The translations under genes and the position numbers were made by a program. The notes below the pieces were generated by a model. That model was given only the letters and a program-made list of their open reading frames with translations. It searched no databases and was not told the DNA's origin. DNA of 64,000 nt from Roseburia hominis (GTDB taxonomy: Bacteria; Bacillota; Clostridia; Lachnospirales; Lachnospiraceae), in NCBI RefSeq assembly GCF_021531695.1, contig NZ_JADYUI010000012.1:1-64000 (forward strand), written 5' to 3'. Of this stretch, positions 1 to 64,000 are shown in pieces. The number at the start of each line of letters is the position of its first letter. The stretch's first letter is position 1.

Positions 1-102
1 GATAGCGAAAAGCCAGTGCACTTGTTTCATGCCGCATTGGTGTCTTTCGCAGAAAGACGGGAAATAACCATGAAGATTTTGAAGGAAGTATGGATGAGTT
101 GA
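1..102 (+). CDS. C-terminal end of an unidentified protein (partial)
   Basis: The first reading frame is open from base 1 to a TGA at 100-102 and encodes 33 residues that look like ordinary protein, including the stretch HLFHAALVSFAERREIT. The gene begins outside the window. Its last codons overlap the ATG of the GGDEF gene at 90. The neighbouring frame is also open here and reads into the GGDEF protein without a stop back to base 3, so a frameshifted single gene is possible. The family cannot be named from this fragment. Confidence 0.45.
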   Translation, partial: DSEKPVHLFHAALVSFAERREITMKILKEVWMS

Positions 103-1406
103 GGAATGCTTTTAAAACTGTACTTACCACAATGGGAGAAATGTTGGAAAGCAAACAAAACTATAAAACCGCTATAAAAGAGTTAGAGGAAAGTATCAAT
201 CATTTTATTAATCTTGGAGCAATGCAGTATGCGGATATTGAAAATATGATTGGACTTCTGAGCAAAATGCAAAAAATTATGCGAGAACGGTATCCAGAGA
301 AAGAAAACATGGTTTATACACAGATTTCTTTGTTTTATCAGAAAATCATCCAGGCAATGGATTATCAGAATGGTCAGCAAAAAGATATGCAGGAGGCAGA
401 TAGCTATTCATTGAAACTGTTTGTACGTGATATGTTACAGTTTGAACATGGTGATGACAGGAGCTATACCTGTATTCTGAATAATCTGGAGTGGTTGCAT
501 ATTAAAAATGCGTTTGTCTATGCATTTGAAAAGCCAATGATACATTTATATAAAGAAAAGTTTGAGGTACCACATTACCTGTATTTAAAAGCAGTACAAA
601 AAGAAGGCGTGGTTTCTGCGATTCCTTCGTTGGAACAAAAAGTTTTTATCAGTAAAATTTTTGATAATCATTATGTACATATGGATCATTACAATTATAT
701 GGTGAGCTTTCCTTTATTTTCTAATGAAATGTTGTACGGAATATTGGTTTGCGATTTAACAAATGAAGTTTTTGTAAATGGTGAATTTTTAGTAAATCAG
801 ATGAGTTCTGCGATGCGCATTATCAGCTTATTGAAAATGAATGAAGAGATTCAGAGACAGCTTGAGGAAAGCTATGAAACAATGCGTGAGAATAATATTG
901 TGTTAGATACTCTTTCAAAATCAGATGGTCTTACCGGTATCTTGAATCGTCGGGGATTTTATCTTGGAGGAGAAAAAATGCTGTATGATGCACAGCAGCA
1001 GAAGGAATGCGTGTTGGTGTTTTATGCAGATATGAATAATTTAAAGATTATTAATGACAGGTATGGACATGAAGAGGGAGATTTTTCCCTAAAATTGATT
1101 GCACGTCTGCTTAAGAAAAATGTGTCAAAAAATGGAATTGTGGGACGTATCGGCGGCGATGAATTTGCCGGGGCGATGTATTGTGAGGGTGAAGACTATG
1201 CAGAAAAATTAAAAGATCAGATTTATGCTTCTTTTGATTCCTATAATAAAACCAGTAGTAAGGAATATAATATTACGGTGTCGGTTGGCATAGTGGCGGT
1301 AAAAGCAACACAGGGCATGACACTGGAAGAAACGCTTGTGAAAGCGGACGAGCAATTATATGAAGCCAAAAAACTTCGAAAAAAAGAGGTTGCAAAAACA
1401 TTATGA
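90..1406 (+). CDS. GGDEF-domain diguanylate cyclase with N-terminal sensory region
   Basis: The 438-residue protein probably makes cyclic di-GMP from two GTP. The C-terminal third is a GGDEF domain: the linker ends in DGLTGILNRRGF (about 280-290), then YADMNNLKIIND, and the signature GGDEF lies at residues 355-359. No RxxD inhibitory site is seen just before it. The first 280 residues have no clear membrane helix; they start with helical sequence and include a GAF-like or unclassified sensory region. No good ribosome site precedes the ATG at 90, and the frame stays open upstream to base 6, so the real start may be earlier or the gene may be the 3' part of a frameshifted longer sensor. The GGDEF assignment is secure; input signal unknown. 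Confidence 0.85.
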   Translation: MDELRNAFKTVLTTMGEMLESKQNYKTAIKELEESINHFINLGAMQYADIENMIGLLSKMQKIMRERYPEKENMVYTQISLFYQKIIQAMDYQNGQQKDMQEADSYSLKLFVRDMLQFEHGDDRSYTCILNNLEWLHIKNAFVYAFEKPMIHLYKEKFEVPHYLYLKAVQKEGVVSAIPSLEQKVFISKIFDNHYVHMDHYNYMVSFPLFSNEMLYGILVCDLTNEVFVNGEFLVNQMSSAMRIISLLKMNEEIQRQLEESYETMRENNIVLDTLSKSDGLTGILNRRGFYLGGEKMLYDAQQQKECVLVFYADMNNLKIINDRYGHEEGDFSLKLIARLLKKNVSKNGIVGRIGGDEFAGAMYCEGEDYAEKLKDQIYASFDSYNKTSSKEYNITVSVGIVAVKATQGMTLEETLVKADEQLYEAKKLRKKEVAKTL

Positions 1407-1458
1407 TTTTTGGAAAATAGAAGAGTATCATAGAACGAGAAAAAGGAATGGAGTAAAA

Positions 1459-2265
1459 ATGGATTCTTATGCCAGAAGTGAATTAGAAGTAGGACGGAAG
1501 AAAGGAATCAGCGGAAGTACGATAAAAATGATAGCAATTATATCGATGCTGATTGATCATATTGGAGCAGCAGTTGTGGGGCGTTTGATTCAGGAACAAG
1601 GATTTGCTGCTTCTGATATGCAACTTATGATGACGGGGCAATTGCCGGATGCGGAAATGAAGTTGTTTATGCTTTACTGGGTTATGCGTATGATAGGAAG
1701 ACTCGGATTCCCAATTTTTTGCTTTTTATTGATTGAAGGTTTTGAACATACAAGAAATGTAACAAAATATGCATTGCGTTTATTTGCATTTGCACTGATT
1801 TCAGAGATACCATTTGACTTAGCTTTTAGTGGTAAATTTTTTTATAAGGAATATCAGAATGTATTTTTTACACTACTGATAGGATTGTTGGTTATGATGG
1901 TATTTCGCCAGATAGAAAATAGTGAAAAGTTCAATGCATTTTTAAAAGTTCTTTTTAGGATTGCAGTCTTGGTACTTGGGATGGTGCTGGCTGAATTTAT
2001 GAAGACAGATTACTCGTGGATTGGAGTTTTATGTATTGCCTGCCTTTATCTTACAAGGAAGAATAAAGCACAGCAGATTATTACCGGTTGTATTGCTTTT
2101 TCATGGGAATTAACAGCACCGTTAGCTTTTATCCCGATCGGATTTTACAATGGAAAACGTGGATGGAATATCAAATATTTCTTCTATATTTTTTATCCTG
2201 CACATCTTTTGATTTTATATTTGATCGTGTATGCTATGGGAATGGGAGGATTACCATCAATGTAG
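1459..2265 (+). CDS. TraX-family multi-spanning membrane protein
   Basis: A 268-residue polytopic membrane protein of the TraX family, whose founding member acetylates F-pilin but whose chromosomal members are mostly of unknown role (some are acyltransferase-like). The motif IKMIAIISMLIDHIGA near residue 25 is the typical TraX start, followed by about eight hydrophobic segments with GRLGFPIFCFLLIEGF between them. The frame is open further upstream (to 1360), overlapping the GGDEF gene, but the ATG at 1459 is preceded by a GGAATGGAG-like ribosome site and gives the usual family N terminus. No conjugation gene is nearby, so a pilus role is not implied. Confidence 0.8.
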   Translation: MDSYARSELEVGRKKGISGSTIKMIAIISMLIDHIGAAVVGRLIQEQGFAASDMQLMMTGQLPDAEMKLFMLYWVMRMIGRLGFPIFCFLLIEGFEHTRNVTKYALRLFAFALISEIPFDLAFSGKFFYKEYQNVFFTLLIGLLVMMVFRQIENSEKFNAFLKVLFRIAVLVLGMVLAEFMKTDYSWIGVLCIACLYLTRKNKAQQIITGCIAFSWELTAPLAFIPIGFYNGKRGWNIKYFFYIFYPAHLLILYLIVYAMGMGGLPSM

Positions 2266-2270
2266 AAAAA

Positions 2271-2299
2271 ACGTATGTCGCGGTTTAAGCGACATGCGT
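2271..2299. terminator. Bidirectional hairpin terminator between convergent genes
   Basis: ACGTATGTCGC (2271-2281) pairs with GCGACATGCGT (2289-2299), 11 bp with one G-T pair, flanked by five A on the left and a short T run on the right. It lies between the TraX-like gene and the convergent methyltransferase and could end both transcripts. Confidence 0.7.
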
Positions 2300-2304
2300 T
2301 TGTG

Positions 2305-3165
2305 CTATTTGGACTCCCAGCGTCCGGAAGCACCACAGGGAAGTACCAGACCGTTTGAAGAAACCGGAAGACCGATTTCACTGGAATTTATGGTTCCGTT
2401 AAAATTTTTTAAAGCAGTTCCCAGCATGTAAGATAAAACCGCCGGTTGTAATCCGGTGGTATACGAACTGATTAAAAAGAACAGTGGCTTGTCAGATAAA
2501 AGCTTTGTACAAAGCTGAATTAATGGATAAACACAATCTTCTATTTTCCATATTTCGCCTTTGGTTCCTCTGCCATAAGAAGGGGGATCCATAATAATTG
2601 CGTCATAATGATTGCCACGGCGAATTTCACGTTCTACAAATTTAACACAGTCATCTACAATCCAGCGAATTGGTGCGTCTTTCAAACCGGAAGAAATGGC
2701 ATTTTCTTTCGCCCAGGTAACCATTCCTTTCGAAGCATCTACATGTGTGACGCTTGCACCGGAAGCAGCGGCGGCAATTGTGGCGCCTCCGGTGTAGGCA
2801 AACAGGTTTAGAACTTTGATGGGTCTGCCGGCATTTTTGATTTTGCTGGAGAACCAGTCCCAGTTTACTGCCTGCTCCGGAAAAAGTCCGGTGTGTTTGA
2901 AACTAAAAGGTTTTAGCTGGAAAGTGAGATTTTTATAATGGATACTCCATTGTTCCGGCAAATCAAAGAATTCCCATTCGCCACCGCCTTTTTTGCTGCG
3001 ATGGTAGTGGGCATTCATGTTGCGCCAGGCTTTGTTGCTTTTGGGAGTATCCCAGATGACCTGCGGATCCGGGCGAACCAGAATATATTTACCCCAGCGC
3101 TCGACTTTTTCTCCGTTTGAACAATCTATGACTTCATAATCTTTCCATTGGTCTGCAATCCACAT
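2305..3165 (-). CDS. Class I SAM-dependent methyltransferase (COG1092/RlmI-like)
   Basis: A 286-residue methyltransferase related to the 23S rRNA cytosine-5 methyltransferase RlmI family. The SAM-binding loop VLNLFAYTGGAT is at residues 118-128, an acidic motif HVDASKG follows at about 141, and the catalytic-type DPPSYG is at 193-198. It lacks a separate N-terminal PUA domain of full RlmI size, so the RNA target is uncertain. It is transcribed away from the ribosomal operon, from a strong promoter at 3241-3269, and ends at the shared terminator at 2271-2299. Confidence 0.82.
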   Translation of the reverse strand: MWIADQWKDYEVIDCSNGEKVERWGKYILVRPDPQVIWDTPKSNKAWRNMNAHYHRSKKGGGEWEFFDLPEQWSIHYKNLTFQLKPFSFKHTGLFPEQAVNWDWFSSKIKNAGRPIKVLNLFAYTGGATIAAAASGASVTHVDASKGMVTWAKENAISSGLKDAPIRWIVDDCVKFVEREIRRGNHYDAIIMDPPSYGRGTKGEIWKIEDCVYPLIQLCTKLLSDKPLFFLISSYTTGLQPAVLSYMLGTALKNFNGTINSSEIGLPVSSNGLVLPCGASGRWESK

Positions 3166-3198
3166 TTCCTTTTCCTCATTCTATATAAGTTCAGTCAA

Positions 3199-3217
3199 AA
3201 CTGTGTTATACACAGTT
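3199..3217. repeat. Perfect inverted repeat in methyltransferase 5' region
   Basis: AACTGTGT (3199-3206) and ACACAGTT (3210-3217) are perfect 8-bp arms around TAT. It lies about 35 bp upstream of the minus-strand methyltransferase start, downstream of its predicted promoter, so it could be an operator or an RNA hairpin. No regulator is identified. Confidence 0.5.
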
Positions 3218-3240
3218 GGTAATACATTGGTTTCTATGCT

Positions 3241-3269
3241 ATTATAGCGAGAGGCACAGAGAGCGTCAA
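3241..3269 (-). promoter_or_regulatory. Sigma-A-type promoter for the methyltransferase
   Basis: On the minus strand TTGACG (3269-3264) is followed after exactly 17 bp by TATAAT (3246-3241). Transcription would start near 3234, giving a leader of roughly 70 nt that contains the inverted repeat at 3199-3217. Confidence 0.75.
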
Positions 3270-3368
3270 GAAGAAAGTGCGATAGAAGTATATTTCATGG
3301 TATATTATAATAGGAAGAAACCCATATTATAATTTTCCAAAAGTGTTGCTGAATAAATCAAAATCCGG

Positions 3369-3397
3369 ATTGCACATAAAAAAATGCAATTTTTTTG
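3369..3397 (+). terminator. Weak hairpin with T run upstream of the S10 promoter
   Basis: ATTGCA (3369-3374) pairs with TGCAAT (3385-3390) around an A-rich loop and runs into eight T. It may insulate the ribosomal promoter just downstream. The stem is only 6 bp, so termination would be weak. Confidence 0.35.
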
Positions 3398-3406
3398 AAA
3401 AAGCTA

Positions 3407-3435
3407 TTGCAAACAATGAAAATATCATGTATACT
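3407..3435 (+). promoter_or_regulatory. Promoter of the S10 ribosomal operon
   Basis: TTGCAA (3407-3412) and TATACT (3430-3435) are separated by 17 bp. Transcription would begin near 3442, leaving a leader of about 225 nt before rpsJ. Confidence 0.8.
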
Positions 3436-3441
3436 AGCAAT

Positions 3442-3650
3442 TGCTGTGACATTGATAGCGTTGAAGCGTGAGGTTGCTATCGTAAGATAGGTTTTCCGTG
3501 GAGCGAATGTCAAGTTAGGAAACTGGCGACAAGTCACTGTACGAATCAGATATGTCTACTAGAATGTAGAAACAACGTGTGTAAAGTTGTAGGACACACA
3601 CGGAGAAGTGTACAGTCACCGCTTGTCGTACTGAAGTAAAAGTGCGAAAA
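3442..3650 (+). promoter_or_regulatory. Structured leader RNA of the S10 operon
   Basis: Two closed domains can be drawn. Domain 1: GACATT (3448-3453) with AATGTC (3506-3511), enclosing GATAGC (3454-3459) with GCTATC (3476-3481). Domain 2: CGACAAG (3527-3533) with CTTGTCG (3622-3628) and ACTGTAC (3536-3542) with GTACAGT (3610-3616), enclosing hairpins TCTAC/GTAGA (3555-3570) and CGTGTGT/ACACACG (3576-3602). Leaders of this operon in other bacteria bind a ribosomal protein (L4 in E. coli) for feedback; that role is inferred here, as is which protein binds. No intrinsic terminator with a T run is obvious in it. Confidence 0.65.
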
Positions 3651-3666
3651 GGAGGCGACTTTTTTT

Positions 3667-3984
3667 ATGGCAAGTCAAGTAATGAGAATCACTCTCAAGG
3701 CTTATGATCACGAATTAGTAGATTCATCAGCTAAAAAAATCATCGAGACTGTAAAGAAAAACGGATCACAGGTGAGTGGACCAGTGCCACTTCCAACTAA
3801 GAAAGAGGTAGTTACAATTCTTAGAGCTGTACACAAGTACAAAGATTCCAGAGAACAGTTCGAACAGAGAACTCATAAGAGACTTATCGATATCATTGCA
3901 CCAACACAGAAGACAGTAGATGCATTATCCAGATTGGAAATGCCGGCTGGTGTTTACATTGATATCAAAATGAAAGAAAAGTAA
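3667..3984 (+). CDS. rpsJ: 30S ribosomal protein S10
   Basis: 105 residues, the usual S10 length. The N-terminal strand [12 protein letters not shown] and the family signature around [27 protein letters not shown] are intact. S10 (NusE) sits in the 30S head and also joins antitermination complexes with NusB. It is the first gene of the operon, with ribosome site AAAAGGAGG at about 3648-3656, followed by a 186-nt spacer containing a second RNA structure before rplC. Confidence 0.97.
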
Positions 3985-4098
3985 AATGAATGAGGCAACA
4001 ATCCTGAAGGGTTAATATAGAAGCAACACAACATTCTAAAGGAATCAACATATTCGAAACGAATTCATAGTGTTCCACTTATATGACTGTTCTAGGAT

Positions 4099-4141
4099 GA
4101 ACGTTTGGTACCGAAGAAATTCGGAGAAATACGAAGCGTTC
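4099..4141 (+). promoter_or_regulatory. Hairpin element in the rpsJ-rplC spacer
   Basis: The 186-bp gap between rpsJ and rplC is unusually long for this operon. It can fold GAACG (4099-4103) with CGTTC (4137-4141) around a hairpin CCGAA (4111-4115) GAAA TTCGG (4120-4124) with a stable GAAA tetraloop. It ends 29 nt before the rplC start, so it could act on translation of L3 or as an mRNA-processing site. Function is inferred only. Confidence 0.45.
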
Positions 4142-4170
4142 CGCTGTAGAGAAAACAGGAGGTAAAAAGA

Positions 4171-4854
4171 ATGAAGAAAGCTATCTTAGCTACAAAAGTC
4201 GGAATGACCCAGATCTTCAATGCAGATGGAGTTATCGTTCCGGTAACTGTATTACAGGCTGGTCCTTGTGTGGTAACACAGATTAAAACCGTAGAAAATG
4301 ACGGTTACAGTGCTGTACAGGTTGGTTTTGTTGACAAGAAAGAAAAAGTTGTCAATAAAGATGCCAATGGTAAAAAAGAAATCAGAAACAGACATGGTGT
4401 AAACAAAGCGTTAAAAGGTCACTTTGACAAAGCCGGAGTTTCTGGAAAGAGATTCGTAAAAGAGTTTAAACTTGATAACGCTGCTGATTATAAATTGGCA
4501 GATGAAATCAAAGCTGATATCTTTGCAGAAGGCGATAAGATTGATGCAACTGCAATATCAAAAGGTAAAGGTTTCCAGGGCGCTATTAAGAGACATGGTC
4601 AGCACAGAGGACCTATGGCTCATGGTTCTAAATTCCATCGTCATCAGGGTTCCAATGGTTCCTGCTCTACACCTAGCCGTGTATTTAAAGGAAAAGGAAT
4701 GCCGGGACACATGGGTAGTGTAAAAGTTACAGTTCAGAATCTTGAAATCGTAAGAGTAGATGCTGAAAACAACTTACTTTTAGTAAAAGGTGCTGTACCA
4801 GGACCGAAAAAATCTTTAGTAACAATTAGAGAGAGCGTTAAAGTCGCTAACTAG
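4171..4854 (+). CDS. rplC: 50S ribosomal protein L3
   Basis: 227 residues, somewhat longer than the about 209 of Bacillus L3, with extra charged sequence around residues 65-110. The start [16 protein letters not shown] and the conserved loop segment [21 protein letters not shown] are typical. L3 is an early assembly protein reaching toward the peptidyl-transferase centre. The ATG follows ACAGGAGG. It is followed after 28 bp by rplD. Confidence 0.97.
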
Positions 4855-4882
4855 TGCTTGATAGGAAAGGAGGAACTTACAG

Positions 4883-5503
4883 ATGGCTAATGTATCTGTT
4901 TATAATATGGAAGGCAAAGAAGTAGGCAGTATGGAACTTAACGATGCTGTATTCGGTGTTGAAGTAAATGAACATTTAGTACACATGGCAGTTGTCCAGC
5001 AGCTTGCAAACAATCGTCAGGGAACACAGAAAGCAAAAACTCGTTCTGAAGTTCGCGGCGGCGGTAGAAAACCATGGAGACAGAAAGGAACCGGTCATGC
5101 AAGACAGGGATCAACAAGAGCTCCACAGTGGACAGGTGGCGGAATGGTATTCGCTCCGGTTCCAAGAGACTATTCTTTCAAATTAAATAGAAAAGAAAAA
5201 AGAGCAGCATTAAAATCTGCTTTGACATCCAGAGTTCAGGAAAACAAACTTGTTGTTTTGGATGAACTTAAATTTGATGAAATTAAAACAAAGAAATTTG
5301 CAGAAGTTCTTAAGAACCTCAACTTGGACAAAGCTCTTGTAGTATTAAATGAGAATGACCAGAATGTTGTTATGTCTGCAAAGAACATCCCAACAGTTAA
5401 AACAGCTCAGGTTAACACAATCAACGTATATGATGTATTAAAATACAATACTGTTGTATTGACAAAAGCTGCTGTTGAATCTTTAGAGGAGGTGTATGCA
5501 TAA
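4883..5503 (+). CDS. rplD: 50S ribosomal protein L4
   Basis: 206 residues. The extended-loop segment [19 protein letters not shown] (about residues 56-74) that reaches into the exit tunnel is present. In E. coli L4 represses its own operon through the leader; the structured leader at 3442-3650 makes a similar role plausible here. Ribosome site AAAGGAGG precedes the ATG, and its stop overlaps the rplW start as TAATG, suggesting coupled translation. Confidence 0.97.
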
Positions 5504-5802
5504 TGGCAAACGTACAGTATTATGATGTAATCCTCAAACCGGTAGTAACCGAAAAGAGTATGGCTGCTATGGCTGAAAAGAAATATACATTTCTTGTTCA
5601 TCCGGAAGCAAATAAAACAATGATTAAAGAAGCAGTTGAAAAAATGTTCGAAGGAACAAAAGTTGCACGTGTAAATACCATGAATATGGACGGAAAAGCA
5701 AAAAGACGTGGTACAACAGTAGGAAGAACTGCAAAAACAAAAAAAGCTATCGTTCAGTTAACAGAAGACAGTGCAGATATTGAAATCTTCGCTGGACTGT
5801 AA
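5503..5802 (+). CDS. rplW: 50S ribosomal protein L23
   Basis: 99 residues with the L23 start [14 protein letters not shown] and the signature around [18 protein letters not shown]-like sequence (here [18 protein letters not shown]). L23 lies at the tunnel exit and docks trigger factor and SRP. The start codon overlaps the rplD stop. A 65-nt spacer with no evident structure follows before rplB. Confidence 0.97.
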
Positions 5803-5867
5803 GAAGTTTTGTGACAAGTAAGTACAGAAAAGTACGACAATAAATCAGATTCGAAAGGAGAAATAAA

Positions 5868-6713
5868 ATGGGAATTAAGACATATAACCCATATACACCT
5901 TCCAGAAGAAATATGACCGGTTCTGATTTCTCTGAAATTACAAAAAAGACACCTGAGAAATCATTAACAGTTTCGTTAAAGAAAAATGCTGGTCGTAACA
6001 ATCAGGGTAAAATTACGGTTAGACACCATGGTGGTGGAAATAGGCAGAAATACAGAATTATCGATTTTAAGAGAAATAGCAAAGATGGTATTCCTGCAAA
6101 GGTTATCGGTATCGAATACGATCCAAACAGAACAGCTAATATCGCTTTGATTTGCTATGCAGATGGACAGAAATCATACATTCTTGCTCCGGAAGGATTG
6201 ACAGACGGTATGCAGGTAATGAATGGACCGGAAGCAGAAGTAAGAGTTGGTAACTGCTTACCGCTTGAGAATATTCCGGTAGGTACTCAGGTACACAACA
6301 TTGAATTATATGCAGGAAAAGGTGGACAGTTAGTTCGTTCTGCTGGTATGAGCGCACAGCTTATGGCAAAAGAAGGAAAATATGCAACACTCAGACTTCC
6401 ATCTGGTGAGATGCGTATGGTTCCGTTGAATTGTAGAGCAACAATCGGTGTGATTGGAAATGGAGATCACAACCTCGTAAATCTTGGTAAAGCAGGACGT
6501 AAACGTCATATGGGCATCAGACCTACAGTTCGTGGTTCTGTTATGAACCCGAATGACCATCCACACGGTGGTGGTGAAGGAAAAGCACCTGTTGGACGTC
6601 CGGGTCCATGTACACCTTGGGGTAAACCTGCTCTTGGTCTTAAGACTCGTAAGAAGAAGAAAGCTTCTAACAAGATGATCGTAAGAAGAAGAGACGGTAA
6701 AGCTATCAAATAA
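5868..6713 (+). CDS. rplB: 50S ribosomal protein L2
   Basis: 281 residues, standard length. Conserved features are the N-terminal [13 protein letters not shown], the central OB/SH3-like fold, and near the C terminus [26 protein letters not shown], which holds the histidine important for peptidyl-transferase function. Ribosome site GAAAGGAG precedes the ATG. rpsS follows 15 bp downstream. Confidence 0.97.
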
Positions 6714-6728
6714 TTAGGAGGAAAGACA

Positions 6729-7010
6729 ATGGCAAGATCACTGAAAAAAGGACCATTTGCAGACGAAAGCTTACTTAAGAAAGTAGACGCTATGAATGCA
6801 TCTGGCGATAAAACTGTTATAAAGACATGGTCACGTCGTTCTACAATTTTCCCATCTTTCGTTGGACACACAATTGCAGTTCATGATGGAAGAAAACATG
6901 TTCCTGTATATATTACAGAGGATATGGTTGGACATAAGCTCGGTGAGTTCGTAGCAACAAGAACTTACAGAGGCCATGGTAAAGACGAAAAGAAATCAGG
7001 CGTTAAATAA
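6729..7010 (+). CDS. rpsS: 30S ribosomal protein S19
   Basis: 93 residues, full length. The signature [29 protein letters not shown] is intact. S19 forms a complex with S13 in the 30S head. Preceded by TTAGGAGG and in the canonical order between L2 and L22. Confidence 0.97.
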
Positions 7011-7038
7011 ACACTATTTTTGAAAGGAGGTTCCGGTC

Positions 7039-7425
7039 ATGGCTAAGGGACATAGATCCAGAATTAAAAGAGAGAGAAATGCACAGAAAGATACAAGACC
7101 TTCAGCAAAGTTATCTTTTGCTAGAATGTCAGTTCAGAAAGCTTGTTTCGTATTAGACGCTATCCGCGGAAAAGACGTTGAGACAGCACTTGGTATTTTG
7201 GCTTACAATCCAAGATATGCATCAAGCGTGATAGAAAAATTGTTAAAATCTGCAATTGCAAATGCTGAGAATAATAATGGTATGAATACAGAAAACCTTT
7301 ATATTGCAGAGTGTTATGCAAACAAAGGACCTACAATGAAACGCGTTAGACCAAGGGCACAGGGTAGAGCTTACAGAATCGAAAAGAGAATGAGCCATAT
7401 TACAATCGTGCTTGATGAAAAATAA
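7039..7425 (+). CDS. rplV: 50S ribosomal protein L22
   Basis: 128 residues. The C-terminal hairpin [25 protein letters not shown] that lines the exit tunnel and affects macrolide sensitivity is conserved. The N terminus carries about 18 extra basic residues compared with short L22 forms. Strong ribosome site AAAGGAGG precedes the ATG. Confidence 0.97.
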
Positions 7426-7436
7426 GGAGGGCAGAC

Positions 7437-8093
7437 ATGGGACAGAAAGTAAATCCTCATGGCTTAAGAGTCGGTGTTATTAAAGATTGGGACTCTAAGT
7501 GGTATGCAGAAGGAGATTTTGCAGATCTTTTGATCGAAGATCACAAAATCAGAACATATCTTAAGAAAAAATTGTACAGTGCAGGTGTTTCTAAAATCGA
7601 GATCGAAAGAGCATCTGATCGTGTGAAAGTTATTCTTTATACAGCAAAACCAGGTGTAGTAATCGGAAAAGGCGGAGCTGAAATCGAAAAGATTAAAGGA
7701 GAACTTCAGCAGTTCACTGATAAGAAATTAATCGTAGATATCAAAGAAGTAAAGAGACCGGATAAAGACGCACAGTTAGTTGCAGAGAACATCGCATTAC
7801 AGTTAGAGAATCGTATCTCTTTCCGTAGAGCAATGAAGTCCTGCATGCAGAGAAGTATGAAAGCAGGAGCTTTAGGAATCAAAGCAAGCTGTTCCGGACG
7901 TTTAGGTGGTGCTGATATGGCTCGTACTGAGTTCTACAGCGAAGGAACAATTCCGCTTCAGACAATCAGAGCAGATATTGATTACGGATTCGCAGAAGCA
8001 GATACTACCTATGGTAAAGTCGGCGTAAAAGTATGGATTTACAAAGGCGAGGTACTTCCGACTAAAGGAAATAAGGAAGGGAGCGATAAATAA
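7437..8093 (+). CDS. rpsC: 30S ribosomal protein S3
   Basis: 218 residues. The KH domain motif [14 protein letters not shown] (about residues 75-88) and the C-terminal signature [31 protein letters not shown] are present. S3 lines the mRNA entry channel. The stop overlaps the rplP start as TAATG. Confidence 0.97.
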
Positions 8094-8530
8094 TGTTAAT
8101 GCCAAAAAGAGTAAAACATCGTAAACAGTTCCGTGGTTCCTTAACCGGAAAAGCGATGAGAGGTAATAAAATTACAAACGGTGAATATGGTATTGTGGCT
8201 CTAGAGCCATGCTGGATTCGTTCTAATCAGATCGAAGCAGCCCGTATTGCTATGACACGTTACATTAAGCGTGGCGGTAAAGTTTGGATTAAAATTTTCC
8301 CTGACAAACCAGTAACTGCACAGCCAGCAGAAACTCGAATGGGTAAAGGTAAAGGTAACCTGGAATATTGGGTAGCCGTAGTAAGACCAGGTCGTGTAAT
8401 GTTTGAAATCTCCGGTGTATCGGAAGAAATTGCAAAAGAGGCTTTACGTCTTGCTACACACAAATTACCTTGTAAATGTAAAGTAGTTTCACGTGCAGAC
8501 TTAGAAGGCGGTGAATCAAATGAAAACTAG
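8093..8530 (+). CDS. rplP: 50S ribosomal protein L16
   Basis: 145 residues beginning [15 protein letters not shown], typical of L16; an alternative ATG two codons on (8099) exists but the longer form matches the family. It helps shape the A-site region of the large subunit. Start overlaps the rpsC stop, and its end overlaps the rpmC start, so three genes are translationally linked. Confidence 0.97.
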
Positions 8531-8729
8531 TAAATATTTAGAAGAATTAAAAACACAGTCTCCAGCAGAGTTACAGACACAGTTGGTTGATGCTAAAAAA
8601 GAACTTTTCAATTTGAGATTCCAGAATGCTACAAATCAGTTAGATAATACAAGCAGAATCAAAGAAGTTAGAAAGAATATTGCCAGAATTCAGACAATCA
8701 TTACTGAAAAGGCAAACGCTGCAGAATAG
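8520..8729 (+). CDS. rpmC: 50S ribosomal protein L29
   Basis: 69 residues from ATG 8520 ([10 protein letters not shown]), the normal start for this family; a GTG nine bases upstream is in frame but less likely. It contains [30 protein letters not shown], the two-helix L29 core. It overlaps the rplP 3' end by 11 bases. Confidence 0.95.
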
Positions 8730-8773
8730 GCAGACTCTTAAAGTTTCTCATAAACCTTGAAAGGAGAACAATC

Positions 8774-9031
8774 GTGGAAGAAAGAAATCTTAGAAAAACA
8801 CGTGTTGGTGTTGTTGTAAGCGATAAAATGGATAAAACTATCGTTGTTGCAGTAAAGAACAACGAAAGACATGCTTTGTACAACAAGATCGTTAAGAAAA
8901 CTTATAAATTAAAAGCTCATGATGAAAACAACGAATGCAAAATCGGTGATACCGTCAGAGTTATGGAAACAAGACCTCTCTCTAAAGACAAGAGATGGAG
9001 ACTTGTAGAAATCATGGAAAGAGCAAAATAA
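8774..9031 (+). CDS. rpsQ: 30S ribosomal protein S17
   Basis: 85 residues, starting at GTG 8774 after GAAAGGAG. The core [18 protein letters not shown] and the signature [23 protein letters not shown] match S17, a primary 16S binder with an OB fold. Canonical position between L29 and L14. Confidence 0.96.
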
Positions 9032-9050
9032 TAGAAGGAGGCTTACTGAC

Positions 9051-9419
9051 ATGGTACAACAGGAAACCAGACTGAAGGTTGCTGATAACACCGGAGCAAA
9101 AGAATTATTATGTATCCGTGTTATGGGTGGATCTACCAGAAGATATGCAAACATCGGCGATGTCATTACTGCTACTGTTAAAGATGCAACACCAGGTGGC
9201 GTTGTTAAAAAAGGCGATGTTGTAAAAGCAGTAGTTGTTCGTACAGTAAAGGGTGCACGTCGTAAAGATGGTTCTTATATTAAATTTGACGAGAATGCTG
9301 CAGTTATTATTAAAGATGACAAAACTCCAAGAGGAACTCGTATCTTTGGACCAGTAGCAAGAGAGCTTCGTGATAAACAGTTTATGAAAATTGTTTCTTT
9401 AGCTCCGGAAGTTTTATAG
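9051..9419 (+). CDS. rplN: 50S ribosomal protein L14
   Basis: 122 residues, exact family length, starting [25 protein letters not shown]14 lies at the subunit interface and is the target of the silencing factor RsfS in other bacteria. Followed after 12 bp by rplX. Confidence 0.97.
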
Positions 9420-9431
9420 GAGGTATTAAAG

Positions 9432-9743
9432 ATGGCATCTATGAAAATTAAAAAAGGCGATACCGTTAAAGTAATCGCTGGTAGAGATAAAGATAAAGAA
9501 GGCAAAGTTATTGCCGTAAATAAAAAAGATGGTACTCTCCTTGTTGAAGGCATTCATATGGTTACCAAACATACCAAACCAAGCATGGCAAACCAGCAGG
9601 GTGGTATTGTAAACCAGGAAGGACCTATTGATGCTTCTAACGTAATGTATGTCCACAAAGGAAAAGCTACAAGAGTTGGTTTTAAAATGGATGGGGATAA
9701 AAAAGTACGTTATGCAAAATCAACAGGCGATATTATTGATTAA
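9432..9743 (+). CDS. rplX: 50S ribosomal protein L24
   Basis: 103 residues. The KOW motif [22 protein letters not shown] is at residues 4-25. L24 starts assembly of the large subunit by binding the 5' end of 23S rRNA. Ribosome site ATAGGAGG overlaps the end of rplN. Confidence 0.97.
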
Positions 9744-9766
9744 TTTAAGAGAGGAGGTCCAGACAG

Positions 9767-10306
9767 GTGAACAGACTGAAAGAACAGTATCAGAATGAAA
9801 TTGTTGATGCATTAATTAAAAAATTCGGCTATAAAAATATTATGGAAGTGCCAAAGCTTGATAAGATCGTTATTAATATGGGCGTTGGTGAAGCAAAAGA
9901 AAATGCTAAGGTATTAGAAGCAGCTATGAGCGATATGCAGGCAATTGCAGGCCAGAAACCGGTTGCTACAAAAGCAAAAAATTCTATTGCAAACTTCAAA
10001 TTAAGAGAAGGAATGCCAATCGGATGTAAAGTTACTTTAAGAGGAGACAAAATGTATGACTTTTTGGATCGTCTTGTAAACTTGGCATTACCTCGTGTGC
10101 GTGACTTTAGAGGTATCAATCCGAATGCATTTGATGGAAGAGGAAACTATGCACTTGGTATCAAAGAGCAGATCATTTTCCCGGAAATCGAATTTGATAA
10201 GGTCGATAAAGTAAGAGGTATGGATATTATCTTTGTTACAACAGCAAAGACTGATGAAGAAGCTCGTGAATTATTGGCGCAGTTCAATATGCCATTTGCA
10301 AAATAA
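9767..10306 (+). CDS. rplE: 50S ribosomal protein L5
   Basis: 179 residues with a GTG start after GAGAGGAGG. Signature [11 protein letters not shown] (about residues 32-42) and the C-terminal [20 protein letters not shown] are typical. L5 binds 5S rRNA and touches S13 across the subunit interface. Confidence 0.97.
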
Positions 10307-10321
10307 CAGGAGGGAATTTCA

Positions 10322-10507
10322 ATGGCAAAGACTTCAATGAAAGTGAAACAGCAGCGTAAACCTAAGTTCTCAACAAGAGCATATACACGTTGCAGAGTTT
10401 GTGGACGTCCACATTCCGTTTTAAGAAAATATGGCATTTGCAGAGTATGTTTTCGTGAAATGGCATATAAGGGTGAAATCCCGGGCGTAAGAAAAGCAAG
10501 CTGGTAA
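10322..10507 (+). CDS. rpsZ: 30S ribosomal protein S14, zinc-binding short form
   Basis: 61 residues, the short type Z S14. Two CxxC pairs (CRVC near 24-27 and CRVC near 40-43) form the zinc site, so this is the zinc-dependent form. A zinc-free long paralogue is not in the window. Preceded by ACAGGAGGG. Confidence 0.96.
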
Positions 10508-10586
10508 GATTAAAACATTCCATTTGAGCAGGTTGATGAGAATCAATACCACTCATATAACAGAATATAAGGAGGAAATACACATC

Positions 10587-10988
10587 ATGACAATGAGTGA
10601 TCCAATCGCAGATATGCTTACAAGAATTCGTAATGCAAATACTGCTAAACATGATACAGTAGATATTCCGGCATCTAAAATGAAAATTGCTATTGCTGAT
10701 ATCCTTGAAAAAGAAGGATATATCACAAAGTATGAAATGGTTGAAGATGGAAACTTCAAGACGATCCGTGTTACACTTAAATACGGTGCGGATAAAAATG
10801 AAAAAATCATTACAGGTCTTAAGAGAATTTCTAAACCAGGTCTTCGTGTGTATGCAGGAAAAGATGATATTCCAAAGGTTCTTGGTGGACTTGGAATTGC
10901 TATTCTTTCTACAAACCAGGGTATCGTAACAGATAAAGAAGCAAGAAAGCTTCAGGTTGGCGGAGAAGTATTAGCATTTGTATGGTAG
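10587..10988 (+). CDS. rpsH: 30S ribosomal protein S8
   Basis: 133 residues from ATG 10587 ([16 protein letters not shown]), preceded by AAGGAGG at about 10570-10576. The frame is open 63 bases further upstream but the family start and ribosome site fix this start. C-terminal signature [26 protein letters not shown] is complete. S8 binds 16S helix 21 and, in E. coli, feedback-represses the spc operon. Confidence 0.97.
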
Positions 10989-11064
10989 AATAAATCGGCT
11001 TTCAGGTCGGTTTTATGATAAATGAAACAAGAGATTTGTTATAATAATTATAGGAGGTACGGGC

Positions 11065-11604
11065 ATGTCACGTATAGGAAGAATGCCAATCGCAATTCCG
11101 GACGGTGTAACCGTTACAATTGCAGAAAATAATCATGTGACTGTAAAAGGTCCTAAGGGAACTCTGGAAAGAACACTTCCAGCAGAAATGGAAATTAAAT
11201 TAGAAGGTTCTGAAGTTGTTGTTTCAAGACCAAATGATTTGAAGAAAATGAAATCCTTACATGGTTTGACAAGAACATTAGTAAATAACATGGTAGTGGG
11301 TGTTACCAATGGATTTACCAAAGAATTAGAAGTGAACGGTGTAGGTTACAGAGCTGCCAAAGCAGGTAAAGTTCTTACATTGAACTTAGGATATTCTCAT
11401 CCGGTAGAGATGGAAGATCCGGAAGGTGTAGAATCCAAAGTTGATGGTAACAAAATTATCATCTCAGGTATCGATAAAGAAAAAGTTGGCCAATACGCAG
11501 CTGAAATCAGAGATAAGAGAAGACCTGAACCATACAAAGGAAAAGGTATCAAATATGCTGATGAAGTTATTAGACGTAAAGTTGGTAAGACTGGTAAGAA
11601 ATAA
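11065..11604 (+). CDS. rplF: 50S ribosomal protein L6
   Basis: 179 residues starting [14 protein letters not shown] and ending with the L6 signature [28 protein letters not shown]. It lies near the GTPase-associated centre. A 76-nt A+T-rich spacer with a TATAAT-like stretch at about 11039 precedes it; no matching -35 was convincing. Confidence 0.97.
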
Positions 11605-11623
11605 TTAAAGGAGTGAGACAAAG

Positions 11624-11992
11624 ATGGTTAGTAAGAAATCAAGAACAGAAGTTCGTGAAAATAAGCATAGAAGAATGCGCAACAATCTTTCTGGCACAGC
11701 TACAAAACCTCGTTTAGCAGTATTCAGAAGTAATAATCATATGTACGCTCAGATTATTGACGATACAGTTGGAAATACACTTGTAGCAGCTTCTACATTA
11801 GATAAAGATGTAAAGGCAGCTTGTGAAAAGACTAATAACGTAGATGCAGCAGCACAGGTTGGTACTGCAATTGCTAAAAAGGCTTTAGAAAAAGGTATTA
11901 CAACTGTTGTCTTTGACAGAGGCGGTTTCTTATATGCAGGAAAAGTAAAAGCATTAGCCGAAGCAGCACGTGAAGCTGGTTTAGAATTCTAA
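11624..11992 (+). CDS. rplR: 50S ribosomal protein L18
   Basis: 122 residues with a basic N terminus ([19 protein letters not shown]) that binds 5S rRNA, the core [19 protein letters not shown] and the end [26 protein letters not shown]. Partner of L5 in the 5S particle. Confidence 0.97.
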
Positions 11993-12010
11993 AAGGAGGA
12001 AACGAATTAC

Positions 12011-12520
12011 ATGAAACGTACAATCATTGATGCTAGTCAATTAGAATTAAACGAAAAAGTGGTATCAATCAAACGTGTAACAAAGGTTGTTAAAGGCGGA
12101 CGTAATATGCGTTTCACAGCTCTTGTCGTTGTAGGCGATGGCAATGGTCACGTGGGCGCCGGCTTAGGTAAGGCTACTGAAATTCCGGAAGCTATCCGTA
12201 AAGGAAAAGAAGACGCTATTAAAAAGCTGATTACCGTTAAATTAGATGAAAACAACAGTATTACACATGATACAACAGGAAAACATACAGGTGCTTCCGT
12301 ATTACTTAAGAGAGCACCGGAAGGTACTGGTATTATTGCTGGTGGTCCTGCACGTAATGTTTGTGAATTAGCAGGTATCAAAAATATCCGTACAAAATCA
12401 TTAGGATCAAACAATAAGCAGAACGTAGTTCTTGCTACAATTTCTGCTTTGGCTCAGTTAAAGTCCCCAGAAGAAGTAGCGAAACTTCGCGGAAAATCCG
12501 TTGAAGAAGTAGTAGGTTAA
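12011..12520 (+). CDS. rpsE: 30S ribosomal protein S5
   Basis: 169 residues. The double-stranded-RNA-like N-terminal domain carries [24 protein letters not shown], and the C-terminal domain [20 protein letters not shown]5 affects decoding fidelity and the mRNA entry site. Ribosome site AAAGGAGG. Confidence 0.97.
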
Positions 12521-12533
12521 GGAGGAACTTAAA

Positions 12534-12719
12534 ATGGCAGAGAAAATGTTAAAAGTAACACTTGTGAAATCAACAATCGGTGCAGTTCCAAAGAACAAAA
12601 AAACAATTGAAGCACTTGGCTTAAGAAAGATGCATAAAACAGTAGAATTACCGGATAATGCTTCAACACAGGGAATGCTTCGTATGGTTGCACCTTACGT
12701 TAAAGTAGAAGAAGTTTAA
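12534..12719 (+). CDS. rpmD: 50S ribosomal protein L30
   Basis: 61 residues, the short bacterial L30: LKVTLVKSTIGAVPKNKKTIEALGLRK then a short helix and strand. Located between S5 and L15 as in most Firmicutes. Preceded by TAAGGAGG. Confidence 0.96.
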   Translation: MAEKMLKVTLVKSTIGAVPKNKKTIEALGLRKMHKTVELPDNASTQGMLRMVAPYVKVEEV

Positions 12720-12741
12720 AATCAGATAAGGAGGGACCAAA

Positions 12742-13182
12742 ATGGACTTATCCAATTTAAAACCTGCAGCAGGTTCAGTTCAGAGCGATAATTTCAGAAG
12801 AGGCCGTGGACATGGTTCAGGAAACGGTAAAACAGCCGGAAAGGGACATAAAGGACAGAAAGCTCGTTCAGGAGCTCCTAGACCGGGATTTGAAGGTGGA
12901 CAGATGCCTTTATACAGAAGATTGCCAAAGAGAGGTTTCAAATGCAGAAACTCTAAGACAATCGTAGGTATCAACATGTCTGCTCTTGAAGTATTTGATA
13001 ATGATACAGTAGTAACAGTAGATACTTTAATTGAAAAAGGTATCGTGAAAAACCCACGTGATGGCGTTAAGATTCTTGGTGGTGGTGAACTCACCAAAAA
13101 GCTTAATGTACAGGTAAATGCATTCAGCGAAAGCGCAAAAGAAAAAATTGAGGCTCTTGGTGGAAAAGCTGAGGTGATTTAA
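12742..13182 (+). CDS. rplO: 50S ribosomal protein L15
   Basis: 146 residues. The extended glycine-rich N terminus [26 protein letters not shown]-type sequence that threads into 23S rRNA is present, followed by the globular L15 domain. Its stop overlaps the secY start as TAATG. Confidence 0.97.
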
Positions 13183-14498
13183 TGTTCGAGACAGTCAAAA
13201 ATGCATTTAAAATTAAAGATATTAGACATAGAATCATTTTTACATTTTTAATGCTGATTGTCATAAGAATCGGATCTCAATTACCTATTCCGGGTGTAGA
13301 TCAAAATGTATTTGCGCAGTGGTTCGCAAATCAAAATAGTGATGCATTTAGTTTCTTTGATGCTGTAACTGGTGGTTCATTTTTGCAGATGTCTGTATTT
13401 GCTTTGAATATTACACCGTATATCACATCTTCCATTATTATGCAGTTGCTCACGATTGCAATTCCTAAATTAGAGGAAATGCAACGTGACGGCGAAGATG
13501 GAAGAAAGAAGATCGCAGAGATAACTCGTTATCTCACCATTGCACTTGCACTGATTGAGTCCATTGCGATGGCAGTCGGATTTGGAAAGAACGGTTATTT
13601 GACAAAATTTGATGCAATGAATGTAATTATGGTAGTTGTTACATTAACTGCCGGTTCAGCTGTTCTTATGTGGATTGGTGAAAGAATTACGGAAAAAGGT
13701 GTGGGAAATGGTATTTCTATTGTACTTGTTATTAATATCATTTCACGTATACCAAGTGATTTTGCATCACTGTTTGAGCAGTTTGTAGCAGGAAAGAGCG
13801 TTGCAAAGGGAGTTTTAGCAGTAGTGATTATTTTAGCAGTCCTTTTGTTAACAGTTGTCTTTGTAGTTCTTCTGCAGGGAGCTGAAAGAAGAATTCCTGT
13901 GCAGTATTCGCAGAAAATTCAGGGAAGAAGACAGGTTGGCGGTCAGTCAAGCCATATTCCGCTTAAGGTAAATACCGGCGGTGTAATCCCGATTATTTTC
14001 GCGCAGTCTTTAATGCAGTTTCCGGTTGTTATTGCTTCTCTTTTAGGAAAGGGCAATGGAACGGGAATTGGAAGTAAGATCTTAAAAGGATTGTCCCAGT
14101 CAAACTGGTGTAATCCGAAAGAGCCGATATACAGTATAGGTTTAGCTGTATATATCGTTTTAATTATTGCATTTGCATATTTCTACACATCAATTACTTT
14201 TAATCCGTTAGAAGTTGCAAATAATATGAAGAAAGCAGGTGGGTTTATTCCGGGTATCAGACCGGGTAAACCAACCAGTGATTATTTGAATAAAATTTTG
14301 AATTACATTATATTTATAGGTGCCGCAGGATTGACAATTGTCGGAATTATGCCAATTTTCTTTAATGGTATTTTCAATGCAAATGTGTCCTTCGGTGGAA
14401 CTTCCATCATTATTGTTGTAGGTGTAGTTATTGAGACAATCAAGAATATTGAATCACAGATGTTAGTTCGTTACTATAAAGGATTTTTAAATGATTAA
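13182..14498 (+). CDS. secY: Protein translocase channel subunit SecY
   Basis: 438 residues with ten hydrophobic segments, as expected for the SecYEG pore. Family signatures include GSQLPIPGVD near the first helix, the plug region, ITPYITSSIIMQLL and FNPLEVANNMKKAGGFIPGIRPGKPT near the cytosolic loops. It threads secreted and membrane proteins with SecE/G and SecA. Its start overlaps rplO. Confidence 0.97.
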   Translation: MFETVKNAFKIKDIRHRIIFTFLMLIVIRIGSQLPIPGVDQNVFAQWFANQNSDAFSFFDAVTGGSFLQMSVFALNITPYITSSIIMQLLTIAIPKLEEMQRDGEDGRKKIAEITRYLTIALALIESIAMAVGFGKNGYLTKFDAMNVIMVVVTLTAGSAVLMWIGERITEKGVGNGISIVLVINIISRIPSDFASLFEQFVAGKSVAKGVLAVVIILAVLLLTVVFVVLLQGAERRIPVQYSQKIQGRRQVGGQSSHIPLKVNTGGVIPIIFAQSLMQFPVVIASLLGKGNGTGIGSKILKGLSQSNWCNPKEPIYSIGLAVYIVLIIAFAYFYTSITFNPLEVANNMKKAGGFIPGIRPGKPTSDYLNKILNYIIFIGAAGLTIVGIMPIFFNGIFNANVSFGGTSIIIVVGVVIETIKNIESQMLVRYYKGFLND

Positions 14499-14513
14499 TG
14501 TGTACCATAAATG

Positions 14514-14582
14514 GGTGCGGATTTCCGCACCTTCGTGGTGCACTATAGTTGTTTATGGAGCAATACATAGTGTCATTGTGAA
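14514..14582 (+). promoter_or_regulatory. Alternative hairpins in the secY-adk spacer
   Basis: GGTGCGG (14514-14520) can pair with CCGCACC (14525-14531), or GCACC (14527-14531) can pair instead with GGTGC (14537-14541); the two are mutually exclusive. CACTAT (14541-14546) can also pair with ATAGTG (14577-14582) just before the adk ribosome site. No T run follows, so this is not an obvious terminator. Confidence 0.4.
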
Positions 14583-14602
14583 AAAGAGGAGGATCTTCTA
14601 AG

Positions 14603-15247
14603 ATGAAGATAATAATGTTAGGCGCACCAGGTGCAGGAAAAGGAACGCAGGCAAAACAGATTGCAGACCAATATAAAATACCACATATTTCGACCGGAGA
14701 TATTTTTCGTGCAAACATTAAGAATGGTACTGAGTTAGGAAAAAAAGCAAAACAGTATATGGATCAGGGCTTGTTAGTTCCGGATGAACTGACTTGTGAT
14801 CTGGTTATGGATCGAATAAAACAGGATGACTGCAAAGATGGCTTTATACTGGATGGTTTTCCAAGAACGATTCCACAGGCAGAAGCACTTACGGCAGCAC
14901 TTGATAAAATAAATGAGAAAATGGATTATGCAATTAATGTAGATGTTCCAGATGAAAATATTGTCAATCGTATGAGTGGAAGAAGAGCGTGCTTAAACTG
15001 TGGAGCTACCTATCATATTGTTTCGATTCCTACAAAAGTGGAAGGAATCTGTGACAGATGTGGAAGTCCTGTAGTATTAAGAGATGATGATAAGCCGGAA
15101 ACGGTACAAAAACGATTGAATGTTTATCATGAGCAGACACAGCCATTAATTGAGTACTATAATAAACAGGGTATCTTAAAAACAGTAGATGGAACCAAAG
15201 ATATGAAAGCTGTGTTCTCTGATATTACAGCTATTTTAGGAGCATAG
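14603..15247 (+). CDS. adk: Adenylate kinase, zinc-binding LID type
   Basis: 214 residues. Interconverts ATP + AMP and two ADP. The P-loop GAPGAGKGT is at residues 7-15, the NMP-binding region at 30-59, and the LID carries four cysteines at 130, 133, 150 and 153, the structural zinc site of Gram-positive enzymes. Ribosome site AGAGGAGG precedes it. It sits between secY and map as in many Firmicutes. Confidence 0.97.
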   Translation: MKIIMLGAPGAGKGTQAKQIADQYKIPHISTGDIFRANIKNGTELGKKAKQYMDQGLLVPDELTCDLVMDRIKQDDCKDGFILDGFPRTIPQAEALTAALDKINEKMDYAINVDVPDENIVNRMSGRRACLNCGATYHIVSIPTKVEGICDRCGSPVVLRDDDKPETVQKRLNVYHEQTQPLIEYYNKQGILKTVDGTKDMKAVFSDITAILGA

Positions 15248-15250
15248 TTT

Positions 15251-16039
15251 ATGCCGGTGACAATAAAGACCGCAAATGAAATTGAATTGATGCGGGTAGC
15301 AGGAAAGATATTGGCAAAAGTTCATGAAGATCTGGGTCATGCATTGAAACCCGGAATGTCGACCAAAGAGATTGATTCCCTTGGTGAAGAAATGATTCGA
15401 AGTTATGGATGCATTCCTTCTTTTTTGAATTATGAGGGATATCCGGCATCCGTATGTGTTTCTGTAAATAACGAAGTAGTTCACGGGATACCAAGAGCGG
15501 ATCATATCATAAAAGAAGGAGATATCGTAAGTCTTGATATAGGGCTTATCTACAAGGGTTATCATTCTGATGCAGCAAGGACACATGCGGTAGGGACAAT
15601 CGGTGAAAATGCGGCAAAGTTAATAGAACGCACCAGACAGAGTTTTTTTGAAGGAATGAAATTTGCAAGAAGTGGAAACCACCTGAATGATATATCAGGA
15701 GCAATTGGTGATTATGCGGAGAGTTTTGGGTATGGTGTTGTATATGATTTGGTAGGACATGGAATTGGCACTCATATGCATGAAGAGCCTGAGATACCAA
15801 ATTTCAGAAAGTTACGACGTGGATTAAAATTGAGAAGTGGCATGACATTTGCAGTAGAACCCATGATTAATGAGGGAAAACCGGAAGTGGAATGGCTGGA
15901 TGATGAATGGACAGTTGTAACAGAAGACGGCTCTTTGTCTGCGCATTATGAGAATACAATTGTAATCACAAAAGGCAGACCGGAGATTTTAACACTTACC
16001 GAAGAAGAAATACAAGAAGGTATCTGGGAAAATCCTTAA
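15251..16039 (+). CDS. map: Methionine aminopeptidase type Ia
   Basis: 262 residues. Removes the initiator Met from nascent proteins. The metal ligands are visible in SLDIGLIYKGYHSDAA (two Asp), VGHGIGTHMHEEP (His), FAVEPM (Glu) and SAHYENTIV (Glu). There is no N-terminal zinc-finger extension, as in short bacterial enzymes. Starts 3 bp after the adk stop. Confidence 0.96.
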   Translation: MPVTIKTANEIELMRVAGKILAKVHEDLGHALKPGMSTKEIDSLGEEMIRSYGCIPSFLNYEGYPASVCVSVNNEVVHGIPRADHIIKEGDIVSLDIGLIYKGYHSDAARTHAVGTIGENAAKLIERTRQSFFEGMKFARSGNHLNDISGAIGDYAESFGYGVVYDLVGHGIGTHMHEEPEIPNFRKLRRGLKLRSGMTFAVEPMINEGKPEVEWLDDEWTVVTEDGSLSAHYENTIVITKGRPEILTLTEEEIQEGIWENP

Positions 16040-16053
16040 AAGGGAGGTTGTGC

Positions 16054-16341
16054 ATGGAAGTTAGATTTGCAAAAGTAAAAGCCGGACATGACAAGAACCA
16101 TATTTATATGATAAAAGAAGAAATGGGAGAATATGTTTTCCTTGTTAATGGAAAAACAAAATGTTTGATAAATCCAAGAAAAAAAGCAAAAAAGCATGTT
16201 CAGATAATAAAACATCTCCCGGATCAGATAACAAAACATTTTTTAGAAGAAACTGAAATTTCGGATAGTATGACAGCAAAAGCATTACAGGAATACGAAA
16301 TCATCAATAAAACCAGAAAAAATAGAAATCAGGAGGATTAA
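16054..16341 (+). CDS. KOW-domain RNA-binding protein (L14e-like)
   Basis: 95 residues from ATG 16054, chosen because GGGAGG lies 6-7 bases upstream; a TTG six bases earlier is in frame. The N terminus ([22 protein letters not shown]...) is a KOW/SH3-like fold resembling eukaryotic-type L14e, followed by a lysine-rich tail with [13 protein letters not shown]. Such genes are regularly found between map and infA in clostridia and are thought to bind ribosomal RNA; the exact role is unproven. Confidence 0.8.
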
Positions 16342-16343
16342 AA

Positions 16344-16562
16344 ATGTCAAAAGCAGATGTGATTGAAGTAGAAGGAACCGTTGTTGAAAAATTGCCGAAC
16401 GCTATGTTTCAGGTAGAACTGGAAAATGGTCATCAGGTACTTGCACATATCAGTGGAAAGTTACGCATGAATTTTATTCGCATTTTACCAGGCGATAAAG
16501 TAACAATTGAAATGTCACCATATGATTTGACGAAAGGAAGAATCATTTGGAGAGATAAATAG
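16344..16562 (+). CDS. infA: Translation initiation factor IF-1
   Basis: 72 residues, standard length, single S1/OB domain: [28 protein letters not shown] then [33 protein letters not shown]. It occupies the A site during initiation. Located 2 bp after the KOW gene with ribosome site AGGAGG. Probably the last gene of the long S10/spc transcript. Confidence 0.97.
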
Positions 16563-16581
16563 AAAATAGTCCAAAAATATC

Positions 16582-16610
16582 TTGCACTTTATAAGAAGAT
16601 ATGCTAATAT
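16582..16610 (+). promoter_or_regulatory. Promoter for rpmJ and the alpha operon
   Basis: TTGCAC (16582-16587) and TAATAT (16605-16610) are 17 bp apart, directly after infA. The expected transcript has an about 75-nt leader to rpmJ that can fold GCTTT/AAAGC (16622-16635) or GCCCTT (16634-16639) with AAGGGC (16664-16669). Confidence 0.72.
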
Positions 16611-16692
16611 GTTAGCTGGACGCTTTTTAGAAAGCCCTTGCAATTAGTTGAATAGATTGAATAAAGGGCATTTATAGAAAGGAGGATTTGCT

Positions 16693-16806
16693 GTGAAGGT
16701 AAGATCATCAGTCAAACCTATTTGCGAAAAATGCAAAGTAATTAAAAGAAAGGGCAGTGTCAGAATTATCTGCGAAAACCCAAAGCATAAACAGAGACAG
16801 GGTTAA
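16693..16806 (+). CDS. rpmJ: 50S ribosomal protein L36, zinc-binding form
   Basis: 37 residues, with a GTG start at 16693 after AAAGGAGG. Sequence begins [20 protein letters not shown] and has Cys11, Cys14, Cys27 and His32, the zinc ligands of the C+ form. This is the smallest large-subunit protein and normally lies between infA and rpsM, as here. Its length puts it below the usual gene-finding cut-off. Confidence 0.95.
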
Positions 16807-17060
16807 TTCCCATATTCTTTGTTTATTATTGTGGTACGATTGTACCGAATTCATTATGTGCGGCTGTCAGTGAAGAATTCACTGATTCATAATAAACAGC
16901 AGGAGACTGCTGATGTTCTGTCACACTTTGATACCGAGGGTGTTGATGGAAATTGTTTTATATCAACGATAGGATGAACAGGTGTATGCACACATTTCAG
17001 GCCGGGTGACCGGAGCTGCATGGGTTTGTTTCGTTCTAAAACAACTAAGAATTCTATATG
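16807..17060 (+). promoter_or_regulatory. Structured leader upstream of rpsM
   Basis: The 269-bp gap between rpmJ and rpsM holds several hairpins: GGTAC GATT GTACC (16833-16846), TCAGTGAA GAA TTCACTGA (16867-16885, perfect 8 bp), and CAGCAG GAGA CTGCTG (16897-16912, perfect 6 bp with a GNRA loop), then a further possible GTTGAT/ATCAAC pairing. In E. coli the alpha operon leader binds S4 (a member of this operon); by position this could serve the same role, but the fold is not recognisably the same. Confidence 0.55.
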
Positions 17061-17075
17061 GAGGTGTAAACACAC

Positions 17076-17444
17076 ATGGCTCGTATCGCAGGTGTAGATT
17101 TACCAAGAGAAAAACGTGTTGAGATTGGCTTAACTTATATCTACGGAATCGGCAGAGTAAGTTCCAATCGTATTCTTGCAGAAGCAAAAGTAGATCCTAG
17201 CACTCGTTGCAAGGACTTAACAGACGATGAAGTAAAAAGAATCAGTGCTGTTATTGACGAATCACAGACAGTAGAAGGTGATTTGAGAAGAGAAATAGCT
17301 CTTAATATTAAGAGATTGCAGGAGATTGGATGCTATCGTGGTATCCGTCACAGAAAAGGACTTCCGGTTCGCGGTCAGAAGACAAAGACAAATGCAAGAA
17401 CCAGAAAAGGTCCTAAGAGAACCGTTGCAAACAAGAAGAAATAA
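17076..17444 (+). CDS. rpsM: 30S ribosomal protein S13
   Basis: 122 residues. Starts [25 protein letters not shown] and has the signature [26 protein letters not shown] near the C terminus, which contacts P-site tRNA. Preceded by TGGAGGTG. First gene of the alpha cluster proper. Confidence 0.97.
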
Positions 17445-17494
17445 TCAGTTAATCAGAGTATTTATTTAATAGAAGAAAGTAGGTTAGTTTAGAT

Positions 17495-17890
17495 ATGGCT
17501 AATAAAGTTACCAAAAAAGTGACAAAAAAGCGTGTTAGAAAAAACGTTGAACACGGACAGGCACATATTCAGTCATCTTTTAATAATACTATCGTAACCA
17601 TTACAGATGCTGAAGGAAACGCTTTATCATGGGCAAGTGCTGGTGGTCTCGGATTTAAAGGTTCAAAGAAATCTACTCCATATGCTGCACAGATGGCAGC
17701 TGAAACAGCTACAAAAGCAGCTTTAGTACATGGTTTAAAAACAGTTGACGTTATGGTAAAAGGACCAGGTTCCGGTAGAGAAGCAGCAATTCGTGCACTT
17801 CAGGCATGCGGTCTTGAAGTTGTTTCAATTAGAGACGTAACTCCTGTACCTCATAATGGATGTCGTCCACCAAAACGCAGAAGAGTCTAA
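17495..17890 (+). CDS. rpsK: 30S ribosomal protein S11
   Basis: 131 residues. Basic N-terminal tail ([14 protein letters not shown]), then [19 protein letters not shown] and the end [18 protein letters not shown]11 forms part of the 30S platform near the Shine-Dalgarno helix. Its own ribosome site is weaker (GAAAGTAGG) than its neighbours'. Confidence 0.97.
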
Positions 17891-17909
17891 TTAGGAGGTA
17901 TGATTTAAG

Positions 17910-18503
17910 ATGGCAGTAAATAAAGTTCCTGTTCTGAAAAGATGCAGATCTCTTGGTTTAGAACCAAGTTATTTAGGATATGACAAGAAATCCAATAGAG
18001 AATTAAAAAGAGCAAACAAGAAGATGTCTGAGTACGGTCTTCAGCTTAGAGAGAAACAGAAAGCAAAATTCATTTATGGTGTATTAGAAAAACCTTTCCA
18101 TAATTATTATGAAAAGGCAGATATGATGAAGGGAATGACTGGTACAAACTTAATGACCATTTTGGAAAGCAGATTAGACAATGTTATTTTCCGTCTTGGC
18201 TTTGCAAGAACCAGACGCGAAGCAAGACAGATTGTTGATCATAAGTTTGTAACAGTAAATGGAAAATCTGTAAATATTCCTTCTTACTTAGTAAAAGCTG
18301 GTGATGTTATCGAAATTAATGAAAAACATAAAAATTGCCAGAGAATGAAAGATATCGTTGAAGTTGCCGGTGGTAGATTAGTACCGGAATGGCTTGACGT
18401 TGATGCTGAAAAATTGCAGGGAACTGTTAAGGAATTACCTTCCAGAGAAATGATCGACGTACCAGTTGACGAAATGTTAATTGTCGAGTTATATTCAAAA
18501 TAA
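17910..18503 (+). CDS. rpsD: 30S ribosomal protein S4
   Basis: 197 residues. S4 domain signature LDNVIFRLGFARTRREARQIVDHKFVTVNGK lies at about residues 90-120. The N terminus (NKVPVLKRCRSLGLEP) lacks the CxxC pairs of zinc S4. In Bacillus rpsD is elsewhere; here it sits in the alpha operon, as in E. coli, so S4 could regulate it from the rpsM leader. Confidence 0.97.
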   Translation: MAVNKVPVLKRCRSLGLEPSYLGYDKKSNRELKRANKKMSEYGLQLREKQKAKFIYGVLEKPFHNYYEKADMMKGMTGTNLMTILESRLDNVIFRLGFARTRREARQIVDHKFVTVNGKSVNIPSYLVKAGDVIEINEKHKNCQRMKDIVEVAGGRLVPEWLDVDAEKLQGTVKELPSREMIDVPVDEMLIVELYSK

Positions 18504-18511
18504 TAGCGCAG

Positions 18512-18540
18512 AATAGCATCAATTTTATATTGATGCTATT
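18512..18540 (+). terminator. Long hairpin between rpsD and rpoA
   Basis: AATAGCATCAAT (18512-18523) and ATTGATGCTATT (18529-18540) form a perfect 12-bp stem with loop TTTAT. No real T run follows, so it may be a processing or partial-termination site rather than a full stop. Directly after it, TATGCATTGATAC and TATGCATGGATAC form an imperfect 13-bp direct repeat. Confidence 0.5.
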
Positions 18541-18594
18541 GTATGCATTGATACTATTATATGCATGGATACCCGAAAAGGAGGGACTTTAAGC

Positions 18595-19554
18595 GTGTTT
18601 GATTTTGAAAAACCTAAGATTGAAATTGCAGAAATTTCAGATGACAAAAGATATGGCAGATTTGTCGTAGAGCCTTTGGAAAGAGGTTATGGTACAACTC
18701 TTGGTAATTCTTTGAGAAGAATTATGCTTTCATCTTTACCGGGGGCTGCAGTAAGTCAGGTCAAGATTGATGGTGTATTACACGAGTTCAGTTCTATTCC
18801 GGGAGTAAAGGAAGACGTAACTGAAATTATTATGAACATTAAGAATCTTGCGATCAAGAATAATAGTTCTACAAACGAACCGAAAATTGCTTATATCGAA
18901 TTTGAAGGAGAAGGTGTAGTAACTGCAGGAGATATTCAGGTAGATCAGGATATTGAGATTTTGAATCCGGATTTAGTGATTGCACATCTGAATGGTGGAG
19001 TAGATTCGAAATTATACATGGAACTTACCATTACAAAAGGTAGAGGCTATGTAAATGCAGAGAAAAATAAAAGTAGTGATTTGCCAATTGGTGTAATTGC
19101 AATTGATTCTATTTATACTCCGGTAGAGCGTGTAAATCTTACAATTGAAAATACCCGTGTTGGTCAGATTACCGATTATGATAAGCTTACTTTAGATGTA
19201 TATACAAATGGCACATTAGAGCCGGATGAAGCAGTAAGCTTGGCTGCAAAAGTGTTGAGTGAGCATTTGAGTCTTTTCATTGATTTATCAGAAGCTGCAC
19301 AGCAGGCAGATGTTATGATAGAGAAAGAAGACAATGCGCAAGCTAAAGTCCTTGAAATGAATATTGATGAACTGGAATTGTCTGTTCGTTCTTATAATTG
19401 TTTGAAGAGAGCAGGAATCAATACGGTTGAGGAATTAACGAATAGAACACCGGAAGATATGATGAAAGTTCGTAATCTTGGACGTAAGTCTTTAGAAGAA
19501 GTCCTTGCAAAGTTGAAGGAACTTGGACTTCAATTGAATCAGGGCGAAGATTAA
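18595..19554 (+). CDS. rpoA: RNA polymerase alpha subunit
   Basis: 319 residues from GTG 18595, 9 bases after GGAGGG; the frame is open upstream to an ATG at 18565 but that lacks a ribosome site and the family N terminus. N-terminal dimerisation domain carries [21 protein letters not shown], the C-terminal domain carries [24 protein letters not shown] and [11 protein letters not shown], which bind UP elements and activators. Canonical position between S4 and L17. Confidence 0.97.
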
Positions 19555-19561
19555 GACTCAT

Positions 19562-19645
19562 ATGGCAGAATCAGTAAGACCAAAAGGCATGATGAAGTCA
19601 TCTCATGAGTGGGTGAACAAATTAAAAATTGCATTCGGTAAGTAA
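19562..19645 (+). CDS. Possible 27-residue leader peptide between rpoA and rplQ
   Basis: ATG 19562 opens a 27-codon frame (MAESVRPKGMMKSSHEWVNK...) ending at TAA 19643, basic and with an amphipathic second half. No good ribosome site precedes it, but it begins 7 bp after the rpoA stop. It overlaps two copies of a 16-bp repeat (see repeat entry). It may be a real microprotein, a leader peptide, or chance. Confidence 0.25.
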   Translation: MAESVRPKGMMKSSHEWVNKLKIAFGK

Positions 19646-19656
19646 GACCAAAAGGC
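19573..19656. repeat. Two 16-bp direct repeats upstream of rplQ
   Basis: AGTAAGACCAAAAGGC occurs exactly at 19573-19588 and 19641-19656, 68 bp apart, in the 136-bp spacer between rpoA and rplQ. Exact 16-bp repeats in so short a gap are unlikely by chance. They could be paired RNA-binding sites or the scars of a local duplication. Confidence 0.6.
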
Positions 19657-19690
19657 GTGGCCGGATGTTCCACAATGGAGGATTATAAAA

Positions 19691-20227
19691 ATGGCAAAGT
19701 ATAGAAAATTAGGAAGAACATCAGATCAGAGAAAAGCATTGATCAGAGGTCAGGTAACAGCTTTATTATACAATGGTAAAATTGTTACAACAGAAGCAAA
19801 AGCAAAAGAAATCCGTAAAGTAGCTGAAGGATTGATTGCATTGGCTGTTAGAGAAAAAGATAACTTTGAAGAAGTGACGGTAAAGGCTAAAGTTGCTCGC
19901 AAAGACAAAGATGGAAAAAGAGTAAAAGAAGTTGTAGATGGTAAAAAAGTTACTGTATACGATGAAGTTGATAAGACAATCAAAAAAGATAAACCATCTC
20001 GTCTTCATGCAAGACGTGAAATGTTAAAAGTTCTTTATCCGGTAAAAGAAGTTCCAACGGAAGGTGCTGGAAGAAAGAAAAATACAAAACAGATTGATTT
20101 ACCAGCTAAATTATTTGATGAAATTGCTCCAAAATATGTAGATCGTAATGGTGGTTATACCAGAATTGTGAAAATTGGTCAACGTAAAGGTGACGGAGCT
20201 TTAGAAGTTCTTCTTGAGTTAGTATAA
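19691..20227 (+). CDS. rplQ: 50S ribosomal protein L17 with lysine-rich insertion
   Basis: 178 residues against about 120 for Bacillus L17. The core is intact: [21 protein letters not shown] at the start, the LHARREML segment after about residue 100, and [25 protein letters not shown] at the end. The extra length is mainly a charged insertion (about residues 60-100, rich in Lys, Asp and Val) before LHARR, plus a shorter one after VLYPVKE. Last gene of the alpha operon, followed by a strong terminator. Confidence 0.96.
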
Positions 20228-20242
20228 TCGGTATGACATTTA

Positions 20243-20284
20243 ACGCCCCTAAAGTTATGAAATGACTTTGGGGGCGTTTTGTTG
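20243..20284 (+). terminator. Rho-independent terminator after rplQ
   Basis: ACGCCCCTAAAGT (20243-20255) pairs with ACTTTGGGGGCGT (20265-20277), 13 bp with one G-T pair, followed by a T-rich tail. It ends the alpha operon. Confidence 0.9.
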
Positions 20285-20309
20285 TGGCAAAAAATCTTTC
20301 ATTTTCTGT

Positions 20310-20768
20310 TTATTGCTCAATTCCCTTATTTGGTACCCATGGATCCATAATAATAGTTACATTGTTTTTGTCTTCTTTATATAGAGCAAGTAATGTTTCA
20401 TAAAGAGTATGAATCTTTGAAGTTAAAACTGCATTTGTAGAGATACAATAAGGAGCAAGTGTATTGACGTCAAACAAGCGCATTGCAACCGGTGGAAGAA
20501 ATACCATTGTTAAAGAGCGGGTTTCTTTTTCATAGGTTTCAATATCTTCGTAAGTAATCATTACAAAATCTTCGCCATGGAAGTTACAGGAAAAACAGGT
20601 ATAACATTCGTTCATTAACCATTCTTTGTTGCCTTCTTTTATGACAATCTTTTTATCTTCCGGTTCATATTCGGAGGTTTCAATTTCTAATCTCCATTTT
20701 AAACGCTTATTTTTGGTATCTTTTAACATATCATCTAGTTTTGCATTTAATGCTTCAGGACTTATCAT
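20310..20768 (-). CDS. Conserved-looking hypothetical protein with a Cys pair
   Basis: 152 residues, family not recognised. It is soluble in character, with an N-terminal helical part (ALNAKLDDMLKDTKNKRLKWRLEIE), a two-cysteine segment CYTCFSCNFHGEDFVMITYED (about 56-76, three Cys in seven residues) and hydrophobic strands MVFLPPVAMRLFDVN. It converges on rplQ and shares no operon partner. The start ATG follows AAAGGAG on the minus strand. Function unknown. Confidence 0.7.
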   Translation of the reverse strand: MISPEALNAKLDDMLKDTKNKRLKWRLEIETSEYEPEDKKIVIKEGNKEWLMNECYTCFSCNFHGEDFVMITYEDIETYEKETRSLTMVFLPPVAMRLFDVNTLAPYCISTNAVLTSKIHTLYETLLALYKEDKNNVTIIMDPWVPNKGIEQ

Positions 20769-20804
20769 AATAAAATCTCCTTTGTAAATTCCCTTATTGC
20801 TGTT

Positions 20805-20947
20805 GCATAATGTATCAAATCCGCAGTGGCACTCGGAAAATATGAATTTTCCTCGTTGACCGGGCGTTCGCCCTAACGAAATCTATAAAGCAAATTATGT
20901 CTGCAAGCAGCCAAATTAGCATTATATGATTTCGACACTGCTCATTG
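20805..20947. repeat. 143-bp intergenic repeat, copy 1
   Basis: First of two 143-bp direct repeats separated by 5 bp. It contains AAATCCGCAGTG near its left end and TTTCGACACTGC near its right end (partly inverted with respect to each other), a GGAAAAT/ATTTTCC hairpin and a GGGC GTTC GCCC hairpin. It carries a short minus-strand open frame through it that looks fortuitous. Confidence 0.85.
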
Positions 20948-20952
20948 TGGAT

Positions 20953-21095
20953 GCATAACGTATCAAATCCGCAGTGGCACTCGGAAAATATAAATTTTCC
21001 TCGTTGACCGGGCATTCGCCCTAACGAAATCCAAAATGCAAATTATGCCAGCAAGCAGGCAAATTAACATTATTGGATTTCGACACTGCTCATTG
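20953..21095. repeat. 143-bp intergenic repeat, copy 2
   Basis: Second copy, differing from copy 1 at about a dozen positions (roughly 92 percent identical) and equal in length. Together with copy 1 it fills most of the 366-bp gap between the hypothetical gene and asnB. Likely a dispersed intergenic repeat or non-autonomous element; not identified by name. Confidence 0.85.
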
Positions 21096-21134
21096 CCTAC
21101 GCACATTATATCATATATTGTTTGGCAAAGATAG

Positions 21135-23018
21135 TTAAACGTATTGTTCACACCATTTTTGAAAACATAAAAAGTTCCAGATAAGGTCGGCAAGACGGTC
21201 ATTTTTTAATGGGTCGGCATAGTATTTGTGAAGCAGGAATAAAATACTGTCAGCATTCAAAAAAGGATACTTCGAAATTGCGGATGGAGTTAAAATGTCA
21301 GTAACGTATTCCTTTAATTCCAGTGCAAGCCAGTCATGGATAGGCGGAATAAAACCTTCCTTTTTTCGTTCAATTAAATGCTCGGGTAAAAGATTTTTCG
21401 CTGTCTGTTTTAAAAGATATTTGCTTTTTCCATGATAAATTTTGTAGGAGCCAGGTAAAGAGGCAACATAATTTACCAGACGGTAATCTAAAAAAGGAGA
21501 ACGTATTTCAAGACCATGTGCCATGGAAAGAGCATCGGTATAGCTTAAAACCTGATCTGGCAAAAAGGTATTCCAGTAGTATTGCAGCGAACGATTTAAA
21601 GCATCTTCGGCATCCAGACAAGCAAAAATTTCACGAAGTTGTTTTAAAGTGGTCTTGTCTTTGCTGTAAGCACCAAAGTAGGAATCGGACAAAAAGAGAG
21701 ACTTTTCTTCATCGGTCATATTTAGCATACGATAATGTAGTAAAGTTTCATTTCCGGTTGTAAATTCATATAGGTGCTCTAAAAATTCTTTTTGGGTCTC
21801 AAACGGTTGCAAAAGCGAATCGGGCATATCATAAAGAGCCATGTCATTTCGTTTCATTTTTGCAAAATTTTGCATTGGAAAAGCAAGTTGTTGTGGAAGA
21901 TAGCTTCCAAATAATTCATCTGCACCATCTCCGGAAAGAACAACTTTTACGTCTTTTCTTACTTCTTTCGACAAAAAGTAAGTAGAAACAGAACCCGCAA
22001 AAGGTTGATCAAAGGCCTGCAATATTGCATCTAACTGGTCTGCTAAATCATGGGCAGTCATGGAAATATTGGTATGATGAGTATGATATTGTTCTGAAAC
22101 CATATTGGCCCAATAAAAATCATCCTTTTTGTGGTAAAGATTTCTCGGATTTTTGCTTTCGTGCAAAAGGGAATAGGTGCGAAGCGGTTGCTTACTGAAA
22201 GGAGAAGCAAGTGCACAGATAATGCCGGAGTCCAAACCACCGCTTAAAAAAGCACCGATTTCTACATCTGCGTTTAATCGGATTTTTATTGCATCGGTTA
22301 AGAGAAAGCGAATTTTTTGAATTGCAGTGTCCATGGAATCTGTACATATTTTTCCAAAAGAAAGATGAAAATAACTGGACAAGCGTAATGTTTGGTGTTC
22401 AAAAATCAGTATATTTCCGGGACGCAGGGAAAAAATTTCATGAAAAGCCGTATTTGGGGAACAAATTTGTTGAAACGAAAAGTAGGCATAAAGAGCAGAC
22501 GGATTGATTTTTTTATGATAAGCCGGGTGCTTTAAGATACTTTTAATTTCAGAAGAAAAGATAATCTGACTTCCATTATAATGATAAAAAAGCGGTTTTA
22601 CCCCCATGCGATCACGAACTAAGAGAAGTCGTTCCTTTTTGTAATCCCAAAGAGCAATTGCAAACATGCCATTTAGTTTATTGACAAAATGAACGTCATA
22701 TTCCTCATAAAGGTGGGTAAGAAGTTCGGAATCAGAGTGATCGGAGTAAAAGTTGTGTCCACGTTCTTTTAATTCAGCAATTAATTCTTTATAGTTATAA
22801 ATTTCTCCATTAAATACAACAATAATAGAAGAATCTTCATTATGGGCAGGTTGAAATCCTTCTTTTAAATCAACAATGGAAAGACGTCTGGCACAAAGGT
22901 TCATTTTTCCATCACTATAATAACCAAAATCATCTGGCCCACGATGCTTTATGGTATTTCCCATTTTCTCAAGAAGTTCATTGTTTGATTCACCGGAGAA
23001 ACCGCAAAATCCACACAT
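21135..23018 (-). CDS. asnB: Asparagine synthetase, glutamine-hydrolysing
   Basis: 627 residues. Makes Asn from Asp, ATP and Gln-derived ammonia. The start at 23018 gives MCGFCGF, so Cys2 becomes the N-terminal nucleophile of the class II amidotransferase domain after Met removal; an in-frame upstream Met would bury it and is rejected. The synthetase domain has the PP-loop GAFLSGGLDSG (about residue 260) and GDGADELFGSY. A ribosome site GGGGGA lies 8 bases upstream. Divergent from the glycosyltransferase at 23155. Confidence 0.94.
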   Translation of the reverse strand: MCGFCGFSGESNNELLEKMGNTIKHRGPDDFGYYSDGKMNLCARRLSIVDLKEGFQPAHNEDSSIIVVFNGEIYNYKELIAELKERGHNFYSDHSDSELLTHLYEEYDVHFVNKLNGMFAIALWDYKKERLLLVRDRMGVKPLFYHYNGSQIIFSSEIKSILKHPAYHKKINPSALYAYFSFQQICSPNTAFHEIFSLRPGNILIFEHQTLRLSSYFHLSFGKICTDSMDTAIQKIRFLLTDAIKIRLNADVEIGAFLSGGLDSGIICALASPFSKQPLRTYSLLHESKNPRNLYHKKDDFYWANMVSEQYHTHHTNISMTAHDLADQLDAILQAFDQPFAGSVSTYFLSKEVRKDVKVVLSGDGADELFGSYLPQQLAFPMQNFAKMKRNDMALYDMPDSLLQPFETQKEFLEHLYEFTTGNETLLHYRMLNMTDEEKSLFLSDSYFGAYSKDKTTLKQLREIFACLDAEDALNRSLQYYWNTFLPDQVLSYTDALSMAHGLEIRSPFLDYRLVNYVASLPGSYKIYHGKSKYLLKQTAKNLLPEHLIERKKEGFIPPIHDWLALELKEYVTDILTPSAISKYPFLNADSILFLLHKYYADPLKNDRLADLIWNFLCFQKWCEQYV

Positions 23019-23083
23019 AATAAAATCCCCCAAATCTAAAGAAATATTATATCTATTATAAAAAAACAAAAAGCAGTTGGCAA

Positions 23084-23112
23084 TTGTTAAAATAGCAAAA
23101 AGGTGTTAGAAT
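23084..23112 (+). promoter_or_regulatory. Promoter of the CgeB-like gene
   Basis: TTGTTA (23084-23089) and TAGAAT (23107-23112) are 17 bp apart, giving a start near 23119 and a leader of about 36 nt. Confidence 0.65.
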
Positions 23113-23154
23113 AAATAAGGTTTCATAAATAGGAATTATAGTAGGTATAAAAAG

Positions 23155-24330
23155 ATGAAAAAGCCGGTTCTTTTTTTTAGTAGTAGAGAAATATGCTACT
23201 ATTCTTCACAGTTTTTTGCAGCACAATTAGCAGAATCTTTTGAAAAATGCGGATATCCGGTAGAAGTCTGTGTGTTGGATTTGAAAAAGGATATTGAAAA
23301 ACAGTTAGCACCGTATGAAGGGAAAAGTTACGAGGCAATTGTTGATTTTAATTCTCTTTTGCCACATTTTTTATTAGAGGATGATAGTGCGTATGTAGAT
23401 CATTTAGATGGTCCCTTTTTTAATTATCTGGTAGACCATCCAATGTATCATCATCCGGGACTTATTCCAAAACTAAAGAATTATCATGTCTTATGTGTAG
23501 ATGAAAAGCATGTAGCGTATGTACAACATTATTATGAGCATATAAAAAGTGTTTCGATGCTTCCGCTTGCTGCGAATGAGGCGTTGTTACCAATTGAGAA
23601 TGAAAAAAAGAAAGAAGCGATATTATTTCCGGGAACCTATCGCAATAAGGAAGAAATTTATAAGCAAATTTGTGAATTGCCGAAAGAGCGGGAACAAGAT
23701 ACGAAAAAGATGATTGAGCTTTTGCAGGCAAATGAAGAAATGTCGCAGGAAGAAGCACTACGTTTGATTTTACAGGAACGTGGGGAAGAACTTACAGATG
23801 CACAATTTGCGGTTCGTATGAATGAGATGTATCATGCAGATCTGTATCTTCGTAATTATTATAGAGAAGAGGCAGTCAGAGCATTAATTGCACATCGAAT
23901 TCCCGTGACAGTTATGGGCGGTGACTGGGATCAGTTTGCGCAGGATGAGAATAAGTACTTTAAAAGAATCTCACCTGTGGATTTTTCAGTTTCCTTTCAA
24001 AAAATAGCAGAATATCAAGTGCTGCTTAATGTATCACCATTGTTTCGAGCCGGAGTTCATGACAGGGTATTTGCGGCAATGGCAAATCGGACAGCCTGTA
24101 TCACAGAGCAAAATCGTTATATGAAGAAGCATTTTAAAGAGAAAGAAAATGTTATGCTATTTTCGGTAAAAGATAAGACAGAACTTTCGAATCTTGCGGA
24201 AGAATTGCTTATAAATAAAACCAAACAGCGACAAATTGCGGAAAATGCCTATGAAGAGTTTAAAGCAAAGCATAGCTGGGATAAAAGAACACAGCAATTT
24301 TTGGAAATTATAAAAAGGAGCAGACAATGA
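23155..24330 (+). CDS. CgeB-like glycosyltransferase family protein
   Basis: 391 residues. The C-terminal half has GT-B features of the CgeB/Glyco_trans_1_2 group: VTVMGGDWDQF, INEYQVLLNVSPLFRAGVHDRVFAAMANRTACITE-type sequence and a final KHSWDKRTQQF helix. The N-terminal half (PVLFFSSREICYYSSQFFAAQLAE) resembles the acceptor domain. Substrate unknown; CgeB itself acts on spore-surface polysaccharide. The last codons overlap pepD as ATGA, so the two genes are co-translated. Annotation by fold is fairly sure, reaction is not. Confidence 0.7.
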   Translation: MKKPVLFFSSREICYYSSQFFAAQLAESFEKCGYPVEVCVLDLKKDIEKQLAPYEGKSYEAIVDFNSLLPHFLLEDDSAYVDHLDGPFFNYLVDHPMYHHPGLIPKLKNYHVLCVDEKHVAYVQHYYEHIKSVSMLPLAANEALLPIENEKKKEAILFPGTYRNKEEIYKQICELPKEREQDTKKMIELLQANEEMSQEEALRLILQERGEELTDAQFAVRMNEMYHADLYLRNYYREEAVRALIAHRIPVTVMGGDWDQFAQDENKYFKRISPVDFSVSFQKIAEYQVLLNVSPLFRAGVHDRVFAAMANRTACITEQNRYMKKHFKEKENVMLFSVKDKTELSNLAEELLINKTKQRQIAENAYEEFKAKHSWDKRTQQFLEIIKRSRQ

Positions 24331-25772
24331 GTAGATTAGAAAATTTAGAACCAAAAGAAGTATTTCATTATTTTGAGGAGATTAGTCAAATACCACGTCC
24401 TTCCTACAAAGAAGGAAAAATCAGTGATTATTTGGTGAAATTTGCACAGGATAGAAATCTTACCGTTTATCAGGATGAAATAAAGAATGTTGTAATTATA
24501 AAAGAGGCTACAAAAGGATACGAAAATGTAGAGCCAATCATTATCCAGGGGCATATGGATATGGTTTGTGAAAAGGAACCGGGTTATGACATAGATATGG
24601 AAAAGGAAGGCCTGACGTTACAGGTAGAGGGGGACTATCTTTCAGCAAAAGGAACAACACTTGGAGGAGATGATGGAATTGCCGTTGCTTATGCACTTGC
24701 TATTCTTGATTCCGATAAGATAGAGCATCCGAGACTGGAAGTGATTATTACTGTATGTGAAGAAGTAGGTATGGATGGTGCTACAGCACTGGATACTTCT
24801 ATGATAACAGGAAAGCGTGTCCTGAATCTTGACTCGGAAGAAGAGGGAAAGATGTTAGTAAGTTGTGCCGGTGGTTGTACAACAATTTGTACGTTACCGG
24901 TAAGTTTTGTGCAGGCGAATGGTCAGATGGTATCTGTAAAAATTTCAGGACTTCTGGGTGGACATTCCGGGAATGAGATAGACAAGCAAAGGGGAAATTC
25001 CAATCAATTGATGGGGCGTTTCTTGTGTAATTTGCAAAACAGAATGGATATTCAGATTGTAAAAGTAAATGGTGGTGCAAAAGATAATGCAATTCCGCGT
25101 GAAACCAACGCAGAACTTATGATTGCAAAAGAAAATGCAAAAGCTTTTCTGGAAGAAATTGAAAAATTTCAGGAGATAGTAAAAAAAGAATATCAGGTCA
25201 GCGATCCGGAAATCAGGATAGAAGGAGAATTGTTAAAAGATACAAACGCAGAAGCAATGTCTTTGGAGGATAGCAGAAAAGTTGTATTCTTACTGGTACA
25301 TCTTCCGGGTGGCATTCAACGCATGAGTATGGATATTAAAGGATTAGTAGAGACTTCTCTTAATATGGGAATTTTATCTACAAAAGAGAAGGAAGTGTCA
25401 ATGACTTTTTCGGTACGAAGCTCTTTAAAATCACAAAAAGAATTTTTAGTTGCAAAATTAAAGTCTATGTTAGAATTTGTGGGTGGTAGTATTTCCATAC
25501 GTGGAGATTATCCTGCATGGGAATATAAACAGGATTCAGCATTTCGGAATCAGGCGATTGCAGTCTATAAAAGAATGTATGGAGAAGAACCCGTCATTGA
25601 GGCGATTCACGCCGGTTTAGAGTGTGGAATATTAGCAAGCAAAATAGAAGATTTCGATTGTGTTTCGACCGGACCTGATATGTTTGACATTCATACAACA
25701 GAAGAACGTTTAAGCATCTCTTCTGCAAAACGTGTATGGGAATATGTGTTAGAGATACTTAAATGTAAATAA
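24327..25772 (+). CDS. pepD: Xaa-His dipeptidase (peptidase M20C, PepD)
   Basis: 481 residues. Cytosolic metallopeptidase that cleaves dipeptides such as aminoacyl-histidine. Metal-binding motifs are GHMDMVCEK (about residue 75), TLGGDDGIAVAYALAILD (about 110), VCEEVGMDGA (about 145) and LNLDSEEEGKM. The late histidine motif IHAGLECG is present. Length equals the family norm. Starts inside the previous gene's stop with AAGGAG upstream. Confidence 0.92.
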   Translation: MSRLENLEPKEVFHYFEEISQIPRPSYKEGKISDYLVKFAQDRNLTVYQDEIKNVVIIKEATKGYENVEPIIIQGHMDMVCEKEPGYDIDMEKEGLTLQVEGDYLSAKGTTLGGDDGIAVAYALAILDSDKIEHPRLEVIITVCEEVGMDGATALDTSMITGKRVLNLDSEEEGKMLVSCAGGCTTICTLPVSFVQANGQMVSVKISGLLGGHSGNEIDKQRGNSNQLMGRFLCNLQNRMDIQIVKVNGGAKDNAIPRETNAELMIAKENAKAFLEEIEKFQEIVKKEYQVSDPEIRIEGELLKDTNAEAMSLEDSRKVVFLLVHLPGGIQRMSMDIKGLVETSLNMGILSTKEKEVSMTFSVRSSLKSQKEFLVAKLKSMLEFVGGSISIRGDYPAWEYKQDSAFRNQAIAVYKRMYGEEPVIEAIHAGLECGILASKIEDFDCVSTGPDMFDIHTTEERLSISSAKRVWEYVLEILKCK

Positions 25773-25859
25773 TTAATTTCTTAAGGAAGTCTAAAGAAAA
25801 GAGAATATTATTTTATAATCCTTTTATAATTATGACATAATTTAGTCACAATTTAAGAT

Positions 25860-25865
25860 TATACT
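25860..25865 (+). promoter_or_regulatory. Probable -10 element of the intergenic RNA
   Basis: TATACT at 25860-25865 lies 7 bp before the predicted RNA start near 25872. No convincing -35 hexamer is found at the usual distance, so this promoter call is weak. Confidence 0.35.
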
Positions 25866-25871
25866 TAAGAT

Positions 25872-26006
25872 ATCAAATGAGGTTGACGGTATTGGGGTTC
25901 CGAGATCTTGAGCCGTCAGCTTCGACTAGGCAATAATTTCCTTTTTAATAGATGTAACATTTTCATAACTAAACTCCTCGAAAAAGCAGCCATTTGGCTG
26001 CTTTTT
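25872..26006 (+). ncRNA. Candidate structured RNA with its own terminator, before the antiporter
   Basis: The 429-bp gap between pepD and the antiporter contains no credible gene. It holds an 8-bp stem GTTGACGG (25882-25889) with CCGTCAGC (25913-25920) around a 23-nt loop rich in G and C, then an A+T-rich linker, then a strong terminator AAAAAGCAGCC (25981-25991) ATTT GGCTGCTTTTT (25996-26006). An about 135-nt RNA is expected. It could be a small RNA or an attenuating 5' leader; a separate promoter at 26089-26117 favours the former. It does not match a riboswitch class I can recognise. Confidence 0.5.
25981..26006 (+). terminator. Rho-independent terminator of the intergenic RNA
   Basis: A perfect 11-bp stem AAAAAGCAGCC/GGCTGCTTTTT with loop ATTT ends in five T. 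The A run makes it able to work in both directions, but no minus-strand gene ends here. Confidence 0.88.
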
Positions 26007-26088
26007 CACTTTATAGGAAATTTTCAAAATTTTCTATATAATAAAAAGTATTTCATGCCAAGATGTGTAGTTCGCAGAGAGGAAAGAA

Positions 26089-26117
26089 TTGAATTTTCTA
26101 CGAAAATGGTGTAAAAT
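26089..26117 (+). promoter_or_regulatory. Promoter of the antiporter gene
   Basis: TTGAAT (26089-26094) and TAAAAT (26112-26117) are 17 bp apart. The start would be near 26124 and the leader about 78 nt, downstream of the terminator at 25981-26006. Confidence 0.55.
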
Positions 26118-26201
26118 ATACAAAAAAGTTATGCAAAATAGAATGAAAATAAAGACTTGTGCAAAATCTGAAAGAGAAGACATAATAGAAAAGGGGCGTT
26201 A

Positions 26202-27392
26202 ATGATTATGGAGTCTTATGAGTTTTTATTGTTTTTGGCGGTTATACTGTTTGCAACAAAGATGTGCGGTTTGTTTTCCAGAAAGTTTAATATGCCACAG
26301 GTAGTAGGAGCATTGATTGCCGGGATTATTTTAGGACCATCTGTTTTAAATTGGATTGACTTTACGGGAACAAGCGGAAGTTACCTGGAGATTACAGCAG
26401 AGATTGGTGTTATTTTGTTGATGTTTTCAGCCGGTCTTGGAACGGATTTGACAGAGCTTAGGAAAAATGGAATCGCTTCCTTTGTGATTGCGTTAATAGG
26501 TGTCATTGTTCCATTACTTGGAGGTTTTGTATCTTATGCATTTTATTTCCATACGAATTTTAATGACTTTGCAGAAGTATTAAAAGCAGTTTTTGTCGGA
26601 GTTGTATTGACTGCAACTTCAGTAAGTATTACGGTAGAAACATTGCGCGAGATGGGAAAATTAAAGGGGCGTGTCGGCACAACGATTCTTGGAGCTGCGG
26701 TAATTGATGATATTATGGGGATTATTGTGCTTACCGTGGTAACCAGCATACAAGATAAGTCTGTAAAGCCAAGTAGTGTATTACTTAAGATTATCTTATA
26801 TTTTGTAATGATAGCAGTAGTGGCAGTCATTCTGGTGAAATGTAAGAAAATAATAGAGGGACCGGGTGAAAAGCGCAGAATAACGATTTTTGCGATTGCA
26901 TTTTGCTTTTTACTTTCTTACATTTCAGAAAAATTCTTTGGAATTGCAGATATTACCGGAGCATATTTTGCCGGTCTGATGTTATGTAATATGAAAGTTG
27001 GTCATTATATTGAGGAGAGAGTCGGAGTTCCGTCTTATTTAATTTTCTCTCCGGTATTTTTTGCAAGTATCGGAATTAAGACACAATTAAAGCATATGGA
27101 TTTGAGGTTATTAGGATTCTGTTTCATTTTACTTGCAGTAGCGATTTTGACTAAAATTTTAGGATGCGGTTTGGGAGCAAAGCTTTGCAAATATACGAAT
27201 AAAGAGGCATTACAGATTGGAGTCGGAATGATATCGCGTGGAGAAGTTGCGTTGATTGTGGCACAAAAAGGGCATGCTTGCGGTATGCTGGATGATATTC
27301 TGTTTGCCCCTATTGTTGTAGTAGTTATTGTGACTACATTGATTACACCGATTCTCTTAAAACTGGTAATGAAAGAAAAAGAAGCAAAATAA
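26202..27392 (+). CDS. Monovalent cation:proton antiporter, CPA2/KefB type
   Basis: 396 residues, about 12 membrane helices, no C-terminal TrkA-N domain. It starts near ESYEFLLFLAVILFATKMCG and has the conserved NMPQVVGALIAGIILGPSVL loop, and the ion-site region AAVIDDIMGIIVL (about residue 165), with the two Asp of the DD pair. It exchanges Na+ or K+ for H+ across the membrane; which ion cannot be told. The ATG at 26202 follows AAGGGG by 5 bases; a Met two codons later (26208) is possible. Followed by a WYL regulator gene. Confidence 0.85.
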   Translation: MIMESYEFLLFLAVILFATKMCGLFSRKFNMPQVVGALIAGIILGPSVLNWIDFTGTSGSYLEITAEIGVILLMFSAGLGTDLTELRKNGIASFVIALIGVIVPLLGGFVSYAFYFHTNFNDFAEVLKAVFVGVVLTATSVSITVETLREMGKLKGRVGTTILGAAVIDDIMGIIVLTVVTSIQDKSVKPSSVLLKIILYFVMIAVVAVILVKCKKIIEGPGEKRRITIFAIAFCFLLSYISEKFFGIADITGAYFAGLMLCNMKVGHYIEERVGVPSYLIFSPVFFASIGIKTQLKHMDLRLLGFCFILLAVAILTKILGCGLGAKLCKYTNKEALQIGVGMISRGEVALIVAQKGHACGMLDDILFAPIVVVVIVTTLITPILLKLVMKEKEAK

Positions 27393-27424
27393 TGAATAGG
27401 TAAGGCATAAGTTGAGGTGGCGAT

Positions 27425-28417
27425 ATGGCAAAATCCTCTGGGCAGAAGCTGAAAATTCTTTACATATTGAAGGTTTTAATGGAAAAATCCGATGAGAGTC
27501 ATCCAATTACAACAAAGCAACTCATTCAGGAATTAGAAGCATATGGTTTATCGGCAGAACGTAAAAGCATTTATGATGATATTGCAGCATTAAATGATTT
27601 TGGGATTGATGTTATTCAGGTTTCTGAAAAACCTGGGGGTTACTATATTGGTGAACGAAATTTTGAGCTGGCTGAGTTGAAGCTTTTGGTTGATGCGGTT
27701 CAGGCATCTAAGTTTATTACAACGAAAAAGTCCAGGGAATTGATTCATAAGTTAGAAAGCCTGACAAGCAAAGAAAATGCAAAACAGTTAAATCGTCAGG
27801 TTGTAGTAACAGGAAGAAGCAAGGCGGTAAATGAAAAGATATATTATAATGTAGATATGATATATATGGCACTTGCAGGTGGAGTTAAGATTCGTTTTCA
27901 TTATTTTGCCTGGACGGTTGAAAAAACAATGGAATTAAAAAACAATGGAGATTTCTATGAGGTCAGTCCATTTTTGCTTTCCTGGGATGATGAGAATTAC
28001 TATTTGATTGCTTATGATGCAAAAGCCGGTTTTATTAAACATTTCAGGGTAGACAAAATGCTTGATATTTTCATAACACAGGAAAAGCGTGATGGCTTGG
28101 AATTATTTCAGCATTTTGATGTGGGAGAATATTCAAAAAAAACGTTTGGAATGTTTGCCGGTGAGGAAGAGATAGTTACATTACTTTGCGATAATTCGTT
28201 GATTGGAGTTATGATTGATCGGTTTGGACAGGAGGTCAGCATCAGAAAAAAGGATGATAGTACTTTTCTTTTGCGAATTAAAGTAGCGGTGAGCGGACAG
28301 TTTTTTGGGTGGCTTGCCGGACTTGGGATAAAAGTCAAGATTCAGTCACCGGAAAGAGTGGCGAATGCATACAGGGAATATTTAAAGGAAATTATACAAA
28401 AATATGACATAGGATAG
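27425..28417 (+). CDS. WYL-domain transcriptional regulator
   Basis: 330 residues. An N-terminal winged helix (KLKILYILKVLMEKSDESHPITTKQLIQELEAYGL, then ERKSIYDDIAAL) is followed by a WYL domain (about 140-240) with the FHYFAWTV and FEVSPFLLSWDDENYYLIAYD-like sequence and a C-terminal WCX-type extension. Such proteins bind DNA and a small ligand, often nucleic acid or nucleotides. Ribosome site TTGAGGTGG. It lies 32 bp after the antiporter, so both may be one operon, but its target is unknown. Confidence 0.88.
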   Translation: MAKSSGQKLKILYILKVLMEKSDESHPITTKQLIQELEAYGLSAERKSIYDDIAALNDFGIDVIQVSEKPGGYYIGERNFELAELKLLVDAVQASKFITTKKSRELIHKLESLTSKENAKQLNRQVVVTGRSKAVNEKIYYNVDMIYMALAGGVKIRFHYFAWTVEKTMELKNNGDFYEVSPFLLSWDDENYYLIAYDAKAGFIKHFRVDKMLDIFITQEKRDGLELFQHFDVGEYSKKTFGMFAGEEEIVTLLCDNSLIGVMIDRFGQEVSIRKKDDSTFLLRIKVAVSGQFFGWLAGLGIKVKIQSPERVANAYREYLKEIIQKYDIG

Positions 28418-28429
28418 GAGATGAAAGTT

Positions 28430-28861
28430 ATGCAGGCAAAACCATTATTTTCGAATGCAAGATATTGTAAAAATTGCGGAAAAATTTTATTTGAAGATTA
28501 TGCAAGAGATTTGTGCAGTGTTTGTGAAACACAGCTGATTTTTGATGATGTGAGAGAATATATCAGAAGTGAAGAAGTGAATGAGTATGATGTTGCAAAA
28601 CATTTTGATATTCCTGTCGGGATGGTGCAGCAATGGATCAAAGAAGGGCGTATTGAGTATAAGGAGCGGGGAGCGAAGACAGTTATGAGTTCTTTTTGTC
28701 AGCGTTGTGGTGCGAAAGTTACGTTTGGAACTTTGTGCCAGAAGTGCTTAAAAGAATTAAATAATCAGCATAAGGGTTATGCGGTAAAAGGAGTTCCGAC
28801 CGAAGAGTCGCAGGGAAGGCTTCGTTATCTTGAAACTGTGGATGATTATACAGAGCAATAA
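28430..28861 (+). CDS. Zinc-ribbon protein with short MerR-like helix-turn-helix (YvyF-like)
   Basis: 143 residues from ATG 28430, 9 bases after GGAG (the ATG at 28421 abuts the ribosome site). Cys pairs YCKNCG and LCSVCE (about 12-30) form one zinc ribbon; FCQRCGAK and LCQKCLKE (about 85-105) form a second. Between them is a short helical segment VAKHFDIPVGMVQQWIKEGRIEYKERG, like the DNA-contact part of MerR/Xis proteins. This resembles Bacillus YvyF of the flagellar operon, though no flagellar gene is near. It follows the WYL gene and ends at a terminator. Confidence 0.7.
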   Translation: MQAKPLFSNARYCKNCGKILFEDYARDLCSVCETQLIFDDVREYIRSEEVNEYDVAKHFDIPVGMVQQWIKEGRIEYKERGAKTVMSSFCQRCGAKVTFGTLCQKCLKELNNQHKGYAVKGVPTEESQGRLRYLETVDDYTEQ

Positions 28862-28862
28862 G

Positions 28863-28897
28863 AAAAATGCACTTTGAACTATTCAAAGTGCATTTTT
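28863..28897. terminator. Bidirectional terminator between YvyF-like gene and pyrG
   Basis: AAAAATGCACTTTGAA (28863-28878) pairs perfectly over 16 bp with TTCAAAGTGCATTTTT (28882-28897), loop CTA. It can end both the plus-strand gene and the convergent pyrG. Confidence 0.9.
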
Positions 28898-28903
28898 TGA
28901 TAA

Positions 28904-30517
28904 TTATTTTGCGTTTTTACAATCAATGGCTGCTTTCACAAAGCCTTTAAATAATGGATGAGGACGATTTGGTCTGGACTTTAATTCCGGATGAGCCTGG
29001 GTTGCAATAAACCAAGGATGTGAAGGAATTTCAATCATTTCGACAATTCGTCCATCAGGAGAAAGTCCGCATAACTCCATACCATTCTTCGTCAAAATAT
29101 TACGGAAATCATTATTTACCTCATATCTGTGACGATGTCTTTCATGAATGGTTTCCTCGCCATAAAGTGTGTATGATTTTGAATCCTTTTTTAATACACA
29201 AGGATAAGAACCAAGTCTTAACGTACCTCCGATATCTTCGACACCATTCTGATCAGGCATTAGTGCAATAACAGGATGTGTGGTATTCGGGTCTAACTCG
29301 ATACTGTGTGCGTCGTGCAATTCACAGACATGGCGGGCATATTCAATAATGGAAACCTGCATACCAAGGCAGAGACCAAGGTAAGGAATTTTATTTTCCC
29401 TTGCATATTTTGCAGCAGAAATCATTCCCTCTACACCACGGTTTCCAAAACCGCCAGGTATAATGATGCCGGTAACATCACCTAAAATTTCTTTTGCATT
29501 TTCATCATTTAAGGTTTCAGAATCTACCCATTTAATATTAACAGTAGCACGTTCTGCGATACCACCGTGTTTTAAGGCTTCAACAACAGAGATGTAGGCA
29601 TCGTGGAGCTGGGTATATTTCCCTACTAAAGCAATATTTACGTCCTGGATAGGATGTTTTAAGGCGTCTACCATTTCAATCCAGTCAGCAAGATCCGGTT
29701 CCGGACAATCTAAATGAAGGCTTTCACAGGCAACTTTTGCAAGGTTTTCCGCTTCCATGGCAAGCGGAGCTTCATATAAATATTCTACATCAAGGTTCTG
29801 CAAAACATGTCCATTCGGAACATTACAGAATAAAGCAATTTTGTCTTTTAATCCCTGATCCAGTGGCTGTTCGGAACGACATACGATGATATCAGGCTGA
29901 ATGCCCATCCCCTGAAGTTCTTTTACACTTGCCTGCGTAGGTTTTGTTTTTAATTCGCCGGAGGCTTTAATATAAGGAATCAGAGTAACATGGATCAAGA
30001 TAGCATTTTCATGTCCTACTTCATGTTGAAACTGACGGATGGATTCAAGGAATGGCTGACTTTCAATGTCACCTACCGTACCACCAACTTCAATGATAGC
30101 AATGTGTGTATCTTTTTCATCAGAAAAATTGCGGTAAAAACGACTTTTAATTTCATTTGTGATGTGAGGAATAACCTGTACGGTACCACCACCGAAATCG
30201 CCGCGGCGTTCTTTTTGAAGAACAGACCAGTATACTTTTCCGGTAGTTACGTTAGAATTTTTGGTTAAACTTTCATCGATAAATCTTTCGTAATGACCTA
30301 AGTCAAGATCAGTTTCAGCTCCATCATCAGTTACAAAAACTTCACCATGCTGAATCGGGTTCATAGTTCCCGGATCAATATTGATATATGGGTCAAATTT
30401 CTGCATGGTCACCTTGTAGCCGCGGGCTTTTAAAAGACGTCCTAAAGAAGCAGCGGTAATTCCTTTTCCGAGTCCCGAAACAACACCACCGGTGACAAAG
30501 ACGTATTTTACAGGCAT
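28904..30517 (-). CDS. pyrG: CTP synthase
   Basis: 537 residues. Converts UTP, ATP and Gln to CTP. Synthase domain begins [23 protein letters not shown] with P-loop, and the C-terminal class I amidotransferase domain has the nucleophile in YLGLCLGMQ (about residue 380) and PHPLFKGF near the end. Ribosome site AAGGAGG on the minus strand. An inverted repeat lies in the promoter region upstream (30559-30589). Confidence 0.96.
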
Positions 30518-30558
30518 AGATTAATCCTCCTTATAATAAATGATTTATGAACGTTGAA

Positions 30559-30589
30559 AGGTCAACAGTGTATCATATGCCGTTGACCT
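30559..30589 (-). promoter_or_regulatory. Inverted repeat overlapping the predicted pyrG promoter
   Basis: AGGTCAAC (30559-30566) and GTTGACCT (30582-30589) are perfect 8-bp arms separated by 15 bp that contain a minus-strand TATGAT. A TTTATA-17-TATGAT promoter is possible, so a regulator bound here would block pyrG. It could also form a hairpin in the pyrG leader. Confidence 0.45.
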
Positions 30590-30736
30590 AAGTTTATAAA
30601 ATAACCAATATATTATATAACCTGCAAAGAAAAAATACCAGCTTTTTTTGAAAAAAGTTTTGCTCATGATTTAGAGTATCTTTATAAGAGTTTAGAAAAA
30701 TTTAAGAAAAAAGGGAAAAAGTTCATGAACTATATA

Positions 30737-30765
30737 TTGCTTTTATGAGGGTTTAAACATATAAT
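30737..30765 (+). promoter_or_regulatory. Promoter of ftsH
   Basis: TTGCTT (30737-30742) and TATAAT (30760-30765) are 17 bp apart. The start near 30772 leaves a leader of about 43 nt. The remaining intergenic bases (30590-30736) are A+T rich with no clear structure. Confidence 0.8.
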
Positions 30766-30814
30766 AAAGAAGATATTATACAAAGAAAAGAAATTTTCTT
30801 TTGCGGAGGACAAA

Positions 30815-32785
30815 ATGGATAATCAGAATAACGGAAATAATAATCAAAACAATAATAAGAATGATAAAAATGGACAGATGCTTTTGATGTTCATTGTTGT
30901 AACACTCATTGCATTATTTATTATGAGTCTGATCAGCAGATGGGAAACTTCCATGACAGCGCAGGAGATTTCTTATACTGAGTTTGTTCAGATGATCAAT
31001 GATGATAAAGTACAAAGCGTTGAGTTCGATTCACAGCAGATTAATATTACTCCGAAAACGGACAAGGGTGTGTCATTTATCACATATTATACCGGGTACA
31101 TTCGGGATGATTCTTTACTGCCGCTTCTTATGGACAAGGAGATTGAGGTAAAGGCAACCATACCGGATAATACTTCAACCTGGGTATATAATATTTTGAG
31201 TTTTGTAATACCACTTGTGCTTGTATGGATTTTGCTTGGATTTTTGATGAAGCGCATGGGCGGTGGTGGCATGATGGGTGTCGGAAAGAGCAATGCCAAG
31301 GTCTATGTGGAAAAGACGACGGGAGTTACCTTTAAGGATGTTGCAGGACAGGATGAAGCAAAAGAATCTTTACAGGAAGTTGTAGATTTTCTGCATAATC
31401 CGAAAAAATATACGGACATTGGTGCGAAGCTGCCAAAGGGCGCTCTTTTAGTTGGACCTCCGGGAACCGGTAAAACGTTATTGGCAAAGGCAGTAGCGGG
31501 AGAAGCAGGAGTACCGTTTTTCTCACTGGCAGGTTCTGATTTCGTTGAAATGTTCGTAGGTGTTGGTGCTTCCAGAGTCAGAGATTTGTTTAAAGAAGCA
31601 CAAAAACAGGCACCTTGTATTATTTTCATTGACGAGATTGATGCGATTGGTAAGAGCCGTGACAGCAGATATGGCGGTGGTAATGATGAACGTGAACAGA
31701 CGTTGAATCAGCTTCTTGCAGAAATGGATGGTTTTGATACTTCAAAGGGACTTTTGATTCTGGCAGCAACGAACCGTCCGGAAGTATTAGATAAGGCATT
31801 GCTTCGTCCGGGACGATTTGACCGTAGAATTATTGTAGATAAGCCGGATTTAAAAGGCAGATTGGAGACTTTAAAAGTACATTCCAAGGATGTGCTTATG
31901 GCAGATGATGTAGATTTGGAAGCGCTTGCATTGGCATCTGCGGGTCTGGTTGGTTCTGATCTTGCCAATATGATTAATGAGGCTGCCATTAATGCAGTAA
32001 AGCAGGGAAGAAAATTTGTTACGCAGGCAGATCTGTTTGAAGCCTTTGAAATTGTGGCCGTTGGTGGTAAAGAAAAGAAAGACCGTGCCATGAGTAAGAA
32101 AGAGAGAAAGATTGTATCGTATCATGAAGTCGGTCATGCGATGGTAACAGCTTTACAGAAAAACACGGAGCCGGTACAGAAAATTACGATTGTACCAAGA
32201 ACAATGGGAGCACTTGGTTATACCTTACAAACACCGGAAGAAGAGAAATATTTACAGACCAAGGAAGAATTGGAAGCCAAAATCGTTACTTATATGGGTG
32301 GTCGTGCGGCAGAAGAGATTGTATTTCATTCAATTACCAGTGGTGCAGCAAATGATATTGAACAGGCAACCAAGATTGCAAGAGCAATGATTACTCAATT
32401 TGGTATGTCTGAGAAGTTCGGAATGATGAGCCTTGCCAGTGTAGAAAATCAATATCTGGAAGGTCGTGCTTCTTTGAATTGCGGTGAGGCAACTGCAGCA
32501 GAGATTGATAAAGAAGTATTGAAGATGATTCAGGACAGTTATGCGGAAGCCATTCGCTTACTTACAGAGAATCGTGAAATTTTAGATCATATTGCGGACT
32601 ATTTATATGAACATGAAACAATCACCGGTAAAGAATTTATGAAGATATTCCGTGAATTAAAAGGTCTGCCTGATCCGGATGAGGATAAGAAGGAGAACGA
32701 AGGGGAAGATGCCGGTTCGACAACATCAGAAGCAGTTGAGAAAACAACCGAGAATATGTTCGTGGATGAAGATAGTGATGTTTGA
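30815..32785 (+). CDS. ftsH: Membrane-bound ATP-dependent zinc protease FtsH
   Basis: 656 residues. An N-terminal Asn-rich tail ([11 protein letters not shown]) precedes the first membrane helix (about 20-42), an extracytoplasmic domain, and a second helix near 130. The AAA domain has Walker A GPPGTGKT (about 214-221), Walker [10 protein letters not shown], and the second region of homology. The zinc site HEVGH is near residue 436. It degrades membrane and unstable cytosolic proteins. Ribosome site GCGGAGG. Its last codons overlap uvrC. Confidence 0.96.
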
Positions 32786-34667
32786 GATTGAAGAAGAATT
32801 AAAAAAACTGCCGGATAGACCGGGAGTATATATCATGCATGATGAGAAAGATGATATCATCTATGTAGGAAAAGCAGTGAATTTAAAAAATCGTGTCAGA
32901 CAGTATTTTAGACCAAGTCATGATGAAGGAATCAAAAAGGCGAAGATGGTAGAACAGATTCGCCGTTTTGAGTATATTATTACGGATTCTGAACTGGAAG
33001 CGCTGGTGTTAGAATGCAATCTGATCAAAGAACATCGGCCAAAATATAATACTATGCTGCGGGATGACAAAACATATCCGTATATCAGGGTGACTCTTGG
33101 GGAAGATTTCCCAAGGGTCCTCTTTTCACGTCAGATGAAAAAAGATAAATCAAAATATTTTGGACCATATACAAGTGCCGGAGCGGTAAAAGATACGATA
33201 GAGTTGATTCAAAAGATGTACCAGATCAGAACTTGTAATCGAAATTTACCAAGGGATATCGGAAAAGAAAGACCCTGTTTGAATTATCATATTAAAAAAT
33301 GTAATGCACCGTGTCAGGGGTATATTAGTAAAGAAGAGTATCATAAATCAATTGAAATGGTACTGTCTTTTTTAAATGGAAATTATCAGCCAATTATAAA
33401 AGATTTAGAGAAAAAAATGATGGCAGCGTCAGACAGTCTGGAATTTGAAAGGGCGATTGAATACAGAGAACTTTTAAACAGTGTAAAACAGATTGCACAA
33501 AAACAGAAAATCACCAGTTTTGACGGAGAAGATAAAGATGTGATAGCCCTTGCCGGTGATGAGAGAGATGCGGTGGTACAGGTATTTTTTGTTCGTGGTG
33601 GAAAACTAATTGGGAGAGAACATTTTTATATTAAAATTGCGACAGAAGATACAGAGAGTCAGATTCTTACTACGTTTGTGAAACAGTTCTATTCGGGAAC
33701 CCCATTTTTGCCACGGGAAATTATGCTTTCAGCGGAGATTGAAGATCAGGACATAATAGAGGAGTGGTTGGAAAAAAAGCGTGGTTCCAAGGTTTATTTA
33801 CGTATTCCAAGGCGGGGAATGAAGGAAAAATTAGTAGAGTTAGCAAAGAAAAATGCAGAACTGGTATTGAGTCAGGATAAAGAGCGTATCAAGAGAGAAG
33901 AAGGAAGAACAATAGGAGCCTTAAAAGAAATTGAGAAATTACTTGATATGGAGAAACTCAATCGAATTGAGGCATTTGATATTTCTAACATTAGTGGTTT
34001 TCAGACAGTGGGTTCTATGATTGTGTACGAAAAAGGAAAGCCATGCCGCAGTGATTATAGAAAGTTTCGATTAAAGACAATTCAGGGACCGGATGATTAT
34101 GCTTCCATGCATGAAGTTCTCACCAGACGTTTTTTACATGGAATGGAAGAAAAAAAGGAACTGCAAGAAAAAAATATGTCGGACGTTTATGGTAGTTTTA
34201 CCAGATTCCCGGATCTTATCATGATGGATGGTGGCCGTGGACAGGTAAATATTGCATTGAAAGTTTTAGCGGAATTACATCTGGATATTCCGGTATGTGG
34301 AATGGTGAAAGATGATAACCACAGGACGAGAGGATTATACTATAATAACGTTGAGATTCCGATAGACCGAAACAGTGAAGGATTTAAGCTGATAACCAGA
34401 ATACAGGATGAGGCACATCGGTTTGCAATTGAATATCACCGCTCTTTGCGGAGCAAGGGACAGGTACATTCTGTATTGGATGATATCGATGGAATCGGTT
34501 CGACAAGAAGAAAAGCGTTAATGCGGCGTTTCCAGTCAATTGAAAATATAAAGCAGGCAACCATAGAAGAATTGAAAGAAACAGAATCTATGAATGAAAG
34601 AGCAGCTCAGGCGGTATATCATTTCTTTCATATAAATGCAGAGAAAAACGATGTACCAGGCAGCTGA
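32778..34667 (+). CDS. uvrC: Excinuclease ABC subunit C
   Basis: 629 residues from ATG 32778, which overlaps the ftsH stop; a longer frame runs through the ftsH 3' end but its N terminus is not UvrC-like. N-terminal GIY-YIG nuclease ([29 protein letters not shown]), UVR motif near residue 205 and RNase H-like C-terminal half with ALDISNISG-type ([17 protein letters not shown]) and HhH region. It makes the incisions of nucleotide-excision repair with UvrA and UvrB. Confidence 0.95.
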
Positions 34668-34703
34668 ATTATTACAACTTTAGTGCAGAAAATAAGTTTG
34701 AAG

Positions 34704-34732
34704 TTGAAGCAGTATGAGTTCTATGCTACACT
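34704..34732 (+). promoter_or_regulatory. Promoter of hprK
   Basis: TTGAAG (34704-34709) and TACACT (34727-34732) are 17 bp apart, in the 121-bp gap after uvrC. The start near 34739 gives a leader of about 50 nt. Confidence 0.6.
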
Positions 34733-34788
34733 AAACACATTAGAAGGTTGAAAAAATAAGTTTGTACAGAGATAAAGGAGAGGGTATT

Positions 34789-35733
34789 ATGCAAGGAGTA
34801 GCAATTGGAAAGATTGTAAAAAGAATGGGATTAAAAAATTGGACAAACGATATGGACTTGAAAGGACACCGGATTCTTTTGTCAGATGTGAATCGCCCGG
34901 CATTGCAGCTGAGTGGTTATTTTAATCATTTTGAGGAAAAACGTGTACAGATTATTGGGAATGTTGAATATACGTATTTACAACAGCTGGAGCAGGAACG
35001 AAAAATTGAAATTTATAATGAATTTTTAAAGTATGAAATTCCATGTGTAATTTTCTGCAGGGATTTGCAGCCGGATGAGGATTTCCTTCGTATTGCGAAA
35101 GAAAATGGTGTGCCGGTACTTGGAACAAATCGTTCTACTTCCGAGTTTATGGCAGAACTTATTTATATTTTAAGTGAGCAGCTTGCACCATGCATTACGA
35201 TTCATGGTGTTTTGGTAGATGTTTATGGAGAAGGTCTTCTTATCATGGGAGAGAGCGGTATCGGGAAAAGCGAAGCCGCTTTGGAATTGATTCGAAGAGG
35301 GCATCGTCTGGTTACGGATGATGTGGTGGAAATCCGTAAAATTAATGAACATACGTTGGTCGGAACATCACCGGATATTACAAGATATTTTATTGAGTTG
35401 CGTGGAATCGGTATCATTGATGTAAAGACCTTGTTTGGTGTGGAATGTGTAAAAGAAAAGCAGAGCATTGATCTTGTGATTAAGCTGGAAGACTGGAAAA
35501 AAGATAATGATTACGACAGACTTGGTCTGGAAGAGGAGTATACGGAGATTTTAGGAAATAAAGTGGCTTGTCATTCATTGCCAATCCGTCCGGGACGTAA
35601 CCTTGCAGTAATTTGTGAAACCGCAGCAGTAAATCACAGACAGAAAAAAATGGGTTATAATGCTGCACAGGAATTATATCGTCGTGTGCAGGCAAATATA
35701 AATAAAGATGGCGAAAGCGAAGAAGAAGAGTAA
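34789..35733 (+). CDS. hprK: HPr kinase/phosphorylase
   Basis: 314 residues from ATG 34789, after AAAGGAGAGGG; a TTG 27 bases earlier is in frame but less likely. Walker A GESGIGKSE lies at about 154-162, and the family motif VTDDVVEIR and the C-terminal signature LRGIGIIDVKTLFG are present. It phosphorylates Ser46 of HPr or Crh with ATP or PPi and also reverses this, setting catabolite repression. A Crh-like substrate is encoded 4 kb downstream. Confidence 0.95.
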   Translation: MQGVAIGKIVKRMGLKNWTNDMDLKGHRILLSDVNRPALQLSGYFNHFEEKRVQIIGNVEYTYLQQLEQERKIEIYNEFLKYEIPCVIFCRDLQPDEDFLRIAKENGVPVLGTNRSTSEFMAELIYILSEQLAPCITIHGVLVDVYGEGLLIMGESGIGKSEAALELIRRGHRLVTDDVVEIRKINEHTLVGTSPDITRYFIELRGIGIIDVKTLFGVECVKEKQSIDLVIKLEDWKKDNDYDRLGLEEEYTEILGNKVACHSLPIRPGRNLAVICETAAVNHRQKKMGYNAAQELYRRVQANINKDGESEEEE

Positions 35734-35748
35734 AAGAGGTTTTGACAT

Positions 35749-37131
35749 ATGGAACGTGAACTGGCATGGGATAGTTACAATGAGAAAGAAATAAATAAAA
35801 TATTTGATTTTTCAGAAAAATATCGCGCATTTCTCACAAATTGTAAGACAGAACGTGAATGCGTAGCATGGTTTGTCGAGCAGGCAGAAGCAGCAGGGTT
35901 TGTAAGTCTGGAAGAAGCCATGGAAAAGCAGCAGAAACTGAAAGTTGGAGATAGAATTTATGTAAACCGAATGAACAAATGGTTTGCAGCATTTGTAATA
36001 GGAAAAAAGAGTCTGGAAGCCGGCATGAATATTTTGGGGGCACACATTGATTCTCCCCGTATCGATTTGAAACAGAATCCTTTTTACGAAGAAAGCGGTC
36101 TTGCCATGCTTGATACACATTATTATGGCGGAATAAAAAAATATCAATGGGTAACCATTCCTATGGCATTGCATGGTGTAGTTGCAAAAACGGATGGTAC
36201 CGTGGTAAATATTTCGATAGGCGATAAACCGGAAGATCCGGTGTTTGGAATCAGTGACCTCTTGGTACATCTTGCAACGGAACAGATGGATAAAAAGGCG
36301 GCAAAGGTAATTGATGGTGAAAGCATGAATGTCATGATTGGCAGCATGCCGTTAAAAAATGCGACAGAAAAAGAAGCCGTAAAAGCCAATATTCTTCAGA
36401 TTATTGAAAAAACATATCAAATTAAGGAGGAAGATTTTCTTTCAGCGGAGATTGAAGTGGTTCCGGCGGGAGAGGCGAGAGATTATGGGTTTGACCGTAG
36501 TATGATAATGGGCTATGGGCATGACGACAGAGTCTGCGCATATCCTTCTTTTGTAGCGTTGTCAGAAATGAAGGAACCGGAAGTTACCAGTGTATGCTTA
36601 TTGGTTGATAAAGAAGAAATTGGAAATGAGGGTGCCAGCAGTGCGCGTTCTCTTTATTTTGAAAATGCAGTGGCAGAGCTTTTGAATTTGTCCGGAGATT
36701 ATTCGGATCTTTTATTGCGACGTGCATTGCAGAATTCAAAGATGATATCTTCTGATGTCAGTGCAGCCTTTGATCCAAATTATCCGACGGTTTTAGAGAC
36801 AAAGAATGCAGCATATTTTGGCAAGGGTCTTGTATTTAACAAATATAGCGGGGTAAGAGGAAAAAGGGATTCCAACGATACAAATGCAGAATATATAGGA
36901 GAGATAAGGCGTATAATGGAAGAAAACCATGTGTTTTATCAGACTGCTGAACTTGGAAAGGTTGACCAGGGTGGTGGAGGTACAATTGCACGTATCTTTG
37001 CACGATATGGTATGCAGGTCATTGATGGAGGAATTCCGGTTATTAATATGCATGCACCATGGGAAATTATCAGTAAAGCAGATTTATATGAAGCATATAA
37101 GGGTTACATTGCATTTTTGAAAGAAGCATAA
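35749..37131 (+). CDS. M18 aminopeptidase
   Basis: 460 residues, typical of the M18 (aspartyl/leucyl aminopeptidase) family. Metal ligands are visible: AHIDSPRID (about 98-106), the DDRVCAYP region (about 255) and KEEIGNEGASS (about 288), with the late HAPWEIISKADLYE motif. It trims N-terminal residues of peptides in the cytosol as a large oligomer. Follows hprK by 15 bp and precedes murB by 12 bp, so it is probably in the same transcript. Confidence 0.92.
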   Translation: MERELAWDSYNEKEINKIFDFSEKYRAFLTNCKTERECVAWFVEQAEAAGFVSLEEAMEKQQKLKVGDRIYVNRMNKWFAAFVIGKKSLEAGMNILGAHIDSPRIDLKQNPFYEESGLAMLDTHYYGGIKKYQWVTIPMALHGVVAKTDGTVVNISIGDKPEDPVFGISDLLVHLATEQMDKKAAKVIDGESMNVMIGSMPLKNATEKEAVKANILQIIEKTYQIKEEDFLSAEIEVVPAGEARDYGFDRSMIMGYGHDDRVCAYPSFVALSEMKEPEVTSVCLLVDKEEIGNEGASSARSLYFENAVAELLNLSGDYSDLLLRRALQNSKMISSDVSAAFDPNYPTVLETKNAAYFGKGLVFNKYSGVRGKRDSNDTNAEYIGEIRRIMEENHVFYQTAELGKVDQGGGGTIARIFARYGMQVIDGGIPVINMHAPWEIISKADLYEAYKGYIAFLKEA

Positions 37132-37143
37132 TGGAGAAAAGAC

Positions 37144-38052
37144 GTGAATCAGGATGTATTAAGGAAACTAGGAGAAATTCTGGATAAAGATCAGTTAATG
37201 ACGGAAGAACCGATGCAAAAGCATACTACGTTTCGGGTTGGTGGAAATGCAGATATTTTTGTAATTCCAAAAGCTTCTGAGATCGCAGATGTTATAAAAG
37301 TTTGCAAAAGATTTGGAGAACAGGTCACGATAGTAGGAAACGGAAGTAACCTTTTGGTAGGAGACAAGGGAATTCGTGGCGTGGTGGTAAATGTCGGGAA
37401 AAACATGCGGAATGTTGAAATAGAAGGTGATACTTTAAAAATCGAAGCCGGAACGACGCTTGCGGCTGCTGCTATGGTGGCAGCCAAGGCCGGGCTTTCA
37501 GGCATGGAGTTTGCATCTGGCATACCGGGAACTTTTGGCGGTGCGGTAGTGATGAATGCAGGAGCTTATGGTGGAGAAATAAAAGATATCCTTGTGTCAG
37601 TAAATGTTTTGGATAAAGAAGGACAGGTCAGACAACTTTCTGCACAAGAGTTAGAGTTATCCTATCGGCATAGTAATATATTGGAGCAGAAATATCTTGT
37701 TTTGTCCGGGGTTTTACAGTTAAATAAGAAAGAACCCGACACAATTTTGGCATATATGGAAGAGCTTAGGGCAAAAAGATTGGAAAAGCAGCCATTGGAA
37801 TATCCAAGCGCAGGCAGTACATTTAAACGTCCCAAAGGGTATTTTGCAGGAAAACTTATTATGGATGCCGGATTAAGAGGATTTTCAGTAGGAGATGCAG
37901 CAGTATCTGCAAAACATTGTGGATTTGTGATAAATAAGGGAAATGCCACGGCAACAGATATTTGTGAACTAATAGATAAAATTATACAAATTGTACAAGA
38001 AAAATACCAGGTCACATTAGAGCCGGAAGTAAAAAAAGTTGGCGAATTCTAA
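37144..38052 (+). CDS. murB: UDP-N-acetylenolpyruvoylglucosamine reductase
   Basis: 302 residues, GTG start at 37144 after TGGAG. Type II MurB: FAD-binding core around VGGNADIFVIPKAS and GNGSNLLVGDKGIRG, then SGIPGTFGGAVVMNAGAYGGE, and the substrate-binding SAGSTFKRPKG near residue 220 and final EPEVKKVGEF. It reduces enolpyruvyl-UDP-GlcNAc to UDP-MurNAc, committing sugar to peptidoglycan. Neighbour of rapZ and whiA as in many Firmicutes. Confidence 0.95.
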   Translation: MNQDVLRKLGEILDKDQLMTEEPMQKHTTFRVGGNADIFVIPKASEIADVIKVCKRFGEQVTIVGNGSNLLVGDKGIRGVVVNVGKNMRNVEIEGDTLKIEAGTTLAAAAMVAAKAGLSGMEFASGIPGTFGGAVVMNAGAYGGEIKDILVSVNVLDKEGQVRQLSAQELELSYRHSNILEQKYLVLSGVLQLNKKEPDTILAYMEELRAKRLEKQPLEYPSAGSTFKRPKGYFAGKLIMDAGLRGFSVGDAAVSAKHCGFVINKGNATATDICELIDKIIQIVQEKYQVTLEPEVKKVGEF

Positions 38053-38067
38053 TGGAAAGGAGTAAGT

Positions 38068-38940
38068 ATGAAGTTTGTTATTTTAACGGGAATGTCAGGC
38101 GCAGGAAAAAGTACAGCAATAAAGATGATGGAAGATATCGGCTATTATTGTGTGGATAATCTTCCGATTGCATTGGTAGAAAAATTTGTGGAACTGGCAG
38201 ATCTTCATAACTCAGAATTACAAAAGGTAGCCGTAGGGATTGATATCCGAAATGGACAGGCATTAGAAGAACTGGATGAGGTACTGGAACATCTGAAGAA
38301 CGAAGGGAAAAGTTTTGAAATTCTTTTTTTAGATGCAGAGGATTCTGTTCTGGTAAAGCGATATAAGGAAACAAGAAGAAATCATCCACTTTCCGGCGGA
38401 GAACGTATTGAAAAAGGAATTGAAATGGAGCGGGAGCAGCTTGCATTTTTAAAAGAAAGAGCAGACTATATTATTGATACCAGTCAGCTTTTGACCAGGG
38501 AATTAAAAGCTGAAATCAGTAAAATATTTGAAAAAAACCAGGACTACAAAAATTTATTTATTACGATTCTTTCTTTTGGATTTAAATATGGAATACCGGT
38601 AGATTCCGATTTGGTGTTTGATGTTCGTTTTTTACCGAACCCGTATTATGTTGAAGGACTTCGTTATAAAAACGGGAATGATAAGGAAATACAGGATTAT
38701 GTCCTGCAGTACAAAGAGGCACATGAATTTTTGGACAAATTAGAGGATATGTTGCAGTTCCTGATTCCTAATTATATTATAGAAGGAAAAAACCGGCTGG
38801 TGATAAGTGTGGGATGTACCGGTGGAAAGCATCGTTCTGTAACGCTTGCGAATGAATTGTACAAGCGGTTGGAAAAAAATAAAGAATATGGAATTAAGAT
38901 TGAGCACAGAGATATTGATAAAGATGCAAAACGGAAATAA
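38068..38940 (+). CDS. rapZ: RapZ/YvcJ nucleotide-binding RNase adapter
   Basis: 290 residues. Walker A GMSGAGKST is at residues 8-16 and a second nucleotide region VAVGIDIRN follows; C-terminal DLVFDVRFLPNPYYVEGLRYKNG and GCTGGKHRSV are signature. RapZ-type proteins sense UDP-GlcNAc precursors or bind RNase E/small RNAs in other bacteria; in Gram-positives (YvcJ) the role is less clear. Ribosome site AAAGGAG. Confidence 0.93.
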   Translation: MKFVILTGMSGAGKSTAIKMMEDIGYYCVDNLPIALVEKFVELADLHNSELQKVAVGIDIRNGQALEELDEVLEHLKNEGKSFEILFLDAEDSVLVKRYKETRRNHPLSGGERIEKGIEMEREQLAFLKERADYIIDTSQLLTRELKAEISKIFEKNQDYKNLFITILSFGFKYGIPVDSDLVFDVRFLPNPYYVEGLRYKNGNDKEIQDYVLQYKEAHEFLDKLEDMLQFLIPNYIIEGKNRLVISVGCTGGKHRSVTLANELYKRLEKNKEYGIKIEHRDIDKDAKRK

Positions 38941-38948
38941 GGAGTTAT

Positions 38949-39896
38949 ATGTCATTTTCGAGTGAAGTAAAAGAAGAACTGGCAAAGCAGATAGGAAAAG
39001 GCAGGCATTGCAGAATCGCAGAATTGGCAGCTATTTTTGCTTTTGATGGAAAAATAGAACAAAAAGACGGAAAAAATATTTTGGAAATTACGACGGAAAA
39101 TGCGTCATTAGCAAGAAAGTGCTTTACTTTAATAAAGAAAACTTTTAATATAAGTACGGATATCCGGAAAAAGGATGGAAATGGAGTAAATCACAGTCAT
39201 ATTTATGTTATTTCAACGAATCAGGAAGATGAAATTGATAAAATTCTGACGGCATTAAAAATGAAAGAAGCTGTGTTGTGCCCTTCCTTAGAAGATGAAT
39301 TGGTGAATGGGCTGCTGGTACAGAATATATGCTGCAAACGAGCTTTTGTGCGAGGAGCATTCCTTTCTGCCGGCTCTATGAGCGATCCGGGCAAAGCATA
39401 CCATTTTGAGATTGTCTGCTCTGCATTAAAGAAAGCAGAGCAATTACAGGAAATGATTCATGATTTTGACATTGATGCTAAGATTGTGGCGAGAAAGAAA
39501 AATTATGTGGTATACATAAAAGAAGGTGCACAGATTGTAGACATGCTAAATATTATGGAAGCACATGTAGCATTAATGAATTTCGAAAATGTCAGAATTT
39601 TAAAAGAGATGCGCAATTCTGTAAACCGTAAAGTCAATTGTGAAACTGCCAATATCAATAAAACGGTAAATGCAGCAGTAAAGCAAATTGAAGATATCCG
39701 TTTTATAGAAGAAAAAATAGGACTTATGAAATTGCCGGTTTCTTTACGGGAAATGGCAGAAGTGCGTTTGGAATATCCGGAGGCACCACTTAAGGAATTG
39801 GGAACCTATTTACAACCACCGGTAGGAAAGTCCGGTGTAAATCATAGACTTAGAAAATTAGGTGAATTAGCAGATAAACTAAGAGACGAGATGTAA
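38949..39896 (+). CDS. whiA: WhiA sporulation/cell-division regulator
   Basis: 315 residues. N-terminal LAGLIDADG-like domains (RGAFLSAGSMSDPGKAYHFEIVC) are followed by a helix-turn-helix near the C terminus (LKELGTYLQPPVGKSGVNHRLRKL). Binds DNA and influences chromosome segregation and division in Gram-positives. Lies 8 bp after rapZ, the conserved rapZ-whiA order. Confidence 0.94.
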   Translation: MSFSSEVKEELAKQIGKGRHCRIAELAAIFAFDGKIEQKDGKNILEITTENASLARKCFTLIKKTFNISTDIRKKDGNGVNHSHIYVISTNQEDEIDKILTALKMKEAVLCPSLEDELVNGLLVQNICCKRAFVRGAFLSAGSMSDPGKAYHFEIVCSALKKAEQLQEMIHDFDIDAKIVARKKNYVVYIKEGAQIVDMLNIMEAHVALMNFENVRILKEMRNSVNRKVNCETANINKTVNAAVKQIEDIRFIEEKIGLMKLPVSLREMAEVRLEYPEAPLKELGTYLQPPVGKSGVNHRLRKLGELADKLRDEM

Positions 39897-39918
39897 GAGG
39901 TTTAGAGGAGGAAATATT

Positions 39919-40173
39919 ATGACAAAGAAATCAGTGGTTATTGGCTTGGCAAATGGTCTTGAGGCGACACCGATTGCCTTACTGGTGCAGACTGCAACCA
40001 AATTTTCCAGTTCCATATATCTGACAACAGAAAATAAAAGAGTAAATGCAAAAAGTATTATGGGGCTTATGTCTCTTGGACTTTTGAATGGCGACAGTAT
40101 TATGGTGGAAGTGGACGGAGAAGATGAAGAAAATGCTATTGCCGAAATAGAACGTTTTATTTCCGGGAAATAG
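39919..40173 (+). CDS. HPr-family regulatory protein lacking the catalytic His (Crh-like)
   Basis: 84 residues with the HPr fold. At the position of the PTS phosphoryl-transfer His15 the sequence is GLEATP, so Glu15 replaces His and Thr17 replaces the usual Arg17; it therefore cannot carry sugar-transport phosphate. Ser46, the HprK target, is retained within AKSIMGL. This is the Crh pattern: a purely regulatory HPr that, as P-Ser form, would bind CcpA. It sits directly after whiA as crh does in Bacillus. Preceded by AGAGGAGG. Confidence 0.9.
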   Translation: MTKKSVVIGLANGLEATPIALLVQTATKFSSSIYLTTENKRVNAKSIMGLMSLGLLNGDSIMVEVDGEDEENAIAEIERFISGK

Positions 40174-40195
40174 AAGATAAGGGAAGAAGATAGAA

Positions 40196-41098
40196 ATGAA
40201 AAAAAAGTTGTTATTTATTTTTAATCCTTGTTCCGGAAAAGGGCAGATTAAAAGCAAACTGATGAGCATAATTGATATCATGGTGAAAGCCGGGTACGAA
40301 GTGACGGTACATCCTACGCAGGAAAGAGAGGATGCCAAGGAGATGGTGCAAAAAGAGGCCGGTAAATTTGATTTGGTAGTCTGCAGTGGCGGGGATGGAA
40401 CTTTAGATGAAGCAGTGACCGGAATGATGCAGAGTGAAAGAAAAGTACCGCTTGGTTATATTCCGGCAGGGAGTACCAATGATTTTGCCAATTCCTTAAA
40501 AATACCAAAGGATATGCTAAAGGCCGCTCATGTGGCAGTGGAGGGAAGAAAATTTCCGGTAGATGTCGGATATTTTAATGGAGATTCCTTTATCTATATT
40601 GCAGCGTTTGGGTTGTTTACGGATGTTTCCTATCAAACAAGCCAGGAAATCAAAAATCTTTTGGGACATGCTGCATATATTTTGGAAGGTGCGAAAAGAC
40701 TACATAATATCCCTTCTTATAAAATCAGAGTAGAATATGAAGATCAGGTAATCGAAGATGAATTTGCATATGGCATGATTACCAATTCTGTCTCGGTCGG
40801 CGGTTTTAAAAATATGACAGGGAAGAATGTACTTCTTGATGACGGACTTTTTGAGGTGACATTAATCAGAATGCCAAAGAATCCACTGGAATTTAACCGA
40901 ATCATTGCAAGTCTGACAAATTTGACGGAGGATACAGATCTTATCTACAATTTTAAGACGGACTGCGTGAAGTTTTTCCCGGAAGAGGTAATTCCATGGA
41001 CGCTGGATGGAGAATTTGGCGGTGACCATAAGAATGTAATCGTAAAAAATGTGCACAAAGCATTGGAGATTATGGTGAAAAACAAAGAAAACAAATAG
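40196..41098 (+). CDS. Diacylglycerol/lipid kinase (DagK/YegS family)
   Basis: 300 residues. N-terminal nucleotide-binding half with FIFNPCSGKGQIKSKL and VVCSGGDGTLDEAVTGM, the GGDGT motif of DagK catalytic domains, and GYIPAGSTNDFANSL. It would phosphorylate diacylglycerol or a related lipid, recycling it into phospholipid or teichoic-acid metabolism. Follows the crh-like gene by 22 bp. Confidence 0.88.
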   Translation: MKKKLLFIFNPCSGKGQIKSKLMSIIDIMVKAGYEVTVHPTQEREDAKEMVQKEAGKFDLVVCSGGDGTLDEAVTGMMQSERKVPLGYIPAGSTNDFANSLKIPKDMLKAAHVAVEGRKFPVDVGYFNGDSFIYIAAFGLFTDVSYQTSQEIKNLLGHAAYILEGAKRLHNIPSYKIRVEYEDQVIEDEFAYGMITNSVSVGGFKNMTGKNVLLDDGLFEVTLIRMPKNPLEFNRIIASLTNLTEDTDLIYNFKTDCVKFFPEEVIPWTLDGEFGGDHKNVIVKNVHKALEIMVKNKENK

Positions 41099-41271
41099 GA
41101 AAGTGACTTTGTTATTTTTTTAACTTTATTTTTTGTGAAAAACATGGTATGATAAATCTGTTGCGGCAAATATAGCATCTGCCCAATGATTCAGATACCT
41201 TACATGCGCTGATATGCTATGCATTTCAAGCGTATATAATAAATTTATTTTATAATAACGGAGGAAAAAAT

Positions 41272-42138
41272 ATGTTAGTATCAGCAACTGAAATGTTAAA
41301 AAAAGCAAAAGCTGGTCATTATGCAGTAGGCCAGTTCAACATTAACAACCTTGAATGGACAAAATCTATTCTTTTAACAGCAGAAGAATTGAAATCCCCG
41401 GTTATCTTAGGCGTTTCTGAGGGTGCAGGAAAATACATGACAGGTTTTGGTACTGTTGCAGCTATGGTAAAAGCTATGGATAAAGAGCTTGGAATCACAG
41501 TTCCGGTTGCATTACACTTAGACCATGGTACTTATGAAGGATGTTATAAATGCATCAAAGCAGGATTTACATCTATCATGTTCGATGGTTCTCATTATGC
41601 AATTGATGAAAACGTTGCTAAAACAAAAGAATTAGTAAATGTTGCTCATGCAATGGGAATGTCTATCGAAGCAGAAGTAGGTTCTATCGGTGGAGAAGAA
41701 GATGGTGTTGTAGGTATGGGCGAGTGTGCAGATCCGGATGAATGTAAAGCAATTGCAGATCTTGGTGTAGATATGCTTGCAGCAGGTATCGGAAACATTC
41801 ACGGAAAATATCCGGAAAACTGGGCAGGATTAAGTTTTGAAACATTGGATGCTGTTCAGCAGAAGACCGGTGTTATGCCGTTAGTTCTTCATGGAGGTAC
41901 AGGTATTCCTGAAGATATGATCAAGAAAGCAATTTCCTTAGGTGTTGCTAAGATTAATGTTAATACAGAGTGCCAGTTATCTTTTGCTGATGCTACACGT
42001 AAATATATCGAAGCAGGTAAGGATTTAGAAGGAAAAGGATTTGACCCTCGTAAATTACTTGCTCCTGGTGCTGAAGCAATCAAAGCTACCGTAAAAGAAA
42101 AAATGGAATTATTTGGTTCTGTTGGAAAAGCAGAATAG
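41272..42138 (+). CDS. fba: Fructose-bisphosphate aldolase class II
   Basis: 288 residues. Cleaves fructose-1,6-bisphosphate in glycolysis. Zinc ligands are in HLDHGTYEGC (His and the catalytic Asp region about 80), the conserved GSHYAIDENVAKTKE, and the two later His in NIHGKYP and LHGGTGIP. Ribosome site CGGAGG. The 173-bp gap before it contains a TATGAT -10-like hexamer at 41148 but no clear -35. Confidence 0.95.
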   Translation: MLVSATEMLKKAKAGHYAVGQFNINNLEWTKSILLTAEELKSPVILGVSEGAGKYMTGFGTVAAMVKAMDKELGITVPVALHLDHGTYEGCYKCIKAGFTSIMFDGSHYAIDENVAKTKELVNVAHAMGMSIEAEVGSIGGEEDGVVGMGECADPDECKAIADLGVDMLAAGIGNIHGKYPENWAGLSFETLDAVQQKTGVMPLVLHGGTGIPEDMIKKAISLGVAKINVNTECQLSFADATRKYIEAGKDLEGKGFDPRKLLAPGAEAIKATVKEKMELFGSVGKAE

Positions 42139-42217
42139 ACAATGTGCGTAAAAAACAGGCAAGAAATAAAAATTGTTTGTGAAAAATAGTGAAAAGCAAA
42201 AATAATTAAAAATATGC

Positions 42218-42246
42218 TTGCAATTTGTCTGTGAATGAGATATTGT
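42218..42246 (+). promoter_or_regulatory. Promoter of a short transcript before glnN
   Basis: TTGCAA (42218-42223) and TATTGT (42241-42246) are 17 bp apart. The predicted transcript starting near 42253 would run only about 60 nt before the terminator at 42283-42313. Confidence 0.55.
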
Positions 42247-42252
42247 AATTAC

Positions 42253-42313
42253 AGAAGCGAATATGTGAGCGTAAAAGAACAAGGGTGTTCCAATGGTTGG
42301 AATGCCCTTTTTT
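42253..42313 (+). ncRNA. Possible small RNA or attenuated leader of glnN
   Basis: About 60 nt of A-rich sequence between the promoter at 42218 and a strong terminator, lying about 110 bp upstream of glnN. It could be a terminated small RNA or a regulated leader whose read-through feeds the glutamine synthetase gene. A second weaker promoter sits after the terminator. Confidence 0.4.
42283..42313 (+). terminator. Terminator or attenuator upstream of glnN
   Basis: GGGTGTTCCAA (42283-42293) pairs with TTGGAATGCCC (42297-42307), including two G-T pairs, with a 3-base loop, followed by six T (42308-42313). Confidence 0.85.
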
Positions 42314-42336
42314 GCAAGTTTACATAAAACTTCAAT

Positions 42337-42365
42337 TTGGCACGAAAAAGTGCAAAATAATTATG
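42337..42365 (+). promoter_or_regulatory. Possible second promoter of glnN
   Basis: TTGGCA (42337-42342) is followed after 17 bp by ATTATG (42360-42365), a poor -10. An overlapping GCAC/GTGC hairpin is present. Less secure than the upstream promoter. Confidence 0.35.
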
Positions 42366-42422
42366 AAAACAATGCATAGGGGATTGTGCTTGTTAAAAAA
42401 GCAGAAAGGATGTATTTAAGTT

Positions 42423-44549
42423 ATGAGTGAAGTTCAAAATGAGTATTTCAATGTAGCTGACATCTTTGGAGAAAACGTATTCAATGATGCTGTTATGCAG
42501 GAACGTTTGCCAAAGAAAGTTTACAAAAAATTAAGAGAAGTAATTGAAAATGGCGAAGAATTAGATCTTGCCACTGCAGATGTGATTGCGCATGAGATGA
42601 AAGAGTGGGCAATTGAAAAAGGAGCAACACATTATACACATTGGTTCCAGCCACTTACCGGTGTTACCGCAGAGAAACATGATTCTTTCATTTCCGCTCC
42701 AATGCCAAACGGAAAAGTTTTGATGAGCTTTTCTGGAAAAGAGTTGATTAAAGGTGAGCCGGATGCATCATCTTTCCCATCTGGTGGTCTTAGAGCTACG
42801 TTTGAAGCAAGAGGATATACCGCATGGGATTGTACTTCACCGGCGTTTGTCAGACAGGATGCTGCAGGTGCAACATTATGTATTCCGACTGCATTCTGCT
42901 CTTATACAGGAGAAGCTTTGGATAAGAAAACACCATTGCTTCGCTCTATGGAAGCAGTAAATGAACAGGCACTTCGTCTTTTGAGATTATTCGGAAATAC
43001 AACTTCTAAGAAAGTTACTCCGTCTGTCGGACCGGAACAGGAATATTTTATTGTTGACAGAGAAAAATATTTGCAGAGAAAAGATTTGATTTTCACCGGA
43101 CGTACTTTGTTTGGCGCAATGCCTCCAAAAGGACAGGAGATGGAGGATCATTACTTTGGAGCAATCCGTGAAAGAATTGCGGCTTACATGAAAGATGTAA
43201 ATAAAGAACTCTGGAAACTTGGGGTATCTGCTAAGACACAGCATAATGAAGTTGCTCCTGCACAGCATGAGCTGGCTCCTATTTATGCAGAAGCTAATAT
43301 TGCAGTAGATCATAACCAGTTAGTAATGGAAACATTGAAAAAAGTTGCAGGTCGTCATGGCCTTCAGTGCTTACTTCATGAGAAACCATTTGCCGGTGTG
43401 AATGGATCAGGTAAGCATAATAACTGGTCTCTTACCACAGATGATGGCATCAACTTATTAGATCCTGGTAAAACACCTCATGAAAATGTACAGTTCCTGT
43501 TGGTTCTTACTTGTATCTTAAAAGCAGTTGATACACATGCAGACTTACTTCGTGAGGCCGCAGCTGATGTTGGAAATGATCACAGATTAGGAGCAAATGA
43601 GGCACCTCCAGCAATCATTTCTATTTATCTTGGAGAGCAGTTAGAGGATGTATTATCACAGTTAATCAGTACAGGAGAAGCTACACACAGTCTGGCTGGC
43701 AAGAAATTAGAGACAGGTGTAAAAACACTTCCTGACTTTATGAAAGATGCAACAGATAGAAACAGAACTTCACCATTTGCGTTTACAGGAAACAAATTCG
43801 AGTTCCGTATGGTTGGTTCCCAGGATTCTATCGCACAGCCAAATATTGTATTAAATACAATTACTGCAGAAGCGTTCGCAGAAGCATGTGACGTACTTGA
43901 AAAAGCGGATGATTTCGATATGGCTGTTCATGATTTGATTAAGAAATATGCAACAGAGCATCAGAGAATTGTATTTAATGGAAACGGATATTCAGATGAA
44001 TGGGTTGCAGAGGCAGAAAAACGTGGATTGCCAAATATCAAATCTATGGTTGATGCAATTCCTGCACTTGCAACGGATAAGGCAGTTACTTTGTTTGAAA
44101 AGTTTGGCGTATTTACCAAGGCAGAGTTGGAATCTCGTGTAGAAATTGAATATGAGACCTATGCAAAAGAAATCAATATCGAAGCAAGAGCGATGATTGA
44201 TATTGCCGGAAAGCAGATTATTCCTGCAATTATTAAATATACAACAGAGCTTGCAGAATCTGCAAATGCAGTCAAATCTGTGTGTGATGCAGATATCAGT
44301 GTACAGACAGATTTGCTGAAAGAAGTATCAGCATTATTAGCAGAAACCAAAGCAGCCTTAACAAAACTGGAAGAAGTTACAACAAAAGGTGCTGCGATGG
44401 AAGAAGGAAAAGAGCAGGCTGTATTTTATAGAGATGAAGTTAAGACAGCAATGGATGCATTGAGAGCACCGGTTGATAAATTAGAGATGATTGTCGATAA
44501 AGATGTTTGGCCAATGCCATCTTATGGAGATTTGCTCTTTGAAGTTTAA
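42423..44549 (+). CDS. glnN: Glutamine synthetase type III
   Basis: 708 residues, the long GSIII form (types I and II are about 450 and 350). Starts [31 protein letters not shown] and has [44 protein letters not shown] and [11 protein letters not shown] in the catalytic domain. The extra C-terminal helical region (about 550-700) is typical. Makes Gln from Glu and ammonia. Long gene alone in its unit, with possible attenuation upstream. Confidence 0.95.
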
Positions 44550-44553
44550 ATGA

Positions 44554-44580
44554 TACTAATCTAATTCGATTAGATTAGTA
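44554..44580 (+). terminator. Perfect hairpin after glnN
   Basis: TACTAATCTAAT (44554-44565) pairs perfectly over 12 bp with ATTAGATTAGTA (44569-44580), loop TCG. It lacks a T run; perhaps a processing or stabilising hairpin, or a protein-binding site just after the stop. Confidence 0.6.
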
Positions 44581-44617
44581 ATATCTAATCCCCTTAGTAG
44601 TATATACATCAACAGAA

Positions 44618-44646
44618 AAGATCCCTGGGTTTTCCGGGGATTTTTT
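44618..44646 (+). terminator. Rho-independent terminator after glnN
   Basis: AAGATCCCTGG (44618-44628) pairs with CCGGGGATTTT (44634-44644), followed by the T run to 44646. Two hairpins thus separate glnN from the next gene. Confidence 0.85.
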
Positions 44647-44748
44647 CTGTATAAAAATATTTTTGTCGTTTTTGTCATGGAAAAAGCATGGAAAAATGCA
44701 AAAAAATGATAGAAATTTGGTAGGTATGGAGAATTAAGGCACAAAAGA

Positions 44749-44777
44749 TTGAAAAACCAACTATTTTGGTATAAAAT
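44749..44777 (+). promoter_or_regulatory. Promoter of the HD-GYP gene
   Basis: TTGAAA (44749-44754) and TAAAAT (44772-44777) are 17 bp apart, about 37 bp before the gene. Confidence 0.5.
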
Positions 44778-44813
44778 AATTTAGGGGAAGTTTTGGGGAG
44801 ATAGGAGAGCAGT

Positions 44814-45860
44814 ATGCGATATCTTCCAATAGTGAAATTAAAACCAGGTATGGTTTTGGGTCAGGATATTTTTAATGGCGAAGGAAAAATGTTGTTAAAA
44901 CGACATTTCATATTAAATAGGAAATATATTGATGCACTTGGAAAATATGGTTTTCCCGGAGTGTATATTGATGATGAATTTACTGTCGGAATAGAGATTG
45001 AACAAGTCTTAAGTCCGGAAATCAGATGTCATACTTTGAAGATGGTTCATGATTTCTTCCTTTCAGATGATACTGAATTGAACGGAAGGGAGCAGGAAAT
45101 AGAAGAAGTCGTCAATAAAATTGTGAATGAAATCTTAAATGATGGAGATGTCATGTATAATCTGATGAATCTTAAAGCTTATGATGATTATACTTATTTT
45201 CATTCCCTGAATGTAGGAATGATAGCAGCACTGATTGGTGCGCATTATCATATGAGCGAAGAAGAGTTGAAAATACTTGTGACAGCAGCACTTTTACATG
45301 ATATCGGTAAGAAGTTTTTGAAAATAGAAGTATTGAATGCAAAACGTGCATTGACCAAAGAAGAACAAAAGATTGTGCGTAAACATCCTAAACTTGGTTA
45401 TGAATTTTTAAAACGGAATTTTGACTTTGATCCGTCCGTATGTGAGGGTGTGTTGGAACATCACGAATGGAATAATGGAGAAGGGTATCCATTACATAAG
45501 TCTGGTGAGGATATTTCGATTTACGCACGTATTATAAAGATTGCGGATGTATATGATGCTATGACATCAAAAAGACCATATCACAAAGAACTATGTCCTG
45601 CAGATGCGGTAGAATATATTATGTCAATGAATGAGACAGAATTTGACCCGGAGACAGTAAAAATATTTGTGAAATGGATTGCGGTATATCCGGTAGGTTG
45701 TGAGGTAAAATTATCAGATGGAAGAAGAGCCATTGTTGAGAAAAATACACCGGATTTTGTTTTACGCCCGGTAATTCGTGTACTTGACAGTGGGGAGGTA
45801 ATTGATCTTAAGACAGATGTGGATGCGCGACATCTTACAATTGTTGGAATGCAGAATTAG
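44814..45860 (+). CDS. HD-GYP domain protein, likely cyclic-di-GMP phosphodiesterase
   Basis: 348 residues. The HD-GYP domain spans about residues 120-290: HSLNVGMIAALIG, the HD pair in AALLHDIGKKFL, EHHEWNNGEGYPLHKSGEDI with the GYP motif intact, and IADVYDAMTSKRPY. An N-terminal DUF3391-like region and a C-terminal PilZ-unrelated tail are present. It would hydrolyse cyclic di-GMP. Lone gene, opposite in role to the GGDEF protein at 90. Confidence 0.92.
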   Translation: MRYLPIVKLKPGMVLGQDIFNGEGKMLLKRHFILNRKYIDALGKYGFPGVYIDDEFTVGIEIEQVLSPEIRCHTLKMVHDFFLSDDTELNGREQEIEEVVNKIVNEILNDGDVMYNLMNLKAYDDYTYFHSLNVGMIAALIGAHYHMSEEELKILVTAALLHDIGKKFLKIEVLNAKRALTKEEQKIVRKHPKLGYEFLKRNFDFDPSVCEGVLEHHEWNNGEGYPLHKSGEDISIYARIIKIADVYDAMTSKRPYHKELCPADAVEYIMSMNETEFDPETVKIFVKWIAVYPVGCEVKLSDGRRAIVEKNTPDFVLRPVIRVLDSGEVIDLKTDVDARHLTIVGMQN

Positions 45861-45890
45861 AAGGACGATGTATTAGACAGAGAGGTGTGT

Positions 45891-46460
45891 ATGACAAATC
45901 AGGGAAAAAATGCGGTAGATACTCTGTTGGCAGACAGCTTGAAAGAGTTGACGGAAAAACATCCCATAGAGAAGATTACAATTAAGGAAATTACTGATAA
46001 AGCGGGGGTGATACGTCCGACTTTTTATAATCATTTTCAGGATAAATATGAATTATTGGAATGGATTGTTAAAAAGGAAGCATTAGAACCGATGATTCCC
46101 TTACTTCAGCATGAAATGATAGAACAGGCATTAGTGCTCATGCTTACCAGTATGGAACGCAGTAAAACATTTTATACAAAAGCAAGCAAACTGGAAGGAC
46201 AGAATTCTTTTGAAAGCATAGTAAGAAATTCGTTGGGAGAAATTTTGCAACAACTATTGAAAAGTTTGGGAGTTACAAAATCCACAAAATATAAATGGAT
46301 AGATACAGAAGGAGTCGCCAGGTATTATGCAAATTCAATGTGTTATATGATAATGACATGGATTCAGGATGGGATGGTTGTACCACCGACAGAATTGGCA
46401 GAGATTTATGTTTATATGATGGGTCACTCTTTGGAGGAAATCATACAAGATATGGAATAG
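45891..46460 (+). CDS. TetR/AcrR-family transcriptional regulator
   Basis: 189 residues from ATG 45891, 5-6 bases after AGAGG; a GTG two codons earlier is in frame but has poorer spacing. Typical TetR start NAVDTLLADSLKELTEKHPIEKITIKEITDKAGVIRPTFYNHFQDKYELLEWIVKKE with the helix-turn-helix at about 28-48. It ends 139 bp before an MntP-like membrane gene on the same strand, with a palindrome between them that may be its operator. Confidence 0.88.
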   Translation: MTNQGKNAVDTLLADSLKELTEKHPIEKITIKEITDKAGVIRPTFYNHFQDKYELLEWIVKKEALEPMIPLLQHEMIEQALVLMLTSMERSKTFYTKASKLEGQNSFESIVRNSLGEILQQLLKSLGVTKSTKYKWIDTEGVARYYANSMCYMIMTWIQDGMVVPPTELAEIYVYMMGHSLEEIIQDME

Positions 46461-46488
46461 AATTGATACAAATGAGAGAATATGTATA

Positions 46489-46502
46489 TTTGTAATTACA
46501 AA
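46489..46502. repeat. Perfect 14-bp palindrome before the MntP-like gene
   Basis: TTTGTAATTACAAA (46489-46502) is its own reverse complement. Nearby GTATATTTGT (46484-46493) and GTATATTGGT (46514-46523) are similar half-sites. Candidate TetR-family operator. Confidence 0.5.
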
Positions 46503-46626
46503 ATGGTGCAAATGTATATTGGTGTGATACAGACAAGAAGAATTGAATATTTGCAGAAGAAATTCTTTTTTTTATGATAAAAGAAGATAACATGAGATTA
46601 CCATGAATGCAGGAGGAAGACGGGAA

Positions 46627-47205
46627 ATGAATTGGATTGAGATATTATTTATTACATTAGGTATCTCATTAGATATATTTGGAGTGGTGGCATGTCAGGG
46701 AGCACAGGTGGCAAAGATTGATAAAAAATCCCTTGCGATCGGATGCGCTATCGTTGCATTTTCACAGTTAGTGGCTTTATATGTGGGTAATTTTGGCGCA
46801 AGTCTTCTTGTGCGTTATGATATTAAAAATAAGCAGATTAGAACGATTTACATTCTGTCCGCGATTATTTTTATCTGCCTTGGTATTCGAATGATATGGA
46901 AAGCATGGAAAAATGAGAATATTGTAGAGCACAAGGAAGAAAAAATAGATTTTCGTAAATTTTGGAATTTGGCAAAAATGACTGCAATCTATACACTTTT
47001 AGCAGGAGCAGCATTTGGATTTCTTGGTACAAGTGTAAAGCTGCTTGTGATTATGATTATATGCTTTACAGTTTTGGTTGTAATTTCCGGTTTTTATACC
47101 GGATATCGGCTTGGATTTGAACAGAAGACAAAAGCATATAGTATAGGTGGAATTTTATTGGTAATTGGTGGCATTGATGCTATTTTACGATATGTGGTAT
47201 ACTAA
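46627..47205 (+). CDS. MntP-like putative manganese efflux/membrane protein
   Basis: 192 residues from ATG 46627 (an upstream ATG at 46603 would overlap the AGGAGG ribosome site). Six hydrophobic segments with the MntP-like first motif WIEILFITLGISLDIFGVVACQGAQVAKI, whose Asp matches the conserved Asp of MntP. It is a divergent member; Mn2+ export is plausible but not certain. Possibly controlled by the TetR gene just upstream. Confidence 0.68.
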   Translation: MNWIEILFITLGISLDIFGVVACQGAQVAKIDKKSLAIGCAIVAFSQLVALYVGNFGASLLVRYDIKNKQIRTIYILSAIIFICLGIRMIWKAWKNENIVEHKEEKIDFRKFWNLAKMTAIYTLLAGAAFGFLGTSVKLLVIMIICFTVLVVISGFYTGYRLGFEQKTKAYSIGGILLVIGGIDAILRYVVY

Positions 47206-47244
47206 TAGGGTATTCTGCGAGCCGGTAAAATGGATATTATGAAG

Positions 47245-47270
47245 AGAGCCGTAGCATTCGCTACGGTCTT
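47245..47270 (+). terminator. Hairpin after the MntP-like gene
   Basis: The core pair CCGTAGC ATTC GCTACGG (within 47245-47270) is followed by TCTTTGTTTT, a plausible intrinsic terminator. Confidence 0.7.
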
Positions 47271-47297
47271 TGTTTTATCAGGATAGAAAGGAAAAAT

Positions 47298-48863
47298 ATG
47301 CCACAGGTAATTATAGTTTACGGAAAAAATAAGAAAGAAATCAATACACAGGCCAAACAAGGGGAAAACCTGCTTTTCTTTATGCGCCGTATCGGTGTCT
47401 TCGTGGAAAACTCCTGTGGCGGGAACAAAACTTGTGGAAAATGTGCCGTTCTTTTTATGGATGGAATACCGGAAGTGGAAGCAGAAGATATTATTTTATC
47501 GAAAGAAGGGCGAGAGAAAGGCTGGCGTCTTGCCTGTTGCCATAAGATAGAAAAGGATTGCAAGATCTGGGTGGAAGAATCTTGTTTGGAAAGAGAGAAA
47601 AACGAAAGAAATGGGAACAAAGAACCGCTAGATTCAGACACGATTGTGATTGATATCGGAACAACTACGCTTGCAGCATCCTTAGTAAGAAAAAGTGATG
47701 GAAAACTAATAAAAACGGTTACAGCGGCAAATAGTCAGCGTGTTTACGGAAGTGATGTGATCAGCAGAATCAAGGCGGCAAATGAGGGAAATGAGAAAGG
47801 ATTGCGTGAACTTATCTGGAAAGATATTGAGAGATTATGTGAATCCCTGAATGTGAAGACAATATCACATATCGTGATTTCCGGAAATACGGTTATGGAG
47901 CATCTGCTGATAGGGGACTCCTGCGAAGGATTAGGTCAGGCTCCGTTTCATCCGGTGAATCTGGCATGTGTAGAAAAAGATCTTAAAGATGTGATATCTG
48001 ATTCAAATGAAACGTTTCGTAAGCTTGCAAAAGAAATGCAGACAAAAGTAACGATATTACCGGGGATTTCCGCATTTGTCGGAGCGGATATTGTTTCCGG
48101 TTTATATGCAATTTCAATGCAAAAACGCGAGAAAATCACGTTGTTGATTGACCTTGGAACAAACGGAGAAATGGTACTTGGGACAAAGAGTCATATGATT
48201 GCGACTGCAGTTTCGGCAGGTCCGGCATTGGAAGGAGCAGGGATTTCTTCAGGAATGCCAGGGATTTCAGGGGCAATTGCGAGGGTGAATTTCTTGGGAA
48301 AACGGGTTCAGACAGTAACGCTTGGAGGAAAAGCGCCGGTCGGTGTTTGCGGAACCGGAGTACTGGAAACGGTGTGTGAACTTTATCGAGCAGGCATTCT
48401 TACAAAAGAGGGTATTCTGGAAGAAACATACCGTGAAAAAGGCTTTCCGCTTGCAAAAAGGCAAGATGGAAGTATGATTTATTTCACAGCACAGGATGTT
48501 CGTATGGTGCAGCTTGCAAAATCAGCAATTAGAAGCGGTATAGAATTGTTGTTAAAGCATTATGGTATTACGGCAGATGAAGTGGATCAAGTCTATCTGG
48601 CAGGTAGCTTTGGACAAAAGTTAAATGTGCATAAGGCAGTAACAATTGGTCTTATTCCAAAAAAGCTGGAAAAAAAGACGACAGCCATGGGAAATACCTC
48701 TTTGCTTGGGGCGGCAGCTTATGTGCAGGCAAAAGATGCGGGAAAACAGCCAAGGGATGATATGGAAGGAATCATAAGAAATACGACGGTTCTTAATCTT
48801 GCAGAATTGCCGGAATTTGAAGAATATTATATTAAAAATATGAATTTTGGAGAGGCATTATGA
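47298..48863 (+). CDS. RACo-like ASKHA protein with N-terminal 2Fe-2S ferredoxin domain
   Basis: 521 residues. The N-terminal domain carries CGGNKTCGKC (Cys40, 46, 49) and a further Cys80-Cys81 pair, as in the reductive activators of corrinoid proteins (RACo/RamA, DUF4445 family). The C-terminal ASKHA ATPase has VIDIGTTTLAASLV (about 115) and LLIDLGTNGEMVLG (about 283) and GSFGQKLN. Family members re-reduce Co(II) corrinoid proteins using ATP. No corrinoid methyltransferase gene is adjacent; the stop overlaps the radical SAM gene start, so they are co-expressed. Confidence 0.88.
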   Translation: MPQVIIVYGKNKKEINTQAKQGENLLFFMRRIGVFVENSCGGNKTCGKCAVLFMDGIPEVEAEDIILSKEGREKGWRLACCHKIEKDCKIWVEESCLEREKNERNGNKEPLDSDTIVIDIGTTTLAASLVRKSDGKLIKTVTAANSQRVYGSDVISRIKAANEGNEKGLRELIWKDIERLCESLNVKTISHIVISGNTVMEHLLIGDSCEGLGQAPFHPVNLACVEKDLKDVISDSNETFRKLAKEMQTKVTILPGISAFVGADIVSGLYAISMQKREKITLLIDLGTNGEMVLGTKSHMIATAVSAGPALEGAGISSGMPGISGAIARVNFLGKRVQTVTLGGKAPVGVCGTGVLETVCELYRAGILTKEGILEETYREKGFPLAKRQDGSMIYFTAQDVRMVQLAKSAIRSGIELLLKHYGITADEVDQVYLAGSFGQKLNVHKAVTIGLIPKKLEKKTTAMGNTSLLGAAAYVQAKDAGKQPRDDMEGIIRNTTVLNLAELPEFEEYYIKNMNFGEAL

Positions 48864-50560
48864 AAATATTATTAACTGCAATTAATGCGAAATATATTCA
48901 TTCTAATCTTGCAATCTATAGCCTACGGGCTTATGCAGAGGAATATAAAGATCAGATTGAGCTTGCTGAATTTACAATTAATCAGCGCACGGAATATATT
49001 TTAAGTGAAATTTTTAAAAAGAAGCCGGATGTCCTTTGCTTTTCCTGTTATATCTGGAATATTCGTTTTGTATTGGAAGTTGCGGAGGAGTTTCACAAAA
49101 TATGTCCGAAAGTGCCAATCTGGGTAGGTGGACCGGAGGTTTCCTATGAAGTAGAAGATTTTTTAAAAAAGAATCGTTTTATTACGGGTGTCATGGTAGG
49201 AGAGGGTGAAAAAATCTTTCGGTATGTATGCGATTGTTATGTAAACCAAGACGGACATGGATTGGAAAATATCAAAGGATTGGCATTTTTAGATGCGGAC
49301 GGGCATATGGTGTGTAAGGAACCGGAAATGCCGATGGATTTGAGCGAAATACCATTTTGTTATGATGATATGGAAGATTTTAAAAATAAAATTATTTATT
49401 ACGAATCCAGCCGGGGATGTCCGTTTCGATGCAGTTATTGTCTTTCTTCCATTGATAAAGCACTGCGTTTTCGAAATCTGGAACTGGTAAAGAAAGAACT
49501 TGCCTTTTTTATAGAAAAAGAAGTTCCACAGGTCAAATTTGTGGATCGCACTTTTAACTGTGATCATCATCATGCAATGGAAATCTGGCGTTTTATCAAG
49601 GAGAATGACCGGGGAATTACAAATTTTCATTTTGAAATCGCGGCAGATCTTTTGACGGACGAAGAAATTGCGTTTTTAGGTACGTTGCGTCCGGGACTGG
49701 TGCAGCTTGAAATTGGAGTGCAGACAACAAATCCGAAAACAATTCATGAAATTCACCGGAGAATGGATTTGGAAAGATTAAAACATGTGGTGCAGCAAAT
49801 CAAAGCGAAAGAAAATATTCATGAGCATTTGGATTTGATTGCAGGTTTACCATTTGAAGACTATGAAACATTTCAGAAATCCTTTGATGAGATTTATGCA
49901 CTAAAGCCGGAACAACTGCAGCTTGGATTTTTAAAGGTTTTAAAAGGTTCCTATATGTTTGAACATAAAGAAGAATATCAGGTTATTTATGAAAGTAATC
50001 CGCCTTATGAAGTGTTGGAAACCAAATGGCTTCCGTATGAAAAAGTGCTTCGGATAAAGCTGGCAGAGGAAATGTTAGAGGTTTATTATAACAGCAGACA
50101 ATATCCAATGAGCATAAAACTGTTAGAAACAGAGTTTGACAGTGCCTATGTGATGTTTGAGTCGCTTGGGAAGTATTATGAGGAAAAGGGGTATGCAGGA
50201 CTTAATCATACAAGAATCGGACGACTTCAGATTTTGCTGGAATTTGTGGAAACGATAGATGCAGAACATCTAGAGCTTTTTAAGCAGGCAGCTACTTACG
50301 ATATTTACAGCAGGGAGAATGCCAAAAGTCGTCCAATGTTTGCAAGTGATTTGAATGAATTTAAGGAATTAACGCGAAAGTTTTGTAAAAAGGGAAAACT
50401 GACACATTTAGAAAAATTTGACTATAGGATGCCGGAAGAAGAAACCGTGAAAGAATTGCCAAAGAAGCAGAAGGAGTCATACTATTTACTGTTTGATTAC
50501 GAAAAGAAAGATGCATTAAATCACAGAGCAATGGTATGTGAAATTGATACGAAAGCGTAG
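48860..50560 (+). CDS. B12-binding-domain radical SAM protein (DUF4080 family)
   Basis: 566 residues. The N-terminal part is B12-binding-like (KILLTAINAKYIHSNLAIYSLRAYA), the radical SAM core has the cluster motif CPFRCSYC (Cys at about 185, 189, 192) within SSRGCPFRCSYCLSS, and DUF4080 follows. Members are thought to modify substrates by radical chemistry but the product is unknown. Its start overlaps the RACo-like gene by 4 bp, and this pairing with a corrinoid reducer fits a B12-dependent enzyme. Confidence 0.85.
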   Translation: MKILLTAINAKYIHSNLAIYSLRAYAEEYKDQIELAEFTINQRTEYILSEIFKKKPDVLCFSCYIWNIRFVLEVAEEFHKICPKVPIWVGGPEVSYEVEDFLKKNRFITGVMVGEGEKIFRYVCDCYVNQDGHGLENIKGLAFLDADGHMVCKEPEMPMDLSEIPFCYDDMEDFKNKIIYYESSRGCPFRCSYCLSSIDKALRFRNLELVKKELAFFIEKEVPQVKFVDRTFNCDHHHAMEIWRFIKENDRGITNFHFEIAADLLTDEEIAFLGTLRPGLVQLEIGVQTTNPKTIHEIHRRMDLERLKHVVQQIKAKENIHEHLDLIAGLPFEDYETFQKSFDEIYALKPEQLQLGFLKVLKGSYMFEHKEEYQVIYESNPPYEVLETKWLPYEKVLRIKLAEEMLEVYYNSRQYPMSIKLLETEFDSAYVMFESLGKYYEEKGYAGLNHTRIGRLQILLEFVETIDAEHLELFKQAATYDIYSRENAKSRPMFASDLNEFKELTRKFCKKGKLTHLEKFDYRMPEEETVKELPKKQKESYYLLFDYEKKDALNHRAMVCEIDTKA

Positions 50561-50569
50561 GGAAGGAAA

Positions 50570-51283
50570 ATGTTAGAACAATATGTGGCTCTGGATTTGG
50601 AAATGACAGGATTGAATCCGAAGCGAGATCAAATCATAGAAATTGGAGCGGCACGAATAAAAAACGGGGTTGTGAAAGAGACATATGAAACATTTGTATG
50701 CCCGACAATGAAAATCCCGGGAAAAGTGACAGAGATTACGGGAATTACGGATGAAATGATAAAAGATGCACCGGAAATCAAAGACATTTTTGGGGAAGTG
50801 ATTTCATTTTTGGGTGAAGATGTTTTGCTTGGACATAATTTGATTTTTGATTATAGTTTTTTGAAACAGGAAGCAATTAATGAAAAGATTCCATTTGAAA
50901 AACAGGGAGTTGATACATTAAAAATTGCAAGGAAGGTACTTCCGAATCTGGAACATCGCACCCTGGAGTATTTATGTGGATATTATAAAATTTCGAGGGA
51001 AAATGGACATCGCGCCTTATGTGATGCAGTTGCAACAGCAGAATTGTTTGAAATATTAAAAAAGGAGTACAGTAGAGAATTCTTCGAATTATTTCAGCCC
51101 AAGGCGCTTTTTTATAAGGCAAAGCGCCAGACTCCTGCAACAAAAAATCAACTGCAGCACTTGAAAGAATTGTTAGATTATCATAAAATAAGCAGTGATG
51201 TTGATTTTGAACATTTAACCAGGAGCGAAGCATCGAGACTGACGGATAAAATTTTAAGTACACATGGAAAAATCCCCTCATAA
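50570..51283 (+). CDS. DnaQ-like 3'-5' exonuclease
   Basis: 237 residues. DEDDh exonuclease: the first Asp-Glu is in VALDLEMTGLNP (about 8-13), Asp in GHNLIFDYSFLKQE (about 87) and the His in NGHRALCDAVATAELFE (about 146-158). The C-terminal extension (about 190-237) is charged and helical. It may proofread or trim DNA or RNA; similar to PolC/DnaQ epsilon-type stand-alone genes. It converges with the next gene and overlaps it by 6 bp. Confidence 0.85.
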   Translation: MLEQYVALDLEMTGLNPKRDQIIEIGAARIKNGVVKETYETFVCPTMKIPGKVTEITGITDEMIKDAPEIKDIFGEVISFLGEDVLLGHNLIFDYSFLKQEAINEKIPFEKQGVDTLKIARKVLPNLEHRTLEYLCGYYKISRENGHRALCDAVATAELFEILKKEYSREFFELFQPKALFYKAKRQTPATKNQLQHLKELLDYHKISSDVDFEHLTRSEASRLTDKILSTHGKIPS

Positions 51284-51880
51284 CATAGCTTTTAATTGTT
51301 GGGTGGTAGAATCCTGCAAAAGTGGGCTTAAGCAGGAAGTTTGTTCAATGAGAGCAGTTATTTTTTCAGATTGGCCAGTATCACAATAGAGTTTAGCTAA
51401 TAATAAGAAAAGTTTGCTCATGTCAGTTTTTATAGATACGCCATATTCTAATACTTGAATGGCTTCTTTTGTAAAACCATTTTCGTTTAACAGTTCTCCA
51501 TAACGAAAAATAAGGTTGGAGAGTTCTGTAAAGTTGGCATCGTATTTACTAAGTAATGGTAAATTGGCAGCACCATATTTTAATTTGATATCTGTATTTG
51601 ATAAATTACTTAACTTTAAGATTTTATCGTTGGATAAAGAGATGAGTTTTTCTTCGATTTCCTGACATTCCTCCAGTTTACAGACACCAAATGGGAGGTC
51701 ATTAAGAGGAAGTGTTACATAGGGAAGATTGGAAATGTCTTTTTTCCTGGTCTGGTTTGCAAGGGATTCACGTTCCCAGAACGATGCTTCCTGTTCTTCT
51801 TCTGCGCGTAAGGCTTTGGCACGTAATAGATTTAAAACCAGTAAAAATATGAGAAAAATTGCTAAAAATGGAAATAGCAT
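51278..51880 (-). CDS. Hypothetical single-pass membrane protein with helical repeats
   Basis: 200 residues starting at the minus-strand ATG 51880, which follows AAGGAAGG; an upstream in-frame ATG (51949) lacks a site. One N-terminal membrane helix (LFPFLAIFLIFLLVLNLL, about 2-20) is followed by a cytoplasmic or exported domain whose C-terminal part (about 105-190) has TPR-like helix pairs: FTELSNLIFRYGELLNENGFTKEAIQVLEYGV and SKLFLLLAKLYCDTGQSEKI. Function unknown; may scaffold protein contacts. Confidence 0.65.
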   Translation of the reverse strand: MLFPFLAIFLIFLLVLNLLRAKALRAEEEQEASFWERESLANQTRKKDISNLPYVTLPLNDLPFGVCKLEECQEIEEKLISLSNDKILKLSNLSNTDIKLKYGAANLPLLSKYDANFTELSNLIFRYGELLNENGFTKEAIQVLEYGVSIKTDMSKLFLLLAKLYCDTGQSEKITALIEQTSCLSPLLQDSTTQQLKAML

Positions 51881-51934
51881 AATAAAAGACCTTCCTTTAT
51901 CATTATAATAAAACTTTGAGAAAGAGGTGATTCT

Positions 51935-52042
51935 ATGATGAATTTTCATAATTCAAAAAGAAACAGGATTTTTGCAGCAGTTATTGTTGTTGTTTTATGT
52001 TTATCCATGCTGTTATCGCTTGTTATCACCGTGGCAATTTAA
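51935..52042 (+). CDS. 35-residue single-pass membrane microprotein
   Basis: ATG 51935 follows AAAGAGGTGATT with good spacing. Encodes a positively charged head (MMNFHNSKRNR) and one hydrophobic helix of about 22 residues (FAAVIVVVLCLSMLLSLV then ITVAI), stop TAA 52040. The layout is that of a real small membrane protein with positive-inside topology. Divergent from the 51278-51880 gene and lies 164 bp before the VanW gene. Family not recognised. Confidence 0.6.
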   Translation: MMNFHNSKRNRIFAAVIVVVLCLSMLLSLVITVAI

Positions 52043-52122
52043 AAATATTGTCAAATCTTTTCCATGTTCATAATATACACAAAAAGAAGTCTTTCTGTCA
52101 AATATATTTGTGGTTATGCACA

Positions 52123-52150
52123 TTGAAAAACAAAGTGATTGTGTTAAAAT
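52123..52150 (+). promoter_or_regulatory. Promoter of the VanW-family gene
   Basis: TTGAAA (52123-52128) and TAAAAT (52145-52150) are 16 bp apart. A start near 52157 fits a 50-nt leader. Confidence 0.55.
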
Positions 52151-52206
52151 AGCAGAGGAACTTAAGCGGAGTGGGAAGAGTCATTTTAAATTGAAAGAGG
52201 ATAAAA

Positions 52207-53841
52207 ATGAAAAAAAGGCAATCGATTGGTATTTTTTTGGTGGCTGTAGGAATTATTTTTGCAGCAGTACTTTTGGGGACAGGTAATTCTGTTTTCGCAA
52301 AGGAAAAAGATGATACGCTAATCCCCGGGAATGTTTATATTGGCGAAGTAGCTGTCGGGGGAATGACGGTAGAGGAAGCGAAAGAAGCAGTAGCAGATTA
52401 TGTGAAAGATATTACAGATGTTGATGTGGTATTAAAAGCAGGAGAAAAAAGTGTGACGGTAAAGGCAGACGAGTTAGGTCTGACCTGGGGAAACACAAAA
52501 GTTGCAGAGGAAGCAGCAAACATTGGAAAATCCGGTAATTTAATTAAACGCTATAAAGATCAAAAAGATTTGGAAAATGAAAATAAAATATATGACATTG
52601 TATATACAGTAGATGAAGAAAAGACAAGAGCTGTTTTAACGGAAAAGTCAGCCGAGTTGAATCAAAAAGCGGTAAATGCCAGTTTAAAGCGTGAAAATGG
52701 TGCATTTATTTATGAAGATGGAAAACAGGGGATTGTAATGAACATAGAGGGTTCTGTTCAGTCCGTGGTTTCTTATTTTAATAATGGCTGGGATGCTAAG
52801 GCACCGGAAATTGAGCTTGTGGCAGATGTGGAAGAACCGGAAGGGAATAAAGAATCCCTGTCTCGTGTGAAAGATGTACTTGGTACTTATCATACGGATT
52901 TTAGTTCTTCTACGGCAGAACGTGTGATTAATATTAAGAATGCAGTAGATAAGATTGATGGCACCGTGCTTTATCCGGGAGAAGAATTTTCCGTTTATGA
53001 AGCAATTGCGCCATTGGATGCAGAGAATGGCTATGAATTGGCAGGGGCATATGAGAATGGTACCACTGTGCAGTCTTATGGAGGAGGAGTGTGTCAGGTT
53101 TCAACGACTCTCTATAATGCTATTTTGTATGCAGAATTGAATGTTACACAGCGTTCCAATCATTCGATGCTGGTTCATTATGTAGATCCGAGTCGTGATG
53201 CGGCAATTGCCGGTACATATAAGGATCTCAAATTCCAGAATTCCACGGATGCACCAATTTATATTGAAGGTTATACAAGTGGAGGTATTGTTTATTTTAC
53301 GATTTATGGAGAGGAAACAAGACTTTCCAACCGGAAAGTAGAATATCAGTCGGAAACAGTCAGCCAGGACACACCACCAGTTCAGATTGCTGCTGCGGCA
53401 GCACCGGTAGGTTATGTGGCAGTTACACAGAAACCGAATGTGGGACAGTCTGCAAAATTATGGAAGGTTGTGACGATAGATGGTGTAGAGCAGGAGAGAG
53501 AAGTTGTAAATACCAGTAAGTATTCCTCTTCTCCGAAGATTATCGCGGTAGGAAATGTGTCAGATGATCCAAATGCCTGTGCAGCAATTAATGCGGCAAT
53601 TGCAACGCAGGATGAAGCGACGGTCAGGGCTGTTGCAGCGCAGTGTGCAGCAGGAGCAGCACCGGCAGCACCGGCTACAACCGATCCGGCAGCAGGAGCT
53701 ACACCGGAAGCACCGGCTACAACTGATCCGGCAGCAGGAGTTACACCGGAAGCACCGGCTACAACTGACCCGGCAGCAGGAGCTACACCGGAAGCACCGG
53801 TTACAACCGATCCGGCAGCAGGAACGACACCAGTGCAATAA
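52207..53841 (+). CDS. VanW-family exported protein with peptidoglycan-binding-like and proline/alanine repeat domains
   Basis: 544 residues. Signal-peptide-like start (about 1-31, KKRQSIGIFLVAVGIIFAAVLLG then GNSVFAKE). Two PG_binding_4-like regions (about 40-200) precede the VanW domain (about 225-350), with TDFSSSTAERVINIKNAVDKIDGTVLYPGEEFSVYEAI and GGGVCQVSTTLYNAILYAEL. A G5-like region follows (about 385-450). The tail has four 14-residue repeats (PATTDPAAGATPEA pattern). Probably a cell-wall-associated protein; VanW function is not defined. No sortase motif was seen. Confidence 0.88.
   Translation: MKKRQSIGIFLVAVGIIFAAVLLGTGNSVFAKEKDDTLIPGNVYIGEVAVGGMTVEEAKEAVADYVKDITDVDVVLKAGEKSVTVKADELGLTWGNTKVAEEAANIGKSGNLIKRYKDQKDLENENKIYDIVYTVDEEKTRAVLTEKSAELNQKAVNASLKRENGAFIYEDGKQGIVMNIEGSVQSVVSYFNNGWDAKAPEIELVADVEEPEGNKESLSRVKDVLGTYHTDFSSSTAERVINIKNAVDKIDGTVLYPGEEFSVYEAIAPLDAENGYELAGAYENGTTVQSYGGGVCQVSTTLYNAILYAELNVTQRSNHSMLVHYVDPSRDAAIAGTYKDLKFQNSTDAPIYIEGYTSGGIVYFTIYGEETRLSNRKVEYQSETVSQDTPPVQIAAAAAPVGYVAVTQKPNVGQSAKLWKVVTIDGVEQEREVVNTSKYSSSPKIIAVGNVSDDPNACAAINAAIATQDEATVRAVAAQCAAGAAPAAPATTDPAAGATPEAPATTDPAAGVTPEAPATTDPAAGATPEAPVTTDPAAGTTPVQ
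53671..53838. repeat. Four 42-bp tandem repeats in the VanW-family gene
   Basis: Units start at 53671, 53713, 53755 and 53797 with a perfect 42-bp period, each coding a 14-residue Pro/Ala/Thr unit (first residues PATTDPAAG or PVTTDPAAG). Slip-strand copy-number change is expected in such tandem arrays. Confidence 0.95.
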
Positions 53842-53848
53842 TGAAAAT

Positions 53849-53872
53849 AAAGAGTCCGATATCGGGCTCTTT
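53849..53872 (+). terminator. Hairpin terminator after the VanW-family gene
   Basis: AAAGAGTCCGAT and ATCGGGCTCTTT form a near-perfect self-complementary stem (one G-T pair) followed by GTTTATA. Confidence 0.65.
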
Positions 53873-53944
53873 GTTTATATACTTGCGAAGTTTGGAAATG
53901 ATTGTTATAATGTTCAAAAATACAGGAGAAGATAGCAACTTCAT

Positions 53945-54928
53945 ATGAAAATAGGGAAAATTCCGGAAAACGTGTTAAAACGTTCCGTATTAAGACAATT
54001 TCATACAAAGCGAAATGAAGTGCTTTTAGGAGCCGGAGTAGGGGAAGACTGTGCCGGAATAGTGCTGGGTGAGGATGAAGCTTTTGTGGTTTCCACCGAT
54101 CCGATTACCGGAGCATCTAAGAATATGGGAGAATTGGCAGTTATTGTGACTGTTAATGATTTGGCAAGTGCCGGAGCAGAACCGCTTGGAATTATGCTGA
54201 CCATATTGTTGCCGGAGCAAAGCGAAGAAAAGGAATTGAAAGTAATGGTGCAGCAGGTGGAAGCAGAATGTGAAAAATTTCACATTCAGGTGTTGGGCGG
54301 ACACACAGAAGTGACAGATGCCGTGACGCGACCGATATTTTCAGTGACCGGAATCGGAAAGGCAAAAAAAGACAGACTTGTTTCTACGGCAGGTGCAAGA
54401 CCGGGAATGGATATTATTGCCACGAAGTGGGTCGGAATAGAAGGAACGGTAATTCTTGCAAGAGAAAGAGAGAAAGAATTGTTAGAACGTTATTCTACGA
54501 CCTTTATTGACAGGGCAAAGGATCTGGATGCCTATATTTGTGTTTTGTCGGAGGCCGCAGTCGCCGCCAGGTCTGGCGTTAGTGCAATGCATGACGTCAC
54601 GGAGGGCGGGATTTTTGGCGCACTCTGGGAAATGGCAGAGGCATCTGGCGTCGGACTTGAGATTGATTTAAAGAAGATTCCGATTCGACAGGAGACAATA
54701 GAAATCTGTGAATTTTTCGGATTAAATCCATATGAACTAATTTCGTCGGGCTGTATGCTTATGGCAGCTTCTGATGGAAATCATCTGGTAAGAGAATTAG
54801 AAAAGGAAGGAATTCCGGCGGTTGTAATTGGAAAAGCAACGGAAGGGAACAACCGTATCCTGCTAAACGAAGAAGAAACAAGATTTTTAGAGCCACCGAA
54901 AACGGATGAATTATATAAAGTAATATAA
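53945..54928 (+). CDS. AIR synthase-related protein (HypE/ThiL-type fold)
   Basis: 327 residues of the PurM/AIRS superfamily. N-terminal ATP-binding region VGEDCAGIVLGEDEAFVVSTDPITG, central VTVNDLASAGAEPLGIML and GGHTEVT, and C-terminal AMHDVTEGGIFGALWEMAEASG. HypE has a C-terminal PRIC-type motif used in NiFe hydrogenase maturation; the end here (RFLEPPKTDELYKVI) lacks it, so this is not HypE itself. Substrate unknown. Lies upstream of the Lrp gene. Confidence 0.8.
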   Translation: MKIGKIPENVLKRSVLRQFHTKRNEVLLGAGVGEDCAGIVLGEDEAFVVSTDPITGASKNMGELAVIVTVNDLASAGAEPLGIMLTILLPEQSEEKELKVMVQQVEAECEKFHIQVLGGHTEVTDAVTRPIFSVTGIGKAKKDRLVSTAGARPGMDIIATKWVGIEGTVILAREREKELLERYSTTFIDRAKDLDAYICVLSEAAVAARSGVSAMHDVTEGGIFGALWEMAEASGVGLEIDLKKIPIRQETIEICEFFGLNPYELISSGCMLMAASDGNHLVRELEKEGIPAVVIGKATEGNNRILLNEEETRFLEPPKTDELYKVI

Positions 54929-54952
54929 ATAAAATCTCTCGGAGGAAAAGAA

Positions 54953-55435
54953 ATGCGTGAAAAAATTTTAACTTTTATAGAAAAAAACAGCAGAATTGAT
55001 TTGAATGAACTTGCAATTGTACTGGGTGTTGATGAGGCAACTGTAGTTAATGAATTAGAAGCAATGGAGAATGAGCATATTATTTGCGGATATCATACTT
55101 TGATTGACTGGGATAAGACCGGAATTGAAAAGGTTACGGCATTGATTGAAGTGCGTGTAACACCGCAGCGTGATATGGGATTTGATAAAGTGGCAGAGCG
55201 TATCTATAATTATCCGGAAGTAAATTCCGTTTATTTGATTTCCGGAAGTTTTGATTTTATGGTAACCATTGAAGGAAAAACGTTGCGTGAAGTATCACAG
55301 TTTGTCTCGGATAAACTTTCTACGCTTGAATCGGTGCTGAGTACAAAGACAAACTTTATCTTAAAAAAATATAAAGATCATGGAACTGTAATGGCAGAAC
55401 AGAAAAAGGACGAAAGAGAGTTGGTGACACCATGA
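54953..55435 (+). CDS. Lrp/AsnC-family transcriptional regulator
   Basis: 160 residues. N-terminal winged helix (RIDLNELAIVLGVDEATVVNELEAMENEHIICGY) and C-terminal RAM domain (VTALIEVRVTPQRDMGFDKVAERIYNYPEVNSVYLISGSFDFMVTIEG). Such regulators sense amino acids. Ribosome site CGGAGG. Its stop overlaps the aminotransferase start as ATGA, so it probably controls that gene. Confidence 0.9.
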   Translation: MREKILTFIEKNSRIDLNELAIVLGVDEATVVNELEAMENEHIICGYHTLIDWDKTGIEKVTALIEVRVTPQRDMGFDKVAERIYNYPEVNSVYLISGSFDFMVTIEGKTLREVSQFVSDKLSTLESVLSTKTNFILKKYKDHGTVMAEQKKDERELVTP

Positions 55436-56607
55436 GAAATCCATTATCCAAAACAATTGTAACGATAGAACCTTCCGGTATTCGAAAGTTTTTTGATATT
55501 GTAAGCGAGATGGATGATGCAATTTCTCTTGGTGTTGGAGAACCGGATTTTGATACTCCATGGCATATCAGGGATGAAGGTATTTATTCGTTGGAACGTG
55601 GAAGAACTTTTTATACATCCAATGCCGGATTAAAGGAATTAAAGATTGAAATTTCTAAATTTCTTTCAAGAAAATACAATCTGAATTACGATTATAAACA
55701 TGAAGTATTAGTGACGGTAGGTGGAAGTGAAGCAATCGATATTGCGATGCGTGCCATGTTAGATCCCGGTGATGAGGTTTTGATTCCTCAGCCGAGTTAT
55801 GTTTCTTATCTTCCGTGTGCGGTTCTGGCAAATGGTGTGCCGGTGCCGATTGAACTGAAAGCAGAGAATGAATTTCGCCTGACGAAGGAAGAACTGGAAG
55901 AGGCGGTGACACCAAAGACAAAGCTTTTAGTACTTCCGTTTCCAAATAACCCGACAGGGGCTGTAATGCGTAAAAAGGATTTGGAAGCGATTGCTGAGGT
56001 GGTAGAAAAGCATGATTTATTTGTTATCAGCGATGAGATTTATTCGGAACTTACTTATGGTGAGGAGGCACATACTTCGTTTGCTTCTTTGCCGGGAATG
56101 TGGGAGAGAACGATAACGATTAATGGCTTTTCAAAGTCACATGCCATGACAGGCTGGCGTCTTGGGTATGCCTGTGGTCCCAGGGTTATCTTAGATCAGA
56201 TGTTAAAAATCCATCAGTTTGCCATTATGTGTGCGCCGACTACCAGTCAGTATGCAGCAGTAGAGGCATTGCGGCATGGTGACGAGGACATTGAGAGAAT
56301 GCGCGAACAATATGATGGTAGAAGACGTTATGTTATGAAGCGGTTAGAAGATATGGGATTACCTTGTTTCGAACCGCTTGGAGCTTTCTATATATTCCCA
56401 TGTATCAAAGAGTTTGGGATGACCAGTGATGAATTTGCAACGAAACTTTTGCAGGATCAAAAGATTGCAGTTGTCCCAGGAACTGCTTTTGGCGCATGTG
56501 GAGAGGGATTTTTGCGTATTTCTTATGCTTATTCTCTGGAAAGTTTAAAAACAGCATTGGATCGAATGGAAAAGTTTGTAATAAAGTTAAGAAATCAGGA
56601 TAAATAA
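55432..56607 (+). CDS. PLP-dependent aminotransferase, class I/II
   Basis: 391 residues. Aspartate/tyrosine-type fold I enzyme. The PLP lysine is in NGFSKSHAMTGWRLGY (about 235) and the arginine motif near the end binds substrate. It transfers amino groups between amino acids and 2-oxo acids; exact substrate unknown. Co-translated with the Lrp regulator, which is a common pairing in Firmicutes. Confidence 0.9.
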   Translation: MRNPLSKTIVTIEPSGIRKFFDIVSEMDDAISLGVGEPDFDTPWHIRDEGIYSLERGRTFYTSNAGLKELKIEISKFLSRKYNLNYDYKHEVLVTVGGSEAIDIAMRAMLDPGDEVLIPQPSYVSYLPCAVLANGVPVPIELKAENEFRLTKEELEEAVTPKTKLLVLPFPNNPTGAVMRKKDLEAIAEVVEKHDLFVISDEIYSELTYGEEAHTSFASLPGMWERTITINGFSKSHAMTGWRLGYACGPRVILDQMLKIHQFAIMCAPTTSQYAAVEALRHGDEDIERMREQYDGRRRYVMKRLEDMGLPCFEPLGAFYIFPCIKEFGMTSDEFATKLLQDQKIAVVPGTAFGACGEGFLRISYAYSLESLKTALDRMEKFVIKLRNQDK

Positions 56608-56609
56608 TT

Positions 56610-57113
56610 ATGGCGAAGTTGAATATTGTACTATTTGAGCCGGAAATTCCGGCAAATACGGGAAATATCGGTCGTACCTGTGTGGCGACCGGAACAAGAT
56701 TACATTTAATCGAACCGCTTGGTTTCCGATTGAATGAAAAAGCAATTAAGCGTGCCGGCATGGATTACTGGCAAGACCTGGATGTTACAACTTATGTAAA
56801 CTATGAAGAATTTTTAGAAAAGAATAAAGGCGCCAAAATCTATATGGCGACAACAAAAAGTAAACAGACCTATACAGAGGTTTCCTACGAACCGGATTGT
56901 TATATTATGTTTGGAAAGGAAAGTGCCGGGATACCGGAAGAAATTCTGGTGAAACACCCGGATACCTGTGTCAGAATACCGATGATTGGTGAGACACGTT
57001 CTTTGAATCTTTCTAATTCGGTTGCAATTGTATTATATGAGGCGCTTCGACAGAACAATTTTGATCATATGAGGTTAGAGGGAGATTTGCATCGGCTAAG
57101 CTGGGATGACTAG
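56610..57113 (+). CDS. trmL: tRNA (cytidine/uridine-34 2'-O)-methyltransferase TrmL
   Basis: 167 residues, SPOUT-class. Motifs EIPANTGNIGRTC (about 13-25), IEPLGFRLNEK and MFGKESAGIP (about 105) and IPMIGETRSLNLSNSVAIVLYEALRQ match the family. Methylates the wobble ribose of certain leucine tRNAs with SAM. Starts 2 bp after the aminotransferase. Confidence 0.92.
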   Translation: MAKLNIVLFEPEIPANTGNIGRTCVATGTRLHLIEPLGFRLNEKAIKRAGMDYWQDLDVTTYVNYEEFLEKNKGAKIYMATTKSKQTYTEVSYEPDCYIMFGKESAGIPEEILVKHPDTCVRIPMIGETRSLNLSNSVAIVLYEALRQNNFDHMRLEGDLHRLSWDD

Positions 57114-57183
57114 TCTTTATTGTTCGAGGTACTAAGTTTTAACAGACAGGTATGGCATTTTTTTGAGGATACGAGGAAGTATA

Positions 57184-58038
57184 ATGAGCATTATTGAAGC
57201 AAAACAATTGGTACATGAATATATCAGGCGTGACGAGGAAGGAAATGTTGAATCCATACAGACGGCATTGGATCATGTGGATTTACATGTTGAGCCCGGA
57301 CAGTTTATCGCAATTTTAGGACATAATGGCTCCGGAAAATCTACTTTGGCGAAGCATATTAATGCGTTACTTATGCCAAATGAAGGTACGCTTTATGTGG
57401 ATGGAAAAGATACGAAGGATGAAAAAAATATCTGGGATGTGAGACAGACAGCGGGAATGGTATTTCAAAATCCGGATAATCAGATTATTGCGAGTGTTGT
57501 GGAAGAAGATGTCGGATTTGGACCTGAAAATATTGGGGTTCCGACAGAAGAAATCTGGCAGAGAGTAGAAAAGAGTCTCCGTTCTGTTGGCATGTGGGAG
57601 TATCGGGCGCATTCTCCAAATAAACTTTCCGGTGGTCAAAAGCAGAGAGTCGCCATTGCAGGTGTTATGGCAATGCAGCCTAAATGTATTGTTCTGGACG
57701 AGCCGACAGCCATGCTGGATCCCTGTGGGCGTAAGGAAGTACTTCGTGCGGTACATGAGTTAAATCGTAAGTGTGGTGTGACGATTATATTGATTACGCA
57801 TTATATGGAGGAAGTTGTAGATGCGGATCAGATCTTTGTGATGGATGAAGGGCATATTGTGATGCAGGGAACGCCAAAAAAGATCTTTTCAGATGTGGAA
57901 CAGTTAAAAAAATATCGTCTGGATGTACCGCAGATTACGCTGCTTGCATACGAACTAAAAAAAGAAGGACTGCCAATTCCGGATGGGATTTTGACCAGAG
58001 AGGAATTAGTAAAAATATTAGAACAGCAGGTGAAATAG
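57184..58038 (+). CDS. ecfA1: Energy-coupling-factor transporter ATPase A1
   Basis: 284 residues from ATG 57184, preceded by GAGGAAG; a TTG at 57163 is in frame but lacks support. Walker [10 protein letters not shown] (about 41-49), signature LSGGQKQR (about 147), Walker [12 protein letters not shown], and the C-terminal ECF ATPase extension. Drives vitamin or metal uptake with EcfA2 and EcfT. It begins the usual ecfA-ecfA-ecfT-truA block. Confidence 0.93.
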
Positions 58039-58896
58039 ATGGCAATTCAGTTAGATAAAATAAATTATTCCTATAGTGTCGGAAGTGCCTATGAAGTACA
58101 TGCGCTTCGTGACATTAATCTTACAATAGAAGATGGGCAGTTTATCGGAATTATCGGCCATACCGGTTCTGGAAAATCTACTTTAATTCAGCATATGAAT
58201 GGTTTGATTCGGGCAACTTCCGGAAATATTTATTATAATGGAGAAGACATTTATGCACAAGATTATGATATGCGAAGTCTACGAAGTAAAGTAGGATTGG
58301 TATTTCAGTATCCGGAGCACCAGTTATTTGAAACTACGATTTTTGATGATGTCTGTTATGGACCAAAGAATCAGGGACTTAGTAAGGATGAGGCGGGGCT
58401 TCGGGCATTTGAGGCATTAAAAAGTGTTGGTCTAAAAGAAGAGTTGTATTATCAGTCGCCATTTGATTTATCAGGAGGGCAGAAACGTCGTGTGGCAATT
58501 GCAGGAGTACTTGCCATGCGCCCGGAGGTACTGATTTTAGACGAACCGACGGCAGGACTTGATCCTAAGGGAAGGGATGAAATCCTTGCTTTGATTTCTA
58601 AGATGCATAAAGAACGAAAGATTACGATTATTCTGGTTTCTCACAGCATGGAAGATGTAGCGGAATATGTAGAGCGGATTATTGTAATGAATCATGGACA
58701 GGTTATGTTTGATGATGTTCCGCATGAAGTATTCCGGCATTACAAGGAATTGGAAAAAATTTCGCTTGCAGCTCCGCAAGTTACCTATCTCATGCATGAA
58801 TTAAGAGAAAAAGGGCTGCCGGTAGATGTGAATGCAACAACAATAGAAGAAGCCAAGAGTGAGATTATGAAGGTGTTAGGGAAAAAGACATGTTAA
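58039..58896 (+). CDS. ecfA2: Energy-coupling-factor transporter ATPase A2
   Basis: 285 residues. Walker A GHTGSGKST (about 43), signature LSGGQKRR and Walker B LILDEPTAGLD. Forms a heterodimer with EcfA1. Follows without a gap; its last codons overlap ecfT by 7 bp. Confidence 0.94.
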   Translation: MAIQLDKINYSYSVGSAYEVHALRDINLTIEDGQFIGIIGHTGSGKSTLIQHMNGLIRATSGNIYYNGEDIYAQDYDMRSLRSKVGLVFQYPEHQLFETTIFDDVCYGPKNQGLSKDEAGLRAFEALKSVGLKEELYYQSPFDLSGGQKRRVAIAGVLAMRPEVLILDEPTAGLDPKGRDEILALISKMHKERKITIILVSHSMEDVAEYVERIIVMNHGQVMFDDVPHEVFRHYKELEKISLAAPQVTYLMHELREKGLPVDVNATTIEEAKSEIMKVLGKKTC

Positions 58897-59705
58897 AAGA
58901 TATTACATTAGGACAATACTATCCGGCAAAATCTGTGATACACCAGCTGGATCCGCGCGTGAAATTATTTGGAACGATGTTATTTATTATTTCGCTTTTT
59001 TCTTTTCGTGGAATTCCGGCATTTGTGCTGGCAACCATATTTTTAATCTGGGTAATTCATATTTCAAAAGTACCATTTTCCTATATGGTAAAAGGGCTAA
59101 AATCAATTGTGGTATTAATGATCATTACAGGTTTGTTTAATCTGTTTTTAACGCCGGGTGAGGTGTTGGTTAAATTTGGAATTTTTAAAATTACTTATGA
59201 AGGAATAAGTAGTGCGGTTCTTATGGTGGTTCGTCTGATGTATCTTATCATCGGAACATCTGTTATGACGCTTACAACAACACCGAATCAATTAACCGAT
59301 GGACTGGAAAAGGCATTAATGCCATTTTCAAAAATTAAGCTTCCGGTGCATGAAATTGCAATGATGATGTCAATTGCACTGCGTTTTATTCCGATTTTAA
59401 TTGAAGAAACAGACAAAATTATGAAAGCACAGATGGCACGTGGCGCCGATTTTGAAAATGGAAATCTTCTGAAAAAAGCAAAAGCAATGGTGCCGCTTTT
59501 GGTGCCTCTTTTTGTATCTGCTTTCCGTCGTGCGAATGATTTGGCAATGGCGATGGAAGCACGTTGTTATCATGGAGGAAGCGGAAGAACGAAGATGAAA
59601 CCACTGCATTATGATAAGACAGATAAAATAGCTTATGTTACTTTGATTTCTTATTTCGCACTGATGCTTGTGCTTCGCTTTGTATGGGTGAAATATATAG
59701 TATGA
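58890..59705 (+). CDS. ecfT: Energy-coupling-factor transporter transmembrane protein
   Basis: 271 residues with about five to six membrane helices. The T-component coupling motifs are visible in the cytosolic part: MKAQMARGADFENGNLLKKAKAMVPLLVPLFVSAFRRANDLAMAMEARCYHGG, with the AxxxARG and ARCY helices that touch the ATPases. Works with any of several substrate-binding S proteins, none of which is encoded nearby. Stop overlaps truA. Confidence 0.93.
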   Translation: MLKDITLGQYYPAKSVIHQLDPRVKLFGTMLFIISLFSFRGIPAFVLATIFLIWVIHISKVPFSYMVKGLKSIVVLMIITGLFNLFLTPGEVLVKFGIFKITYEGISSAVLMVVRLMYLIIGTSVMTLTTTPNQLTDGLEKALMPFSKIKLPVHEIAMMMSIALRFIPILIEETDKIMKAQMARGADFENGNLLKKAKAMVPLLVPLFVSAFRRANDLAMAMEARCYHGGSGRTKMKPLHYDKTDKIAYVTLISYFALMLVLRFVWVKYIV

Positions 59706-60445
59706 AAAAACGGATTAAATTGGTAGTCGCGTATGATGGAACTGCGTATCATGGCTGGCAGGTACAGCCAAATGCAGTGACCATTGAGGGCGTTTTAAAT
59801 GAAAAATTAACAGAGCTTTTGGGAGAAAAAATTACAGTGACAGGAGCAAGCAGGACGGATGCCGGAGTACATTCGCTTGGGAATGTCGCTGTTTTTGATA
59901 CCACAACAAGGATTCCGGCGGATAAGATTTCGTATGCACTAAATCAAAGGCTGCCGGAGGATATTGTGGTACAGGAGTCGGCAGAAGTGGCAGCAGATTT
60001 TCACCCAAGATTTTGTGACAGCAGAAAAACATATGAATACCGGATTTTAAATCGGAAATTCCCGATTCCAACAATGCGAAAAGATACGTATTTTTATTAC
60101 CGGCCGTTGGATGTTACCGCAATGCAAAAGGCGGCAGAATATCTGGTTGGTGAGCATGATTTTAAAAGTTTTTGTACGGTAGGGGCACAGGTGGAAACTA
60201 CGGTGCGAACGATTTATGCGCTAACAGTAACCAGAGAAGAAGATTTAATAAAAATCCGCGTTACCGGAAATGGCTTTCTTTATAATATGGTGCGCATTCT
60301 TGCAGGAACTTTGATTTCAGTCGGGATTCATGAGAGAGAACCGGAGGATATGGAGCGAATTCTTGCAGCGTGTGACCGTACAGCAGCGGGTCCTACGGCT
60401 CCGGCGTGCGGACTTACGATGATTGGGATTTCAAACATCAAATAA
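59702..60445 (+). CDS. truA: tRNA pseudouridine(38-40) synthase
   Basis: 247 residues from ATG 59702, which overlaps the ecfT stop; an upstream start at 59684 is less likely. The catalytic Asp is in GASRTDAGVHSLG (about 50-60). Further motifs FHPRFCDSRKTYEYRI and NMVRILAGTLI are typical. Modifies the anticodon stem of many tRNAs. Confidence 0.94.
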   Translation: MKKRIKLVVAYDGTAYHGWQVQPNAVTIEGVLNEKLTELLGEKITVTGASRTDAGVHSLGNVAVFDTTTRIPADKISYALNQRLPEDIVVQESAEVAADFHPRFCDSRKTYEYRILNRKFPIPTMRKDTYFYYRPLDVTAMQKAAEYLVGEHDFKSFCTVGAQVETTVRTIYALTVTREEDLIKIRVTGNGFLYNMVRILAGTLISVGIHEREPEDMERILAACDRTAAGPTAPACGLTMIGISNIK

Positions 60446-60481
60446 TTTTGAAAAACAAACGTCAAATAATTTTGAAAAACA
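60437..60481. repeat. 24-bp tandem duplication over the truA stop codon
   Basis: TCAAATAATTTTGAAAAACAA occurs at 60437-60457 and 60461-60481, so the last truA codons, its stop and the following bases are duplicated. Both copies carry TAA in the same phase relative to the repeat. Confidence 0.85.
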
Positions 60482-60482
60482 A

Positions 60483-60511
60483 TTGACACGCGCGGAAACG
60501 TGTACTATAAT
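60483..60511 (+). promoter_or_regulatory. Consensus promoter for rplM-rpsI
   Basis: TTGACA (60483-60488) and TATAAT (60506-60511) are 17 bp apart, a perfect consensus promoter. Start near 60518, leader of about 229 nt before rplM. Confidence 0.9.
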
Positions 60512-60517
60512 ATGTAA

Positions 60518-60740
60518 GTCTGACATAGTATAGAGATGTCTTGCCAAAGCCCCGGCAGGTCATTTACACTATAGAAACAAGATACAGACGAGGGATTGTG
60601 CCGGTACATCACAAGACTTTGATACAGTAAAGCATTTCTCAGGTTTTACTGCTGTATTTTGACAAGATGAAGCGGTATGTTTCATCATTAGAAAAAGGAA
60701 CCTGTGTGTTCCGGGTCACTTTAAGTAGAATGAAGGAGGA
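60518..60740 (+). promoter_or_regulatory. Structured leader RNA of rplM (L13-type)
   Basis: Pairs include GACAT/ATGTC (about 60523-60541), CAGTAAA (60625-60631) with TTTACTG (60645-60651), GATGAA (60666-60671) with TTCATC (60681-60686), and GGAAC CTGTGT GTTCC (60697-60712) shortly before the ribosome site. An L13 leader is a known class in Firmicutes; whether this matches it exactly needs covariance comparison. Confidence 0.6.
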
Positions 60741-60746
60741 AAACCC

Positions 60747-61175
60747 ATGAAAACATTTATGGCTAGTGCTGCTACAACAGATAGAAAATGGTATGTAGTA
60801 GATGCTGAGGGAATGACATTAGGACGTTTAGCATCAGAAGTTGCTAAAGTATTAAGAGGAAAGAATAAACCAACATTTACACCACATGTTGATACAGGTG
60901 ATTATGTAATCGTTGTAAATGCAGAGAAAATCGTAGTATCTGGTAAGAAATTAGATCAGAAAGTATACTACAGCCACTCTGATTATGTTGGTGGTTTGAA
61001 AGAAACTACATTAAAAGAAATGTTAGCAAAACATCCGGAAAGAGTTATCGAACATGCAGTAAAAGGTATGCTTCCAAAAGGACCTTTAGGAAGACAGATG
61101 TATACAAAATTATTTGTTTACGCTGGACCGGATCACAAACATGCAGCTCAGAAACCAGAAGTTTTAACATTTTAA
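60747..61175 (+). CDS. rplM: 50S ribosomal protein L13
   Basis: 142 residues. Starts [34 protein letters not shown] and has the signature [35 protein letters not shown]13 is an early large-subunit assembly protein and can repress its own mRNA in E. coli. Ribosome site AAGGAGG. Gene pair with rpsI as in nearly all bacteria. Confidence 0.97.
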
Positions 61176-61199
61176 TCAGAGAAAAGGAGGCAGATTACA

Positions 61200-61592
61200 T
61201 TGGCTAATACAAAGTATTACGGAACAGGTAGAAGAAAATCATCTATTGCAAGAGTATATTTAGTACCTGGAACAGGTAAAATCACAATAAATAAAAGAGA
61301 TATTGACGATTATTTCGGACTTGAAACATTGAAAGTTATCGTTCGTCAGCCGCTTGCAGCTACAGAAACAACTGACAAATTTGACGTTTTAGTAAACGTA
61401 AAAGGTGGCGGATATACAGGACAGGCAGGAGCAATCCGTCATGGTGTTGCAAGAGCATTATTAACTGTAGACGCTGATTACAGACCAGTATTAAAGAAAG
61501 CCGGATTCTTAACAAGAGATCCACGTATGAAAGAAAGAAAGAAATATGGTCTCAAAGCTGCACGTCGTGCACCACAGTTTTCAAAGAGATAA
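61200..61592 (+). CDS. rpsI: 30S ribosomal protein S9
   Basis: 130 residues, TTG start at 61200 (translated as Met), 9 bases after [37 protein letters not shown] and the end [18 protein letters not shown] are conserved; the C-terminal Arg touches P-site tRNA. Its 3' end abuts an integrase gene, which may use this 3' end as its target while leaving the protein intact. Confidence 0.96.
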
Positions 61593-61683
61593 TCTTTCGG
61601 AAACGAAGATATCAAGAAAAGCCCATTTTACAAGGGTTACAGAAGTTGTGGAAAGTTGTCAGATGTGTTGGAATTTACATCGA

Positions 61684-61713
61684 ATGCAACACATATGCAA
61701 CAGGTATGCAACA
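61684..61713. repeat. Three phased ATGCAACA boxes beside the integrase
   Basis: ATGCAACA occurs at 61684-61691, 61695-61702 and 61706-61713, an exact 11-bp period, in the border region between rpsI and the integrase. Helically phased short direct repeats beside a tyrosine integrase fit arm-type binding sites. Confidence 0.65.
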
Positions 61714-61730
61714 AAGATAATGATATGTAT

Positions 61731-61770
61731 AGGACATTTTTCAGTAGAAATACTGGGGAATGTCCTTTCT
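61731..61770 (+). terminator. Long hairpin terminator between rpsI and the integrase
   Basis: AGGACATTTTTCAGTA (61731-61746) pairs with TACTGGGGAATGTCCT (61751-61766), with T-G pairs in the middle and a GAAA loop, followed by TTCTTAAT. It can stop read-through from rpsI into the element or the reverse. Confidence 0.75.
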
Positions 61771-61774
61771 TAAT

Positions 61775-62830
61775 TTAAATCTTATTAATCGCATCTACAA
61801 GCTCCTTTATATCAAAGTGTGTGTATACTTTCTCAGTTAATGTCATAGCACCAGAGTGCCCCACAATCTTCTTGATAATTGTCTGATTCACACCGGCTTC
61901 CGCTAACATTGAAATGCAGGTATGCCTACAACAGTGCGGTGTACGATTAATATTTAGCTGTTCCATTAAAGGTTTGAAATAGCTATCGTAGTAGTTTCGG
62001 TATAGGAAATGATTTCCGTCCTCTGTGTGAAGTAGATATTCACATTCCGGACAGGATTCATACCAGTTTTTGTAGTATGGCAGAAGCTTATCTGCTATTG
62101 GAACCTTTCGAATACCATTTTCTGTTTTACTACAGATAACATCAAAATACTGTTCTTCCAAATGAACATTTTCTTTTTTTAAATCCAGCAATTCTGAAAC
62201 TCGAACTCCACTGTATAGAAGCATTAATACAATCTGATAATATTTATCTTCTTTTTGCTCCCAAATCATATCAATTTCGTTCTTTTCAAACTTGTTTCTG
62301 TCGTATTTGTTAGGATTACGATCCTTATACTGAGTGACATCCACGTAGCTGGAATAGTCTTTGTTGCAAATATCATTCTTCAAGGCATAGTCATATAGCT
62401 GATTGAATAACACTTTGATTTTCTTTAGTGTTGGGAAATTCTTGCCACATGTATCAATGACAGTTTGTAAATCGACTAGCTTAATATCCTTGAATACTTT
62501 GCTGTAAAGGGATTCACATGCCTTATAAGATGCAGAGTATCCTTTTACATTAGATTCAGAAATAGTTGGAAACTTACGCTTTGACCATTCTTCATATACA
62601 TCTGAAAAGGTCATCTTTGCAGCCTTGGTGTCAAATGGATTATTATTGTATTCTGCAAGCATCTGCAAGGCTTCTGCTTTTGTAGCTGCATATCCAATTG
62701 TAATCATATCCTGAACCTGTTTGTCTTTTTCCTTATCATAGTGCCAGCCTATCGTTTTTCGCACTTGATAAGGTCTTCTTCTTTTGCCGGAAAGTTTAAC
62801 AACGCTTCCGTATCCGTTGGGTAACTTCAT
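61775..62830 (-). CDS. Tyrosine recombinase (phage/ICE integrase)
   Basis: 351 residues from ATG 62830 (AAAGG is 8 bases upstream; the ATG three codons earlier abuts that site). N-terminal SAM-like arm and core-binding regions precede the catalytic domain: Arg in SGVRVSELLDLKKE, HxxR in HCCRHTCISML, and GHSGAM, then the nucleophile Tyr in KVYTHFD. It cuts and rejoins DNA for site-specific integration and excision. It points toward rpsI. Confidence 0.93.
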   Translation of the reverse strand: MKLPNGYGSVVKLSGKRRRPYQVRKTIGWHYDKEKDKQVQDMITIGYAATKAEALQMLAEYNNNPFDTKAAKMTFSDVYEEWSKRKFPTISESNVKGYSASYKACESLYSKVFKDIKLVDLQTVIDTCGKNFPTLKKIKVLFNQLYDYALKNDICNKDYSSYVDVTQYKDRNPNKYDRNKFEKNEIDMIWEQKEDKYYQIVLMLLYSGVRVSELLDLKKENVHLEEQYFDVICSKTENGIRKVPIADKLLPYYKNWYESCPECEYLLHTEDGNHFLYRNYYDSYFKPLMEQLNINRTPHCCRHTCISMLAEAGVNQTIIKKIVGHSGAMTLTEKVYTHFDIKELVDAINKI

Positions 62831-62887
62831 AAGCACCATCCTTTCGCTATTTACTAGAAAGCTGATAGCAAGCGGATAAAATGATTA

Positions 62888-63319
62888 TTATTCGTGGGTT
62901 ACCTTTGTTACACTTGGGCGAATTGTTTTCCAAATCTCATAATTGTCTTGAGTCTGGCTGCCAGAAGCAAGTAATTCTTTCATTGCCTGCCAGTCTTTTA
63001 GAAACTGAATGAGACTTTTGTTGGAAAAGAACATTCCGGGTTTTCCATCAATGTCTCTAATAGACACATCAAACACTTCATCAATCGCAAAAAGTAATGG
63101 TAATACGTCTCCATCAGCTTCAATATCAAATTCTACCAATGAATTTACATTGACATTTAGTGCTTCTGCTATCTTTCTTAGTTGTTCTGGTTTAGGAATG
63201 TTTTTTCCAAGTTCATACTTACGGATTGCAACCTCATGTATTCCGCAAGCTTCGCCAAGTTCTTTCTGAGTTAATCCACGAAATGTTCGAATTAACTTAA
63301 TCTTTTTACCTGTATTCAT
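62888..63319 (-). CDS. XRE-family helix-turn-helix repressor
   Basis: 143 residues from ATG 63319, 8 bases after GGAGG; an upstream Met is in frame but has no ribosome site. HTH domain at about 4-58: GKKIKLIRTFRGLTQKELGEACGIHEVAIRKYELGKNIPKPEQLRKIAEAL. The C-terminal half (DGDVLPLLFAIDEVFDVSIRDIDGKPG) may be a sensor or dimerisation domain. Likely the element's repressor. Divergent from the genes at 63470, with a palindromic operator at its own promoter. Confidence 0.88.
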   Translation of the reverse strand: MNTGKKIKLIRTFRGLTQKELGEACGIHEVAIRKYELGKNIPKPEQLRKIAEALNVNVNSLVEFDIEADGDVLPLLFAIDEVFDVSIRDIDGKPGMFFSNKSLIQFLKDWQAMKELLASGSQTQDNYEIWKTIRPSVTKVTHE

Positions 63320-63352
63320 TGCATCAACCTCCTGTAATTGTAAATTTAACAT

Positions 63353-63368
63353 ACTAATATCTATTAGT
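63353..63368. promoter_or_regulatory. Palindromic operator overlapping the XRE promoter
   Basis: ACTAATA (63353-63359) and TATTAGT (63362-63368) are perfect 7-bp arms 2 bp apart. The minus-strand -35 hexamer TTGACT (63371-63366) overlaps its right arm, so the repressor could control its own gene. Confidence 0.6.
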
Positions 63369-63388
63369 CAACATTAAATTATAAACTA

Positions 63389-63417
63389 TTGACAGAGCAA
63401 ATAAAGGTCTGTATAAT
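63389..63417 (+). promoter_or_regulatory. Consensus promoter of the element's rightward genes
   Basis: TTGACA (63389-63394) and TATAAT (63412-63417) are 17 bp apart, a perfect consensus, 21 bp from the operator. The transcript would begin near 63424 with a leader of about 46 nt. Confidence 0.88.
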
Positions 63418-63469
63418 ACAAAATATAACAGAGCAAGAAATGCTCTATAAAAAAGAGGAGGTGGTAGAG

Positions 63470-63706
63470 ATGCCAGAAGTTATTTACAAGGTTGATTTAC
63501 CAGCCTTTACAGGAAGAAATGTACCAATAAAGGAAATTGCAAGTGCAATAGGGAAGGATGCACAGTATGTAAGGCTGGGATTACAACAAGGAATACTCAA
63601 ATTCGGAACAGCAATAAAAGTGGGAAGTTCAAATGAATATAGCTATTATTGCCCGGATAAACGGGTTTGGGAAGAAACAGGTTACTTTAATGAAGAAGCA
63701 GTTTAA
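63470..63706 (+). CDS. Small DNA-binding-like protein of the element (Xis-type candidate)
   Basis: 78 residues from ATG 63470, 6-7 bases after GAGGAGG; an in-frame upstream TTG at 63389 overlaps the promoter and is rejected. Central sequence NVPIKEIASAIGKDAQYVRLGLQQGILKFGTA resembles the short winged helix of excisionases/MerR-like DNA binders. It could be the excisionase partner of the integrase. No named family is certain. Confidence 0.6.
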   Translation: MPEVIYKVDLPAFTGRNVPIKEIASAIGKDAQYVRLGLQQGILKFGTAIKVGSSNEYSYYCPDKRVWEETGYFNEEAV

Positions 63707-63720
63707 CAAGGAGGAAGATT

Positions 63721-64000
63721 ATGAATGAACAGCAGAATGTAGAATTGAAACTTATCCATATGGAGGATGTGGTTTCAAAAGAAGTGGAGTGGTTATGGTA
63801 TCCATATATACCTTATGGAAAGATAACCATAATTGAAGGAGATCCGGGAGAAGGAAAGACAACACTTGTATTGATGTTGGCGGCAGCCCTTAGCAGGGGC
63901 TTGCCACTTCCCTGCGATGATGATAAAGAGTATGAGCCGATTCATATTATTTATCAGACTGCAGAGGATGGAATTGATGATACGGTAAAACCAAGATTAG
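63721..64000 (+). CDS. AAA-family ATPase, partial (RepA/DnaB-like)
   Basis: Only the first 93 codons are in the window. Starts after AAGGAGG. Walker A GDPGEGKTT lies near residue 42-50, preceded by a RepA-type region VVSKEVEWLWYPYIPYGKITIIEG. This matches the RepA/RecA-like ATPases found after a small protein gene in many mobile islands, where they act in replication. The stop is beyond the end of the window. Confidence 0.75.
   Translation, partial: MNEQQNVELKLIHMEDVVSKEVEWLWYPYIPYGKITIIEGDPGEGKTTLVLMLAAALSRGLPLPCDDDKEYEPIHIIYQTAEDGIDDTVKPRL

Follow-up and report, generated by a model that had tools for sequence, protein, structure and literature searches.

A candidate response-regulator-driven small RNA with an anti-start linker next to an antiporter gene of Roseburia hominis

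The gene-free gap between a beta-Ala-His-type dipeptidase gene (24327-25772) and a CPA2-type cation/proton antiporter gene (26202..27392, plus strand) in the 64,000-nt stretch of Roseburia hominis DNA analysed here (the window) very probably encodes a standalone, trans-acting small RNA (sRNA) of a two-component stress regulon, which would block the translation starts of mRNAs by pairing. Of the two readings that a sequence-only reading had left side by side, an independent sRNA or a leader sensing an ion or cell-volume signal, a regulated promoter and terminator of its own, mostly unrelated gene neighbourhoods and a conserved, unpaired antisense core point to the former, with the antiporter gene as a neighbour and not a component.

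Anatomy and conservation of the RNA

A putative operator of four phased 11-bp units on the plus strand, TTTTATAATCC, TTTTATAATTA, TGACATAATTT and AGTCACAATTT (25811..25854), includes the core repeat GACATA (25834-25839)-N5-GTCACA (25845-25850), which is conserved in homologs and is followed after 9 nt by the -10 element TATACT (25860..25865). The predicted plus-strand transcript of ~136 nt (25872..26007), with its start placed 7 nt past the -10, comprises a 5' hairpin of 20 bp with a 4-nt loop (UUCC; 25879..25923), a linker and an intrinsic terminator with a 12-bp stem and a UUUUUC tail (25980..26007). The -10 element, the 8-bp pairing (25882-25889/25913-25920) and the terminator that had been proposed for this gap are all in place, while the long loop once assigned to the 8-bp stem is an error, as these pairs sit within the almost continuous 20-bp hairpin. 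The fold energy of -45.5 versus -28.2 kcal/mol (z -4.7) beats 200/200 dinucleotide shuffles, and a chance origin of the structured RNA is ruled out because it is conserved in other genera. The terminator, whose stem-loop and U-tract are plainly readable in the sequence, was overlooked by a simple terminator scan because its T-run pairs inside the stem. As to the antiporter, thought earlier to have a likely promoter of its own, a separate promoter-like site does exist (TTGAAT-N17-TAAAAT, 26089..26117, plus strand), but it is weak, with 9/12 consensus matches.

The linker AACAUUUUCAUAACUAAACUCCUC (25956-25979) is perfectly antisense to a translation-start sequence, AGGAG-N7-AUG-AAAAUG. This stretch of the plus strand, the core AACATTTTCATAACTAAACTCCTC (25956..25979), is invariant across genera and mostly single-stranded in the predicted transcript (mean unpaired probability 0.85), and it holds an anti-AUG CAU (25964-25966) and an anti-Shine-Dalgarno (anti-SD) CTCCT (25974-25978). 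Its reverse complement, GAGGAG-TTTAGTT-ATG-AAAATGTT, reads as a Shine-Dalgarno (SD) sequence, a 7-nt spacer and a start codon, a typical MK start. Alignment of six loci revealed a conserved promoter upstream, then the invariant core CATTTTCATAACT(A/C)AA..CTCC and finally a terminator of variable sequence, the invariant part of the core amounting to 15 nt across the six genomes.

The 5' hairpin behaves differently. Its lower 12 bp covary in five genomes, with double-sided changes at 4/12 pairs, and 96.7% of cells in the hairpin alignment pair, versus at most 60% for slid partners, in a test of only five sequences whose arms were aligned by hand. In other genomes the hairpin is lost or replaced by other hairpins. 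In particular, it is missing from the related genome G421, which retains both RNA and antiporter; the expectation that the stem is kept wherever the antiporter is shared fails there, and therefore the stem is not what matters. Judged by this pattern, the unpaired linker is the conserved and presumably functional part of the RNA, and the 5' stem a real but dispensable accessory.

A DNA search of 145 relatives unearthed homologs in several genera. A model built on core and terminator only (R1) matched 38/397 family genomes at E 0.01, with ~15 clear core carriers, several weaker matches that are credible relatives by sequence, and E-values that are rough, many genomes being draft or metagenome-assembled. 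Homologs occur in ~4% of Lachnospiraceae genomes, chiefly in differing gene neighbourhoods, and one genome (G205) carries three copies. Named carriers include Eubacterium ramulus and metagenome-assembled Lachnospiraceae, the scan fitting a variant core, CTCAATCTCCC, only; the homolog of E. ramulus ATCC 29099, a cultivable human-gut species, has the promoter box. In 392 genomes from the order, of which those listed belonged mainly to this one family, R1 had no match beyond it.

A shared promoter box and its candidate regulon

Homolog promoters share the 11-bp direct repeat GWCAYA-N5-GWCAYA-N9-TATAnT, and an 11-bp period is that of response regulators of the OmpR/PhoB family. The box, ending 9 nt upstream of the -10, is present with single-base departures in 6/6 aligned promoters, the six from which its consensus was first read. 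Among the nine next-best R1 matches, none of which was used for model building, eight have the strict box upstream, compared to 0.5% of random segments. Matches to the box outnumber those to a reversed control by ~34 to 9 across six genomes (a rough sum of listed or tallied matches). Whole-genome counts of box versus reversed pattern were 12:2 in the R. hominis genome itself (G000), 11:1 in G001, 10:0 in G421 and 8:2 in G077, with little excess in G057 (7:4). Part of the matches fall by chance within coding sequence, and those reading CCCATAC were discarded because they are located in coding regions. The motif TTTTCATA lies within 200 nt downstream of 21/63 distinct box places (some overlapping), versus a background of 3.3%.

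The box precedes the gene for a PhoB-type response regulator in all five genomes examined (G000, G001, G057, G077 and G421), with the kinase gene next after the regulator gene where the order is not rearranged; in R. hominis, regulator and kinase genes lie on contig C114. For neither protein did NCBIfam return an equivalog scoring above its cutoff. In G001 the kinase gene (75% identical) lies on a separate contig (L193) with a box of its own and an integrase gene follows the regulator gene (L192), a split that is a natural experiment if it is not an assembly artefact. After a kinase gene we also observed a gene for a lipoprotein of no Pfam family (L190 2-583, minus strand) that recurs in G057 and may belong to the sensing system.

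HtrA-type protease genes are likewise preceded by the box in G000, G001, G057 and G077, and twice in G421. All six contain Trypsin_2, and PDZ is found in 4/6, the remaining two being truncated where the locus ends. Further box-preceded genes encode secreted proteins, a subtilase (G077) and two more response regulators (RR2 of G000 and RR3 of G057), and because of these last two the activator might instead be a different member of the OmpR family.

Searches with the box alone also yielded additional candidate sRNAs with UUUUCAUA, a C-rich stretch and a terminator, and the strict box is absent from several sibling sRNAs. The R. hominis genome has three sRNAs sharing box and anti-start design (C33, C59 and C135), and G001 has five box-linked sRNAs, namely the orthologs of these three and two more. 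The second sRNA (L088 1748-1857) lies between uvrA and mreB genes (names read from translations) and carries UUUUUCAUAACUCAUGCUUCCC as its anti-start core; in the third (L277, minus strand 1410-1494) the core is CUUUUUCAUAAACUCUCCCCC. Among siblings the spacing between anti-AUG and anti-SD, as well as the SD part, varies much like real SD-AUG spacings. Box-driven RNAs at L165 and L262 (G001), L167 and L279 (G057) and L278 (G077) represent a second architecture among anti-start sRNAs, in which UUUUCAUA occurs twice and UUCCUCCC sits in a loop of its own. Directly 3' of the second sRNA, in the uvrA/mreB-type gene gap, lies a TwoAYGGAY RNA (RF01731, 108.6 bits; L088 1944-2110, plus strand).

Proposed mode of action and alternative explanations

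We propose that a stress, probably of the envelope or of protein folding, leads to phosphorylation of the PhoB/OmpR-type regulator encoded with its kinase on C114, which would bind the phased 11-bp repeats, located across the -35 region, to switch on transcription of the sRNA, while also activating its own operon, htrA and the sibling sRNAs. The variable 5' hairpin and the terminator would flank the RNA such that the U-/C-rich linker is exposed, its CAU and CUCCU matching AUG and Shine-Dalgarno sequence at their natural spacing. The sRNA and siblings of the same design would then pair with the start regions of selected mRNAs, the putative targets, and repress them by blocking ribosome entry. 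Sequence statistics back this scheme as far as the box, whereas binding, transcription, pairing and repression are inferred.

Target searches with antisense patterns revealed no conserved, strongly complementary mRNA. The 21-nt antisense pattern had no second site in the R. hominis genome with up to 3 mismatches, GTTATGAAAA sites exhibited no enrichment over control, and a recurrent match to the antisense pattern, GCATGAGTTATGAAAA, turned out to be a second sRNA and not an mRNA target. The antiporter mRNA was rejected as a target, since its pairing with the core (-13.9 kcal/mol) is weaker than that of several other genes in the window. It is conceivable, if unlikely, that the sRNA is real and driven by the response regulator but acts mainly by binding a protein (an RNA chaperone or regulator) via its U/C-rich linker, given the unusual invariance of the core and the failure of the searches to turn up a natural target with extended complementarity. 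However, the variation of siblings in anti-AUG/anti-SD spacing and in the SD part mirrors real SD-AUG spacings, which makes mRNA pairing the easier explanation.

A cis-acting leader or riboswitch, which would sense an ion or volume signal and control terminator readthrough into the antiporter gene, is very improbable. The RNA adjoins the antiporter gene in G000, G001 and G421, with the terminator preceding the gene, but among the loci examined these are the only three, the downstream genes differing in other genomes, and G421 keeps RNA and antiporter without the hairpin. Moreover, what is conserved is an antisense linker that stays unpaired, the fold offers no evident competing antiterminator, the antiporter has a promoter-like site of its own and known ion riboswitches (Rfam cis-regulatory families) gave no match at gathering score in the region. 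About as improbable is a small peptide (MKMLHLLKRKLLPSRS here) started by the SD-AUG of the minus strand, to which the plus-strand RNA would be antisense. On that strand GAGGAGTTTAGTTATGAAAATG would make a good ribosome-binding site and start, but the frame diverges past ATGAAAATGTT with early stops in homologs, the conserved box and -10 direct transcription of the plus strand, and siblings preserve nothing but the antisense design, at variable spacing.

Relation to known response-regulator-dependent sRNAs

The pairing sRNA that we favour resembles the CiaR-dependent csRNAs of streptococci (RF02379), which also have a promoter controlled by an OmpR-family response regulator, its 11-bp direct repeat lying ~10 nt from the -10, and which likewise have several siblings per genome, a variable genomic position and htrA in the regulon (PMC3091779, PMC8186281). 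The csRNA design of an unpaired anti-SD and anti-AUG linker between two stem-loops (PMC3091779) recurs in the predicted fold, from 5' stem-loop to terminator, and several sRNAs per genome with a common box and anti-start design are present in R. hominis and G001. Streptococcal siblings act additively, and how strongly they regulate does not follow from the complementarity predicted (PMC4507080). Unlike the Lachnospiraceae RNA, csRNAs have the CiaR box NTTAAG-N5-TTTAAG or TTTAAG-N5-TTTAAG ten nt upstream of the -10, in place of GACATA-N5-GTCACA (consensus GWCAYA-N5-GWCAYA). The recognition helix also differs, being VVEVYVSKVRKKL in CiaR and TIDTHVKKLRNKL in the likely regulator, in a comparison covering part of the response regulators of R. 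hominis. The RF02379 covariance model, which scored highest among sRNA families on this strand, reached 28.8 bits (E 0.077), below the gathering score of 57, and Rfam at gathering and relaxed thresholds gave only sub-threshold sRNA matches at the RNA. As box, regulator helix and covariance score fail, the RNA is not a csRNA member, and it likely works like a csRNA without belonging to RF02379.

RsaE/RoxS RNAs carry a C-rich SD-binding motif. They differ in sequence from the RNA described here, with no Rfam match at this locus, and are alike as Firmicute sRNAs activated by a response regulator (ResD/SrrA; PMC4409812, as far as the accessible part of the source goes). The LisRK-dependent LhrC1-5 RNAs of Listeria are also two-component-controlled siblings with C-rich anti-SD motifs, whereas they have another regulator and several UCCC motifs in loops, and the accessible part of the source reports no anti-AUG CAU core (PMC4132741). 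LhrC and RsaE/RoxS are of the same general kind but more distantly analogous.

On balance we favour the view that Lachnospiraceae, dominant gut commensals, possess a CiaRH-like circuit for envelope or protein-quality stress, in which one box would place the operon of a distinct PhoB-type system, HtrA-type proteases and a set of sibling sRNAs silencing translation starts under common control. This wiring would have arisen in both streptococci and gut clostridia, or diverged between them beyond sequence recognition. In the part of the published literature covered, nothing describes these RNAs or any sRNA regulon in Lachnospiraceae. The circuit assembled here is testable and combines a protease and several sRNAs with a candidate regulator and an operator consensus. 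It suggests that joining a two-component system to HtrA and sibling anti-start sRNAs is a solution that recurs beyond streptococci. Elsewhere in the window (3453-3532, plus strand) lies an S10-Clostridia ribosomal protein leader (93 bits), an element already known.
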